Below, piece by piece: positions 1-47,334 of a stretch of DNA of 47,334 nt (its first letter is position 1; each line of letters starts with the position of its first letter). The notes below the pieces were generated by a model. It saw only the letters and a program-made list of their open reading frames with translations, did no database searches and was not told the DNA's origin. A program made the translations under genes and the position numbers. The DNA comes from a virus: positions 1 to 47,334 of IMG/VR virus record IMGVR_UViG_3300020171_000045; one strand, written 5' to 3'.

Positions 1-143
1 CTTTGAAGCTACACCAGCTAACGTCCTAGCAGTCACCTTCGCATTGACATCAAGAGTTGAATCACTCGCATCTCTCAAAAGGATTTGATGCCCAACTCTA
101 AATTCAGAAGCCGCCAGTTCAGCCATCTTAATATAGATGGTTG
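1..143. repeat. Terminal direct repeat (circular overlap), left copy
   Basis: Bases 1-143 match 47192-47334 with one difference (G at 17, T at 47208). The overlap lies inside the major capsid gene and keeps its reading frame, so the window is a circular or circularly permuted genome read slightly more than once around. The mismatch changes one capsid residue (Ala here, Asp in the right copy) and is probably a population variant. Confidence 0.95.
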
Positions 144-336
144 TCCCAACAACTGCACCAGCCGGAGGGGCAGGGTACGTTGTGGCATAAAGAGTTGCCA
201 TATTAGCATTAGTATAGATGTTAGTAACTGCACCTGCCTGCTCAGGCAGTTTCTTTGTCCACCAGTAGAATTGGGGGTCAGTTACTTTCTCATTTTTCAT
301 TTTTGACAGAATAGCTGTCAGCGGAACCATCCCATT
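1..336 (-). CDS. Major capsid protein, start of exon 2
   Basis: This is the first part of the second exon of the major capsid gene, read leftward and continuing across the circular junction at 47191. Translation from 336 gives NGMVPLTAILSKM and then WWTKKLPEQ, 70 residues before the internal Met that begins MAELAASEF. The stretch fits the N-terminal region of SU10-like capsid proteins, where a conserved YPNG is followed by a PLTALLS-like helix. Upstream in frame, beyond 336, a TGA stop is met in the intron. The spliced protein would be 33+70+344 = 447 residues, normal for the family. Exon boundaries are inferred from the intron core and from protein continuity. Confidence 0.85.
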
Positions 337-1145
337 CCTAATGTTAACTCATATTCTCATATGAGAGCGGACTATATCTTCGTCTCTAAAGACGTTTGGC
401 GTGTAGTCTCTGAGGGTTTATGATTTATGTACTCAAGCAATCTAGCTCTTTTTCGATTACAGTAAAAAGTGAATCCATTATCTACTGCTGACTTTATAGA
501 TATATTAAATAACCATCTATCAGCGTGATTAGGATTACTGTGTTTCTCAAGTGTCTTAGATGTAATATCTATTCCAATTACTCTACAGAGATCAGGAAAC
601 TGATTAACAAAACCTTTGCCTCCTGAAAATCTTAAAAACCAGTAACCATTCCTTAACATAGATATTGAACCATCTGTATCCATCAAACCTGAGAAAAAAT
701 CTAGCTTGGATTTTTTTGATGCTTGCCAAATATAAGATGGAATCTGCATTTTATAAGCAGTTGTTCTACACACAAAATCTGTTAACTGCTTATCATTCCA
801 TCTTAATCTATATAAAGGTCTCTCATTTTTAGTAGTTTCCTGATACATATGAGTTTTATTCATCTTCGAAATAGATGCTTCAAGCTCAACTTGTGCTTTA
901 AGCAGTATTTCTTGATCCATATTAACTAATCCCAACTCATATTTGTGTATCCAAGGTTGCCACATATAATGTCCATCTCCAAGCCAAACTCCGAAAAAGT
1001 ACGACAGTTGCTCAAACCACTTCATATCTTCCCTGCTGATTGTCTCCATGTATTCTCCATTTTCACACTTTGGTAGTTGAATCTTTAGAAGAGTTTCCAG
1101 CATATAGCCAAATTCTCACTGTAATAACAGTGACCCTAATGGTTA
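337..1145 (-). other. Group I self-splicing intron in the major capsid gene
   Basis: On the minus strand the canonical group I core is present: a Q-type element GCTGGAAACTC (1101-1091), AATCAGCAGGGAAG (about 1041-1028), R element CTCAGAGACTACACGCC (about 414-398), and S element AAGATATAGTCC (380-369). GACTA in R pairs with TAGTC in S (P7), and CGTCT/AGACG (394-381) forms P8. A perfect 7-bp hairpin at 1133-1116 matches P2. The 5' intron bases CCATT pair with exon-2 AATGG (P10), and the adjacent GGG pairs with exon-1 CCT, leaving a U.G pair at the splice site (P1). The intron ends in G. These pairings set the ends used here; exact ends are inferred. An endonuclease gene fills the large peripheral loop. 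Confidence 0.92.
372..1049 (-). CDS. LAGLIDADG homing endonuclease encoded in the group I intron
   Basis: This is a double-motif LAGLIDADG protein. With the longer ATG at 1103, motif 1 YFFGVWLGDGH lies at residues 35-45 and motif 2 DFFSGLMDTDG at 135-145, each with the metal-binding Asp. Such enzymes cut intron-less alleles and promote intron homing; some also assist splicing as maturases. I prefer the ATG at 1049 (225 residues) because GGAG lies 6 nt upstream, whereas the ATG at 1103 falls inside the intron core with no ribosome site. The C-terminus is read through the R and P8 elements, and the stop codon is the TAG inside the S element, so intron and reading frame are interlocked. The protein would cut at the capsid exon junction (inference). 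Confidence 0.93.
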   Translation of the reverse strand: METISREDMKWFEQLSYFFGVWLGDGHYMWQPWIHKYELGLVNMDQEILLKAQVELEASISKMNKTHMYQETTKNERPLYRLRWNDKQLTDFVCRTTAYKMQIPSYIWQASKKSKLDFFSGLMDTDGSISMLRNGYWFLRFSGGKGFVNQFPDLCRVIGIDITSKTLEKHSNPNHADRWLFNISIKSAVDNGFTFYCNRKRARLLEYINHKPSETTRQTSLETKI

Positions 1146-1244
1146 AGGATAGAGGAACAGGATTAGCTCACGCCATGATTTTGGCCTCTGGTCAGTTGCC
1201 CAGTCGCCAGTTCCACGCATTCCTAAAAAAGCATTGTCAGGCAT
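1146..1244 (-). CDS. Major capsid protein, exon 1 (33 codons)
   Basis: A short open frame begins at ATG 1244, preceded by AGGAG, and reads MPDNAFLGMRGTGDW... to LILFLYP before an in-frame TAA that belongs to the intron. The sequence RPKSWRELILFLYP is typical of the N-terminus of SU10-like capsid proteins, where it continues NGxxPLTALLS. That continuation is found at 336 after removal of the intron. This gene would be missed or called a fragment by automatic annotation. It is the sixth structural gene after portal, a small protein, scaffold and a glycine-rich protein, a usual position for the capsid gene. Confidence 0.85.
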
Positions 1245-1269
1245 TTTAATCTCCTAATCTTTTCAGATT

Positions 1270-1290
1270 GCCTCTGAATAGCCCAGAGGC
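1270..1290 (-). promoter_or_regulatory. Stem-loop in the capsid gene 5' leader
   Basis: GCCTCTG and CAGAGGC form a perfect 7-bp stem with a 7-nt loop, 26 nt upstream of the capsid start codon. No U-run follows on the transcribed strand, so a stabilising or processing hairpin is more likely than a terminator. Confidence 0.5.
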
Positions 1291-1310
1291 GAGGCACTCT
1301 CTTTTGAATT

Positions 1311-1338
1311 ACCTTTGTTCAAAATTGTGAACAAAGTT
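1311..1338 (-). repeat. 28-bp palindromic element, copy 1
   Basis: ACCTTTGTTCAAAA arm with near-perfect dyad symmetry, between the glycine-rich accessory gene and the capsid gene, about 67 bp upstream of the capsid start. Confidence 0.85.
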
Positions 1339-1355
1339 ACATCAAGGGTTAAAGA

Positions 1356-2987
1356 TTAAGAATCATACCCCTGAAGATAAAACGTAGTAGTTCCGAATTT
1401 ACACTTAAGTTTTATATTCGGAGTTCCAGCAACTGTAGCACCGGCAGTAACAAAACCAGCTGTTACAGTTGTATCCAAGTTTAGAAATTTGTCTATGCTA
1501 ACAATACCAGAAATAAACATGGCTTGGTCTATTGTAGCACCTTCAGCAGTCAAGAGTACCAACTGAGATTCTCCAGCACTTGGAGCCGCATTTAATACTG
1601 AACTTGCCCATAGTGCAGACATATACTTACATGCTGTAAGTACTCCAGTACCACTCTGCATCATCCCAGCAATAACTCCAGATAGAATGACGTCTGCTCC
1701 GTTTACAATTCCAGCAGTTATAGCAACTCCACCACTTATACCAGCCAGAGACCCAGCTCCAGACAAAGTGCGTCCGTCTCCTAAGAAAACAGTTGACATA
1801 ATACCATTTAAGGAGCCAGCACTATTTACATCTAGAACCCAAGATGATCCTATGCCTGTCATCCCATTAGCAACATGTAAAACCTCACCCTTGAAGTCAT
1901 TTATAACATAGTCTTCTAGGGGATCAGCAAGTTGATGGCAGTGAACTACCATAGTTCCAGCTGTATTTGCCGTCTTGTTAATTCTCAGAGCTGTACCAGC
2001 TACTCCAGTAATGTAAATACCATTACCTGTAACGTCTTCAATTCTAATTCCGGTAGTCATAGCTCCAGACATACCGATTCCAGTAGTAACTTTACCAGCA
2101 CCTATCAGTCGAATTCCAAAGTCTACAATCGCCGCACCAGCACCTTCACCAACTGTAGCAAGGATTATTGCAGACGTTCCGGCGCCTAACTCAACCAAAC
2201 TTGCCCAGTCAGCCCAGACTGCAGCCATATACTTACAGGTAGTTAGCGTGCCAAGATTATTAGAGCCAATCTGCCCGAGGATACCAGCAACAGTAACACC
2301 AGCACCGTTTATAGTACCAGATACACTAGCAGAAAACACTCCAGCAGCTAACATACTCTGTGTTGCGTAGTCAGTCCCAGTCATTGACTTTCCAGAGTTT
2401 AACTGAACAGTTGCACGAATCGCTCGCAGGATGCTAGTTCCAGACCCATCCAGTTGGTAGTCAAGAGCAAGACCATCATAGAATCCAGATGTCTTTACAG
2501 ATTCACCCTTGAACTCATTAGCATAGTCATATACTGCACCAGTTGCTAAATGAGTATGAATCTTAAGACCGGCAGCTGCAGCAACAGGAGCCATACTTAA
2601 GCCAATCCCAGTAACAGCACCCATTACTATTCCAGGTACCCAATTTATCTTTGTTAGTGTAATAGCAGCAGCAGCGTCAATATGGTTATCAGTAATCTGA
2701 ATTCCACCAAGGTCTCCACTCGCAACTCGACCAAGAACTCTATTTGCAGCAATTACTATATCAACTACCGCCCCAGCTGCCCTTCCAGGCACAGACTGCA
2801 CAGCGATAGCAAGCGCAGCACTAACACCAGCTACTCCAACTAACATACTGTTTGTGGCCAGCACAAGACCAGATGTAGGCGTCAGAAGACCTGTTGATAC
2901 TAAGGTACCAGTTATTGTTAGGTTACCTTCAAACACGCCTCTTTTAAAGAAGCTGTAAATTTTCCTATCCAAACTTGAATTACTCAT
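1356..2987 (-). CDS. Glycine/alanine-rich capsid-adjacent protein with internal duplication
   Basis: 543 residues, very rich in Gly, Ala, Thr and Val with short beta-prone stretches, starting at an ATG after GAGGAAT. Two halves resemble each other: TTCKYMAAVWADW followed by LATVGEGA in the middle recurs as TACKYMSALWASS followed by LLTAEGAT near the C-terminus, and NEFKGES recurs as NDFKGEV. It lies between scaffold and capsid in the late operon. Position and composition suggest a virion surface, decoration or fibre-like beta protein. I do not recognise a named family, so the function is inferred from context. Copy 1 of the palindrome lies just downstream. Confidence 0.7.
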   Translation of the reverse strand: MSNSSLDRKIYSFFKRGVFEGNLTITGTLVSTGLLTPTSGLVLATNSMLVGVAGVSAALAIAVQSVPGRAAGAVVDIVIAANRVLGRVASGDLGGIQITDNHIDAAAAITLTKINWVPGIVMGAVTGIGLSMAPVAAAAGLKIHTHLATGAVYDYANEFKGESVKTSGFYDGLALDYQLDGSGTSILRAIRATVQLNSGKSMTGTDYATQSMLAAGVFSASVSGTINGAGVTVAGILGQIGSNNLGTLTTCKYMAAVWADWASLVELGAGTSAIILATVGEGAGAAIVDFGIRLIGAGKVTTGIGMSGAMTTGIRIEDVTGNGIYITGVAGTALRINKTANTAGTMVVHCHQLADPLEDYVINDFKGEVLHVANGMTGIGSSWVLDVNSAGSLNGIMSTVFLGDGRTLSGAGSLAGISGGVAITAGIVNGADVILSGVIAGMMQSGTGVLTACKYMSALWASSVLNAAPSAGESQLVLLTAEGATIDQAMFISGIVSIDKFLNLDTTVTAGFVTAGATVAGTPNIKLKCKFGTTTFYLQGYDS

Positions 2988-3003
2988 AATTCCTCCATAG
3001 ATA

Positions 3004-3027
3004 GCCGAACCGTCTTTCGACGTCGGC
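3004..3027 (-). promoter_or_regulatory. Hairpin between scaffold and glycine-rich gene
   Basis: GCCGA and TCGGC enclose CGTC TTTC GACG, giving a 9-bp stem with a 2-nt bulge in the short gap after the scaffold stop. No U-tract follows; it may be an RNA processing or attenuation point before the next start codon. Confidence 0.45.
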
Positions 3028-3032
3028 AGATT

Positions 3033-3779
3033 TTACATCAGATCTGAAATCTCTTGTTCAATCGGGGTTAAGTCCAGTGGTTTTTCACCAGGAACTCTTG
3101 CTCCACCTTTCTTACCTAGTATAAAAGCAGGTTTCTTCACTTCCGCCTTCATCCCAATCCTCTTCCTCACCTCTCCAGGAAGTTTTTCAAACAGTTCCTC
3201 CATAGTCCAATCAGGATTCCTCCCACTCAAATCATTAGCTACAAAACCTATGAACTCTTTATGATCCTTCAAATCTTGATTTTTAATGAAGAAGTCAGCA
3301 GTCCTTTGATGAACTTCCATCTGCACTTTCACTACATTGTTAATCACCTGTGGAATTGCTTTCAGTACATCTTCCACAGCCTTATTCCTAACCCTCCCCA
3401 TTACTTCACTCATGACTTCAGGCTTTTCAAAGGCAGCTTCATATTCAGCCTTATCTTTGAAATAGCCCATTCCTACAACTGGAGCTACAGATTCTGCAGG
3501 CTTTGCAGGTTCAGCCTTCTTAGTTGATAACTCAGTAACTTTTGTTGACAGAGTTTTAACCTGCTCCATCAAACTTTTGATAGCTTCATCTTTCTCATCT
3601 TTGACAATAGGTTTATCATCAACAGGCTTATCTTCAACTGGTTTATCCACAATAGGCTTGTCATCGATAGGCTTATCATCGATAGGTTTGTCCTCAACAG
3701 GTTTAGCAGCAGGCACAAAATCCTGCATCAAATCTCCAATCTGTCCAACTTGACTAACAGTCGCACTTTCCTCAGGCAT
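3033..3779 (-). CDS. Probable scaffolding protein
   Basis: 248 residues, highly charged, starting at ATG 3779 after GAGAGGAAG. Residues about 26-58 are a low-complexity run of PVEDKPIDDKP-type repeats. A coiled-coil-like Lys/Glu region follows (EQVKTLSTKVTELSTKK), then a helical C-terminal half. Disordered acidic N-terminus, coiled coil and basic helical C-terminus are usual for phage scaffold proteins, which template procapsid assembly and leave before packaging. Its place between portal and capsid supports this. Sequence conservation in this class is poor, so the call rests on composition and synteny. Confidence 0.7.
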   Translation of the reverse strand: MPEESATVSQVGQIGDLMQDFVPAAKPVEDKPIDDKPIDDKPIVDKPVEDKPVDDKPIVKDEKDEAIKSLMEQVKTLSTKVTELSTKKAEPAKPAESVAPVVGMGYFKDKAEYEAAFEKPEVMSEVMGRVRNKAVEDVLKAIPQVINNVVKVQMEVHQRTADFFIKNQDLKDHKEFIGFVANDLSGRNPDWTMEELFEKLPGEVRKRIGMKAEVKKPAFILGKKGGARVPGEKPLDLTPIEQEISDLM

Positions 3780-4044
3780 CTTCCTCTCCTTCCTCTATTT
3801 TAGATAGTTCATCATATTGATCTGCAAGAAATTCTGGTAAATTCTCTAAGTACCGCAATTCCCCCAGTCTAGCCCTAGCAGAGGCTACACGCCTTATATC
3901 AGTCCAGACATCTTCATTAGGACTCTCATATTCTAACTCTCTAAGAGCCAGAGTAATCCTTTCACTGATGATGTCTTTAAGATCAACCCAAACACTCGAT
4001 CTTAAAAATTCTTCAAACGCAGCTTTATTCGCCTTCAGTGCCAC
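3772..4044 (-). CDS. Small structural-operon protein between portal and scaffold
   Basis: About 90 residues, acidic and helical, beginning MALKANKAAFEEFL. I chose GTG 4044 because GGAGGT ends 5 nt upstream; a TTG at 4056 would start inside that ribosome site. It overlaps the portal stop by 20 nt and the scaffold start by 8 nt, showing tight translational coupling. Small helical proteins often occur here in podovirus-like genomes. No family recognised. Confidence 0.75.
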   Translation of the reverse strand: MALKANKAAFEEFLRSSVWVDLKDIISERITLALRELEYESPNEDVWTDIRRVASARARLGELRYLENLPEFLADQYDELSKIEEGEEDA

Positions 4045-5986
4045 TTCTACCTCCAATTGGTTGAAGATTCCCCTGCTTTATTCCATTCATAACTTCCTGT
4101 GTTTGCATCATCTGAATCTTAGCTCCTCCACCTTTCTGGACAAACTCATTCACATTCTTAGCACCCATCATCCTCGCTAAGTGTTTGAATATTCTAACCA
4201 TATCAAATCCAGCTCCAACTGAAGGATTTCCAGCTAGTACTTGATATATCATAGTCCATGCATCTGCTCTCTCACCAACATCAACAGTGCCATCATGAAT
4301 TACTACATCATAGTTGATATCAATCTGTGTAGGATCAACCTTCATACCTTTATCAGTTTGTCCATATTCTTCCATCAGCTCCTGTTGATACCTACCCATT
4401 GTACTAACATAAGTAGGTTGAGACATCAGCTGCTGTGTATGACTGGCGAACATATATGCAAGATCATACATAGACATCATACTACAAATTTTTGCAGTCT
4501 TCGCTATCCTTGACAAAGCACTTGATCTCGAACCCCTTGCCTCCGTAGCACTCCTCCGCTCACCAGACGACCTCATAATACCCATCAAACTGTCAACTGC
4601 CCCACTTGTTCTCTGCATTAAATCTATCACGTGCGGAGCATCCTGGCTAACATGAGTTCTAGTGATGTCATTCACCTGTAATTGGGCAACTGCATCTTTA
4701 ACACCTTTTCCCCACGCAGCCCTTCTCATCCTGATTAGTTTTCCAGGCTCAGGGTCTTTCAAGTCTTCCATATTAATTAGGTAAGGGTCAACTATCAACA
4801 TGTCATTGATAGCTTTACGAATGTTAGTCACATGACTTGAAAACAGGAAATCTAAGACGTTCTGCATTCCATAGATAAGTTCAAGTCGGCTAATTGGGCA
4901 GACTGAATATCCATCATAATCTGGAGCAAAGATGGAAATAGGGAACATATCATGATCTAAACCAAGTGGCTTAGCAAAGATCACAAACTGATCTGCAGCT
5001 ATTCCAAATAGCCACTTTTCAGGAATCTCAGAATCACCCAACTTCCAATCTGCATCTGAAGGAACTATCTTCATATACATCCAGACTACATCTACAGGAT
5101 TAGAAGATGAATGAGTATCAAGCGTCCTTGTAGAAATATTCTGCCTTTTGTCTCTCGCAGATTGCTCAGTCCCAAACCAAGAACTTGTTCCACTAACACC
5201 CTTTAAATATCTAACATTAAAAAAGTCATTTGGATTTTGGGCTTCCATTTCTAGCAAGGACATATAATTGGTTCTATCAATATACCCCACAAACTCACCT
5301 TCTTGAACCTTATGAATAGGAACAGTTATATCTGGGAGATAGAGATAGGGGTCAATATTTTCAAGTCTATTACCTTCAAACAGTCTTTTCCTAGTTCTCG
5401 ACTTAGTATTACCAGGCAGCCTTTCAGTCTTATACCCCCACTGTTCTCCCCAAATTGGACAGGCTGCTCCAAACCCATATGCTAACCCATCTCTGAATTG
5501 AGTATGCAGTCCCAACCCCACTTTGTTTTTTATAGTCTGCAGCTCAATAACCTTCTCAAGCATTATCGCCCCAACTGTGTCATCACTCGTCACACCTTCA
5601 TATCGAAACATGGGGAGATCCAAGAAAGCTGTTACGAGGTAGGTAAGGAGAGTCTCCATCGTGGCGTAGGTATAGGGGACTACGATAGAAACAGGCTTTC
5701 TCGGATCTCTTTTCTTTAATGCTTTCTCTTTTTCATCAAGTGGAATATAGGCAGTTAATGTCTGATCAGTTAGGTTCCAGTCAGCATGCTTACGCTTCAT
5801 GATATTATAACTATCCTGCGCACGCCTGATAACTGCATTTTTAATCCTCTCATGTAACTCACTTCCAGGACGTAAGTCAAGCTCAACACCCTTTTCAGTT
5901 TTTGGATAAGTATATGCAATATTTCCAGATCTTGCATCAATAGCTGCATAATCTGTTTGTGAAGGAACTGGTAAATTAACTGGCAT
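4025..5986 (-). CDS. Portal protein
   Basis: 653 residues, the size expected for a podovirus-type portal. The dodecameric portal ring forms the DNA entry vertex, binds terminase during packaging and the adaptor afterwards. Visible features fit: an N-terminal helical segment ending in KRKHADWNLTDQTLTAY, then PVSIVVPYTYATMETLLTYL, a central beta-rich region, a long stem-like helix rich in R and S around GERRSATEARG, and a hydrophobic YDLAYMFASHTQQLM helix. Its start follows AGGTAGGA, provided in part by palindrome copy 2. It is followed by scaffold and capsid genes, the classical order. The assignment is by pattern and synteny. Confidence 0.88.
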   Translation of the reverse strand: MPVNLPVPSQTDYAAIDARSGNIAYTYPKTEKGVELDLRPGSELHERIKNAVIRRAQDSYNIMKRKHADWNLTDQTLTAYIPLDEKEKALKKRDPRKPVSIVVPYTYATMETLLTYLVTAFLDLPMFRYEGVTSDDTVGAIMLEKVIELQTIKNKVGLGLHTQFRDGLAYGFGAACPIWGEQWGYKTERLPGNTKSRTRKRLFEGNRLENIDPYLYLPDITVPIHKVQEGEFVGYIDRTNYMSLLEMEAQNPNDFFNVRYLKGVSGTSSWFGTEQSARDKRQNISTRTLDTHSSSNPVDVVWMYMKIVPSDADWKLGDSEIPEKWLFGIAADQFVIFAKPLGLDHDMFPISIFAPDYDGYSVCPISRLELIYGMQNVLDFLFSSHVTNIRKAINDMLIVDPYLINMEDLKDPEPGKLIRMRRAAWGKGVKDAVAQLQVNDITRTHVSQDAPHVIDLMQRTSGAVDSLMGIMRSSGERRSATEARGSRSSALSRIAKTAKICSMMSMYDLAYMFASHTQQLMSQPTYVSTMGRYQQELMEEYGQTDKGMKVDPTQIDINYDVVIHDGTVDVGERADAWTMIYQVLAGNPSVGAGFDMVRIFKHLARMMGAKNVNEFVQKGGGAKIQMMQTQEVMNGIKQGNLQPIGGRSGTEGE

Positions 5987-5996
5987 TTTAAATCCT

Positions 5997-6024
5997 ACCT
6001 TTGTTTAAAATTTTGATCATAGCT
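5997..6024 (-). repeat. 28-bp palindromic element, copy 2
   Basis: Read on the minus strand it ends AAACAAAGGT, and the AAAGGTAGGA there is the Shine-Dalgarno of the portal gene. The far arm is degenerate (AGCTATGATC). Confidence 0.88.
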
Positions 6025-6109
6025 AAAAACGATGGCCGCAGTTTCGGCAAAGGTACTTACCTTGACCGAGAACGGTTATTTTACGCGATTTGCACTTTTT
6101 ACACTTCAT
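6023..6109 (-). CDS. 28-residue zinc-ribbon microprotein
   Basis: A very short frame, MKCKKCKSRKITVLGQGKY then LCRNCGHRF, with two CxxC knuckles 16 residues apart (C3/C6 and C21/C24) and a following GH. That spacing matches a minimal zinc ribbon. GGAAATTGAAG lies just upstream of the ATG, and the stop codon sits in the far arm of palindrome copy 2. It fills most of the gap between the C1q-like gene and the portal gene. Such a perfect ribbon is unlikely by chance, but expression is unproven. Confidence 0.6.
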   Translation of the reverse strand: MKCKKCKSRKITVLGQGKYLCRNCGHRF

Positions 6110-6168
6110 CTTCAATTTCCTGCCTCGGTTTGTGAGTTAAGGTCTTCTGGATTTGGCATTAAAATTCA

Positions 6169-6702
6169 CTAACAAACTAAATATCCACTAAAAAAAGAGG
6201 CTGAGTGTACAGTGACGATTTTCGCTCCTCCTGCCACGTATACGTTGACCTTAGCTGTGTCTCCAGTATCCATACCAACCAAGATTGACCCATTCAGTAT
6301 ACAACTTCCACCGATCTGGATAGCACCAACATTTAGGTCATTTAGAGTTATGGATCTATTAGACATTACCAGCTGAACATATCCTTCTGTGTTGCCTGCC
6401 GCTAATCCAGTAAAAGTGATAATGACCGACAGTTGATAGCGACCGGTGACGGGAGCAGTAAATATCCCCGTGGCAGCAACAAAGTTACTTCCCTGGTCAA
6501 ATATCTCCGTAACAAATGTCGGAATGTATACAGTACTATCACCCGTGACATTTGCCTGTTCCACCGCTTGAGCAAGAAATGCTGGTTGGGCTGAATTTGT
6601 AACCTTGCACGGAATTACCACGGTATCTGCCGCTGCCAACTCGCCCAACGAGGTAACGTCGCCTCCAGTATAGATTGATTTAACAAGTTTAACGTCTGCC
6701 AT
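6169..6702 (-). CDS. C1q/TNF-like jelly-roll virion surface protein
   Basis: 177 residues. The C-terminal part from about residue 65 has the C1q-like pattern: FDQGSNFVAATGIFTAPVTG, then RYQLSVIITF, a variable strand region, ILVGMDTGDTAKVNVYV and a final SFFSGYLV strand. In phages and bacteria this trimeric beta fold often forms receptor-binding tips or capsid fibre heads. It directly follows the fibre-like gene at 6713-7972, so the two could form one appendage (inference). The ribosome site is weak (AGAG). Confidence 0.78.
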   Translation of the reverse strand: MADVKLVKSIYTGGDVTSLGELAAADTVVIPCKVTNSAQPAFLAQAVEQANVTGDSTVYIPTFVTEIFDQGSNFVAATGIFTAPVTGRYQLSVIITFTGLAAGNTEGYVQLVMSNRSITLNDLNVGAIQIGGSCILNGSILVGMDTGDTAKVNVYVAGGAKIVTVHSASFFSGYLVC

Positions 6703-6712
6703 ATTTAGCTCT

Positions 6713-7972
6713 CTATGTTGTTAAAGATATATTCTTAGCTGCCGCTGCACTATCGAAAAAAGGAAGTTTCTGGTCAGCGGTTAGAGGTATTGTGTCAAGA
6801 GTTCCAGCAGCGATATAAAAGGGAAGAACCAAAGAAGTAATGTTTAACTTCGCTGCTAATGAAGTTGTTACTGCCTTACTTGTAGGAATAACTGTATCTG
6901 AATTAGCCATTGCTCCAGTATCAACTTCTGTAATCGCCGCAGCTACATCATTAATAATAGAAAGCGCTTGGCCTATCACTGAAATAGGTGCTGACACAGT
7001 TACAGCTGCATGATGAGGTGCACTATCTCCAATCGCACTATGTTCTGTAGTTGTAAACTTTGTATGGTGGTCATTCTCTCCAATACTTCCCAAATCACTG
7101 TGAACTGCTGAACCTGCTAATACACCAGCTGTAGCTTTAAGAACACCAGCAAGTGCCCCAACTGTTAAACCTGCAAATGTTGGGCTGAGTGTTGTTCCTA
7201 AATCTGCTGCAACTAATGATCTAAATGTTGGAGCCGCAGCAGGTGCAGCAATTGGACCTGCAAATATAAGATTAGCAACTTGTGTATCTAAATCTAATGT
7301 CTGTCCAGATAAACCAAGAAGTGTATCTCCAGCAGTTGCCAAAGTTACAGCAACATGATGTGCACTTCCACTATGTGTAGCAGGCACATCTCCATCAACT
7401 ATCGTACCCCAGGTAGGCAAAGCTGATATTGCACCAGTGCCGGTCTGTGTGAGGAATTTCTTAGTTGTAGTAATATTTCCTGCAAGTCGTGCCCATACTG
7501 GAGTAACATTTCCGTGTATAATATCTCCTAAGATTGCAGAAGCGGTAAGGGAATCAGTATGGCTAGCTGACAATATATTATGAGCCACAACTGTAAGAGT
7601 AGCCCAAGAAAAGTTACCATCTGCATCTCCTTGTATAATCTTTCCAGCACCTGGAGTAGTTGTCAGTTTCATAGAAGCAGATGATAAAATTCTACTTGAG
7701 ATAAGTATATAAGTGGCATCCTCTGTAATCAATGAGTCTGCTGGAAGACCACTAGCACCAGCTTTTAAAATAGCACCAGGAGTACCATCTATATCCATTC
7801 TTCTAGCAATTTCAAGATCAAGAACTGGCGCATCAGTGACATATGCTTGTGATAAAAGAGCAGCTCTAAATGCAAGAGTATCATAAGGTGCAGGATACCA
7901 GCCTGTAGCTAACGCTGTATCATCAAATATTGCAGGCCCTTCATTTGCATACCATAGTTCACGAGTCGCCAT
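6713..7972 (-). CDS. Tail or capsid fibre-like protein
   Basis: 419 residues rich in Ala, Thr, Ser and Leu, with fibre-like repeats. H-rich turns recur (ATHSGSAHHVAVTLA, then GENDHHTKFTTTEHSAIG and APHHAAVTV), related to the DDHTQY-type motifs of phage fibre shafts. SAILGDIIHGNVTPVWARL and similar strands alternate with loops. The N-terminus (MATRELWYANEGPAIFDD) may attach to the virion. It is followed by the C1q-like gene. It lies between terminase and portal, an unusual site for a tail fibre, so a head fibre is possible. Confidence 0.7.
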   Translation of the reverse strand: MATRELWYANEGPAIFDDTALATGWYPAPYDTLAFRAALLSQAYVTDAPVLDLEIARRMDIDGTPGAILKAGASGLPADSLITEDATYILISSRILSSASMKLTTTPGAGKIIQGDADGNFSWATLTVVAHNILSASHTDSLTASAILGDIIHGNVTPVWARLAGNITTTKKFLTQTGTGAISALPTWGTIVDGDVPATHSGSAHHVAVTLATAGDTLLGLSGQTLDLDTQVANLIFAGPIAAPAAAPTFRSLVAADLGTTLSPTFAGLTVGALAGVLKATAGVLAGSAVHSDLGSIGENDHHTKFTTTEHSAIGDSAPHHAAVTVSAPISVIGQALSIINDVAAAITEVDTGAMANSDTVIPTSKAVTTSLAAKLNITSLVLPFYIAAGTLDTIPLTADQKLPFFDSAAAAKNISLTT

Positions 7973-7977
7973 CTAAC

Positions 7978-8172
7978 TTATTTTCCTTTAATAGTGTCGT
8001 AGATATTTCCAACTGCACCACGCCACCCACGCTTAGGTGCACCAGCTTCTGCCTCTTTATCAAGCTTAGGCTTAGGTTCCATTCCTAAAGTTTGTCCTTT
8101 AGAAAACTTCTCACGCTTCTCAACCAATTCTTGAATCAGTTGCTCCTCAGTTTTCACAGGCTTCTCAGCCAT
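7978..8172 (-). CDS. Small Lys/Glu-rich late protein
   Basis: 64 residues starting MAEKPVKTEEQLIQEL at ATG 8172, chosen because GGGGAGGGGAGAAG lies directly upstream; a longer in-frame extension to 8271 overlaps the preceding gene. Charged, helical N-terminal half; C-terminus KRGWRGAVGNIYDTIKGK. No family recognised. Confidence 0.65.
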   Translation of the reverse strand: MAEKPVKTEEQLIQELVEKREKFSKGQTLGMEPKPKLDKEAEAGAPKRGWRGAVGNIYDTIKGK

Positions 8173-8185
8173 CTTCTCCCCTCCC

Positions 8186-8377
8186 CTAATATTTATTGTA
8201 GTTACTAAATTTTTCGTGGACTGGAGTTGTGCAGCTATGACCTTTCTTTTTTGAAGGCGGAACCCAACCATGTTTCACTGCCTCAGCTACACGCTCGAAG
8301 TTATTCCTCTTCTCTTCAGACCCAAATGTTCTAATTTCTCCAGAGGACATCTTTAATTTATTAGTTCCGATCTTCAT
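8186..8377 (-). CDS. Small basic late protein downstream of TerL
   Basis: 63 residues, MKIGTNKLKMSSGEIRTFGS then EEKRNNFERVAEAVKHGW, basic C-terminus. The start follows AAAGG supplied by palindrome copy 3, with a short spacer. SGEIRxFxSxExRxxFERVAxAxKHGW resembles small conserved phage proteins found beside terminase genes, with no known function. Confidence 0.7.
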   Translation of the reverse strand: MKIGTNKLKMSSGEIRTFGSEEKRNNFERVAEAVKHGWVPPSKKKGHSCTTPVHEKFSNYNKY

Positions 8378-8382
8378 ATTTT

Positions 8383-8410
8383 ACCTTTGTTTAAAATTAT
8401 GAACAAAGCG
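8383..8410 (-). repeat. 28-bp palindromic element, copy 3
   Basis: Lies between the TerL stop and the next start; read leftward its near arm AACAAAGGT supplies the only plausible ribosome site for the 63-residue gene. Confidence 0.88.
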
Positions 8411-9913
8411 TTAAACATTCCGCCAGCCTTCAAAAGGCTCATCATCATCTGGAGGTGGCTCAAAATCCTCTTCCTTATTCGTTAACTTTGCAAACTCCGC
8501 TTCAGTCGCTTTCTCACTCTTTGCAAAGAAATATCTTTCACCCTTCTCTAATAGAGGTATAACGTATGCAAGTGCGTCCATGCAGTCCCATCTCTTACTT
8601 CTCGGATATGACATCAACTGAGCTTCCAACCTACCACAGGCACTCTTATTATGCCATATCTCACCTTGTCTATAAAACGGAAGCAGTCCAGAGACACGCT
8701 CTTCCTTACTCAGTCTTGCGGCTAGCGGAATCAACTCTAAAATCAAACCCCGCTTCCTTATTTCATTCTCAAGTGGATATGATATGAACTCGTGTAATGA
8801 AGTTTCCTCATATCCTAATACTCTTGCCTTTAGTTTGACACACATGTCTAGTGCATGTGTGATGAATTCATCTGGATGATAGTTGTCAGCGTCTACATCT
8901 AGCACAAAGAATCTATTCCCTATCATATCCAAGCCAACTCCAACCGCAGCACTTTCATCACTTGTATGTTTAGCAGTTTTTGCAGGATCCATTAATACCA
9001 CAGTCTCCTGAATATTCTTTAAATCACCATCCTCATAATACTTGAAATACTCAGCTTTAAACTTCGCATCCTCTTTGGCAACTGGCAGATTCCGATATTC
9101 TCTAAACAGGGTGCCCAACATCTTCTGCTTCCTGTAAGTCTCAACCAGCTTCCTAACAGCTTCATCATCCATAAACTCTGGCCAGTTCGAATGATAGTTG
9201 TCATCAAATAATTCAAGAAGGACTGGATGCCAGTTTGGATCTTCCAAAAGGTTTGCCAATAGAGAGTCTTCATGCAGAAGAGTTCCTGCAACAACAATCT
9301 TCCAATCCTTCCTCGATCTATCTACACTATTCATGACATCAGCGAAGAACCATTCCTTCAACTTCGTTCTTTGCTCTTCACTTTTAACACTTTCACTATC
9401 TTCAATGTCGTCTCCGAAAATTAGATCAGGTCTATAATCTCCAAAGAGAAGACCACGAATCTGCTGTCCACTACCACGAGGCATCACCATAGTTCCAGTC
9501 TCAGTAATCCACTGATCCTGACTAAATGAAGAGCTCTTCATTGGCCCAAATAATCTGCCTATCGTAGCATTGGACAGTAACTCCCGCTTTAAGTTCTCAC
9601 CCTGTAAGACGGCCTGCGATGCAGTACAGCTGACTGGAACAATAAACTTTTTCTCCCGAAATATAATCTTTCCAGCTTCATAAGCCATACCTAAACTGGT
9701 CTTACCAAATCCTCGAGGTGCTGCAATAACTACCTGCTGTATACTATCATCATCTAACACTTCAAAGATTTTCTCGTGCATCTTACTAAAGGGACGAGTG
9801 AAGCGATTGGGAAACATGACTCTCGAAATCGACCTTGTATTCCCAATACATCCTACGAGAATCTCCTGGATCTCAGATGATCTAATGTCAACGCCTTCGT
9901 TTGATTGGCCCAC
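8411..9913 (-). CDS. terL: Terminase large subunit
   Basis: 500 residues. ATPase: Walker A APRGFGKT at 65-72 and Walker B DLIFGDD at 163-169 followed by IEDSES, with coupling motif VVAGTLLHED at about 207-216. RNase H-like nuclease: VVLMDPAK with Asp309, and a C-terminal WDCMDALAY carrying another acidic residue. The motor pumps DNA through the portal and cuts the concatemer. Start is GTG 9913, preceded by GAGGAAG, overlapping the upstream gene by 26 nt. The small subunit is separated from it by six genes, including the lysis genes, instead of the usual adjacency. Confidence 0.95.
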   Translation of the reverse strand: MGQSNEGVDIRSSEIQEILVGCIGNTRSISRVMFPNRFTRPFSKMHEKIFEVLDDDSIQQVVIAAPRGFGKTSLGMAYEAGKIIFREKKFIVPVSCTASQAVLQGENLKRELLSNATIGRLFGPMKSSSFSQDQWITETGTMVMPRGSGQQIRGLLFGDYRPDLIFGDDIEDSESVKSEEQRTKLKEWFFADVMNSVDRSRKDWKIVVAGTLLHEDSLLANLLEDPNWHPVLLELFDDNYHSNWPEFMDDEAVRKLVETYRKQKMLGTLFREYRNLPVAKEDAKFKAEYFKYYEDGDLKNIQETVVLMDPAKTAKHTSDESAAVGVGLDMIGNRFFVLDVDADNYHPDEFITHALDMCVKLKARVLGYEETSLHEFISYPLENEIRKRGLILELIPLAARLSKEERVSGLLPFYRQGEIWHNKSACGRLEAQLMSYPRSKRWDCMDALAYVIPLLEKGERYFFAKSEKATEAEFAKLTNKEEDFEPPPDDDEPFEGWRNV

Positions 9914-10172
9914 TTATCTTCCTCATCTTAATAATGCAACCTGTAGGGATTGAGAGTACTCCACCTGCTTTTGCAGGATCTCCACAACTATCATAGTGAA
10001 TTGAACTTGCAATAGTAATATAGTGATCATCTATTTCGACAATCTGTCCAACTGTCTCCATTAAGTCTCTTTCTTCGTCAAGTGAGTCAACAATATTGTC
10101 TAGTGACTCCCAAAACATAGTGTTGCTTAATGCATCTCTCCAGACAATATGAACTATATCAAGAGTTTTCAT
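9888..10172 (-). CDS. Small conserved late protein upstream of TerL
   Basis: 94 residues, MKTLDIVHIVWRDALSNTMF at the N-terminus, then an acidic segment and VGQIVEIDDHYITIASSIHY, a beta-strand pattern. The middle looks like a small beta barrel; no family could be named. It overlaps the holin-like gene upstream by 14 nt and TerL downstream by 26 nt, so its translation is coupled to both. Confidence 0.7.
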   Translation of the reverse strand: MKTLDIVHIVWRDALSNTMFWESLDNIVDSLDEERDLMETVGQIVEIDDHYITIASSIHYDSCGDPAKAGGVLSIPTGCIIKMRKISGPIKRRR

Positions 10173-10566
10173 TTATTCTTGACCCTATCCAGTTTCCAAT
10201 GACAGTTAACAAACCAGCCCTGGTTCCTGCATCTAACTCAAGTTGCTTTACCAAGTCAAGACCTATGATTAAAAATGATGCTACCACTGCCACAGGCCTG
10301 ATAGCTGCACGTAGATTGATTACCCATATCGAAGGGGTGCCAACTACATCACGATTGAAATACTTTGTTTGAGCATCAAGGTATGCTGAAAGCGCTGAGA
10401 CATATGGAGCTAACACTTCCGGTTTAGTAGTAGCCAGTGTCCCCATTGTTCTCTCAGGAGTATCACTCGATGCTGGAATAAACTTCTTCTTTACAAAATC
10501 TACGATAGGCGGAAGAATCATTCCACCTAGTGTACCAACTAATGCAAGAATAACTTCAAGTCCCAT
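10159..10566 (-). CDS. Holin-like membrane protein
   Basis: 135 residues with an N-terminal hydrophobic helix (GLEVILALVGTLGGMILPPI), a central amphipathic stretch, a second hydrophobic segment (AVVASFLIIGLDLV) and a third (TRAGLLTVIGNWIGSRI). The pattern agrees with three-transmembrane phage holins, which form lesions in the inner membrane to release the endolysin. The M15 peptidase gene ends 9 nt upstream, giving a lysis cassette. A small protein with one hydrophobic segment lies before that and could be a regulator or second holin. Confidence 0.7.
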   Translation of the reverse strand: MGLEVILALVGTLGGMILPPIVDFVKKKFIPASSDTPERTMGTLATTKPEVLAPYVSALSAYLDAQTKYFNRDVVGTPSIWVINLRAAIRPVAVVASFLIIGLDLVKQLELDAGTRAGLLTVIGNWIGSRINENS

Positions 10567-10575
10567 AATCTCTCC

Positions 10576-10935
10576 TTACTCTAGAAATAGTACATCCTGT
10601 GGCAATGTAGAGTCAACATCTACATGAATCCACGAGTCCCTTATCTCAATTCTTCTAAACCGTTTTATAAGATCCTGAACCATCCTATATCTCATCTGTG
10701 AACCTACACACATAATATCAGCAGCTTCCCCTCTCAAGTGAGCAGAATTAGGTTTACCGCCAACTTTCTTATTATGCTTCTCACATCTACAACCTGAGGC
10801 AATTTCATATGTAAGTGCAGTTGTAGTCCTCGAACATTGAAGTATGTCCACTAATGATGGGTCTATACTGTCAAGACCACAACCGCACTTACATGCAAAT
10901 TCACTTCTTGAAAAATTGGTAGTCATGTCTCCCAT
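10576..10935 (-). CDS. M15-family peptidase, probable endolysin
   Basis: 119 residues of the peptidase M15_3 type, zinc D-Ala-D-Ala carboxypeptidase-like enzymes that cleave peptidoglycan cross-links. Metal ligands are visible: His66 in SAHLRGEAADI with Asp73, and His104 in SWIHVDVD. The N-terminus FSRSEFACKCGCG is also characteristic. No signal peptide, so release would depend on the adjacent holin-like protein. The start ATG 10935 has GGTGAAG upstream; a second ATG at 10926 is possible but would leave only 2 nt to GGGAG. Confidence 0.92.
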   Translation of the reverse strand: MGDMTTNFSRSEFACKCGCGLDSIDPSLVDILQCSRTTTALTYEIASGCRCEKHNKKVGGKPNSAHLRGEAADIMCVGSQMRYRMVQDLIKRFRRIEIRDSWIHVDVDSTLPQDVLFLE

Positions 10936-10936
10936 T

Positions 10937-11155
10937 TCACTTCACCGAGTTAATCCCAAGTGCTCCTACAATACCGCCGATAACTCCACCGGCTATTACA
11001 GAGATGCGATCTAGCAACTTCCGTTTTTCCACCTTCTCTTCAATACCCTGAATACACTCCATAGTAACAACCTGCATATCATACAAACTATTAAGTTTGT
11101 CATCTTGAGTCATAGTTGTGAAGTTGCTCTTGGAAATTTGAGGTTTACATTCCAT
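10937..11155 (-). CDS. Small protein with C-terminal membrane segment
   Basis: 72 residues. A polar N-terminal half with a short coiled-coil-like stretch (MQVVTMECIQGIEEKVEKR) is followed by a glycine-rich hydrophobic segment ISVIAGGVIGGIVGALGI. One predicted membrane helix next to the peptidase and holin genes suggests a lysis accessory role (inference). Confidence 0.7.
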   Translation of the reverse strand: MECKPQISKSNFTTMTQDDKLNSLYDMQVVTMECIQGIEEKVEKRKLLDRISVIAGGVIGGIVGALGINSVK

Positions 11156-11157
11156 GA

Positions 11158-11616
11158 TTAGATCCTCACCCTACTAAGCTCAAGTTCCCGATCTTTCTTA
11201 AACTTTTCAAAGTCGGGGGCCTCATTAGTCTTTGTTAAGATAAACGAAGGCTTACCAGTCTCGAGAAGTTGCTTATCAATATATGCACAGATGACACGCT
11301 TTGCAGGATCCTCTCTAATAGCTGAAACTGTTCTTATTGCTAAAACATATCCTGTTTCAGTAGTTAGGTAGCATACGATCAAAAGAGACATAGTACCAAT
11401 TCTGTGCTCTATGGCCCTCATCACAGCTTTGCCATTTGCAATATCATCTTCGGCTAATAGACGAGATGGAAATTCAAGAAACTTATCCGGAAAATCCTCA
11501 GGTACTATATAGGTGCCATACTCAAGAAACTTCCAGGTCTTAGTTCCATCTGCAAAGCAAATGCTGACAGCACACAGAAGTACTATAATGATAATAAGAG
11601 ACTTATGCAACTTCAT
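11158..11616 (-). CDS. Exported late protein with signal peptide
   Basis: 152 residues. N-terminal MKLHKSLIIIIVLLCAVSICFA is a typical signal sequence: basic start, hydrophobic core, likely cleavage after CFA. The mature part is a mixed alpha/beta protein with no recognised motif and a charged C-terminus (FKKDRELELSRVRI). GGAGGAGG lies directly before ATG 11616, and the start overlaps the upstream stop by 14 nt. A secreted protein beside the lysis genes could be a spanin-like, immunity or superinfection-exclusion factor; nothing decides between these. Confidence 0.75.
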   Translation of the reverse strand: MKLHKSLIIIIVLLCAVSICFADGTKTWKFLEYGTYIVPEDFPDKFLEFPSRLLAEDDIANGKAVMRAIEHRIGTMSLLIVCYLTTETGYVLAIRTVSAIREDPAKRVICAYIDKQLLETGKPSFILTKTNEAPDFEKFKKDRELELSRVRI

Positions 11617-12016
11617 CCTCCTCCAAAAGGAAGTCTATCGCTGACAACTCCTCAACTGTGCCTTCGACTTTATCAAACCACCCAAGCTTCAGAGGGTAGA
11701 TTTCGATCTCAACTTCTTTGCCTGCCAACTCAGTATACTGTTTCCAGAACTCATCTTTCTTCTCATCAAGCAGTCTGACATTCGTCCCTGTCTCATCAAG
11801 CTTAATATTACCCTTCTCATCCAACTCCGCAAACTCTTTAAACAGCATTCCCTTGGAATCAAGGAAGGGTTGGTAAACCTTGCTAACTATGTCAATATTT
11901 CTTCGTAGCCAATAGGAAGCTTTAAAAGGAAGTTTCTCCCCAACTAACGATCTCAAAACAACAGACGCCCTATCAAACTGCCCTAACTTCACTGAAACTT
12001 TTTTACTGCCTTGCAT
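11603..12016 (-). CDS. Late operon protein after TerS, function unknown
   Basis: 137 residues beginning MQGSKKVSVKLGQFDRASVV at ATG 12016, selected because GGAGGT ends 3-4 nt upstream (an in-frame ATG at 12028 overlaps that site). Charged, mostly helical, with an acidic C-terminus ending LLEEDEVA. Phages often carry a small protein of this size beside the small terminase; no named domain seen. Confidence 0.7.
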   Translation of the reverse strand: MQGSKKVSVKLGQFDRASVVLRSLVGEKLPFKASYWLRRNIDIVSKVYQPFLDSKGMLFKEFAELDEKGNIKLDETGTNVRLLDEKKDEFWKQYTELAGKEVEIEIYPLKLGWFDKVEGTVEELSAIDFLLEEDEVA

Positions 12017-12028
12017 ACCTACCTCCAT

Positions 12029-12514
12029 TTAAATAGAATTAGATTCTGCCAGTTCCCCTTCAACTACCTGGCCAGACTCCTTAGATCGTTTCTTCATTTC
12101 TTCAATTTCCTCAGCTGTAAAGTGAGCATGCATAAATCTGCCCTCAATAACTTTAGGGGGAGCATATCCAGCTCTATCGAGTGCATCCATCGCTATTGCA
12201 ATTTTATGTTTCTCGTGTGTATTTGCATCTCTCATGATTGCCTGAAGAGTTTCAAAAGCTTCAGGGGCAAATCTCTTTATTTCTACAGATAGATCAAGCG
12301 CCTCAGAATCCCTTGCACCTCTCATCACCTCTAACTGCCGCTTTGCAAGCTCAGAATTGGCAGTGTAAGACACCATTACTGGAGTGACACCGAGCGTCCT
12401 TGCGATCTCAGTTTTATCCCACCCTAATAATAGGAGACGCAAGATTTCGTGATGGATGTCCCACAACTTCTGAATTTGATACTTGCGGCCATTGCCATTA
12501 AAGCGAGTATCCAT
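12029..12514 (-). CDS. terS: Terminase small subunit (HTH DNA-binding)
   Basis: 161 residues. A helix-turn-helix at about residues 20-55 (ILRLLLLGWDKTEIARTLGV then TPVMVSYTANSELA) is followed by long helices (APEAFETLQAIMRDANTHEK) and a charged tail. This matches small terminases, which bind the packaging site and regulate TerL. The start codon overlaps the stop of the preceding HNH gene (TAATG), implying coupled translation. Packaging-site sequence would be expected nearby but is not identifiable by eye. Confidence 0.78.
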   Translation of the reverse strand: MDTRFNGNGRKYQIQKLWDIHHEILRLLLLGWDKTEIARTLGVTPVMVSYTANSELAKRQLEVMRGARDSEALDLSVEIKRFAPEAFETLQAIMRDANTHEKHKIAIAMDALDRAGYAPPKVIEGRFMHAHFTAEEIEEMKKRSKESGQVVEGELAESNSI

Positions 12515-12903
12515 TATCTTACCACAAATCCCTTCTTCACCAACTCAATATGTTCGAGACTATATTCATAAATCTTTCTGATATGATCTAAAAAGCCAGA
12601 ATATGACAATTCCCGCTTCATCATATTGCAAATAGAACAACATGGAGCAGCATTACCCCTCACATATCCCATCTCATTATCTACTCTATCTATTCCATTA
12701 TGTACAAACTCTACATCATCTATATTCTTAGAAAATGAATCAGTTACCATAGTTGGTAAATTTCCACAGTAATAACATGGCAGTATTACCACTCTACAAT
12801 ATTCTTCAGGTGTCAATAAGAATGGAATGCCTCTTCGTACTGCTCCCTGCTTACACTGATTAAAAGCTACCTTCCTTGCTTGCTCGTCACCCTTTATTAC
12901 CAT
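12514..12903 (-). CDS. HNH endonuclease at the head of the late operon
   Basis: 129 residues. Zinc-type HNH core: CYYCGN near residue 45, then GIDRVDNEMGYVRGNAAPCC with CNMMK, giving two CxxC pairs and the His/Asn of the beta-beta-alpha metal fold. Such proteins nick DNA; beside terminase genes they often help packaging, or are free-standing homing enzymes. The start ATG 12903 has no good ribosome site and lies about 10 nt after a TATGAT sequence, so the message could be nearly leaderless. Confidence 0.85.
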   Translation of the reverse strand: MVIKGDEQARKVAFNQCKQGAVRRGIPFLLTPEEYCRVVILPCYYCGNLPTMVTDSFSKNIDDVEFVHNGIDRVDNEMGYVRGNAAPCCSICNMMKRELSYSGFLDHIRKIYEYSLEHIELVKKGFVVR

Positions 12904-12912
12904 AACATGAAT

Positions 12913-12941
12913 ATCATATCAGAGTCAAATGCAGACTGCAA
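12913..12941 (-). promoter_or_regulatory. Possible late promoter
   Basis: On the minus strand TATGAT (12918-12913) is preceded after 17 nt by TTGCAG (12941-12936). The -10 is good, the -35 weak, and the start point would fall just before the first late gene. An activator may be needed. Confidence 0.35.
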
Positions 12942-13064
12942 CGGTTAATTCTGTGCATTCTATCAGGAAATGTATCTATTTTTGCAGAAGGCAAATGCAC
13001 ATTTGGTTTCCATCTATCTTCAATATCATTGTCTCAATTCATTAACTATACACTTTTTCCAGTT

Positions 13065-13092
13065 ACCTTTGATTAATATTTTGAGCATAGGC
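13065..13092 (-). repeat. 28-bp palindromic element, copy 4
   Basis: First of two tandem copies in the divergent control region; arms ACCTTTGATTAATA and TTTTGAGCATAGGC, 7 bp from copy 5. Confidence 0.85.
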
Positions 13093-13099
13093 CGCTTCG

Positions 13100-13127
13100 G
13101 CCTTTGATTAATATTTTGAACATAGGT
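13100..13127 (-). repeat. 28-bp palindromic element, copy 5
   Basis: Second tandem copy; ATTAATATTTTGAACATAGGT. Spacing between the centres of copies 4 and 5 is 35 bp, a little over three helical turns. Confidence 0.85.
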
Positions 13128-13282
13128 ACATGCTTTGCACGTAAATGTGCATATTGAAATCTGCATAAATTTGGTATAAGTGCCTGCGTCGTTAGACGCA
13201 AGGCCATGCCCACCCTAGGCCGGCCTCAATAACACACAGCAACTGAAGGCAACTGCCAATAACTGATAGGTGAAAAAAAAGC

Positions 13283-13311
13283 TTGACAACTGCAAAATTT
13301 TTTGGTATGAT
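13283..13311 (+). promoter_or_regulatory. Early promoter, sigma-70 type
   Basis: TTGACA (13283-13288), a 17-nt spacer, then TATGAT (13306-13311). Near-consensus; drives the first early gene. TGG precedes the -10, as in two further promoters of this phage. Confidence 0.85.
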
Positions 13312-13376
13312 GTTTGCGAAATTAGGGAATCATCCCAACAGTGCTTGACACTGCGTTCATTGACAACTGAATACCT

Positions 13377-13407
13377 TGATACATGTCTTGATGGACTGGA
13401 CACCTAC
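13377..13407 (+). repeat. 31-bp inverted repeat, left arm
   Basis: Pairs with 13853-13883 at 26 of 31 positions; the two arms flank the first early gene exactly. The outer 9 and inner 12 bases match perfectly. Confidence 0.9.
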
Positions 13408-13429
13408 CCTAACACACATGGAGGTGTCT

Positions 13430-13843
13430 ATGAATCCTATCAACGTAACAGGTGAAGGCATTGTCGACTTAGACCTCAATACCAAGTTGACAGGTGTAGT
13501 GCGTAGTCTGCCCTGCACTATCACACCTGGACAGGATGAGGAAGCTAAGTTGCAGGCTAAGGATGTGGAGCTGGAGTTCGATCTATCCAACTGCACTATT
13601 GAGGACGTAATTGAACTCGCATTACGACCGCGCCGGATTACTTTTCAGAACGCTAACCGCTACAATGCAAAACTGTCAGAACTTGGCAGTACAGTTCACA
13701 TCATTGTAGCGCCTATTAACACTCGTGAAACAAAAGAAGTGAGTGTAGACGCTTTAGTGAAGAAAGCCATGAAGTTAAGCCCAACAAAGAAGGCCGAATT
13801 AGCAGCGATGCTGGCGAAGATCATGGAAGACGACGAAGATTAA
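13430..13843 (+). CDS. First early protein, unknown, with C-terminal LSPxKKxEL motif
   Basis: 137 residues starting MNPINVTGEGIVDLDLNTKL at ATG 13430 (GGAGGTG 4 nt upstream; longer in-frame starts lack a ribosome site). The first two thirds look like a beta-rich domain; the C-terminus is basic and helical (LVKKAMKLSPTKKAELAAML) and then acidic (EDDED). A similar ending occurs in the 18149 and 26553 products. It has its own promoter and is bracketed by the 31-bp inverted repeat. First-position genes often encode host-takeover or regulatory proteins; the function here is unknown. Confidence 0.8.
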   Translation: MNPINVTGEGIVDLDLNTKLTGVVRSLPCTITPGQDEEAKLQAKDVELEFDLSNCTIEDVIELALRPRRITFQNANRYNAKLSELGSTVHIIVAPINTRETKEVSVDALVKKAMKLSPTKKAELAAMLAKIMEDDED

Positions 13844-13852
13844 CAATAGATA

Positions 13853-13883
13853 GTAGGTGTCCAGCCTTTTAAGGCATGTATCA
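13853..13883 (-). repeat. 31-bp inverted repeat, right arm
   Basis: Reverse complement of 13377-13407 with five mismatches; contains its own small palindrome GCCTTTTAAGGC. Begins 10 nt after the stop codon of the enclosed gene. Confidence 0.9.
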
Positions 13884-14110
13884 TAATACCATAATACCAT
13901 AATACCGAAATATAGAGGGGGCGTTTTGTGTGGGGCGTGTGAGCATAGGCCGTATGGCGTATATGTCCTTCTTTAAAAAAAAATAAAAAAAGAAAGACAT
14001 ATACACACACAACTACACACATGCAAGGTGTACCTATGCTCACGGGTTGACGGGAAACGGTGGGGGCTATATTATGGTAAACTGGTAAAATGGTAATATG
14101 GTATAACTAT
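13884..14110. other. Dyad-symmetric AT-rich noncoding region, candidate origin or structured RNA
   Basis: Nested inverted repeats share a centre near 13985. Outer: ATAATACC-type repeats (13875-13905) face TATGGTA/TGGTAA-type repeats (14070-14105). Middle: GTGAGCATAGG (13939-13949) with CCTATGCTCAC (14033-14043), which are half-sites of the 28-bp palindrome. Inner: GTATATGTCCTTCTTT (13959-13974) with AAAGAAAGACATATAC (13989-14004), around a purely A/T core. No protein-coding signal. The A-rich core flanked by iterons and dyads recalls replication origins; a long hairpin RNA is the alternative. Confidence 0.6.
14047..14075 (+). promoter_or_regulatory. Early promoter for the 14133 gene
   Basis: TTGACG (14047-14052), 17-nt spacer, TATTAT (14070-14075). 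The -10 overlaps the TATGGTA repeats of the dyad region, so occupancy of those repeats could control it. Confidence 0.65.
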
Positions 14111-14132
14111 CACTGAAGGGAGGTGAAATACA

Positions 14133-14381
14133 ATGCAGTTCAAAGTAGTAGACAGATTAGGGAATAGTGCCCACATTGAGGAGCGTGAGTGTCCAGTTTG
14201 TGGCTATCCTGGGGCACTCGCTATTGTCGATCCAGTAAGTGAGGGAACACTTCATGAAGATTACTTCGTAGCATGGTGTCCCTGCTCAGCAGTATTCGAG
14301 TCTAATGATGATGGCAGAAGAGTACTTGCAAAAAGGGAAGGAGATGTAGATCATAACTGGTGGCTAAGTAAAAGGAGATAA
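14133..14381 (+). CDS. Small zinc-ribbon early protein
   Basis: 82 residues, MQFKVVDRLGNSAHIEERE then CPVCGYPGALA, and later WCPCSAVFES, giving CxxC and CxC metal knuckles 28 residues apart. Strong GGGAGGTG ribosome site. The C-terminus is basic (WWLSKRR). Zinc ribbons of this size in early phage operons often bind nucleic acid or host polymerase; no specific role is visible. Confidence 0.75.
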   Translation: MQFKVVDRLGNSAHIEERECPVCGYPGALAIVDPVSEGTLHEDYFVAWCPCSAVFESNDDGRRVLAKREGDVDHNWWLSKRR

Positions 14382-14386
14382 ACTAC

Positions 14387-14467
14387 ATAGATGAAGCAGT
14401 AATATGGGTAGGATTTATTGTAGGATGCTGGCTTTTGGCACTTGTTCTTGATAGGTCAGTAAAATAG
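14387..14467 (+). CDS. Possible 27-residue membrane peptide with ATA start
   Basis: After AAGGAG (14373-14378) an open frame reads IDEAVIWVGFIVGCWLLALV then LDRSVK, a clean single membrane helix with charged ends. There is no ATG, GTG or TTG in frame; the only start with correct spacing is ATA at 14387. Either a non-standard start is used, a sequence error hides it, or the frame is a remnant. The helix pattern argues for a real product. Confidence 0.35.
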   Translation: MDEAVIWVGFIVGCWLLALVLDRSVK

Positions 14468-14469
14468 TT

Positions 14470-14497
14470 ACCTTTGCTCAAAATTTTAATCAAAGGT
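14470..14497 (+). repeat. 28-bp palindromic element, copy 6
   Basis: Gene-proximal arm AATCAAAGGT merges with TAGGGG to form the ribosome site of the gene starting at 14506. Confidence 0.9.
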
Positions 14498-14505
14498 AGG
14501 GGAAC

Positions 14506-14655
14506 ATGACTTACTACATTGACAAGTTGATGGCGTATATGTGTATGAAGTGCCATCATATATTCTTCAAGTCATTGACAGGATATAATCGCATATGTCC
14601 GAGATGTACAGGACGATCTGTAGAGAAAGGAACAGTACCAAAATATTGGAGGTAA
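14506..14655 (+). CDS. 49-residue zinc-finger-like microprotein
   Basis: MTYYIDKLMAYMCMKCHHIF then FKSLTGYNRICPRCTGRSV: CxxCHH followed 18 residues later by CPRC, a treble-clef or ribbon pattern. The ribosome site AAAGGTAGGGG is partly formed by palindrome copy 6. The C-terminus ends KYWR. Confidence 0.7.
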   Translation: MTYYIDKLMAYMCMKCHHIFFKSLTGYNRICPRCTGRSVEKGTVPKYWR

Positions 14656-14660
14656 TTAAA

Positions 14661-14867
14661 ATGGAGAACGAAACAAAAGATAGCGGAACATGTCCATACT
14701 GCAAAAAGAAATTTGAAGTTACTGAATATGGGTATAAAGTAGATTGCCCAAACTGCAGTAAAAAGATAGATGTATTTCCAGATCCAGTTTGGATTGAAAC
14801 AAAGTGGGGAACTTTTGGCATATCAGCGTTACCTTTGCTCAAAATTTTAAACATAGGCACAAAATAA
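14661..14867 (+). CDS. 68-residue zinc-ribbon protein
   Basis: Starts MENETKDSGTCPYCKKKFEV at ATG 14661 with GGAGG 8 nt upstream; the second knuckle CPNC follows after about 14 residues, so this is a classical two-knuckle ribbon. The last dozen codons (PLLKILNIGTK) are read through palindrome copy 7, suggesting the element was inserted into or recruited by the gene end. Confidence 0.75.
   Translation: MENETKDSGTCPYCKKKFEVTEYGYKVDCPNCSKKIDVFPDPVWIETKWGTFGISALPLLKILNIGTK
14831..14858 (+). repeat. 28-bp palindromic element, copy 7
   Basis: ACCTTTGCTCAAAATTTTAA then ACATAGGC; overlaps the C-terminal codons of the upstream zinc-ribbon gene and precedes the consensus promoter at 14882 by 24 bp. 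Confidence 0.9.
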
Positions 14868-14881
14868 ATTGACCAAACTTC

Positions 14882-14910
14882 TTGACATCTCAAACAAAAT
14901 CTGGTATAAT
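14882..14910 (+). promoter_or_regulatory. Perfect-consensus sigma-70 promoter
   Basis: TTGACA (14882-14887), 17-nt spacer ending TGG, TATAAT (14905-14910). The transcript would begin about 20 nt before the start codon of the 14937 gene. A fully consensus promoter is usually held in check by a repressor; palindrome copy 7 lies just upstream. Confidence 0.9.
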
Positions 14911-14936
14911 GAGATAAAATGAAAAAGGGAGGCAAT

Positions 14937-15146
14937 ATGACACGAAAAAGGCCACCACTTACAGTTGGAAAAGCGATAAACTTCCTTAGCAAGCTTGACA
15001 AAAATCTACCTATTGGTATAGCTCCATCTTGGGTAAATTTAGATGAACCTCCAGAAACTCAGGAGTTTATAAACTGGGAGGAGGTCAGGGTTTGTGTAGC
15101 TATTGAACATACGCCTACTGAAGTTATCTTTGGGTGGGCAGCGTAG
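14937..15146 (+). CDS. Small early protein, unknown
   Basis: 69 residues, MTRKRPPLTVGKAINFLSKL then DKNLPIGIAPSWVNLDEP. ATG 14937 follows GGGAGG with good spacing. A pattern like VGKAINFLSKLDKNLPI occurs in small phage and bacterial proteins of unknown function that begin with a helix followed by a short beta segment. Highly transcribed if the consensus promoter is active. Confidence 0.75.
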   Translation: MTRKRPPLTVGKAINFLSKLDKNLPIGIAPSWVNLDEPPETQEFINWEEVRVCVAIEHTPTEVIFGWAA

Positions 15147-15172
15147 CTATGTTCATAATTTTAATCAAAGGG
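15145..15172 (+). repeat. 28-bp palindromic element, copy 8
   Basis: AGCTATGTTCATAA arm begins in the stop codon of the preceding gene; its AAAGGG end runs into the GGGAGACC stem described next. Confidence 0.85.
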
Positions 15173-15265
15173 AGACCGAAAACTGGGAGTAGGTTCGAAA
15201 ATGCTACGCTTGTCAAGCATGACAGGAATAGTAAGTAGATTGCCCAAACCACAATTAGGTCTCCC
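15170..15265 (+). ncRNA. Intergenic structured element closed by GGGAGACC/GGTCTCCC
   Basis: A perfect 8-bp stem (15170-15177 with 15258-15265) encloses about 80 nt with an internal hairpin TTGTCA AGCA TGACAG near 15208-15223. No reading frame. It ends 15 nt before the GGGAGGTG ribosome site of the next gene, so it is either a cis-acting leader or a small RNA. Confidence 0.5.
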
Positions 15266-15293
15266 TATTTGATAGTGAAGGGAGGTGAAAACT

Positions 15294-15497
15294 ATGATAG
15301 TAAAATGGTTAGGAGAAAAGAAGTGCGACCTCTGCGGAACTACAGAATCTGATTATTTTGTAGATGGTAGGATGTCAGGCAGATCCTGCTGGGCTTTTAT
15401 GTGTGCTCTTTGCTGGGGTGTTAGAGGTGCTGGCAAATTAGGTACTGGATGTGGACAAAAGTATGATGGTGTCACACTTACAAAAATAGGAGGGTGA
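15294..15497 (+). CDS. 67-residue cysteine-rich zinc-binding protein
   Basis: Starts MIVKWLGEKKCDLCGTTESD at ATG 15294 after GGGAGGTG; an in-frame GTG at 15285 lies inside the ribosome site. CDLCG and CALCWG form a two-knuckle pattern, with a further Cys in GTGCGQKYDG. Resembles small phage zinc-finger proteins; role unknown. Confidence 0.75.
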   Translation: MIVKWLGEKKCDLCGTTESDYFVDGRMSGRSCWAFMCALCWGVRGAGKLGTGCGQKYDGVTLTKIGG

Positions 15498-15500
15498 AAA

Positions 15501-15866
15501 ATGTCATACAAAATTGTAAGATCTACTTTCATTAAAGGTGAAGAAATCTTCAAGTCATTAACGATGTCACTTTTTCGGGGGGGAGTAGTATACGAAGTGG
15601 GAAAACCAACTCGTCCTCTTCCAGATTGTGGTCCTTTGGCAGCGTTTGAGACACTGCGGGATGTCGAAGAGTTTAAAAGGCTTCGTGGCTGGACTCATGA
15701 GCCTGTATTTAGATGCAGAATAAAGAAGGAAATAAAAAAGGACAATCTTTTCATAACAGCTGATGGTAAGATTGAGCAGCTCTTTGGTGGCTTACCTCCA
15801 GGAACTATCCTATGCAAAGAAATAACACTGATCAGACTTATAAGGAAGGAGGAGAAGCATGAGTAA
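15501..15866 (+). CDS. Early protein, unknown
   Basis: 121 residues, MSYKIVRSTFIKGEEIFKSL at the start, mixed alpha/beta with basic stretches (FRCRIKKEIKKDNLF). The C-terminus overlaps the next start by 8 nt. A GGAGG ribosome site lies upstream. No domain recognised. Confidence 0.75.
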   Translation: MSYKIVRSTFIKGEEIFKSLTMSLFRGGVVYEVGKPTRPLPDCGPLAAFETLRDVEEFKRLRGWTHEPVFRCRIKKEIKKDNLFITADGKIEQLFGGLPPGTILCKEITLIRLIRKEEKHE

Positions 15867-16050
15867 AAAATATGAAAGTCAAGAAGAAGCTATAAGGACA
15901 GTAGACAGCTGGCGTCTTGGAATTAAAGTTATACCTGGTATTGCTAAGATGATGTTAATCTCAAAGAATACAGTAGTAGGCCTTAAGCGACTTGGAACTC
16001 TTGATTATCTAACAACAAAGCATGGATGGCTGATAAGGAGAGAAAAATGA
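15859..16050 (+). CDS. Small helix-turn-helix protein
   Basis: 63 residues. The stretch IPGIAKMMLISKNTVVGLKR then LGTLDYLTTKHGWLIRREK resembles an excisionase or MerR-type winged helix, with the recognition helix around NTVVGLKRLG. GGAGGAG precedes the ATG, and both ends overlap neighbours (8 nt upstream, 4 nt downstream). It is the clearest small DNA-binding candidate in the early operon, and a possible ligand for the palindromes (speculative). Confidence 0.6.
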   Translation: MSKKYESQEEAIRTVDSWRLGIKVIPGIAKMMLISKNTVVGLKRLGTLDYLTTKHGWLIRREK

Positions 16051-16205
16051 GGATAGTAAAATTTGAGGACTTAGAAAAGCTCGAACTAATCTCACTAAAA
16101 CTTGAGAATATTCCAAAGGTGAAGAAGAACCAGATTACTGCAGACATGAAGTGGCTAATTGAAAAGCTAAGAGAAGCATACACTATCATAGAATCAGCAG
16201 AATAA
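16047..16205 (+). CDS. 52-residue helical early protein
   Basis: MRIVKFEDLEKLELISLKLE then NIPKVKKNQITADMKWLIEK, almost wholly helical and charged. ATGA overlap with the upstream gene; the stop is followed by AAGGAGG of the next gene. No family recognised. Confidence 0.65.
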   Translation: MRIVKFEDLEKLELISLKLENIPKVKKNQITADMKWLIEKLREAYTIIESAE

Positions 16206-16218
16206 GGAGGATGGAAAA

Positions 16219-16473
16219 ATGAACTGCAAATACATTATGCTTGAGGAGTGCAAGCCCACCCTTTTCCCATCCTTTATGGGACATTGTGCTATAGTAGCTC
16301 AGATGGGTAGTGGGAAAAAGATAACATCTGCAGGTTTTGTAACAGTGAGAGTCTCTGAATTTGGAACAACTGAGCGAGATATTATAGTAATAACATATGG
16401 AGAGTCAGTTGGGCTTAAGATGAAACCATCTACAGACGACGCAGGTATAATCAAAAGAATGCTAACTGAATAA
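16219..16473 (+). CDS. Small early protein, unknown
   Basis: 84 residues with beta-strand character (KKITSAGFVTVRVSEFGTTE, then RDIIVITYGESVGLKMKP) and a short C-terminal helix ending KRMLTE. Good AAGGAGG site. The strand-rich fold with conserved-looking Gly spacing is compatible with a small barrel; unassigned. Confidence 0.75.
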   Translation: MNCKYIMLEECKPTLFPSFMGHCAIVAQMGSGKKITSAGFVTVRVSEFGTTERDIIVITYGESVGLKMKPSTDDAGIIKRMLTE

Positions 16474-16484
16474 GGAGAAGAAAA

Positions 16485-16688
16485 ATGAAGCATCCATATT
16501 CTACAACTCATTACCACTGTGGCTGTCATATTGTAGAGGACACACCTTACACTGTCAACCTTATAAAATCAAGCTACTGTGAAGATAGAGTCTACGGTTG
16601 GAGGAAGAGTACTCACTGCACAGTACCATGCTTATATCTACAAGGATTAAAACTGCGTCGAGTGCAGGCAGCGAGGAGAGTATGCTAA
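16485..16688 (+). CDS. 67-residue Cys/His-rich early protein
   Basis: MKHPYSTTHYHCGCHIVEDT near the N-terminus gives HYHCGCH, then Cys residues at CEDR, HCTVPC and the final C. Possible metal binding, but spacing is irregular. AAGGAG ribosome site. The stop overlaps the next start by 7 nt. Confidence 0.7.
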   Translation: MKHPYSTTHYHCGCHIVEDTPYTVNLIKSSYCEDRVYGWRKSTHCTVPCLYLQGLKLRRVQAARRVC

Positions 16689-16813
16689 AACTTATTATAG
16701 TAGGTTGGCTATTTGGAATAGGGTTTTCAATTGCAGTATTATCAATTATCCTGTGGATACTTCTCATTTTAGATCAATCTACGCCAATCGTTTTGAAAGG
16801 AGTACAATTATGA
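16682..16813 (+). CDS. 43-residue single-pass membrane peptide
   Basis: MLKLIIVGWLFGIGFSIAVL then SIILWILLILDQSTPIVLKG, a long hydrophobic helix with charged residues at the ends. Too short to have been found by length-based ORF calling. Overlaps both neighbours in the compact early operon. A membrane-acting early peptide could alter host physiology or exclude other phages; unproven. Confidence 0.65.
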   Translation: MLKLIIVGWLFGIGFSIAVLSIILWILLILDQSTPIVLKGVQL

Positions 16814-17163
16814 ACTGGAAATCAATATTCACAGAAGATGCAGTAAGTCAGTTTAATAAAGAAGGCGCTGACACTGCTGTTATCACCTTATATAGTAAAG
16901 CTACTGATAAGGTAATAAGGAATGTAAGTGTCGAACTGGAAGATAGAGATAAGCATTTCATGATAGCTGCTAAGAATAGTACAGCAGAAAATATGATGAG
17001 TGCACACTTCCATGGAGAAGTAATACAGGGGGAAAAGTGGTTCCCATTCTATTCTCCATCTCCAGCAGATATAGAGAAACTATTGAAGAGTATAGCTAAA
17101 GCGACAGAAGTTGACCCATCTCACCTCAAATGGGCGTACATAGATATAGCTGATTATAAATGA
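16810..17163 (+). CDS. Early protein, unknown
   Basis: 117 residues from ATG 16810 (AAAGGAG 6 nt upstream), MNWKSIFTEDAVSQFNKEGA, then a beta-rich middle and a helical SPADIEKLLKSIAKATEVDP segment. Starts in the stop of the membrane peptide (ATGA). Followed by a new promoter, so it ends a transcription unit or lies in its read-through. Confidence 0.75.
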   Translation: MNWKSIFTEDAVSQFNKEGADTAVITLYSKATDKVIRNVSVELEDRDKHFMIAAKNSTAENMMSAHFHGEVIQGEKWFPFYSPSPADIEKLLKSIAKATEVDPSHLKWAYIDIADYK

Positions 17164-17176
17164 ACATGATTGTTCA

Positions 17177-17205
17177 TTGACACCTTGCTAAAATTGTGGT
17201 ACAAT
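17177..17205 (+). promoter_or_regulatory. Sigma-70 promoter upstream of 17230
   Basis: TTGACA (17177-17182), 17-nt spacer ending TGG, TACAAT (17200-17205). GAACATGATTGTTC just upstream (17162-17175) is a palindrome that resembles the central part of the 28-bp element and may be an operator. Confidence 0.85.
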
Positions 17206-17229
17206 TACACTATTAATAGATAGGGGACT

Positions 17230-17592
17230 ATGAAGAAGATTCACATCCAAGCACAAATCTCAATAGTAGAAGTTGCTGAAGTTGCGAAGGCTATGGTAAA
17301 AAGAGGCCTACTTTTAATTAGACCTCCAGACGTTATACGCTTTTGTTTTCAAGCAGCTCACTCTATCTTAGAAACTGAGCCAATGACTGAAGTAGAAGCT
17401 GTAGAGTTTCTACAAAAGGCTGGATACATCCATCAAAGTCAACTCAGCCAATCTTTTATCACTACACTAAGCAAGAAAAAGACTGCGATGGGAGAATTGG
17501 AAGACCTCATCGAACAAGTTAGGAGAGGCCCAAGTTCACCTAACGAAATAAAGGATATGCTAACACAGTCAATAAAAGGAGTCGAAGAATGA
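17230..17592 (+). CDS. Helical early protein
   Basis: 120 residues, nearly all alpha-helical by pattern: MKKIHIQAQISIVEVAEVAK, then LVRPPDVIRF-like helices and a Ser/Lys-rich C-terminal half (FITTLSKKKTAMGELEDLIE). GGGG-type ribosome site 4 nt before the ATG. The ATGA overlap with the next gene indicates coupling. Function unknown. Confidence 0.75.
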   Translation: MKKIHIQAQISIVEVAEVAKAMVKRGLLLIRPPDVIRFCFQAAHSILETEPMTEVEAVEFLQKAGYIHQSQLSQSFITTLSKKKTAMGELEDLIEQVRRGPSSPNEIKDMLTQSIKGVEE

Positions 17593-17762
17593 ATCTCTCA
17601 TCATTATATAAACCAAGACTCACCAAGAATGATCTGCTAAAATATGTAGCCTTTATCACAGATCTAATAGCACTAAGGTTGACAGGGAAGATCTCCAAAG
17701 AGAAGTTTGGAGAGAAATTTGAAAAGGCGACAAATAAACTCGTCAGTAAATATGGAGGATGA
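17589..17762 (+). CDS. 57-residue early protein
   Basis: MNLSSLYKPRLTKNDLLKYV then AFITDLIALRLTGKISKEKF, helical and basic. Starts inside the stop of the upstream gene (ATGA) and ends with GGAGGATGA, where the last codons form the ribosome site of the next gene. Unassigned. Confidence 0.65.
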   Translation: MNLSSLYKPRLTKNDLLKYVAFITDLIALRLTGKISKEKFGEKFEKATNKLVSKYGG

Positions 17763-17765
17763 ACT

Positions 17766-17897
17766 ATGCAGCATACCTGCCTAAAATGCAAAAAGTGGAT
17801 TCGGAAGAAGTATCAGGAAGCTCACAAGAAAATATGCAAGGAGGTGGAGCGTGAGATACGAAAGGCTAAAGTGGATATGCACGGCTATCGAATATGA
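17766..17897 (+). CDS. 43-residue CxxC protein
   Basis: MQHTCLKCKKWIRKKYQEAH then KKICKEVEREIRKAKV: one CxxC knuckle followed by a basic helix with a third Cys. The end overlaps the next gene by 47 nt in another frame. GGAGGATGAACT provides the ribosome site. Confidence 0.55.
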   Translation: MQHTCLKCKKWIRKKYQEAHKKICKEVEREIRKAKVDMHGYRI

Positions 17898-18099
17898 TAT
17901 GCTAACAGGAAAAGAAATGACTTTCCTAAGCAAGACTGTAGAAGACTTTATGACAGGGAAGTTAATGAATAAGGGAACTGAAGATCAGCTAGAAGTTTTA
18001 TTTGCTGAGATTCAATGGAGGGAGATAGAAGAAAAGAGCCCCTACGAAATATGGAGTAAGGAGCAGCAGAAGAATAAGGAGCCTATGCTCGAAGCATAG
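17851..18099 (+). CDS. Small early protein with GTG start
   Basis: 82 residues from GTG 17851, directly after AAGGAGGTGGAGC. MRYERLKWICTAIEYDMLTG then KEMTFLSKTVEDFMTGKL, helical, acidic C-terminus. Resembles small phage proteins with a C-terminal LxxxFxxxQxREIEEKSPYE-like helix; no function known. Confidence 0.7.
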   Translation: MRYERLKWICTAIEYDMLTGKEMTFLSKTVEDFMTGKLMNKGTEDQLEVLFAEIQWREIEEKSPYEIWSKEQQKNKEPMLEA

Positions 18100-18148
18100 T
18101 CCTAGCACAGTGTGTGCACACTAACTAATAGGAGGTAAAGGTAAGGTA

Positions 18149-18502
18149 ATGGAAATCGTAACTGAAAAAACAAAGAAACTCAATGAGCAGGTAGTGAAGG
18201 CGGAAGTTAATCTGGGGGAGAATCTTCAGGAAGCTATCGCTATTCACGGAGAAGAGAAGGTGTTCAACGCCTATCTCGCAAGCGCAGTTATTAGAGCGCG
18301 AGCTAAGATTGTCGCTTACGCCATTGCAGGTGACGATAGAGCAGCTATCGAAGCCAAGATGGTTGATTGGAAGCTCGATCAGGGTCGTGTGACTGGTGAA
18401 GCAGGGCTCGGAAGCTTGCTGAAGAAGTTTGAGAAACTGTCTCCCGACAAGCAAAAAGAGTTGATTGCTAAACTGCTCGCATCTTCTGGCGAAGCTGAAT
18501 AA
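18149..18502 (+). CDS. Helical early protein sharing the LSPxKxxEL ending
   Basis: 117 residues, MEIVTEKTKKLNEQVVKAEV, alpha-helical, with AIAIHGEEKVFNAYLASAVI in the middle. The C-terminus FEKLSPDKQKELIAKLLA is similar to MKLSPTKKAELAAMLAK of the first early gene. The middle (EKVFNAYLASAVIRARAKIV) is of a kind seen in phage proteins encoded near replication genes. Two hairpins follow directly. The base composition seems somewhat more GC-rich than its neighbours. Confidence 0.78.
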   Translation: MEIVTEKTKKLNEQVVKAEVNLGENLQEAIAIHGEEKVFNAYLASAVIRARAKIVAYAIAGDDRAAIEAKMVDWKLDQGRVTGEAGLGSLLKKFEKLSPDKQKELIAKLLASSGEAE

Positions 18503-18503
18503 C

Positions 18504-18583
18504 CCTAACTCTCTCCTTTAAAAAGTAAGCTTGAGTTAGGTGGGCAGACTCTACGATATAGACTCGGGGTCGGGAGTCTGCCC
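18504..18583 (+). terminator. Tandem hairpins after the 18149 gene
   Basis: CCTAACTC (18504-18511) pairs with GAGTTAGG (18533-18540), and GGGCAGACTC (18542-18551) with GAGTCTGCCC (18574-18583). Both stems are perfect and stack end to end. The second is followed by TTTGCTC of palindrome copy 9, a weak U-tract. Partial terminator, RNA-stabilising element or structured leader are all possible. Confidence 0.5.
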
Positions 18584-18608
18584 TTTGCTCAAAATTTTAA
18601 ACAAAGGT
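18581..18608 (+). repeat. 28-bp palindromic element, copy 9
   Basis: Begins in the last bases of the second hairpin; its AAACAAAGGT arm provides the ribosome site (9 nt spacer) of the transglycosylase gene at 18617. Confidence 0.9.
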
Positions 18609-18616
18609 ATATAAAC

Positions 18617-19225
18617 ATGAAACTCCCTATTACTTTCATAGGCTTACCAGTCACTATCTTAGCCGGAATTTTAGCTATAACTATTTTATTAATAGACAAA
18701 AAAGCTGAGAGACATAAAAAAGAGATTATAACTTTGCAAACTGGCCTTCAAAGTTTAAAGAAAGCAGAAACAAGGACTGCACTTTCTAAAATAGAAGTTA
18801 CATCTTCCTGGATTATGAGGCACTCATCTCAGATAAGTGAAGCAGCTGCAAAGCAGATAGCAGAAGAAGTATTCAAAGTACCCAATCCTATTTTGATGAT
18901 TTCACTAATAGAAGTTGAATCACTATTTATACAGAGTGCAGTTTCAAAAGCTGGCGCAGTTGGTCTTGGACAGATCATGTTTGAAGTTCACAAAAAAGCA
19001 TTAGCAGAAATAGGGATAAGTAAGAAAAGGGATTTATTTAACATAGACTGTAATATAAAGGCATCATCTTTCATTTTGCAAGGTATGATAAAAAGGAGTA
19101 ACGGCGACTTGACAAAGGCGCTACATTTATATTTAGGAGGAAAAGACGGAAGATATGTAGCGAGAATATTTTCGAACTACATTCATCTGTCTATGGAAAT
19201 TGAAAATGCGCTGCCCAAGATGTAG
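18617..19225 (+). CDS. Membrane-anchored lytic transglycosylase (SLT fold)
   Basis: 202 residues. An N-terminal hydrophobic helix (about 7-26) acts as membrane anchor or uncleaved signal, followed by a helical linker. The catalytic domain has the SLT signature: IEVES with catalytic Glu101, GAVGLGQIM at 113-121, and a later LHLYLGGKDGRYVARIFSNY segment. It cleaves the glycan backbone of peptidoglycan. It lies in the early operon rather than among virion or lysis genes, so it may act during takeover, superinfection exclusion or regulated lysis. The ribosome site comes from palindrome copy 9. Confidence 0.88.
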   Translation: MKLPITFIGLPVTILAGILAITILLIDKKAERHKKEIITLQTGLQSLKKAETRTALSKIEVTSSWIMRHSSQISEAAAKQIAEEVFKVPNPILMISLIEVESLFIQSAVSKAGAVGLGQIMFEVHKKALAEIGISKKRDLFNIDCNIKASSFILQGMIKRSNGDLTKALHLYLGGKDGRYVARIFSNYIHLSMEIENALPKM

Positions 19226-19427
19226 AGGATATTTATGGACTGAGCAGGAAAGAGCTGGAGAGCATAGAGAGTGTGCAGAAAGATATGGTCTTGATGTAGT
19301 ATGTATAGGCGGGCATAGATTCACACTAACACCTGAAGATTTTAAATACTATCTGTTTCTAAAAGGAAGGGAGAAAAATGTTCCAGAAAAAAATAGACGC
19401 AATCAGAGAGAAGCTAGCAAACATTGA
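19206..19427 (+). CDS. Zinc-ribbon-like early protein
   Basis: 73 residues beginning MRCPRCRGYLWTEQERAGEH, with a first CPRC knuckle and single Cys residues at HRECAER and VVCIGGH. The pattern CPRCxGxL is typical of small phage ribbon proteins. It overlaps the transglycosylase end by 20 nt and the next gene by 50 nt, in different frames. Confidence 0.65.
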   Translation: MRCPRCRGYLWTEQERAGEHRECAERYGLDVVCIGGHRFTLTPEDFKYYLFLKGREKNVPEKNRRNQREASKH

Positions 19428-19635
19428 GAGAGAGATGGAAGATATGCGCCTGGACATACAAGAAAATAGTAAGCCAGCAAGACATGGCCTTCCTTGGAGT
19501 CAGTTTGAGAAGGACACCACAGCGTCTGCATTTAATCAATTAGTTAGCGATCTGGCTATGAAACTTGGTAGGTCGAGGTTGAGCATCGTTCTTCATATTA
19601 ACAACTATATAACTAGAGGCATGTATAGTGACTGA
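19378..19635 (+). CDS. Coiled-coil early protein
   Basis: 85 residues. The N-terminal half is a coiled coil (KIDAIREKLANIEREMEDMR); the second half (WSQFEKDTTASAFNQLVSDL then AMKLGRSRLSIVLHINNYIT) resembles a small DNA-binding helical domain. GGGAG ribosome site. A DNA-binding dimer is plausible but not shown. Confidence 0.7.
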   Translation: MFQKKIDAIREKLANIEREMEDMRLDIQENSKPARHGLPWSQFEKDTTASAFNQLVSDLAMKLGRSRLSIVLHINNYITRGMYSD

Positions 19636-19909
19636 GTTAGGATTAATAAGTCTACTAAAGGACAACATCAGAGTTAATATCAGAAACTTTGCTGGCGATC
19701 TTCACGTAGCAAGAATGAACTGGATAAGGTTATTTGAATCAACTCACAGTCTATATGTAGGAGCATTTACCTATGTTGATGAGTATCCATATGACGAAGG
19801 CTGTGGAGTGTATATGTTCAAAATAGATACAAAAATTGGAGAGTTCACCCAAGTTGTCAACCTATTAGAGGAGAACGAAATACTCGAAGGAGTCGACACC
19901 TTTGTTTAA
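19628..19909 (+). CDS. Early protein, unknown, stop codon inside a palindrome
   Basis: 93 residues from GTG 19628, overlapping the upstream stop by 8 nt. MTELGLISLLKDNIRVNIRN and a beta-rich middle (SLYVGAFTYVDEYPYDEGCG). The final codons DTFV and TAA are encoded by palindrome copy 10. No family recognised. Confidence 0.72.
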   Translation: MTELGLISLLKDNIRVNIRNFAGDLHVARMNWIRLFESTHSLYVGAFTYVDEYPYDEGCGVYMFKIDTKIGEFTQVVNLLEENEILEGVDTFV

Positions 19910-19925
19910 AATTTTGAACAAAGGT
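19898..19925 (+). repeat. 28-bp palindromic element, copy 10 (perfect except one pair)
   Basis: ACCTTTGTTTAAAA with TTTTGAACAAAGGT, the best-conserved copy. Contains the stop codon of the upstream gene and lies 21 bp before the next start. Confidence 0.92.
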
Positions 19926-19946
19926 AGAAAGAAAGGAGAATAAGGA

Positions 19947-20270
19947 ATGGCTACTGTTTATATAGTAAATAATGGGGGACATGACTATTCAGATGCAAAC
20001 AGATTTGGTCATATCCAGTTTTTAAGTGCTGGGCCAGTTTCAAAGTTTGCAATTAGTAAGATGTATCGTGAGTTCGCTATGAAACTGAGAGAAAGTACAG
20101 CAGCAGACTACATTCTATTAACAGGCCTAACAACGATGGCTTGTATTGCCTGCAGCTGCTTTGCATTTCTGCATGGAAGAATTAATGTTCTCATCTTCAA
20201 AAATGGGAAGTATGTTGAGCGGAAATTAGTACTCGGAGAGCTGCTGAAAGTGACAGGGCCAGAGATATGA
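19947..20270 (+). CDS. Conserved-looking early protein, unknown
   Basis: 107 residues, MATVYIVNNGGHDYSDANRF then GHIQFLSAGPVSKFAISKMY. The strand-loop start with GGHDYSDA, and LTGLTTMACIACSCFAFLHG with three Cys, suggest a compact alpha/beta domain. Similar small proteins occur in phage early regions, without known function. The stop overlaps the next start by 4 nt. Confidence 0.75.
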   Translation: MATVYIVNNGGHDYSDANRFGHIQFLSAGPVSKFAISKMYREFAMKLRESTAADYILLTGLTTMACIACSCFAFLHGRINVLIFKNGKYVERKLVLGELLKVTGPEI

Positions 20271-20545
20271 ACTGCCCACGCTGTGGAAGTGGTAACATTA
20301 AGTTACAAGGCAGGAATATGAAGTGTAAGGACTGCAGCAAAGCCTTCCGCAAGATAATAAGGCGTATTATAATTCCTGCTGAAGATAGACCTTCATGCCC
20401 TGAATGTGGAAGTCCTAATCCCTACAGCTGCGGTCTGCCAGAGGGAACAAGAGCTTGGTCCTGTAGATCATGTGGAAGATATTATAAAGAGACGCCTATC
20501 AAAGATAAGGTTGAATTACCTATAATGGAGGTTCAGGTAGAATGA
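20267..20545 (+). CDS. Double zinc-ribbon protein
   Basis: 92 residues with two full ribbons: MNCPRCGSGNIKLQGRNMKC then KDCSKAF (CPRC/CKDC), and SCPECGSPNPYSCGLPEGTR then WSCRSCGRYY (CPEC/CRSC). Each is a canonical four-Cys ribbon as found in transposase-like, TFIIB-like and replication proteins. It overlaps its neighbours by 4 nt at both ends and sits at the head of the replication block, so nucleic-acid binding is likely. Confidence 0.85.
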   Translation: MNCPRCGSGNIKLQGRNMKCKDCSKAFRKIIRRIIIPAEDRPSCPECGSPNPYSCGLPEGTRAWSCRSCGRYYKETPIKDKVELPIMEVQVE

Positions 20546-21357
20546 AACGAGTTATCGCTGCTATTTCTGATTTACATCTGTTTTCAAGATACGCACTAAT
20601 GCCACCTTCATTTAAGACAGCAGAAGGAATGGAGGTGCTCGCAAGTCCTGGACAGCTAACCATCTGGGAGCACTATCTGAATTATGCTAAAGTCTGTGAC
20701 AGAGATCAAGTAGACACAATTTTAGTTGTGGGAGACTTAATTCATGGACAGAACTTCATTGAGCGTGGAGTTGGACTAATATCTGCTGATCTTGATGAAC
20801 AAGTGGACATGGGGTGTCAAGTTCTTGATTTGTTAGTAAATCCAGGTGAAGGACTTCCTAAAAGAAAGTTGATTATGCTTGGTGGTTCTGGCTACCACAA
20901 GAGCACAAGGGGCCACAATCCTGAAAAAGATGTATGTGATCGTCTTGGTGGAGTATGGAAAGGCATGATTGCAAATCTAAAGTTTGCTCCCTCCGAGAAG
21001 GTTTTTAATATTCAGCATGGGGAGTCAGCGGCTTTCGTCTATAGAGAGATGTTGATGGGTCGTGAACTAATGTTCACAAAACTTGCTGAAGCAACTGGAA
21101 AGGTTCCTAGGATAGACGTATTCATTAGAGGCCACTGGCACAACTTCATCTACATCCATGAGAAAGATGTGCATATGATTCAGTTGCCAGCTTGGATGGC
21201 CTACGAACCGTCTAAACCATATCTAAAGAGCTATGGTAAGATGCAACCTGATATTGGAGGCTGTATTCTATACATAGATGACTATGATAGATTGAGGGTT
21301 TGGCATTTCACTATGGACGAAATTCCACACTTCGTGGATAAAGTGGAGGAGGAATGA
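20542..21357 (+). CDS. Calcineurin-like metallophosphoesterase
   Basis: 271 residues. Metal motifs appear in order: SDLH (residues 9-12), VVGDLIHG (about 62-69), GGSGYHKS in place of the usual GNHD, FNIQHGES, and IRGHWHNF. This is the dimetal phosphodiesterase/phosphatase fold of SbcD/Mre11 and phage phosphoesterases. The GSGYH in the third motif is unusual. Neighbours in recombination suggest DNA processing, but a nucleotide phosphatase is possible. Coupled to both neighbours by ATGA overlaps. Confidence 0.88.
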   Translation: MKRVIAAISDLHLFSRYALMPPSFKTAEGMEVLASPGQLTIWEHYLNYAKVCDRDQVDTILVVGDLIHGQNFIERGVGLISADLDEQVDMGCQVLDLLVNPGEGLPKRKLIMLGGSGYHKSTRGHNPEKDVCDRLGGVWKGMIANLKFAPSEKVFNIQHGESAAFVYREMLMGRELMFTKLAEATGKVPRIDVFIRGHWHNFIYIHEKDVHMIQLPAWMAYEPSKPYLKSYGKMQPDIGGCILYIDDYDRLRVWHFTMDEIPHFVDKVEEE

Positions 21358-21746
21358 TGAAAAGGAAACTTAGGAGAAGGATTTATGTAGCTGGTGCTAT
21401 TAGAGACCCTAAGTGTATGAGGCTACTTGAAAATCTGAGGAGGGGGATGAGAGTATGTACTGAGTTCATCCTTGAAGGATACGCACCCTTCTGTCCTTTT
21501 ATAGATTTCATGTTAATCTTTCAGCTGCAGCCAGGAGAAGTGATAACTGAAGATGATATGTTAGACTACTCGATGTCCTTTATTCCTGGCTCAGAGCTTA
21601 TGTATGTCCTTCCTAGCTACGAAGACTCTGCTGGAGTGCAGAATGAAATAGAAATGGCTTTTACCTTAAACATTCCAATCTTCTTTGACAAGAGGAGTGC
21701 ATTGTTATACCTCAGGAAAGAAAGGAGCCAAAAAGATGCTAATTGA
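21354..21746 (+). CDS. Nucleoside 2-deoxyribosyltransferase-like protein (DUF4406-type)
   Basis: 130 residues. RRIYVAGAIRDP at the start, EGYAPFCPFIDFML with the conserved Pro, MSFIPGSELMYVLP, and ENEI-like GVQNEIEMAFTLNIPIF with the catalytic-type Glu fit the deoxyribosyltransferase/DUF4406 Rossmann-like fold. Such proteins process nucleosides or nucleotides, and many phages carry one near replication genes. Whether this one is active is unknown. Confidence 0.78.
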   Translation: MMKRKLRRRIYVAGAIRDPKCMRLLENLRRGMRVCTEFILEGYAPFCPFIDFMLIFQLQPGEVITEDDMLDYSMSFIPGSELMYVLPSYEDSAGVQNEIEMAFTLNIPIFFDKRSALLYLRKERSQKDAN

Positions 21747-22692
21747 GCACCCAACTTGGGACATCCATGATTCTACTAAGTTAGTCGCTTATTTATCATG
21801 CCCAAGGCTGTATATGTTCACCTATATTTTTGGGTGGAGATTAGATGTTCCAAACGTCCATCTTCACTTTGGGAAGTGCTGGCACTGCGGAATGGAGCAT
21901 TTAATGCTTCATGGCTTAGAAAATGACTCATATGAGCAGGCAGTAGAGATATTGACCAATAAGTATAGAGAAGTCTTCCCAGAGGAAACAGATTTAGATC
22001 GATCTCCTAAGACTCCTGGTCATGCTAGATTAGCATTAGCAATGTACTGTAAGGAGTTTAAGAAGAAGGATCATTTTGAGGTGTTATACACCGAGATTGC
22101 AGGGACTGTTCCTATTAGGGAGAATAGAGTACTCCATTTCAAGATGGACTCTATAATGAAGGACAAAGATAACAACGACTTGATTAAGTCGTTAGAGCAT
22201 AAAACTGGGAGTCAGAATAGTCAGCAGTGGAGAGATGGATGGAAACTATCTATCCAGACTGGCACATACAATCATGTCTTATACTGTGCCTTCCCAGAGA
22301 ATGAAGTCTGGGGAGTAGAAATAAATGGAGCAATCTTCACAAAGAGCAAGATAGCAGAGTTTCCGAGAGTCCCTGCGAGACGAACTCCAAGGATGATGGA
22401 TGCTTGGCTACTTCATGTTAATCAGGCAGTTGATAGGATAGAAGCAGATACAGCTATGATTAAAGAGTGCAGCGAGAATGATGAAGTACTAAGGGCATTC
22501 GCTCCAACCTATCACGCCTGCTCAAGTTACTCAGGTTGTCCCTATTTTAATTTCTGCTTAGCTTGGCCAAATCCACTGCAGCACATTGACGAAATTCCTG
22601 AGGGTTTCAAAATAGAATACTGGAACCCTGCAGAAAGAGAATCACGACAGAAAATAAGCTTGGAGGGGGGAAAAAGTGAGGCTACGACCTGA
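21736..22692 (+). CDS. RecB-like PD-(D/E)XK exonuclease with Fe-S-type cysteines
   Basis: 318 residues from ATG 21736 (GAAAGGAG upstream; longer in-frame starts overlap the previous gene). Nuclease core: KMDSI with Asp138, SLEHKT with Glu154 and Lys156, and the RecB-family QTGTYNH (Gln174, Tyr178). Cys22 in SCPRLY and three C-terminal cysteines in CSSYSGCPYFNFC resemble the 4Fe-4S cluster of AddB, Cas4 and related phage exonucleases. It probably resects DNA ends for recombination with the Sak4-like ATPase nearby. Confidence 0.9.
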   Translation: MLIEHPTWDIHDSTKLVAYLSCPRLYMFTYIFGWRLDVPNVHLHFGKCWHCGMEHLMLHGLENDSYEQAVEILTNKYREVFPEETDLDRSPKTPGHARLALAMYCKEFKKKDHFEVLYTEIAGTVPIRENRVLHFKMDSIMKDKDNNDLIKSLEHKTGSQNSQQWRDGWKLSIQTGTYNHVLYCAFPENEVWGVEINGAIFTKSKIAEFPRVPARRTPRMMDAWLLHVNQAVDRIEADTAMIKECSENDEVLRAFAPTYHACSSYSGCPYFNFCLAWPNPLQHIDEIPEGFKIEYWNPAERESRQKISLEGGKSEATT

Positions 22693-23173
22693 ACTCCTAG
22701 CACAGTTGCCAATCCCTATGTGTATGCATGGAGTATCTCCTCGTACTATTATGGGGAGGATTTGGTGGGAAAGGCGGAAGCAGGAAGCATACTTCGGCAC
22801 TGGTGGTAGATGTGCAGCTTGCGGTAGACAACATAAAGACGGACTCGAAGCCCATGAGTGCTATAACATCGACTATAAGAATTGTACAATGAAGCTTAAA
22901 GAGATAGTTGGTATATGCTATAGATGTCATCACTACATCCATCATGGCTTCATGAAAAGTCTTGTTGATACTGGAGACATGACTGAAAGAGAGATGAATG
23001 ACATACTTATGCGAGGACATAAGATTCTAGCAAAAGTTGGTCTACACAGACCTATCATGTTTGCAAAACCAGTTACATTGGCCTGGTCTAAGTGGCGTCT
23101 TATCTTCAACGGACAAGAATATAAATCTAAATTTAAAAACTATGAAGCATGGAGAAAACGTTATGCCACTTGA
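22676..23173 (+). CDS. HNH/zinc-finger endonuclease-like protein
   Basis: 165 residues from GTG 22676, preceded by GGAGGGG. Core: GGRCAACGR then GLEAHECYN and GICYRCHHYIHHG, giving two CxxC pairs with the AHE and YRCHHYIHHG elements of zinc-type HNH nucleases. Proteins of this type occur in phage recombination clusters. Whether it is a homing nuclease or a replication or recombination factor is unclear; its tight overlaps with both neighbours (17 and 11 nt) favour an operon-resident role. Confidence 0.82.
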   Translation: MRLRPELLAQLPIPMCMHGVSPRTIMGRIWWERRKQEAYFGTGGRCAACGRQHKDGLEAHECYNIDYKNCTMKLKEIVGICYRCHHYIHHGFMKSLVDTGDMTEREMNDILMRGHKILAKVGLHRPIMFAKPVTLAWSKWRLIFNGQEYKSKFKNYEAWRKRYAT

Positions 23174-23978
23174 TATAATCGCAGAGGTTGCAAAAATAAA
23201 CGCTTATTACAAGGAGAAGCGGGGTGCTGATCGCTATAGAGCCTTAGTATATGCAGAGAAGGGGGGTGGGAAAACTACACTGTATTCAACAGCGAGGTTT
23301 CCAGTTCATCTTGATAGCTTCGATCCAGGTGGGTCACAGGTTATAGCTGAGGAGATCGAGCGAGGACTTATAGTTGCAGACACAAGGTGGGAAACTGATG
23401 ATCCTACTAATCCGCATGTCTTTGCAGAATGGGATAAGGAGTTCCACAGGCGGAAGAAGGAAGGCTACTTCGCTCAGTTCGCCACATACGGCCTTGATTC
23501 CATCACCACCTTTTCTCAGGTTATCATGAGCTACGTATTAAAGAAACAGGGGCACGCTGGTGGAATTCCTCAAACTGGAGCTGGTGCAGAGAATGACTAC
23601 GTTCATCAGATGCTCTATTTAGAAAATTCGCTAGCTGGAATCTTTAGTATACCCTGTGACCTTATCATAACCGCACACCCTGAAGCAGATAAGGATGAGG
23701 CAAGTGGAAGTATGTTTGTTGGCCCTATGATAACTGGCAAGGCCAAGATAAGAATTCCACTCCTATTTGATGAGATGTATTACTTGAGAGTGGAAGATGT
23801 AAAGGATGGGGGGACGAAGTGGCTACTACAGACGAAGCCATCTAAGATTTTCAAAGCCAGTAGCAGATTGGCGAGGAGAGGGAAGTTTGAGAAGTTTGAA
23901 GAGCCCAATATTAAAGCTCTTCTTAAAAAGGCAGGTCTTCCTTGTGAAGATATGCCTATTCCATGGCTGAAAGCCTAA
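23163..23978 (+). CDS. Sak4-like RecA-fold ATPase
   Basis: 271 residues from ATG 23163 (GGAG upstream; the frame stays open further upstream but inside the HNH gene). Walker A is AEKGGGKTT at 31-39. The Walker B-like strand is ATYGLDSITTFSQ near residue 110. ADKDEASGSMFVGPMITGK and the C-terminal basic segment agree with phage Sak4-type single-strand annealing or AAA_24 NTPases. It would act with the RecB-like nuclease and the single-strand-binding candidate just downstream. Confidence 0.88.
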   Translation: MPLDIIAEVAKINAYYKEKRGADRYRALVYAEKGGGKTTLYSTARFPVHLDSFDPGGSQVIAEEIERGLIVADTRWETDDPTNPHVFAEWDKEFHRRKKEGYFAQFATYGLDSITTFSQVIMSYVLKKQGHAGGIPQTGAGAENDYVHQMLYLENSLAGIFSIPCDLIITAHPEADKDEASGSMFVGPMITGKAKIRIPLLFDEMYYLRVEDVKDGGTKWLLQTKPSKIFKASSRLARRGKFEKFEEPNIKALLKKAGLPCEDMPIPWLKA

Positions 23979-24009
23979 CAAAAACCAACTAAACCAAAGG
24001 AGATTTAAA

Positions 24010-24450
24010 ATGGTAGATGAAATTCAGGATGTAGATGCAGAAAAAGAAGAAGAATCATTTCTTGACCTTGGTGAAGACCTGGACGAAATTCCAGATCTAT
24101 CAACGGTAGCAGACGAAGACTATGAACTTCGCCTCGTTACTTTTGAGAAGCGACCTGGGAAGGCTAAAGGCCCATTCCTATTCACAGAGTATGAACTTGT
24201 TGGAATGCCTGATACTAAAATTGTTAGGCATGTCATGATGCTGGCTACTGCCAAAGACTCAGAACGAAAGGCCAAGAATCGGAAGAGAGCGATCAAGTAC
24301 TTTTATAAGTGCTTTAACATCCCAACATCAGGACCAGTAGTGTTTGCTGACTACGTTGGCAACTCAGGCTGGGCAACTCTAACTGAGGAAACTGATCCTG
24401 TTTACGGGAAGCAGAATAGAATCGCTCGGTTTAGAGCGACTGAGGAATAA
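24010..24450 (+). CDS. Probable single-strand DNA-binding/accessory protein (DUF669-like)
   Basis: 146 residues. A strongly acidic N-terminus (DEIQDVDAEKEEESFLDLGE) precedes a beta-barrel-like domain: YELRLVTFEKRPGKAKGPFL, FTEYELVGMPDTKIVRHVMM, and GNSGWATLTEETDPVYGKQN with a final RIARFR. This is the layout of the DUF669-type proteins that follow Sak4 ATPases in phages and are thought to bind DNA. AAAGGAG ribosome site. Function by family and position. Confidence 0.75.
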   Translation: MVDEIQDVDAEKEEESFLDLGEDLDEIPDLSTVADEDYELRLVTFEKRPGKAKGPFLFTEYELVGMPDTKIVRHVMMLATAKDSERKAKNRKRAIKYFYKCFNIPTSGPVVFADYVGNSGWATLTEETDPVYGKQNRIARFRATEE

Positions 24451-24568
24451 ACTATGTGGTGGCATGAAGTGTGCACGCCACCCTACTTTACTAAGAACCT
24501 GGCGAATGGGGCTCCGGCTCCGCTGCAGCTCGCTACCAGTAATTAGTGCACAAATAAGTAGGCATGCC

Positions 24569-24596
24569 ACCTTCATTCATAATTTTGAGCATAGGT
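24569..24596 (+). repeat. 28-bp palindromic element, copy 11
   Basis: Divergent left arm (ACCTTCATTCATAA) with intact TTTTGAGCATAGGT right arm; 4 bp upstream of the folded element at 24601. Confidence 0.75.
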
Positions 24597-24600
24597 AAGT

Positions 24601-24697
24601 CCCCCACTTGTCCAGGAAGGTCGAGGGAACCAAAGCTGTACTTCATGTCGTAGTGTCATGTTGGTGAGGCAGAGGTCTCGGACGCCTGGCGTGGGGG
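24601..24697 (+). ncRNA. Folded RNA leader upstream of 24719
   Basis: Nested stems: CCCCCAC/GTGGGGG (24601-24607 with 24691-24697), CCAGG/CCTGG (24612-24616 with 24685-24689), GTCGAG/CTCGGAC (24620-24625 with 24677-24683, one bulge), and ACCAA/TTGGT (24629-24633 with 24661-24665). A rod of about 23 pairs in 97 nt. Followed after 10 nt by AAGGAAGGG and the start codon. It matches no riboswitch class I can name. Confidence 0.6.
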
Positions 24698-24718
24698 CGA
24701 TTAAAAGGAAGGGAAACC

Positions 24719-24895
24719 ATGACAATAGCGACAGTAAAAAAAGAAAAACAGAGACATTCTTTGATTATTAGACCAGCAATACGACCAGAACAAAGGCGCC
24801 GGATCGAGGACGCCCTAAAAAAACTTGGCTATAAAGTTACGGGGTTTGGAACCGCGACTGACATGAGTGAATGTGATATTTCCTTTGAAAAATAA
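24719..24895 (+). CDS. 58-residue early protein
   Basis: MTIATVKKEKQRHSLIIRPA then IRPEQRRRIEDALKKLGYKV and TGFGTATDMSECDISFEK. A beta-alpha-beta pattern with KKLGYKVTGFGTATDMSECD, like small phage ferredoxin-fold proteins of unknown function. AAGGAAGGG ribosome site. It is bracketed by two folded RNA elements. Its size and fold pattern resemble those of the next protein. Confidence 0.7.
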   Translation: MTIATVKKEKQRHSLIIRPAIRPEQRRRIEDALKKLGYKVTGFGTATDMSECDISFEK

Positions 24896-24983
24896 CCCTT
24901 TGCCCCGTCGGTCTGACGCGCAGGTCTTCACCTCGGTCGGTACGGCTCCTACGGAAAAAATCCGGCACGGGGCAATTGAAAGG
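24896..24983 (+). ncRNA. Folded RNA leader upstream of 24992
   Basis: TTGCCCCGT (24900-24908) pairs perfectly with ACGGGGCAA (24967-24975), and CCCTTT (24896-24901) can pair with AAAGG (24979-24983) of the ribosome site. Inside, AGGT CTTC ACCT forms a hairpin near 24922-24933. It begins at the stop codon of the upstream gene. Pairing with AAAGG would hide the ribosome site. Confidence 0.55.
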
Positions 24984-24991
24984 AGGGGAAA

Positions 24992-25144
24992 ATGAAGAAT
25001 AGGCAAGTAGTGATTATTGTCAAAGCGAAGAGTCAGACTCCACTTAGACTACTAAAGCGGGACATTAGAGAGGCCTTAGTGGAAAGGAACGTCGGCATTA
25101 AGGTGTTGCAGATTAAGGGCAATGTCGTTCAGGAAAAGAAATAA
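24992..25144 (+). CDS. 50-residue early protein
   Basis: MKNRQVVIIVKAKSQTPLRL then LKRDIREALVERNVGIKVLQ, beta-alpha-beta-beta in pattern, very basic. GGAGGGG ribosome site. Companion of the 58-residue protein; both lie between folded RNA elements. No family recognised. Confidence 0.68.
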   Translation: MKNRQVVIIVKAKSQTPLRLLKRDIREALVERNVGIKVLQIKGNVVQEKK

Positions 25145-25169
25145 TCCTTCGCCTTGTCGGCTATAAGGA
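25145..25169 (+). promoter_or_regulatory. Ribosome-site hairpin before 25177
   Basis: TCCTT (25145-25149) pairs with AAGGA (25165-25169), with inner GCC/GGC around TTGTC. The right arm is the Shine-Dalgarno AAGGAG of the next gene, so the hairpin sequesters it. Confidence 0.55.
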
Positions 25170-25176
25170 GATTAAA

Positions 25177-25413
25177 ATGACCTACAATGAGCTACTTCCA
25201 CTTTTAGAAGACCTGCATAAGGAATTTCTGCTGCAATCTCCAGATGTGAGTACAATAATTATGATTGCAGATCATGTAACTGGGGAGGCAAGGTACTACA
25301 GTTCTGGCTTTGCAGAAGTACAAGCAACTATGGTAAAAATGTTATTAGATAAGGATAGGTTGTTAGCTTCAATTCTTTATCTAAGCGCGATACAGCCAAC
25401 AGTAGAGTCGTAG
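25177..25413 (+). CDS. Small early protein, unknown
   Basis: 78 residues, MTYNELLPLLEDLHKEFLLQ then SPDVSTIIMIADHVTGEARY, alpha-beta-beta-alpha pattern. Its ribosome site lies in a hairpin, and its stop codon overlaps palindrome copy 12. Not recognised. Confidence 0.75.
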   Translation: MTYNELLPLLEDLHKEFLLQSPDVSTIIMIADHVTGEARYYSSGFAEVQATMVKMLLDKDRLLASILYLSAIQPTVES

Positions 25414-25439
25414 CTATGTTCAAAATTTTAAACAAAGGG
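25412..25439 (+). repeat. 28-bp palindromic element, copy 12
   Basis: AGCTATGTTCAAAATTTTAA then ACAAAGGG; the AAAGGGAGG at its end is the ribosome site of the gene at 25453. Confidence 0.92.
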
Positions 25440-25452
25440 AGGACGAACGAAA

Positions 25453-25707
25453 ATGAACTACAGCTCAATTAGGCCAGACGTCATCAAAAGCATAATAAGT
25501 TATGTAAAGGATCGAATTCCTCCTGGAGACTTCCTTCAGGCTGTTCTTGAAAACAACCTAATGGAGTCTTTTAATAGAGCAGATGAAGATAATATAAGGA
25601 GTATGTTCGAAATTGTGCAATTCGTCTACAATGAAACCCCCGCGCGCTGCTGGGGGAGTCCAGAGAAGGTTAAGAGATGGTTAGGAGAGAGGAAAGAGCA
25701 TGAATAG
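25453..25707 (+). CDS. Small helical early protein
   Basis: 84 residues, MNYSSIRPDVIKSIISYVKD then RIPPGDFLQAVLENNLMESF and NRADEDNIRSMFEIVQFVYN. The pattern RIPPGDFLQAVLxNNLxEAFxRADxDN is common in small phage proteins of unknown function, apparently a helical bundle. Ribosome site from palindrome copy 12. It ends overlapping the HNH gene by 8 nt. Confidence 0.78.
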   Translation: MNYSSIRPDVIKSIISYVKDRIPPGDFLQAVLENNLMESFNRADEDNIRSMFEIVQFVYNETPARCWGSPEKVKRWLGERKEHE

Positions 25708-26167
25708 ATACCCAGGAGTACGATTTTGGAGTAAAGTTCTTAGAAAAGGTGAAGATGACTGTTGGCTCTGGGTAGGAAGCAGTGGTGGTAAAGGCTATGG
25801 CAACTTTACAATAGGTGATAGACAAACGAGTCCACACAGGTATGCTTACGAATTTGCTTTCGGAAAGTTTGATGATTCATTTATAGTTTTGCATAACTGT
25901 GATACTACACTATGCTGCAATCCAAAACATCTTAAGTTAGGAACACATGCTGAAAATACGGAAGATATGAACGAAAAGAAAAGAGGACGTAACAGTAGAA
26001 AAACTGAGTGTCTCAAAGGTCATGTATACAATGAGAGTAACACTTATTATCATAAAAATGGATCAAGAGACTGCTTGATATGCAGAAGAGAACGATCAAG
26101 AGACTATATGAGGCTTGAACGACTTATAAGGGAAAAACCTAAAATAGTTTATGGAGGTAGTTTATGA
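25700..26167 (+). CDS. HNH homing-type endonuclease with extra zinc knuckle
   Basis: 155 residues. HNH_3-like core as in I-HmuI-type enzymes: RFWSKV, DDCWLWVGSSGGKGYGNF, SPHRYAYEFAFG, VLHNCDTTLCCNPKHLKLGT and HAENTEDM. The C-terminal part adds C-x-KGH and CLICRR, a likely zinc-binding DNA-contact module. Such nucleases move between phage genomes as free-standing elements. It overlaps both neighbours by 4-8 nt, so it has been adapted to the operon. Confidence 0.9.
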   Translation: MNRYPGVRFWSKVLRKGEDDCWLWVGSSGGKGYGNFTIGDRQTSPHRYAYEFAFGKFDDSFIVLHNCDTTLCCNPKHLKLGTHAENTEDMNEKKRGRNSRKTECLKGHVYNESNTYYHKNGSRDCLICRRERSRDYMRLERLIREKPKIVYGGSL

Positions 26168-26382
26168 TCAGAGATAATGAGCCTCGATTGAATATAGAAA
26201 TTACAGAAGAACAGGATAAGGCCTTGCGTGAGTTAGTTCCGTGGGGCATGAAGAAGCATCTTTTCAGTGCTATCATTGATGAAGTGATTACTTTATTGAG
26301 AGAGCATGGAGAGATAGCAATCACTGCGATAGCCTGTAAGAAGGTACGATTTATAGAAATCTTGAGTAAGAAGGAGAAGTGA
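26164..26382 (+). CDS. Small early protein, unknown
   Basis: 72 residues, MIRDNEPRLNIEITEEQDKA then LRELVPWGMKKHLFSAIIDE. A strand followed by helices (LNIEITEEQDKALRELVPWG, KHLFSAIIDEVITLL) fits the ribbon-helix-helix-like proteins, which bind DNA as dimers, but the RHH signature is imperfect. ATGA overlap with the HNH gene. Confidence 0.65.
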   Translation: MIRDNEPRLNIEITEEQDKALRELVPWGMKKHLFSAIIDEVITLLREHGEIAITAIACKKVRFIEILSKKEK

Positions 26383-26383
26383 A

Positions 26384-26563
26384 ATGGACTTGTTGACAAT
26401 CCTAGATAGAATTGAAATCAACTTCTTCTGCCGCCTAAAGATAAAACCTCAGTGGAGTATCTCAGAGATAAAGAAGGAATTTGGTAGGGCTATGAGCGAT
26501 GTCCTCATTCTCACTCATAGTAGAGTGATGAAGGATGCAAAGGAGGCCAAAGATGGTCCTTGA
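26384..26563 (+). CDS. 59-residue early protein
   Basis: MDLLTILDRIEINFFCRLKI then KPQWSISEIKKEFGRAMSDV, helical. AAGGAG lies 6 nt upstream. It overlaps the next gene by 11 nt. Below the size usually called automatically; unassigned. Confidence 0.65.
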   Translation: MDLLTILDRIEINFFCRLKIKPQWSISEIKKEFGRAMSDVLILTHSRVMKDAKEAKDGP

Positions 26564-26765
26564 AGATCTCAAAAGAAGCATTACAAAGATGTCAACTGAA
26601 GAACTGATGTCTCTTGTCATTGAATTGAGAGCAAGTCGAAGGGCAAGGAAGGAAAAGCCAGCTGCAAAGAAAGCTGCTGCAAAGAGTGATGCCTCACTTG
26701 ATAATGCAATTACTGCATTGAACCCAGAACAGAGACGCAAACTGTTAGAATTGTTAGGAGGTTGA
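26553..26765 (+). CDS. Basic small protein with histone-like tail
   Basis: 70 residues from ATG 26553 (AAAGGAGG 7 nt upstream; an in-frame ATG at 26535 precedes the ribosome site). An N-terminal helix pair is followed by a Lys/Ala-rich stretch (RRARKEKPAAKKAAAKSD) like the tails of DNA-binding proteins. The C-terminus ITALNPEQRRKLLELLGG resembles the LSPxKKxEL endings of two other early proteins. It ends 1 nt before the ParB/methylase start. Confidence 0.7.
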   Translation: MVLEDLKRSITKMSTEELMSLVIELRASRRARKEKPAAKKAAAKSDASLDNAITALNPEQRRKLLELLGG

Positions 26766-26766
26766 A

Positions 26767-28131
26767 GTGGTAACAGATATAAGACTTGATATGATCCCTC
26801 TTCAGTTAATTGATGAAGGCAAACGAGCGAGAGAGGTATATGGCAACCTGCAGGAGTTGATAGAGTCTTTTAGATCTGAGGGTGTTATACAACCTATTGC
26901 AGTCAGAGAGTCTACATTAAGTATACCAACTAGATATTTATTGCTCGCAGGTGGCAGGCGCTATAGAGCAATGAAGCAGATGGGAATGGAGCTAGTACCA
27001 TGTCGTGTTTATCCTGAGAGTATAACAGAACTTGAAGAGAGGAGTATTGAGTTAGCTGAGAATGTCAATCGCCTTGACCTATCATGGCTCGAGAAGATTA
27101 GACTGTGTGAGCAGATTCATAATCTACAGGTAGCTATCCACGGTGAAAAGACATCTACATTGCCAGACGCAGAAGGCTGGAGCAAACGTGATACTGCCAA
27201 AATGCTTGAGAAGAGTCCTGCTTCAATCGTGCAAGACATCATGCTAGCAGAAGCAGTGGAGAGGATTCCTGAACTCAAAGAGTGTAAGACAAAGGATGAA
27301 GCCAAGAAGTTGCTGTCAATGATGCAGGAAACTATGATCAAGGCTGAGTTGGCACAGAGGATTGAAATGAATAGAGGAAGTATTCCGCAAGAACTTCTTC
27401 GATTGTGCGATAGTTTTATAATCAGCGACTTTCATAAAGGTATCAGATCTGTTCCCGACAGTTCTATAGACATTGTAGAAATAGATCCTCCATACGCCAT
27501 TGATCTTCCTGATCTAAAGAGGTTAGATGGGTTGCGTGAACAGAAGATGCAGGATTACAATGAGGTCTCATCTGAGGAATATCCCACTTTCATTCTAGAC
27601 ACATTAAAACAATGCTATAGAGTTCTGACTGAGAGAGGTTGGTTAGTAATGTGGTTTGGGCCTGAGCCTTGGTTTGACTTCATCTATCAGATGCTATGCC
27701 AAACTGGATTTAAAGTGAAAAGAATTCCAGGTATCTGGGTAAAGTCAACTGAGAGGAAGGTTGGTCAGACAATGCAGCCCAGTCTACATTTTGGGAATTC
27801 TTATGAAATGTTCTTCTACGCTCGTAAACAGCATACTGAATTGTATGAGCAAGGAAGGTCTAATGTCTTTGATTTCAAAACTGTTTCGCATCAGAGAAAG
27901 GTTCATCCTACAGAGAGGCCTATCGAAATGCTTGAAGATATCCTATCAACGCTGGTACCTCCTGGAAGTAGAGTACTTGTGCCATTCTTAGGAAGTGGTA
28001 ACACTTTGTTAGCAGCTTCTAATCTAGGCATGCAAGCTTTCGGTTATGAGCTAAGTCAGGAGTATAAAGATTCCTTCATATTGAGAGTGCATGAAGGAAA
28101 GTTCGGGAGGTACAAAAGCTATGGTGAGTAA
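26767..28131 (+). CDS. ParB-like domain fused to DNA methyltransferase
   Basis: 454 residues from GTG 26767 (AGGAGGT upstream). Residues about 1-110 are a ParB/Srx-like N-terminal domain: IPLQLIDEG-type start, NLQELIESFRSEGVIQPIAV, and LLAGGRRYRAMKQMG. A helical linker leads to a beta-class N6-adenine/N4-cytosine methyltransferase: motif IV EIDPPYAIDLPD (Asp240-Tyr243), and the S-adenosylmethionine motif FLGSGNT from residue 407, with KTVSHQRKVHPTERP between. It may protect phage DNA from restriction or mark regulatory sites. It overlaps the polymerase gene by 11 nt. The fusion is known in phages; the target sequence is unknown. Confidence 0.93.
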   Translation: MVTDIRLDMIPLQLIDEGKRAREVYGNLQELIESFRSEGVIQPIAVRESTLSIPTRYLLLAGGRRYRAMKQMGMELVPCRVYPESITELEERSIELAENVNRLDLSWLEKIRLCEQIHNLQVAIHGEKTSTLPDAEGWSKRDTAKMLEKSPASIVQDIMLAEAVERIPELKECKTKDEAKKLLSMMQETMIKAELAQRIEMNRGSIPQELLRLCDSFIISDFHKGIRSVPDSSIDIVEIDPPYAIDLPDLKRLDGLREQKMQDYNEVSSEEYPTFILDTLKQCYRVLTERGWLVMWFGPEPWFDFIYQMLCQTGFKVKRIPGIWVKSTERKVGQTMQPSLHFGNSYEMFFYARKQHTELYEQGRSNVFDFKTVSHQRKVHPTERPIEMLEDILSTLVPPGSRVLVPFLGSGNTLLAASNLGMQAFGYELSQEYKDSFILRVHEGKFGRYKSYGE

Positions 28132-30667
28132 TCCTTTCCAAAATAGCTCTATCTATGTAGGGAAGAAAGTTGGTGGTGAAGGTTCACCTGATGCTAAGAT
28201 TGCCTGGATAGGTGAAGCGCCCGGAGTGATCGAAGCTAAGGAAGGTAGACCCTTCAGTCCAAATGCACCTGCTGGAAAATTAATGACTGAGTTGATGCAC
28301 TCAGTCGGTATATCTCGAGGTGATGTCTACCTCACCAATATCATAAAGGAGCGCCCTGGCAAAAGTAAAATTGATCCTCGCCAGGATGATCTGACACCTT
28401 GGTTTAGAGTCAGTTCACAGGGAAGAGTCACAGTGACACCCGCCTACGTTACCTATCGAGATATACTGATTGAAGAACTGAAAGGGATCAAGGCAAATGT
28501 TTTCGTCCCAGCTGGCAACATTTCATTGTATGCCTTAACAGGTTTGACTGCTATCACAAAGCGAAGAGGTTCAATCCTTGAAGGTAATTTCTGGCCTGGG
28601 ATGAAGGTGGTACCTACAATTCATCCAGCTGCTGCTCTTCCTCACAAGAATCCTATCTTCAAATACTTTATCAAGGCTGACTTGAGAAGGATAGTAGAAG
28701 AGTCTAAGTCTCCAATCATCAGTTTGCCAGGAAGAAGTCTAAAGATATTGCCTTCATATGGAGAGACCTGTGGATACCTTGAGAGCTGCAAACTGTTGGA
28801 AAGGATAGCTGTTGACATCGAAGTTCTCAATGAAGAAATAAGTCATGTCGCTATCGCTAAGGAAGCAGATGACGCTATCTCTATTTCGTTTACTGCACAA
28901 GGCGAAAGCTTCTTAACACCACCTCAAGAGGCCCATATCTGGCAGCTAATTGCTGAGTTGATGGAGAATCCAAATATTGTAAAGGAGAATCAGAATATCA
29001 CTTTTGATGCTGCCTTCATGTTTAGGAAGCTGGGGATAGTTGTCAGGAATATGGAAGACACTATGGTTCAGATGGGTATCCTATTCCCAGATTTTCCGAA
29101 GAGCTTAGGTTTCATAACTTCACTTTATACTCGTGAACCTTACTATAAAGATGAGCGGAAGAAGCAGTCTAAGCTGTATGACGAAACAAAGTTCTCCATT
29201 TATAATGCTAAGGACCCTGCTATGGTGAGAGAGATCTTTCCTAAGTTGAAGGTTGAATTAGAGAAGCAGGGAAATGAGGAGACTTATCAGTATCAGAAAA
29301 GGATGATAGCTCCATGCGTATATATGCAGGAGAGAGGGATGAAGGTTGATGTTGGAGGACTGGCTGAAGCAAATAAGGAAGCTGATGAAAGACTAGTTAA
29401 GTTGGAAGCAGATATTCAGAAGGCAGTCGGACACTCCTTCAATCCTCGTAGTTCAGCGCAGGTCATGGATTACTTTTATAAGGAACTTAGTATAGAACCA
29501 TATACTAAAAAGGGTAGGCCAACTGCTGATCAAAATGCTATCAAGCGTTTAGCGAGACGTGGAGTTCATGTTGCTATACTGATGAGAGACTATAGGAAGC
29601 TACACAAGTTTAAGACATCATATTTAGAAATGGTGATAGGGAAGGACGGACGTCTCCATTCTGCTATGAACCCTATTGGAACTACGACTGGGCGACTAGC
29701 TGCATCAAAAGATATTTTAGGTGAGGGTGGCAATGTGCAAACGCTCCCTAAAATGTTTTATCCCTTTGTAATAGCTGATGAAGGCTGCGTCATGTACCAC
29801 CTCGATATTGAGCAAGGAGAGAATAGGATAGTTGCAAACATTGCACCTGAGCCTCTAATGAAAGCTGCCTTTGATAAGGATAGGGACGTGCATAGACAGA
29901 CTGCTAGTCTAATTTTTAATATCCCCTTCGATCAAGTCTCAAATGAAGAAGGCAGTTCGCCTATGGGAAATGGAGAACATTCTCAGAGATTTTGGGGCAA
30001 GAAGTCAAATCATGCTTTCAACTATGGTGAAGGATATGTAAGATTCTCACTAGACTGTGACCTTCCAGAAACACAGGGTAAGTTCATTTACTTGAGATAT
30101 CACCAACTCTATCCAGGAATCAGGCAGTACTGGGAGTGGGTCACTGAGTCCTGTCGGAAGAATAGTAGGATATTAACTAATTTGTTTGGGAGGAAGCGTT
30201 TGTTCCTTGGAAACTGGAATGATGAACTCTTTAAAGATTTGTACGCCTTCATTCCACAGAGCACGATTGCTGATAAGATCAACAGGCAAGGTGTGATTCC
30301 AATCTACGAAGACCAAAAAAGTTTTGGGGCTATTGATCTATTAAATCAGATTCATGATGCCATCCTGTTTCAGATCCCTCTATCATATAGCTGGGTAGAA
30401 CACGCTGAGGCACTTCTAAAACTGATCAACCTACTCACAACTCCTTTGAAGTGGCATGGAACTGAGTTCGTTCTTCCAGTTGAGCTGAAAATGGGTACTA
30501 ACTTAGCAGATATGATGGAGGTCAAATGTGGAGATAAAGCTGAAACGCTGGCAAGAGATCTTGAAAATATTTATAGAGAACGCATCCTTACTCAGTCAAA
30601 AGTTTCACTCGAACATAGTTTACAGATTGAGGAATCAGATACTGGGGAATTGCTGGGAGATCAATGA
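28121..30667 (+). CDS. DNA polymerase A with N-terminal uracil-DNA-glycosylase-like domain
   Basis: 848 residues from ATG 28121 (GGGAGG upstream). Residues 1-200 are a family-4-type UDG: GEAPGVIEAKEGRPF then a TNIIKERP strand and VPTIHPAAAL. There is no cysteine in this part, so the usual 4Fe-4S cluster is absent. A 3'-5' exonuclease follows (VDIEV, ENQNITFDAAFM, YNAKDPAMV). The polymerase has motif A with Asp562 and Glu567 (LDIEQGENR), motif B KKSNHAFNYG, and motif C QIHDAIL with His745-Asp746, where the usual Glu is Ala. SPO1-like phages have a similar fusion. Main replicase. Confidence 0.95.
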   Translation: MVSNPFQNSSIYVGKKVGGEGSPDAKIAWIGEAPGVIEAKEGRPFSPNAPAGKLMTELMHSVGISRGDVYLTNIIKERPGKSKIDPRQDDLTPWFRVSSQGRVTVTPAYVTYRDILIEELKGIKANVFVPAGNISLYALTGLTAITKRRGSILEGNFWPGMKVVPTIHPAAALPHKNPIFKYFIKADLRRIVEESKSPIISLPGRSLKILPSYGETCGYLESCKLLERIAVDIEVLNEEISHVAIAKEADDAISISFTAQGESFLTPPQEAHIWQLIAELMENPNIVKENQNITFDAAFMFRKLGIVVRNMEDTMVQMGILFPDFPKSLGFITSLYTREPYYKDERKKQSKLYDETKFSIYNAKDPAMVREIFPKLKVELEKQGNEETYQYQKRMIAPCVYMQERGMKVDVGGLAEANKEADERLVKLEADIQKAVGHSFNPRSSAQVMDYFYKELSIEPYTKKGRPTADQNAIKRLARRGVHVAILMRDYRKLHKFKTSYLEMVIGKDGRLHSAMNPIGTTTGRLAASKDILGEGGNVQTLPKMFYPFVIADEGCVMYHLDIEQGENRIVANIAPEPLMKAAFDKDRDVHRQTASLIFNIPFDQVSNEEGSSPMGNGEHSQRFWGKKSNHAFNYGEGYVRFSLDCDLPETQGKFIYLRYHQLYPGIRQYWEWVTESCRKNSRILTNLFGRKRLFLGNWNDELFKDLYAFIPQSTIADKINRQGVIPIYEDQKSFGAIDLLNQIHDAILFQIPLSYSWVEHAEALLKLINLLTTPLKWHGTEFVLPVELKMGTNLADMMEVKCGDKAETLARDLENIYRERILTQSKVSLEHSLQIEESDTGELLGDQ

Positions 30668-31019
30668 CGATTATAGTTATATAATGATAAAGGGTGTAAG
30701 GATAGGAGCACATGTTCTTTCCTGGCTACTTTACAAAGATCATAGCCTTCTCTTAAATAAAGAAGTATGTCACTTCTGTAATAATCCAAGCTGTGCTAAT
30801 CCTCAGCATCTTTATGTAGCTTCTCATAAAGAAAACTTACAATATGCTCCTCGAAGTCATGGGCATATTAACTCAAAACTTAACACAGTCATTGCTTCGC
30901 GAATTAGAGAGGAATATAAACAGGGAAAGACTACAGAACGAAACTTAGCTAAAAAGTATGGAGTCCACAGATCCTCAATTCATAGACTTTTAAAGGAGGA
31001 GACGTGGCAAGAAAGTTAG
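30528..31019 (+). CDS. HNH endonuclease with HTH, overlapping the polymerase gene
   Basis: 163 residues from GTG 30528, with GGAGG 6 nt upstream. HNH core: NCWEINDDYSYIMI, GAHVLSWLLYKDH, VCHFCNNPSCANPQHLYVAS and HKENLQ. The C-terminus KTTERNLAKKYGVHRSSIHR is a helix-turn-helix for DNA binding. The first 140 nt overlap the polymerase gene in another frame, which is exceptional here. Either the nuclease invaded the polymerase 3' end, or translation starts at ATG 30684 and the extension is spurious. The core itself is certain. Confidence 0.85.
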   Translation: MEIKLKRWQEILKIFIENASLLSQKFHSNIVYRLRNQILGNCWEINDDYSYIMIKGVRIGAHVLSWLLYKDHSLLLNKEVCHFCNNPSCANPQHLYVASHKENLQYAPRSHGHINSKLNTVIASRIREEYKQGKTTERNLAKKYGVHRSSIHRLLKEETWQES

Positions 31020-32206
31020 ATGATTGGTTAACTTCATTTCTTGAGTTCACTTCTAACACGGAGCCCAAAAAATCATTTAGGTTATGGACTGGCATAAGTA
31101 CTATAGCAGCGATGCTACAGAGGAAGGTTAGTTTACCCTGGGGACACTTCTCAATTTTCCCCAACCTATATATAATTTTGGTAGGGCCATCTGGGTCGAG
31201 AAAGGGAACAGCCATGAATCTTGGCTATCCATTCCTAAGAGAATTGGGGATTAGACTAGCTGCCGAAGCCATCACTCGTGAAGCTCTTATTAAAGATTTG
31301 AAGTTGAGCAGCAATACTCAAATTGATAGCCAGGGAAGACCTTTGATCCATTGTTCTTTAACAGTGCATAGTCAGGAACTGACTGTCTTCCTTGGCTATA
31401 ACAATATGCAGATGATGGCTGATTTGTGTGACTGGTATGACTGCAAAGATAGATGGACCTACAGAACGAAGAATATGGGAACTGATGAACTAATTGGAGT
31501 GTGGGTCAATCTATTAGGTGCAACAACTCCTGAACTCCTCCGTAGTACGTTGCCAGCTGACGCAATAGGCGGCGGCCTTACAGCAAGAATGATCTTGATA
31601 TTTGAGAAGCGGAAGGCTAAGTCAGTAACCTGTCCATTCTTGACCGCGGAAGAGATAAAGTTGAGGGAAGCATTACTGTCAGATCTGGAGCAGATTCTAA
31701 TGTTAGCAGGTGAGTTCAAAATATCCCAGGAATATTTAGATTACTGGAACTATTGGTATCCAGCTCAGGATAACAATCCCCCCTTTACTGACATACGACT
31801 GAGTGGGTATGTCGAGCGGAGAGCTATTCATGCCCTTAAGCTAAGCATCATAGCTAATGTCTCCCGAAGTAGTAAGATGGTTTTAGAGCTGCAAGATTTA
31901 CAGAGAGCAATAGCACTAATGCAGGAAGCTGAACAGAAGATGCTATATGTATTTAGTGGAGTTGGGAAGGCTAAGATGGCTGACGTATTAGTGAAGGCCT
32001 GGACTTATATAGCAATGAACAAATCAGTTAGGACTTCAGAGCTATTAAGACAGTTTCATTCAGACGCAGATGTTGACGATCTATCATCTGTGGTTAGAAC
32101 ACTTGAGACTATGAAGACTATCAGGGTACAGTATGTAGGAACAGATCCTGTAATTGATTACATAGGGACTAAAGCAATGGAAGAAAAATATGGGATAGGA
32201 GGATAA
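31004..32206 (+). CDS. DUF3987-like replicative ATPase (helicase/primase type)
   Basis: 400 residues from GTG 31004 (AAAGGAGGAG upstream). Walker A VGPSGSRKGT at 60-69 follows the strand NLYIILV; HSQELTVFLGYN and VNLLGATTPELLRSTLPADA with GGGLTARMILIFE are the sensor-like segments of DUF3987/YfjI-type proteins, superfamily 3-like phage helicases or primases without a visible primase domain. Its place directly after the DNA polymerase suggests a replication fork ATPase. No other helicase is evident in the window, so this one probably supplies that activity. Confidence 0.82.
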   Translation: MARKLDDWLTSFLEFTSNTEPKKSFRLWTGISTIAAMLQRKVSLPWGHFSIFPNLYIILVGPSGSRKGTAMNLGYPFLRELGIRLAAEAITREALIKDLKLSSNTQIDSQGRPLIHCSLTVHSQELTVFLGYNNMQMMADLCDWYDCKDRWTYRTKNMGTDELIGVWVNLLGATTPELLRSTLPADAIGGGLTARMILIFEKRKAKSVTCPFLTAEEIKLREALLSDLEQILMLAGEFKISQEYLDYWNYWYPAQDNNPPFTDIRLSGYVERRAIHALKLSIIANVSRSSKMVLELQDLQRAIALMQEAEQKMLYVFSGVGKAKMADVLVKAWTYIAMNKSVRTSELLRQFHSDADVDDLSSVVRTLETMKTIRVQYVGTDPVIDYIGTKAMEEKYGIGG

Positions 32207-32207
32207 A

Positions 32208-32399
32208 ATGAAGATTAGTCGTGGAGTAAGATTCGTTCCAATAGTTGTAACACTAGAAGACTTGAGAGAGGCAAGAATGCTTTTGAGTACTCTTCTAGTT
32301 GGTAGAAACATTATGAGGTTAGACTTTGATACGTTTGATAAGTGTATAGTTGATAACCTCATCAAAGCTCTACAGTCTGAAGGAATCACAGAGATATGA
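32208..32399 (+). CDS. Small early protein, unknown
   Basis: 63 residues, MKISRGVRFVPIVVTLEDLR then EARMLLSTLLVGRNIMRLDF, an alpha/beta pattern with a hydrophobic first strand. Good GGAGG site, ATGA overlap with the next gene. Not recognised. Confidence 0.7.
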   Translation: MKISRGVRFVPIVVTLEDLREARMLLSTLLVGRNIMRLDFDTFDKCIVDNLIKALQSEGITEI

Positions 32400-32833
32400 C
32401 TTGGTGGCTTGCTTTAGTTGTTTTCGCAGCTAGCGTCCTTGACGACGTTCTCTATGTCTTCTTCGTAAATCAAATATTTAAGAAGAGGAAGTGGAGAGCA
32501 AGTTTGTTGTCAGGGGCGCTAACTGGCCTCGTCAGCTTTGAAGGCATCATGCAATATACTGAGCTAAGGGCGTATGTTGTACCTAATGCAGTTGGCTCAG
32601 TAGTAGGGTGTATGCTAGCTATGTGGATTGAAGAACGTTGGTTTAGTAGGCGTGTTGAAATGAAAGTAAACTGTCCCACCTGTGGCAAATTTTGCACAGG
32701 CGTTGTAGCAGAGTTAGCAGACTATGGACTTGAGAGTGTGTATGGAATATGTAAAGTGCACGGTAAGGTTCCACTTAAAGGATGGAACTATGAAGATTTT
32801 ATACCTAAGAGAATTGTGAAAGGGGGGCAATAA
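32396..32833 (+). CDS. Membrane protein with C-terminal zinc ribbon
   Basis: 145 residues. Two to three hydrophobic helices (WWLALVVFAASVLDDVLYVF, LLSGALTGLVSFEGIMQY, NAVGSVVGCMLAMWIEE) are of the DUF5698/YebE-like type. A cytoplasmic ribbon VNCPTCGKFCTGVV follows, then VYGICKVHGKV. Membrane proteins of this type are found in phages without known function. The combination with a metal-binding tail is notable. Confidence 0.75.
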   Translation: MTWWLALVVFAASVLDDVLYVFFVNQIFKKRKWRASLLSGALTGLVSFEGIMQYTELRAYVVPNAVGSVVGCMLAMWIEERWFSRRVEMKVNCPTCGKFCTGVVAELADYGLESVYGICKVHGKVPLKGWNYEDFIPKRIVKGGQ

Positions 32834-33051
32834 TGACAGTCTTAGTGAAGAGAATTGATAGATATTCAGATCTGCTATATAAGGCCATAAGAGAGCTTAA
32901 TGAACTCCATTATAACAGTTTAATAGATCCCGATTGGAAGAAGTCAAATGGAGATTATCATAGAGTTGCGGCTACCATTCTAGGTCTTGGGATAGCGCTT
33001 GAAAATGTTGTCGCTACGTTCAAAATTTTGAACAAAGGTGGGAAAGAATGA
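32833..33051 (+). CDS. Small early protein; end encoded by palindrome
   Basis: 72 residues, MTVLVKRIDRYSDLLYKAIR then ELNELHYNSLIDPDWKKSNG, helical. The C-terminal codons (ATFKILNKGGKE) are read through palindrome copy 13. TAATG junction with the upstream gene. Unassigned. Confidence 0.72.
   Translation: MTVLVKRIDRYSDLLYKAIRELNELHYNSLIDPDWKKSNGDYHRVAATILGLGIALENVVATFKILNKGGKE
33012..33039 (+). repeat. 28-bp palindromic element, copy 13
   Basis: GTTCAAAATTTTGAAC core is perfect; the left arm is CGCTAC. Lies inside the 3' end of the upstream gene and supplies AAAGGTGGG for the gene at 33048. Confidence 0.9.
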
Positions 33052-33221
33052 AGATCACACACTGCAACAACAAAGATGAAGCACAGGCTCTCGCAAACTT
33101 TTTGTGGAATGAAGGTGAAAGACACAAGGGAGACATTGAAGCTATCAATGAAGACTTAGAGTTACTATGGAAAAAGTGGGAAGTACTACCTACTTATACA
33201 AAAGCGTTTGTTAAACCATAA
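33048..33221 (+). CDS. 57-residue early protein
   Basis: MKITHCNNKDEAQALANFLW then NEGERHKGDIEAINEDLELL, helical. Starts inside the upstream stop (ATGA). The ribosome site is in palindrome copy 13. Unassigned. Confidence 0.65.
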   Translation: MKITHCNNKDEAQALANFLWNEGERHKGDIEAINEDLELLWKKWEVLPTYTKAFVKP

Positions 33222-33242
33222 AAGGTAGAAAGGAGAAAGAAG

Positions 33243-33530
33243 ATGAGTGGCGGGTCAATGAATTATTTCTATGCAGATTTGGAAGATGCAGCAGATAAGT
33301 TCAAACTAAGTACACTGTGTAGACTAGCTATACATTCTCACATGCTTAAACTAGCTAAGGCACTGAGAGCTATTGAATGGAATGATAGTGGAGATGGAGA
33401 TGACCAAGAGGAAGAGTTGATCCATGAATGTCTTGCACCTGGACAGATATTAGCTGAAATTATTACAGAGGCTAAAAGAATATTAAGAGAATTAGAAAGG
33501 GAGATAAAGAGAAATGAAAGGAATACTTAG
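33243..33530 (+). CDS. Conserved small phage protein (MSGGSxxY family)
   Basis: 95 residues, MSGGSMNYFYADLEDAADKF then HSHMLKLAKALRAIEWNDSG and an acidic DGDDQEEELIHE. The pattern MSGGSxNYxY...LxxLAxALxxIEWxDSGD is common in phages and some bacteria, with no established role. AAAGGAG ribosome site; overlaps the next start by 17 nt. Confidence 0.85.
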   Translation: MSGGSMNYFYADLEDAADKFKLSTLCRLAIHSHMLKLAKALRAIEWNDSGDGDDQEEELIHECLAPGQILAEIITEAKRILRELEREIKRNERNT

Positions 33531-33756
33531 ATTCGATCTGCCTGAAGAAAACAATGAGTTCATGTTAGCGAAGAAAGGAAGTGAGTGGGCCAACGTACTT
33601 TATACTGTTGATAAGCGACTTAGAGACTGGCTAAAGTATGGATTCCCTCCAACCCCTTCACCTTTTGAAAGTGTTAGAGATACGTTGGAGAGTGTCAGAG
33701 TCTGTATACATGAAGAAATGCAGGCTTCAAACTTGACGTTTGATGATCTAAACTAA
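33514..33756 (+). CDS. Conserved small phage protein
   Basis: 80 residues, MKGILRFDLPEENNEFMLAK then KGSEWANVLYTVDKRLRDWL. The start FDLPEExxEFxLAxxGSxWxxVLYxxDxxLR recalls a widespread phage hypothetical family. Function unknown. GGGAG-type ribosome site inside the upstream gene end. Confidence 0.8.
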   Translation: MKGILRFDLPEENNEFMLAKKGSEWANVLYTVDKRLRDWLKYGFPPTPSPFESVRDTLESVRVCIHEEMQASNLTFDDLN

Positions 33757-33766
33757 GGAGGGTAAA

Positions 33767-33994
33767 GTGGAAAAACTAGAGCTCAAATTTACTGTACGAT
33801 GTACTTGCGAAGAGGAACTTGAGGCCAAGTTCATATATGCAAATACGGTTATTGAAGTAGAACCTTGTAAGAGATGTCTTGACAGAGCTTATAAAGATGG
33901 CTTAAAGGGAGAAGTTGTAAAGCTATCGAACTACATACACTCTCCTGAGCAAGTACAAAGAGCCATAGATTGTATTATGAAGAGGAAGGATTAA
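33767..33994 (+). CDS. Last early gene, small Cys-containing protein
   Basis: 75 residues from GTG 33767 (AAGGAGGGT upstream). MEKLELKFTVRCTCEEELEA, CTC and EPCKRCLDR give a CxC/CxxC pair, possibly metal-binding, then a helix EGEVVKLSNYI-like. Its stop codon overlaps that of the convergent 2015-residue virion gene. Confidence 0.72.
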   Translation: MEKLELKFTVRCTCEEELEAKFIYANTVIEVEPCKRCLDRAYKDGLKGEVVKLSNYIHSPEQVQRAIDCIMKRKD

Positions 33995-36900
33995 TACCTC
34001 CTGAACTCTCTCACAGGCAACTGCCTCTGCCATAAATCCATACGCCTTGCCATTTTGCTGGCAAGCAGTTGCCTTGTTGCTGGATCTAAATGACTCTTCT
34101 CAATAGCAGCAATAATAGTGTCAGGACTTATAGCGTGAGTTGCAACTTCCTGCACAAGTTCTTCAGTAACTATATCAACGTCAATCATCCTGTGTCGCTT
34201 GACAATCTGCTCCACAATCTTCTTAGCTTGTGCCTTTTCTTTATCTTCCAAAGCCTTTGATATACGCATTTCAAGTTCTTGCACAGACGCTCCTAGAACT
34301 TTAAACCCACCTGCCATCTTCACAAGATCAGTCCAGTCTTCAACTTTGTACTTATTATTACCACCCTCATCAAGAATCCACCCGTCTTCATTCATTAACC
34401 CCTGCCAGAACTCATGCCACGTTCTGCCAACAGGCACTACACCTTTAGTGAACTTCTTAACGTCTTCCCATAAGTAGCTTTCTTCATTGATGATAGGCAT
34501 AACTATATCTCTCCCAAACCTCACGATGTCAGAGATTAAGATGCCAGCCCAATCAGCAGCCTTCTCAGGAAATTGAAATGCTGCAGGGGCAGAAGCGTCA
34601 ATCCCGAAGAATCCGAATACTCCTCTTGATAGACGAGGATAGTTATTGTTGAGCCAGGTATCAAGATCATCAAGCCAGCCTCCTCCACTACACAGTATTG
34701 GAATTGGAAGACTTTTAAGAGTAATCATAAGTCCTCTAGGCCCACCAAGAACTGCCTGCATTGTCAGATACTTAGCCCACTGATTCGCACCCTTCAAACC
34801 TCGAATGAATTCTATTTCCTTAATCATGTAAGCTCTGAACTGTCCAATCGTCTTTCCGCCTGGGCCACGAAGAATTTCGGGAAGTGCAGCAACTGTATAA
34901 TTGAACTCCTGTAGGTCAACAGAGCGCTTAGCAAATTCTACAGCCTCAGTTTCATCATATCCATACTCACCTCTACCATATAAATAGGATGTCATAAAAC
35001 TACGCTCTCGGACTGGAATCTCTGGAGCTTGGAACAGTTTCAATGGAGAGTACCAGTTCAGTCTGTTGACTAGATCTCCTCCCATTCCTTCAATTACTGA
35101 TACACCAAGTGAAGGAGCGTTCTTCTTAATAAACTCTTTACCGCCTTCAGTCTTTAACACCCTCTCCGCTTCGAGCATATACTTAGCACTAGTCTTAACC
35201 CAGATATGTCCCATGCCTGAGAGTCCATTGATAATTGCAGCTACAGGTCTATAGCCTAACTTCAGATTGGTTAAAACTGTCCTTGTAGCAGCCAATCCTC
35301 TCGTATATGCGAAAGACTGTTCGAAGCCAAGTCTATCAAGGAGGTCATCAACGATAGCATCGCCCTGTGTATACTCCCCCCTTATTGCCTCAAGCTGCTT
35401 TTCCAAAACTCTCTTCACTGCAGGCCTATCACTAAACTCATGAAGGTGATCTCTCAACTTTAGGATGTAAGGGTCAATAGCATGTTTCTTCTCAATACTA
35501 TGAACGTATAGTGGAAGAATGTCAAAGACATCCTTTTCACCAGGAAGCACTTCTTCACGTTCCTCTAAGAATTTAGACCAGATCTTCTGAGGTTTGATAG
35601 CAATACTTTTGCCTGGGAGCTCAGCCTTTAACTTCTCTGCTAAGTCCTTCCCAATATCGTCAGCGTACTGATTCACTAACTTAGCAATTTTGCCCTTCAT
35701 CATCCTGTAATGTTTCTGTGAGACCAGCGTTTGGAAATCTTTATCAACACGGTACGTAGTGTCAACCATGATACTTTCAACAGATGGATTCTCCTTCAGG
35801 TAGTGCAGTGCTTCATCAACTGCTTTCTTTTTAGTCTGAGCAAAAGAGATAATTCTTCCTTCAGAGTCAATAAGTGCAATCGAACCTCTCATGGCATGTG
35901 TGATATAGTCTTTAATACCGAAGTTTTCAATCTCTTTCCACTCCTTGAACAGGTCTAGCATATCTGCATACGTAGTTGTGCCCATTCTACCTTCAGCACT
36001 AGTTCTGTTATAGTCACGAGCATAACGATTCCATTTCTTAGTAGACTCAATAACGCTTTCTCCACTTATGAGAACGTCTGCGAATATGCGAGCTTCAGTT
36101 GAATTTGCGCCTAATATCAATGACTCTCTAAGAAATTTTTTATGCTTCGTTTTATAAAAGTCAAGGAACTTTCTAGTGTCAACTACAGCCTCTTTAATTT
36201 TAGGATCAAGTTTGTCGAGGTTAATAACTTCCCCACTCTCAATCTCCTTCAAAATAGAGGTGACCTTCTCACGCTCTCTTTCATTTAGATTTTCAGTAAT
36301 CCTATCTATTTCCATAAAGCCGAGACTGCGATTATAAGTCCAGATACCGAGTGAGTCAATCGCTTCAGCAGCAAAGGCAAGAGCATCTGGATGATCTCTC
36401 AACGCGAACAATGGAGAGTTAACACGAGCAGAAAGCTGAGAAATATCAATAGGCCTTTCCTTAACATTAACATTCTGCTGAACTGGAGTTCCAAGACCTG
36501 CATGAATCCCTGATCCTTTTAATGGATAGCTTTGAAGTGCATGCTCAACTTCAATAGACTTAATACGGGGAGTTGAAGCATTTACACTCCGTTCCTTAGC
36601 TTCATATGCTAACTGCTTATAGGTATAGTCTGCATTAAGTTCAATCACTTCTCGTCCAGTCTTCAAAGCGATATCTAACAATGTAGATTCGCGCTCACTC
36701 ATTGGCTTATTAAATAAAGTTAAAGATAGGAGTTCTTTGAATCTAATCCATAATGTACTTACTGTGCCGCCCCTCTCCACCTTCTCAGCAGGAATTGAAG
36801 CCAAATATCCTTGTAGTTCTGGGTCTACAAAAATACTAGCTATAAATTCCTCATTATTAGTCAATCCGTAATACAGACTGAGATAATCTCGACTTCTTGA

Positions 36901-39900
36901 TAAACCAAGTTGCTCATAAGGAATAGCATAGAATGAGTTAGGAGTTAATGAAGACATTATCCGCTTATCGTTCTCCCCAAGATTCTCTATAGCCTTGAGT
37001 CTTAAATTTGTAATGCCATCAGTCAGTACCTTAGAATTTTCCATAATTTCTACAGTAAGAGCATGTGTCAACTCATGTAGAATATCTTCGCCGACTGAGG
37101 TTTGATGAAGTTCGGCATAGCCACTATAGTTAGATATGAATCCGATAATAGGTCCTCCATACTTCCCAGCTACTGCAGTTCTAAGTCCTCCATAAAAAGC
37201 AGCAGCACCTCCACTCTCATCTATAATCACTTTAACATTCTCTAGTACACTTCTAATACGAGGATTATCAAAATATTCTGCTAAGGCTACCTCAGTGGCA
37301 GTAAAAACCTCTTTGTTGGCAAGCATAAAATTTAGTAAAAACGAAGCTTTCCTAGGAGGCCCTGTCTCAGGAATAATTGAGTCAATTAAATCTTGAGCCA
37401 ACTCATGCCTAACCTTACTATTATACTTTTCTAACCCTGCAGGTGGCGCTGCTTGTACATCAGTAGCTTTCAAGGCATCCGAGATATCTACCATAAATGC
37501 TCTCAAACTATCAAGTGAATTGACCAATCTATCATACTCACTATGTGACAGGGTCTTCTTAAAGTGATCAAGATTACTGGATAGTTTGCTAAGTGCATCG
37601 AATGGCACTCTACCATCAGTGTGATATGCTACATTTGTCTGTGTTGATAGCGCATGCAGCATTGTATCTATATCTGAGTTCCAATCCAACTTCGCCTGTT
37701 TCAGTAGATCAAATTGTGTAAGTGCTTCCTCTTTTGGCTGAAACCAAACTGTGTTATTTACAACCTTCTTCGAAAATACTTTTTTATCAGGAACTTGCAC
37801 AACGACCGGAACTCTTTCTATAGCAGGTGGAGGCTCAACAAACTGCTTTTCAACATTATCAACTATTTCCTCTTTTTCAAGCTGTATCCACTTACGCTGC
37901 TCAGCATCAAAATATGAATCATATTCAGCAGGATCTCTCTGCATTAAATCTTCGTTCTTCATTCTATCAATGTCTGCGAAATCTCTATCCAGTGTTACCT
38001 GCTCATCCCTGATTTGTCTATCAAAAATATCAATAGAGGTCATGGCTCCCATTTCATCTTTAACATCCATAATCAGATTGTAAAACTTAGCTTCAGGAAC
38101 CACTCCTTCTAAATCAGCCTTCACATCAGGATCATTAATAAGGTCGTCTATTGACCACCCTTTTTTAGACATAGCACTAATATGCTCTACAAAACCAGGG
38201 CGTAGCTTCCTCATGATAGCGACAACTTCAGCTGGTGTTGATACATCCCTAACTTCTTCACCAACTACTTCTGGCTTCTCTTCAGCAATCTGCGGAAGTC
38301 GACCAGCTTCACGAAGGATGCGCACCCTACGTTCCCGAGTTGATTCAACTTTTGCAACCGGCTGCCAAACTTCAATAGCTCTTTTCGCTTCAGATTGATT
38401 TGTCAAGACATGAATATCTGGATTAAATATTGCAGGTTTTCCACTTTGGTCAGTTACAACTACATCTGGAATCTCAGGATTTTCAGAAGGCTCTAAACGG
38501 ATAAAGGTTGTTTCTTGCTTTGGCAACTCGAGTTCAGTAGGTTGACGTATAGCAGTTTCAATAGTGGGGCCACCTCTATATGTTAATGGTTCACCCTTTA
38601 ACTTAGCGAGCTTCTCTTCACGAGGAGTTCTGTATTCACCAGTAGATGTAATCCACCCACTATCCTTCACCTCTTCACCTGATGGGACCTCTATATCAGA
38701 ATGTAGTTGCCCTCTCTTGCCAGTATATATCTTCCCAGCTTGAGTTCTAATAGCTGGACTTAAAGGTCCTACTCCCATTCCTTCCTCTACTAAGAGTCCT
38801 TCTTCACGAAGAGAAGGTTCAGGAGCCAGAATCTTCTCAATAATGTCTTTAGATTTTACAGCAGCTGCCCCCTTCTTTTCAGCCTTTGTAGCTGCACGCT
38901 CTTCCTTCGTAGCCTTAATAGCCTTAGCCCTACCTTCAAGTTCAGCAATAGCATTATCAGCAGCGTCTGTCTTTGTAGCTTTCTTAATAATAGAATCAGC
39001 AACTGTATCTGCAGTGTCCTTATCAACACCTTTCTCTACAAGGGCTGCAGATGCCTTAGCTTTAAAATCCTGCAGAAATGCTTCATTACTTCTGCGCCGA
39101 GTTGAAGCAACTGCAGATGCACCTGCTCCCATCATTATTCCAGTCTGGAAAAAAGTAGTACCAAGTGTATTTTCTGCCTGTTCCCAGTAGGGAGCCTGAG
39201 GCAAGCTAATTTCCTCAGCAGCCTTATATTCCACTGCAGTAGTGAACTGTTCACCAAGATTTTCAGTGAGCTGAGCCCACCCCATCTTTTTTGCAAACCT
39301 ACCAAAGGCAGCCATTACTCCAGCTTTAATAGGTTCACGAAGTACTTTACTCCCAGTTAAGCCAAGAATTCTTGCAGAGATAAAGTTAGGGATAACTTCG
39401 CCAGCTATCTCAGAAACTGCAGATGCAGCTTTCCATGCAGCATTTTCCTTCTGTATAATAGCTAACTCTTCTGGAGTAGCTCCTCTGGCTCTAAACTCTT
39501 TCTCGATATCCTTAGTTAAATCATACCACTGTGCACCGCCAAAGAAACCACCTTTAGACAAGATACTACCAATAGTTGCAGCTGCCACTCCAGCTGCTCC
39601 TGTCGCTGCTATACCAGGTCCAAGTGCCAATGCAGCTACGCCACCAATAAGGCCAGTTGAAATAGATTGACCAGAAGATGTGAAAGCACTGCGGACCCAA
39701 TTACTCACTTTTCCAGGAGCGTCTTCTTTAGGCTCCCACCACTTTGCACTTTCATCAAGTTTACTAATGACGGGCTCCATAATAGACTCCATTCCTGGAA
39801 TCGCATACTTTAATAGGTCAACAGTTTTAGCAACTGCACCAACTCCACCAGCTAATCCACCCATTCCAGACTTCGCCCATTGAGCAGGCTCTGTTAAGTA

Positions 39901-40038
39901 ATCAAGTATTCTAGGTGACTTAATAGGACCAGCATATGTAAACTCCTCTGGTGATTCCTGCACGCTTTGCTCAATATTTTGAACAAAGGTAGGTGTTTCT
40001 GACATCTTCTCTACAAGCTTAAAAGTTTCGTCAGCCAT
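33991..40038 (-). CDS. Giant internal virion/ejection protein with HELTH motif
   Basis: 2015 residues from ATG 40038 (AGGAG upstream). The N-terminal region has glycine/alanine-rich membrane-like segments (GLIGGVAALALGPGIAATGA). Long Lys/Glu-rich and disordered segments follow. The middle holds LHELTHALTVEIM with His988-Glu989-x-x-His992, a zincin-type metalloprotease motif. The C-terminal third is helical. Size and final position in the late operon match podovirus internal proteins that enter the cell with DNA (T7 gp16 class). The HELTH domain could digest host or virion proteins. Palindrome copy 14 lies in codons about 17-26. Confidence 0.85.
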   Translation of the reverse strand: MADETFKLVEKMSETPTFVQNIEQSVQESPEEFTYAGPIKSPRILDYLTEPAQWAKSGMGGLAGGVGAVAKTVDLLKYAIPGMESIMEPVISKLDESAKWWEPKEDAPGKVSNWVRSAFTSSGQSISTGLIGGVAALALGPGIAATGAAGVAAATIGSILSKGGFFGGAQWYDLTKDIEKEFRARGATPEELAIIQKENAAWKAASAVSEIAGEVIPNFISARILGLTGSKVLREPIKAGVMAAFGRFAKKMGWAQLTENLGEQFTTAVEYKAAEEISLPQAPYWEQAENTLGTTFFQTGIMMGAGASAVASTRRRSNEAFLQDFKAKASAALVEKGVDKDTADTVADSIIKKATKTDAADNAIAELEGRAKAIKATKEERAATKAEKKGAAAVKSKDIIEKILAPEPSLREEGLLVEEGMGVGPLSPAIRTQAGKIYTGKRGQLHSDIEVPSGEEVKDSGWITSTGEYRTPREEKLAKLKGEPLTYRGGPTIETAIRQPTELELPKQETTFIRLEPSENPEIPDVVVTDQSGKPAIFNPDIHVLTNQSEAKRAIEVWQPVAKVESTRERRVRILREAGRLPQIAEEKPEVVGEEVRDVSTPAEVVAIMRKLRPGFVEHISAMSKKGWSIDDLINDPDVKADLEGVVPEAKFYNLIMDVKDEMGAMTSIDIFDRQIRDEQVTLDRDFADIDRMKNEDLMQRDPAEYDSYFDAEQRKWIQLEKEEIVDNVEKQFVEPPPAIERVPVVVQVPDKKVFSKKVVNNTVWFQPKEEALTQFDLLKQAKLDWNSDIDTMLHALSTQTNVAYHTDGRVPFDALSKLSSNLDHFKKTLSHSEYDRLVNSLDSLRAFMVDISDALKATDVQAAPPAGLEKYNSKVRHELAQDLIDSIIPETGPPRKASFLLNFMLANKEVFTATEVALAEYFDNPRIRSVLENVKVIIDESGGAAAFYGGLRTAVAGKYGGPIIGFISNYSGYAELHQTSVGEDILHELTHALTVEIMENSKVLTDGITNLRLKAIENLGENDKRIMSSLTPNSFYAIPYEQLGLSRSRDYLSLYYGLTNNEEFIASIFVDPELQGYLASIPAEKVERGGTVSTLWIRFKELLSLTLFNKPMSERESTLLDIALKTGREVIELNADYTYKQLAYEAKERSVNASTPRIKSIEVEHALQSYPLKGSGIHAGLGTPVQQNVNVKERPIDISQLSARVNSPLFALRDHPDALAFAAEAIDSLGIWTYNRSLGFMEIDRITENLNEREREKVTSILKEIESGEVINLDKLDPKIKEAVVDTRKFLDFYKTKHKKFLRESLILGANSTEARIFADVLISGESVIESTKKWNRYARDYNRTSAEGRMGTTTYADMLDLFKEWKEIENFGIKDYITHAMRGSIALIDSEGRIISFAQTKKKAVDEALHYLKENPSVESIMVDTTYRVDKDFQTLVSQKHYRMMKGKIAKLVNQYADDIGKDLAEKLKAELPGKSIAIKPQKIWSKFLEEREEVLPGEKDVFDILPLYVHSIEKKHAIDPYILKLRDHLHEFSDRPAVKRVLEKQLEAIRGEYTQGDAIVDDLLDRLGFEQSFAYTRGLAATRTVLTNLKLGYRPVAAIINGLSGMGHIWVKTSAKYMLEAERVLKTEGGKEFIKKNAPSLGVSVIEGMGGDLVNRLNWYSPLKLFQAPEIPVRERSFMTSYLYGRGEYGYDETEAVEFAKRSVDLQEFNYTVAALPEILRGPGGKTIGQFRAYMIKEIEFIRGLKGANQWAKYLTMQAVLGGPRGLMITLKSLPIPILCSGGGWLDDLDTWLNNNYPRLSRGVFGFFGIDASAPAAFQFPEKAADWAGILISDIVRFGRDIVMPIINEESYLWEDVKKFTKGVVPVGRTWHEFWQGLMNEDGWILDEGGNNKYKVEDWTDLVKMAGGFKVLGASVQELEMRISKALEDKEKAQAKKIVEQIVKRHRMIDVDIVTEELVQEVATHAISPDTIIAAIEKSHLDPATRQLLASKMARRMDLWQRQLPVREFRRY
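39963..39990. repeat. 28-bp palindromic element, copy 14
   Basis: Inside the N-terminal codons of the 2015-residue gene (TFVQNIEQSV); the only copy wholly within a large coding region, oriented opposite to the gene-proximal rule. Confidence 0.85.
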
Positions 40039-40046
40039 TTTATCTC

Positions 40047-41597
40047 CTAAAATGTTCCAAAGTTATGAGGTACGGTTGATATAGATTTTTTAGGTGTCAT
40101 ATTAACAACTTTTCCGCCTCTTACTTCTACACTCCAGCTCCCAGATTCATAAACTGCGTTCGGCTTTCTATCCTTTCTTGCCTGCTCCTCAATCTGAGCG
40201 ATTTGAGAAGTAGACAACCCCTCAGAGACACGAGGAGCAGCTGCGCCTGGCTTATACTTCTCTGTGACAGGCTTCCCTGCAGTAGGTTTTTCAGCAGCTG
40301 CAGGAGCTCCCTTTACACCAATCATGCCTTGAACTATATTGCCAAACTCAGTCTCTGTAAGCCCTGGAGTTTTAATATAAATATCCATCAGCTTATTAAA
40401 CTTATCCTGCAACTCTGGAGACGACTTAGCTAGCAGAACACCAGGGTCAATTTCACCAGTATACCCACGAAGTGAACTTATCAGGTTTGCCAAGTCAACC
40501 TTCTGCTTCCCACCAGGCATTGCTGCGAGTTCAGCTTCCAATCGTGGAACCACTAAAGGTGCAATACGCTGCATAGCGAACTTCTTTATAGGAAGTTCTT
40601 CAGCCTTTGTTTTAGTAGCAGTTTCAGGTTTAGCACCAATCTTAATACTTCCCATCTCAAACCCTGTAGCAGGATCAGTAATCACAAGTCTATCACCAGC
40701 ATCAGAAATCTTAACCTGCCCACCTGCTGTCTTTGCTACCTCAAGTAAGCGAACCTGTTTTGGATCAAGCTTTGCCGTGATTTCCTCAACTTGTTTTTCA
40801 GCCTTTGTAGTTTCGGCACCCTTTCTTTTAGTTTCAGCTCTTACCTCTGCAGGCTTCTCTTTTTCAGTTAATGTTCTAGCTTTAATCTCTGCAATTTCAG
40901 CATCAGCCTTATCTAAAGCTTTATCTTTAGCAGCTAACTCAGCTAAAGTTTTTGGAATCATAGCTTCAAACTCCAGACGTGCTTTTTGAGCAGTTGCAAG
41001 ATGCGCCTCCATTTCTGCAGGTTTAGCCTCTCCACTCATAACTTTTAGGTAAGCATCTGAAATAACACCAAGTTCGTCAAACGGTCTTTTAAGTTCCTGC
41101 GCACGTAATCCAAGTCCAGCACCATAAAGTCCACTGATTTGCTCAGGGGATAGGCCAACCACTTCCCCAGCAGTAAATCCACCTGGCTGGCCTTCGTTAA
41201 AACCTGCGCCTCCTCCTTTACCACCACTTGCAATTTGGGCAGCAATCATTTTTTTAGTAGCTTCATTCATCTTCTGTGAAATGAGAGCGCTTGATATAAT
41301 ACCACCCATCTGACTTCCAACTGTCTCTGTAGGAGCACCTGTGACAGCATTTCTACCTCTCATCATAGTAGTTCCAAACTGTGAAAGTATTGGGCCAATA
41401 GCTTCTGTTACTTTCCCAAACTTTTGCATACCTGTAAGTTCAGGCGCTACCACTACAGGAGTAGTAGGTTGTGTTGCCAAACCAGGCTCAATTTGAGGAG
41501 CCTTAAATTCTCCAAACTTCCTCATCATTATATCTTCTAATGATGTACCTGCCGGATATCCTCCAGCCCCTCCACCATAATCAATATACTCAGGCAT
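40047..41597 (-). CDS. Ejection/internal virion protein, coiled-coil rich
   Basis: 516 residues from ATG 41597 (GGAGGAAT upstream). The N-terminus is Gly/Tyr-rich (MPEYIDYGGGAGGYPAGTS), then a glycine-rich region, then a long Lys/Glu/Ala coiled coil (about 190-270: KARTLTEKEKPAEVRAETKR), and a Pro/Ala-rich C-terminal part. It lies between two other ejection-type proteins. Comparable to the middle core or ejection proteins of podoviruses such as P22 gp20. No enzymatic motif seen. Confidence 0.7.
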   Translation of the reverse strand: MPEYIDYGGGAGGYPAGTSLEDIMMRKFGEFKAPQIEPGLATQPTTPVVVAPELTGMQKFGKVTEAIGPILSQFGTTMMRGRNAVTGAPTETVGSQMGGIISSALISQKMNEATKKMIAAQIASGGKGGGAGFNEGQPGGFTAGEVVGLSPEQISGLYGAGLGLRAQELKRPFDELGVISDAYLKVMSGEAKPAEMEAHLATAQKARLEFEAMIPKTLAELAAKDKALDKADAEIAEIKARTLTEKEKPAEVRAETKRKGAETTKAEKQVEEITAKLDPKQVRLLEVAKTAGGQVKISDAGDRLVITDPATGFEMGSIKIGAKPETATKTKAEELPIKKFAMQRIAPLVVPRLEAELAAMPGGKQKVDLANLISSLRGYTGEIDPGVLLAKSSPELQDKFNKLMDIYIKTPGLTETEFGNIVQGMIGVKGAPAAAEKPTAGKPVTEKYKPGAAAPRVSEGLSTSQIAQIEEQARKDRKPNAVYESGSWSVEVRGGKVVNMTPKKSISTVPHNFGTF

Positions 41598-41610
41598 TTT
41601 ATTCCTCCAT

Positions 41611-41638
41611 ACCTATGTTCAAAATTTTAAACATAGCT
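41611..41638 (-). repeat. 28-bp palindromic element, copy 15
   Basis: Between the 443- and 516-residue ejection genes. Read leftward it ends GAACATAGGT, followed by ATGGAGGAAT, the ribosome site of the 516-residue gene. Confidence 0.92.
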
Positions 41639-41643
41639 ATAAA

Positions 41644-42975
41644 TTATTGCGCAGATAAATATCCACCAATACCACCTACAACTGCACCAACAACACCGCC
41701 TATAATTGCACCTGGCCCAGTCCATGAAGTAGCCATACCACCTATCATAGCACCAGACACAGCACCTGTTATTACTCCACCAACTGCACTTGCTGTAGGA
41801 TTAGGTTTATTAATAGCTGCTGCTGCTCCACCGCCAGCACCAATAGAACCTAGCAAATTTCCAGCTTGTTGATACATATAGAACGGCCATGTTGCCTCTG
41901 ATAGGTCTAAATCTACCTGTCTATCAAGTCGCTCTTTTTCAGCAACAATCGCAATCTTGCCTTTATCCATATAGGCACTAGTCAAAGCTGCTCTAGATAG
42001 TGCAAATTTTTCTATCTGGTCAAATAACCGAAATGAACCTTCTGATATTGCTACATCCCTAGCTAATACAGTCTTCTGTACCTCATTAAATAGCTGAAAC
42101 GATCCTTTTACCACCTCTGCATTTCTAGCTGCTATAATCTTCTGTGTTTCATCAAATAACCGAACTGAGCCTTCTACCACTCCTCTATTTCTATCTATTA
42201 TTGTCTGTAGTCTCATCGCACCAGTCATTTTAGACAAATCAAGTCCCACTCTTGCATATAGTGCAGCCTTTCCCAACACAAATGAAGAAGTTTGTACTGC
42301 ATTTATATCTCTCATCCCAGCTTCAAACCTTCCAATAGTATCCGCATCAAGAGCAGCGACAACAGCGCCACTTAATTCACTTTGAGCAGTAGTTAAAAAA
42401 GTTGATGTAGGTGTTGAGAGAAGTAATGCATCTAACTTAACTTGAACTGCGACAACTAATGTCTCCCAAGCTGTTTTAGCAGCAGCTATAGCAGCTGTTG
42501 TAGGTGCTGAAAGAAGCAGAAGATCCAATTTAGCTGCAATTGCAGCAACTAATGTTTCCCAATCTGTTTTAGCAGTAGATGTAAAAGTTGTTGTAGGTGC
42601 TGAAAGAAATAGAGCATCCAGTTTAACCTGAACTGCAGAAGCTAATGTTTCCCATGACGCCTTTGTAGTTGTTAGAGTAGTTCCTACACTATCATAGAAG
42701 GCAATCAAGTTGGTCATTTGAGTTTCAATAGCACTGATATGAGCAGTAGGGTCATATGCTAAAACTCCAGTATAAGGATTGGTAGTTGTCATAAGACCAT
42801 TCATTGTAGTTAGCCAAGTTTGATGCTGAGTCTGCATATATCCTGGCCACTCCATTCTTCCAGAACTTCCACCACCACCACCTTTACATTCTGCTACAGG
42901 ACCTACATACTCATAGCTATCTTCTTCAATAACTTCTCCGCACAGATTTAAAACAACCTTTGTATAGATTTTCAT
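41644..42975 (-). CDS. Ejection-type protein with two repeat arrays and a glycine-zipper tail
   Basis: 443 residues. Three 31-residue repeats (WETLxxAxxxKLDxLxLSxPT) begin at about 108, 139 and 170. Three 22-residue repeats (VVEGSVRLFDETQKI, VVKGSFQLFNEVQKT, ISEGSFRLFDQIEKF) begin at 266, 288 and 310. The C-terminal 60 residues are a glycine zipper (GGVITGAVSGAMIGGMATSW, then GAIIGGVVGAVVGGIGGYLS), as in membrane-pore-forming ejection proteins such as P22 gp7/gp16-like ones. The repeats suggest a helical rod built in multiples of 22 or 31 residues, the zipper a membrane-inserting end. Confidence 0.8.
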   Translation of the reverse strand: MKIYTKVVLNLCGEVIEEDSYEYVGPVAECKGGGGGSSGRMEWPGYMQTQHQTWLTTMNGLMTTTNPYTGVLAYDPTAHISAIETQMTNLIAFYDSVGTTLTTTKASWETLASAVQVKLDALFLSAPTTTFTSTAKTDWETLVAAIAAKLDLLLLSAPTTAAIAAAKTAWETLVVAVQVKLDALLLSTPTSTFLTTAQSELSGAVVAALDADTIGRFEAGMRDINAVQTSSFVLGKAALYARVGLDLSKMTGAMRLQTIIDRNRGVVEGSVRLFDETQKIIAARNAEVVKGSFQLFNEVQKTVLARDVAISEGSFRLFDQIEKFALSRAALTSAYMDKGKIAIVAEKERLDRQVDLDLSEATWPFYMYQQAGNLLGSIGAGGGAAAAINKPNPTASAVGGVITGAVSGAMIGGMATSWTGPGAIIGGVVGAVVGGIGGYLSAQ

Positions 42976-42983
42976 ACTCTCTC

Positions 42984-43436
42984 CTAGATCTCTAATCGTA
43001 AGTATGTAAAACTTGAATCGCCACCAATAGTTTTAAAAAATGTCTTTAGTCCATCAACATTTGTATATGCAGTTATTGCTGAACAGCCAACTGATTTAGC
43101 ATACTTCTTTATCAATTCCAGACCTTCATATATCAACTGTTTACCCACTCTCTTACTTCCAAAAAGTGAATAAATTAGCAACTCCTTATTATTACTATCT
43201 ACTAGTGATACCACAGACGTAGTTATTTCACCATATATTGTAGGCTTTTCATCTTCATAAACTAAAAATAAGTGTACATCTAGCTTGCCAATTAATATAG
43301 ATTCTAAAATATTATTCATTCTCTCTTCTGATTTCCTACTATCTACTATAGGTGGCAAGGCCTGCTCAATATAAGAACCTATCTGCTCCCAATGTCTAGC
43401 CACTTGATCTGGGTAAAACTTTAGCATCTGTAGCAT
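42984..43436 (-). CDS. GNAT-like acyltransferase in the virion operon
   Basis: About 150 residues from ATG 43436 (AGAGG upstream; GTG 43442 also possible). An N-terminal helical part is followed by IYGEITTSVVSLVDSNNKEL, LLIYSLFGSKRVGKQLIYEG with the Gly-containing cofactor loop, and LELIKKYAKSVGCSAITAYT then VDGLKTFFKTIGG. This is the GNAT pattern, slightly degenerate in the Q/RxxGxG/A motif. Podoviruses often encode such a protein among the internal virion genes (T7 gp13 class). It starts within the nozzle gene (41-nt overlap). Confidence 0.78.
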   Translation of the reverse strand: MLQMLKFYPDQVARHWEQIGSYIEQALPPIVDSRKSEERMNNILESILIGKLDVHLFLVYEDEKPTIYGEITTSVVSLVDSNNKELLIYSLFGSKRVGKQLIYEGLELIKKYAKSVGCSAITAYTNVDGLKTFFKTIGGDSSFTYLRLEI

Positions 43437-44946
43437 ATACACCTCTTATCATTCGTTTGTCTACATATTTATATCTGACAGTTAAATAATCTAAATCAAA
43501 CTTGGTATAGTCTGCACCTTTAACTCTCAGCCTAAACTCAGTTCCACTAACTATCGGAGTGATAACTCCAAAATTGCTAGCTGTCTTAAGTCTACTAGCT
43601 GTAAATGTAGCATCCGTCACTTTGTATTTATAGTCAACATTACCAGTCATAACCTGTCCAGTTGCACCTACCTCTAAAACTGTTATAGTCTTAAGAGCAC
43701 GAACTCCAAAATCCAAAACATCAGTGGCTATAGAAGCTGATAAATCAGAAGATACTGAAATTGGGCCTATTAATCTCTTATTAGCATCTTCATACACTAT
43801 TGAAGTTGGATACTGAAACCACTGTGTTAAACCATAAGGAGTAAGAAGATAACACTTAGTGCCATCACTAATATAATAATCTCCATAGTTAACATTTTTA
43901 GATATAACTATATTAGTCATAGTCAGCGTGTTCATATACTCTCTATAATCAAGCAATTCAGGCTTCAAATCAGCTTTCATCCTCCACAGTCTACCACTAA
44001 AATCTATGTATGCATGCTCAAACTCATCTCCATCAATAAGCCAAGTTCCAGCAATCCCAAAACTATGAATCGGCACTATTGCAAAGGTTGGAACTGGATC
44101 TACAACAGGAATCATAGCAAATATCTTATCTTTACAATAAACTATTACTGCTTTTCCTAGTGGCAATACACGATAAACTGGAGAAGTTGGGCCAGTTTTA
44201 TATATACCACTTGTTCCCTTATGCGGATCTCTTGCAAGACCACCAAGATTAATCGTTCTGTCAATATAATACTGCCCATTAGAAAACATAACAGTTGGAG
44301 TCACTGACCCTATCTCGCTCCAAGCGACAAAATTGTCCACTGTATTACCAGTTTCAGCATACATAGAATACATCCCAGCTATTAGCTGTCCTCTAAAATT
44401 ACACACGCATCTAACTGAAGGTGGCATCCCAGAACCATTAAGACCAATTAAAATATTACTCCATACATACGCAGTTAATCCAGCATTAATAGCCCTTTTA
44501 ATAGTAAGTGCTGGATGGCTCCAAATCTGATAATACCCAAAGTCAGCTACTGTAAATCGGGGAGGTATAGTGTTAATCCAGGTACCTGCACCATTCCAGA
44601 CATACGGTGTAGCATATGCAGATTTACCTGCTCCACTATAAACAGTAGTTAGAGCATATGTACTAGCTGCCACACTACTAATTACAAAATTACCAGCACT
44701 ATAATTTGCAAAATACAGACCTGAGCTGGTAAGATACAAATCTGTAATTTTAACAAGTTGAGGGAGTGGCCAGCTTACTGTCGGTGCGCCAGTAATAGGA
44801 TACACTATAAGGGGGGGCACCTCAAGACCGGCCACTCCAACTCTCGTATTATAAGCTTCAACTGCCAATCCACTATTGCGAGGCATATTTGAGTCTTTAC
44901 GGAGTCCCTTCCTAAATTCAGATAGTGTCTGGACAAACTCTCTCAT
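43396..44946 (-). CDS. Tail nozzle/stabilisation protein-like
   Basis: 516 residues of strand-rich sequence with Tyr, Gly and Thr: LYLTSSGLYFANYSAGNFVI, a series of beta-propeller-like segments (VRCVCNFRGQLIAGMYSMYA, IDGDEFEHAYIDFSGRLWRM), and a C-terminal beta region with YKYKVTDATFTASRLKTAS. The layout is that of tail tubular protein B or P22 gp10-type stabilisation proteins. It follows the adaptor and an unknown 171-residue protein. GAGGAAT ribosome site. Confidence 0.72.
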   Translation of the reverse strand: MREFVQTLSEFRKGLRKDSNMPRNSGLAVEAYNTRVGVAGLEVPPLIVYPITGAPTVSWPLPQLVKITDLYLTSSGLYFANYSAGNFVISSVAASTYALTTVYSGAGKSAYATPYVWNGAGTWINTIPPRFTVADFGYYQIWSHPALTIKRAINAGLTAYVWSNILIGLNGSGMPPSVRCVCNFRGQLIAGMYSMYAETGNTVDNFVAWSEIGSVTPTVMFSNGQYYIDRTINLGGLARDPHKGTSGIYKTGPTSPVYRVLPLGKAVIVYCKDKIFAMIPVVDPVPTFAIVPIHSFGIAGTWLIDGDEFEHAYIDFSGRLWRMKADLKPELLDYREYMNTLTMTNIVISKNVNYGDYYISDGTKCYLLTPYGLTQWFQYPTSIVYEDANKRLIGPISVSSDLSASIATDVLDFGVRALKTITVLEVGATGQVMTGNVDYKYKVTDATFTASRLKTASNFGVITPIVSGTEFRLRVKGADYTKFDLDYLTVRYKYVDKRMIRGVYATDAKVLPRSSG

Positions 44947-44947
44947 A

Positions 44948-45463
44948 TTATTCCTCTATCATTTGACGTTCAATACCTGATAAAACTTCAACGTCAGAAA
45001 ACTCAACTTGTTTAAGAATAGGAATTTCAGATTCCATAACAAGGCCATACCAAACTCCAAAAACTTTTGTATTAACTGAAATAGCTATCCTACTTCCTGC
45101 TGCAATTTTAAAATTACTAAATTCTTCAATAGACAACTTCTTTGTGAGAAATTCTCTACTCATTTTAACTCCATCAGATTGACAAGACTCAATATAGAAT
45201 CTCAAAACATCTTTTTTAAGGAATTCACTATCCTCTACTCGTTCTATGAACATAGAAACTTTTGTAATAAATCCAGAGATAGGAAACATTCCTCGTACTA
45301 TAACTCCATCCTCATCTTCCTTACAATAGCCTATCACGACTATTGGAGTTAGTGGAGCTATAATACTCCTTGCATCAACCCTTCTCATAATCTGTGATAA
45401 GGCCTTATCAGCACTTGCAAATTTCTCCTCGTAGGTTTCCCCTCTTATGATGGCGTGTCCCAT
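44948..45463 (-). CDS. Late structural protein, unknown (head-tail region)
   Basis: 171 residues, alternating strands and helices: IIRGETYEEKFASADKALSQ, ISGFITKVSMFIERVEDSEF, KIAAGSRIAISVNTKVFGVW. The segment ALSQIMRRVDARSIIAPLTP followed by strands might be an immunoglobulin- or jelly-roll-like unit. Position between adaptor and nozzle suggests a head-completion or neck protein. It overlaps the upstream gene by 19 nt. Confidence 0.65.
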   Translation of the reverse strand: MGHAIIRGETYEEKFASADKALSQIMRRVDARSIIAPLTPIVVIGYCKEDEDGVIVRGMFPISGFITKVSMFIERVEDSEFLKKDVLRFYIESCQSDGVKMSREFLTKKLSIEEFSNFKIAAGSRIAISVNTKVFGVWYGLVMESEIPILKQVEFSDVEVLSGIERQMIEE

Positions 45464-46191
45464 ATCTTTATCTCCATACTGGATATACCAGTTATTTGTT
45501 CTTCAACAATATCTTTATCGAGGCCTTCAGCTATTGTCATGATAGACATTAGCCAATCCTTCGCACCCTCCATATTTCTATAGGTTAGTTCCATCATATA
45601 TGCAGCTGCAAAAATCAATAATAGTTCATTAGTTTCAGTCCAGTATGACTTATCTGTATCTGCAGATAATGCATCTGTATAGAATAGACCAGCTATTTCC
45701 AGTGTATATTTAAGAGAGACATCAACAGGCGGCTTCAGTAAAATAGCATTATAGGTTTCATGACCTGTCAACTTCATATCCTGAACTGCCCATACCTGAT
45801 TTAAGCCAGTTGAGGTCAGGTCCTTAGGATATGGTCTGATTACAATAGGTGCATAATACTCAGGGGGGCCACTGACCAGATTTGCAACTGGCTCATTGTA
45901 ATACTCTCTCAAAGCAAATGCAGTTTCAACAAGTAGTGGAACTCGTGTTTCACTATCAAAAAGCCAAACTTCTTTGAACGATCTAACATTCTGCAGAGGT
46001 ACAAGGATCTGTCCAGCGGTTAGATTTACAAAATGTCTGGCTTCAGTCTTCCCTCTATTAAATAGTCTATCTAAGAATTTCTGCCCTTCATTTATAAAGA
46101 AGCCAGCATCAAACGCAGCCGCAGGATCTGCTAAATCAGCACGTCCAGTTATATCAATAAATTTAGCTTTTACAAGTGAAAACTGAGACAT
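45445..46191 (-). CDS. Head-tail adaptor (tail tubular A-like)
   Basis: 248 residues from ATG 46191. FINEGQKFLDRLFNRGKTEA and the hydrophobic ETNELLLIFAAAYMMELTYR helix match the helical core of podovirus adaptor proteins, with a beta-rich insertion between (PLQNVRSFKEVWLFDSETRV, KYTLEIAGLFYTDALS). It would sit below the portal as a 12-mer ring. An in-frame GTG at 46203 is possible, but GGGTGGTGG upstream of 46191 looks like the ribosome site. Palindrome copy 16 provides part of it. Directly downstream of the capsid gene. Confidence 0.78.
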   Translation of the reverse strand: MSQFSLVKAKFIDITGRADLADPAAAFDAGFFINEGQKFLDRLFNRGKTEARHFVNLTAGQILVPLQNVRSFKEVWLFDSETRVPLLVETAFALREYYNEPVANLVSGPPEYYAPIVIRPYPKDLTSTGLNQVWAVQDMKLTGHETYNAILLKPPVDVSLKYTLEIAGLFYTDALSADTDKSYWTETNELLLIFAAAYMMELTYRNMEGAKDWLMSIMTIAEGLDKDIVEEQITGISSMEIKIWDTPS

Positions 46192-46202
46192 TTCATCCAC
46201 CA

Positions 46203-46230
46203 CCCTTTGTTTATAATTTTGAACATAGCT
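46203..46230 (-). repeat. 28-bp palindromic element, copy 16
   Basis: Read leftward: GAACATAGCT far arm replaced by AGCTATGTTC, then AAACAAAGGG, which joins GTGGTGG to make the adaptor ribosome site. Confidence 0.85.
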
Positions 46231-46258
46231 GGCAGCCTCCTTAGACTGCCAACTATGT
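46223..46258 (-). terminator. Strong stem-loop after the capsid gene
   Basis: ACATAG-TGGCAG (46223-46235, one C bulge) pairs with CTGCCA-CTATGT (46246-46258), 12 pairs with one C/A mismatch and a 10-nt loop. It lies 25 nt after the capsid stop. The downstream strand on the minus side is TCAAAATTATAA, a weak U-tract, so it may be a partial terminator that keeps capsid mRNA more abundant than downstream messages. Confidence 0.5.
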
Positions 46259-46282
46259 AGAGCCCACTAAGCGTTCGATGTT

Positions 46283-47334
46283 TTAGACAATGTTGTCTTT
46301 CCCAACTCCATCCAGAACCATGAAGGTATCAGGATGCCACAATTCAAGACCGCACTCAGTCAAGAATTCCTCATTCGTCGCGTCTTTGCGACCACTATTA
46401 GTTCCAGGACCAGCCTGCTTTGCCTCACCTTCGCCATAGAATGTAGTATCAGTGATGAACCGATAGATCAAATTCTTAGGTTCGATGAGAATCATAGAAT
46501 AGCGAGTCGTAGGTTCCTGACTCATCAAAGGGTGGGTCTTCAGATAGATACTACCAAAAGGTGTAATCCACTCAGTGATCTTGATCCCATAAACAGTAGC
46601 CTTAGGTTCCAGTTTCATCTGAGCACCACTTCTCGCTAACTGATTCAAGCCTAAAAGAGCACCAGAACCGCAAAGGGCCAATTTCTCAGCACTACCAAAT
46701 CTGAAAACCAGTTCCAGATAAGCATCTAGCCATGCTTCCCCTCCACCAGCCACATCCCAAGCTTTTGTGGTGTAGGCAGTATTTAGTCGATAGTCGTTGA
46801 AGTTAGCAGCTACATTCGCTTTAACGAAGTTGATAATCCCCTGAGTTGTTCTCTCAGGTTTCAACTCCACTAGTCCAGCAGCTGCTTCAGTCGGAATCCC
46901 GAAGATGAACGCTTTTTCCATCTCAATACCGTGCAGCTCGAGAGCTTCACGCTTCATCTCTTTATAGGCGTCGCCAGTACGAAGTCTCGTTTCGCGAGCT
47001 GTACGAGTGATGCTTAGGGGCGTTCTGAAGATCTGTGTGTAGTTATAGTACTTTACAGGGTTGTAGCCGAGGGCGTTAGGCATAGCCGCACCTTCCTCGT
47101 TGATATTACCAATGACTATAACCCTATCACAGTGAGCCAGGTTGTGAGTCTGGGTGCTGTTATCATCAGCTTCCAACAGTTTAACTGTTAACTTTGAAGC
47201 TACACCATCTAACGTCCTAGCAGTCACCTTCGCATTGACATCAAGAGTTGAATCACTCGCATCTCTCAAAAGGATTTGATGCCCAACTCTAAATTCAGAA
47301 GCCGCCAGTTCAGCCATCTTAATATAGATGGTTG
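46283..47334 (-). CDS. Major capsid protein, main part of exon 2 (SU10-like)
   Basis: The reading frame enters from position 336/1 and continues here to the stop at 46283. Visible family features include YNYTQIFRTPLSITRTARET, RLRTGDAYKEMKREALELHG, MEKAFIFGIP and, near the C-terminus, RKDATNEEFLTECGLELWHP. This is the HK97-fold major capsid protein of SU10-like podoviruses. The open frame spans the circular junction: bases 47192-47334 duplicate 1-143, differing only at 47208 (Asp versus Ala codon). Total protein after splicing: 447 residues. No ribosome site precedes the internal Met at 47317, which confirms that the true start is exon 1. Confidence 0.93.
   Translation of the reverse strand, partial: TIYIKMAELAASEFRVGHQILLRDASDSTLDVNAKVTARTLDGVASKLTVKLLEADDNSTQTHNLAHCDRVIVIGNINEEGAAMPNALGYNPVKYYNYTQIFRTPLSITRTARETRLRTGDAYKEMKREALELHGIEMEKAFIFGIPTEAAAGLVELKPERTTQGIINFVKANVAANFNDYRLNTAYTTKAWDVAGGGEAWLDAYLELVFRFGSAEKLALCGSGALLGLNQLARSGAQMKLEPKATVYGIKITEWITPFGSIYLKTHPLMSQEPTTRYSMILIEPKNLIYRFITDTTFYGEGEAKQAGPGTNSGRKDATNEEFLTECGLELWHPDTFMVLDGVGKDNIV
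47192..47334. repeat. Terminal direct repeat (circular overlap), right copy
   Basis: Same 143 bases as 1-143 with one substitution (T at 47208 for G at 17). Removing either copy closes the genome at about 47,191 bp. Confidence 0.95.

Follow-up and report, generated by a model that had tools for sequence, protein, structure and literature searches.

A probably mobile group I intron carrying a LAGLIDADG homing endonuclease gene in the major capsid gene of a metagenomic phage

Why does the major capsid gene of this phage stop after 33 codons? The gene lies in IMG/VR record IMGVR_UViG_3300020171_000045, a virus contig of 47,334 bp, whose full length we call the window. It opens with an ATG at 1244, behind an AGGAG, and runs for 33 codons to CTC TAT CCT, where a TAA stop follows immediately. 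After 809 nt the capsid frame picks up again with AAT GGG ATG at 336. The two ends of the contig share an overlap of 143 bp with one mismatch, which indicates that the contig closes to a circle and that the capsid gene spans the closure. The mismatch itself changes the capsid protein from TLAGVASK to TLDGVASK, through either strain variation or an assembly error. Same-strand neighbours of the capsid gene include an SU10-type portal gene and a large terminase gene (phrog_38). Our analysis leads us to conclude, with high confidence, that the 809 nt are a mobile group I intron carrying a homing endonuclease gene (Table 1).

Table 1. Coordinates of the intron, its RNA elements, the endonuclease gene and the capsid exons in the window.
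Feature	Position	Strand	Details
Group I intron, 809 nt	337..1145	-	starts U after exon CCU, ends G; RF00028, junction, empty sites
Exon 1, major capsid gene	1146..1244	-	33 codons, ATG..CCT (MPDNAFLGMRGTGDWATDQRPKSWRELILFLYP); unbroken in relatives
Exon 2, first part	1..336	-	begins AATGGGATG...
Exon 2, remainder	46283..47191	-	beyond circular closure
LAGLIDADG homing endonuclease ORF	372..1103	-	243 aa from first ATG; inside P6 loop
P1	1134..1148	-	exon CCU (1148-1146) with GGG (1136-1134); intron UAA/UUA continues the helix
P10 guide CCAUU	1138..1142	-	pairs with exon 2 AAUGG (336-332)
P2 hairpin CACUG-UUAUUA-CAGUG	1117..1132	-	sequence
P3 5' strand UUUGGC	1107..1112	-	covaries with 395-400
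P4-P5 domain	1034..1102	-	Rfam partial match; common to relatives
P4	1102-1098 with 1038-1034	-	UGCUG with CAGCA, the latter in Q element AAUCAGCAG
P6 3' strand CCC	414..416	-	pairs with GGG 1033-1031
R element UCAGAGACUA	404..413	-	contains P7 5' strand GACUA (408-404)
P3 3' strand GCCAAA	395..400	-	covariation
P8 hairpin CGUCU-UUAG-AGACG	381..394	-	
S element AAGAUAUAGUCC	369..380	-	P7 3' strand UAGUC (374-370); UAG = endonuclease stop
P9 hairpin CUCAUAU-GAGA-AUAUGAG	348..365	-	GNRA loop
End overlap	1-143 = 47192-47334		one mismatch

The ends of the intron were set by three things: the final U of exon 1, the final G of the intron and the match of the joined protein to its relatives. This rule gives a junction of the form CCU|UAA...AGG|AAU, with the frame restored, and returns exactly the interval that an earlier, sequence-only reading had proposed. 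Joining codon 33 to codon 34 (...CTCTATCCT^AATGGGATGG...) reproduces the 447-residue capsid frame with YPNG at the junction, also foreseen in that reading. Profile search assigns the spliced product to phrog_1328 (major head protein, E=1e-31); searched alone, the exon 2 stub with which the window begins gives no match. Where homologues come from named phages, their annotation is major head or capsid protein, as for the major head protein of a Desulfofustis phage at 50% identity. P33 and G35, which flank the junction, are invariant in an alignment of 20 relatives. In 113 of 123 capsid loci the site is empty: the N-terminal match is single and uninterrupted, with no break and no missing N-terminus. 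The intronless site of the L002 type reads CTCTATCCTAACGGGATGG.

The RNA evidence points in the same direction. A covariance-model search, which the sequence-only reading had named as a check, matches Rfam Intron_gpI (RF00028) end to end at 348-516 (score 36.9 bits; E=3.9e-7 over 3 kb and 6e-6 over the whole window). A second, weak and partial match covers the P4-P6 half at 997-1102. At the gathering threshold there is no Rfam match, since 36.9 bits lie below the gathering score of 50, presumably because the ORF of about 0.6 kb splits the two halves of the model. This score counts against our main reading, and so does P1. It had been claimed that the core elements and both guide pairings are readable, and for P7, P8, P10 and the Q, R and S elements this stands. 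The canonical register of P1, with U-G at the splice site, however, has only three pairs with the exon, besides three within the intron. Five pairs form in another register (AUCCU/AGGGU), which puts U-A at the splice site. In the relatives, to which the same junction rule was applied independently, P1 mostly has 4-6 canonical pairs with U-G.

Covariation in P3 provides an independent test of the core. As in related introns, its 5' strand adjoins P4 and its 3' strand lies behind P7. A MAFFT alignment of the core set the 3' strand out of register, and P3 was tested by an alignment-free permutation over 16 introns (that of the window and 15 relatives). None of 2000 permutations reached the observed sum, and strands paired with their own partners scored 5.25 on average versus 2.18 with swapped partners. 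The sequences themselves illustrate this: UUUGGC/GCCAAA in the window, UUCGAC/GUCGAA in L125, UCCUGC/GCAGGA in L031 and CGGUGC/GCACCG in L033. P8 and P9 also vary among related introns yet stay paired. Group I introns of subgroup IA are marked by a P7.1/P7.2 insertion between the 3' strands of P3 and P7. The window intron lacks this insertion, which would place it outside subgroup IA.

Within the intron, the endonuclease ORF likelier starts at the ATG at 1049-1047 (225 aa), just ahead of the Q element and behind a ribosome-binding-like GGAG (1058-1055). That it overlaps R and P8 and ends in S had been noticed before and is borne out: the UAG stop falls within the 3' strand of P7. Both LAGLIDADG motifs are intact (FGVWLGDG and FSGLMDTDG), and their G-D-G and D..D-G residues are invariant across 16 relatives. 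A single-sequence search of the PDB found nothing and single-sequence Pfam matches stayed below the cut-off, but a three-sequence profile finds PI-PfuI (E=3.6e-10) and I-DmoI (E=3e-6). The AlphaFold2 model (pLDDT 86) has two LAGLIDADG repeats in an I-DmoI-like fold, in keeping with the alpha-beta-beta-alpha-beta-beta-alpha repeats and acidic motif residues that mark this enzyme family. Foldseek matches it to I-DmoI (E about 1e-7), PI-SceI and PI-PfuI, with E from 5e-9 to 4e-7 for the three; a bI3 maturase is also among the fold matches. Like the monomeric enzymes I-DmoI, PI-PfuI and PI-SceI, to which profile and fold matches link it, the protein has two repeats in one chain. These proteins differ in their hosts, which are archaeal 23S rRNA introns or inteins, and are only 13-17% identical in the fold alignments.

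The model has low confidence at residues 7-19 and 232-243, which are encoded in P4/P5 and in R/P8/P7, respectively. In these stretches, whose sequence the RNA requires, the protein tolerates unstructured termini. An endonuclease ORF that extends into the group I core is a recognised arrangement, for which restrained expression is expected so that translation does not block folding (review PMC3984707). The window shares this arrangement; here both ends overlap, the start with P5/Q and the end with R-P8-P7.

How would such an element work? We infer the following steps. The precursor of the capsid mRNA would fold the P3-P9 core and splice itself through two transesterifications started by guanosine, which would join codon 33 to codon 34 and restore the 447-aa protein. 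The two-motif endonuclease would be translated from the same transcript, its gene sitting in the P6 loop and overlapping the core at both ends. Its probable target is the conserved YP|NG codons in the intronless capsid alleles of relatives that infect the same cell; repair of the cut would then copy the intron into that allele. Late in infection a phage requires its capsid protein in hundreds of copies, and therefore an intron in this gene must splice very efficiently.

One could also argue that the intron splices but has lost its mobility, its LAGLIDADG protein being degenerate or a maturase only. LAGLIDADG proteins can also be maturases, and the bI3 maturase is among the fold matches; moreover, where the model has its low-confidence tails, the coding sequence is part of the RNA core. 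We nevertheless consider the loss of mobility unlikely, for the following reasons. First, both acidic motifs are intact and the core residues are invariant in the relatives. Second, the ORF is full length and preceded by its GGAG. Third, the patchy distribution of the intron, with intronless close relatives, fits mobility.

A second alternative is that there is no splicing at all. The endonuclease gene would then split the capsid gene, and the capsid would be made from the internal Met (330-328) or in two pieces. An AGGA does lie 5-6 nt upstream of that ATG, and unspliced split genes exist: nrdA/mobE of Aeromonas phage Aeh1 is one, as cited in PMC7344957. Exon 1, on the other hand, when compared with the nearest relative, L002 (84% identical), has six synonymous and no nonsynonymous codon differences, and its 33 residues are conserved in relatives; the first 60 codons of exon 2 have 16 synonymous and 13 replacement differences from L002. 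Because all changes in exon 1 are synonymous, it is translated and under purifying selection, which speaks against a start at the internal Met. A separate peptide of 33 aa is implausible, and the full covarying group I core ends exactly at the in-frame junction. An unspliced split gene is hence a very remote prospect. Even less credible is an in-frame intein, as suggested by the weaker endonuclease relatives that lie in one long open frame, since UAA is the first intron codon after exon 1, the endonuclease ORF stops inside the element and the reading frames exclude a continuous in-frame insertion.

If the element is a mobile group I intron, is its location new? The sequence-only reading had stressed that capsid genes are less usual sites for phage introns than replication or terminase genes and that LAGLIDADG enzymes are rarer in phages than HNH or GIY-YIG enzymes. 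This argument has to be tempered. Mycobacteriophage LittleE carries a probable group I intron of about 820 bp in its major capsid gene, with a LAGLIDADG gene inside, and its splicing was proven by RT-PCR and N-terminal sequencing (PMC3706429). As in the window, exon 1 ends in U and the intron in G. The LittleE endonuclease differs: its gene lies on the opposite strand and encodes 177 aa, related to I-CreI and with a tail like that of HNH proteins. A tblastn comparison of the window endonuclease with LittleE gave no match at E<=0.01. A capsid intron of lactococcal phage Tuc2009 is cited in the LittleE paper (PMC3706429), and in Jug phages group I introns number in the thousands, alongside some LAGLIDADG genes (PMC12363816). 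A capsid intron with a LAGLIDADG gene is thus already known, from one other phage, and what is new is the repeated capsid location of the relatives. We did not find this location described for the window endonuclease family in open-access papers, and it may be published elsewhere.

The relatives were sought by their endonuclease, not by the host gene, which yielded about 70 IMG/VR loci. A scan for close relatives with the window endonuclease returned nothing, and relatives were reached only by alignments. In INPHARED, no annotated isolate has a close homologue; there are weak matches only, several in intein-like hosts. All intron-borne IMG/VR relatives that we recognised (14 further loci at about six sites) sit in major capsid genes, which span three PHROG families. 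The sample is small, and the near-copies L138-L140 count once. None of the relatives found has its intron at the exact position of the window intron, a further point against our main reading.

The closest relative is L125 (IMGVR_UViG_3300020171_000007; L125:3780-4794). Its intron of 893 nt lies in the same capsid gene with the same architecture, 7 nt upstream of the window site within codon 31 (TTATACCT|TTACCC), and carries a two-motif endonuclease that is 44-48% identical to that of the window. L125 differs in having a canonical P1 of 5 bp (UACCU/GGGUA). Its exon 2 begins with UUACCC, which resembles its own P1 partner. A small displacement of the insertion point may connect the sites of the two introns.

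Eight further introns (L129, L130, L132, L133, L135, L136, L137 and L202) belong to this capsid family as well and share the group I core, the capsid host and an ORF that runs from beside the Q element to R/P8. They differ in being inserted at about codon 56 (DPQF|YWW), and their endonucleases are only 25-29% identical to that of the window. The ORF plan of the relatives resembles that of the window, mostly with ATGGAYAATCAGCA by the Q element and SET near the stop. L031 and L033 also have capsid introns at the codon-56 site, with shorter LAGLIDADG genes. In L033 (L033:4390-6030) a single capsid gene holds two group I introns, one at codon ~56 and one at an NYTQ motif, and both contain a short LAGLIDADG gene. 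The remaining introns lie in other capsid families: phrog_9953, which has two sites (L131 and L138-L140), and phrog_3437 (L134). L130 and L138 belong to different capsid families and nevertheless have identical exon ends and guides, GGAGUU/GACUCC (L130:3890-3910 and L138:590-610), where the codons specify EF[N/D]W. Through this short shared motif, an intron may have jumped from one capsid gene to a non-homologous one.

Not all relatives sit in capsid introns. Three close relatives, L126-L128, are free-standing endonucleases, L127 between terL and the portal gene and L128 upstream of a terL-like gene. L258 (L258:1-3587) is the 23S rRNA gene of a Nanoarchaeota MAG and is interrupted by an intron; the LAGLIDADG gene of this intron, at 33% identity, is closer to that of the window than those of the codon-56 capsid introns are. 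We therefore rejected an exclusively capsid-bound lineage as an absolute statement. Among the weaker matches from L141 onward, nearly all of those checked have the intein-like form of a single long open frame. In the tree, the endonucleases of the window and L125 group with the free-standing ones (86/95), and those of the codon-56 and other capsid introns form a separate, weakly supported group (74/97). From this grouping, capsid introns of the window type probably arose at least twice.

Taken together, the relatives suggest that such elements settled in phage capsid genes repeatedly. It is conceivable, and to us somewhat doubtful, that they form a lineage of LAGLIDADG introns specialised on capsid genes, which has reached six or more sites in three capsid families by way of short codon motifs, such as GGAGTT, that the sites have in common. 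The endonuclease might then serve as a weapon against the capsid gene of a competitor in the same cell, cutting it during co-infection. In phage PhiPA3, as reported in PMC11620839, an intron endonuclease contributes to viral competition, and the window element might bring its phage a similar benefit. With elements that keep settling in capsid genes, two questions become testable: what lets such introns persist in genes that are expressed late and strongly, and do their endonucleases harm competing phages? For annotators, it means that a capsid gene found split in a metagenomic phage of this clade is not necessarily broken and may be spliced.

Elsewhere in the window there are three HNH genes. 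One encodes an endonuclease with a helix-turn-helix tail (30528-31019, plus strand) and overlaps the 3' end of the DNA polymerase gene; the others lie at 12514-12903 (minus strand) and 25700-26167 (plus strand). A protein of 2015 aa (33991-40038, minus strand) is without PHROG or Pfam match and is probably an internal or ejected virion protein. Finally, at 26767-28131 (plus strand) a ParB N-terminal domain is fused to an N6/N4 DNA methylase.
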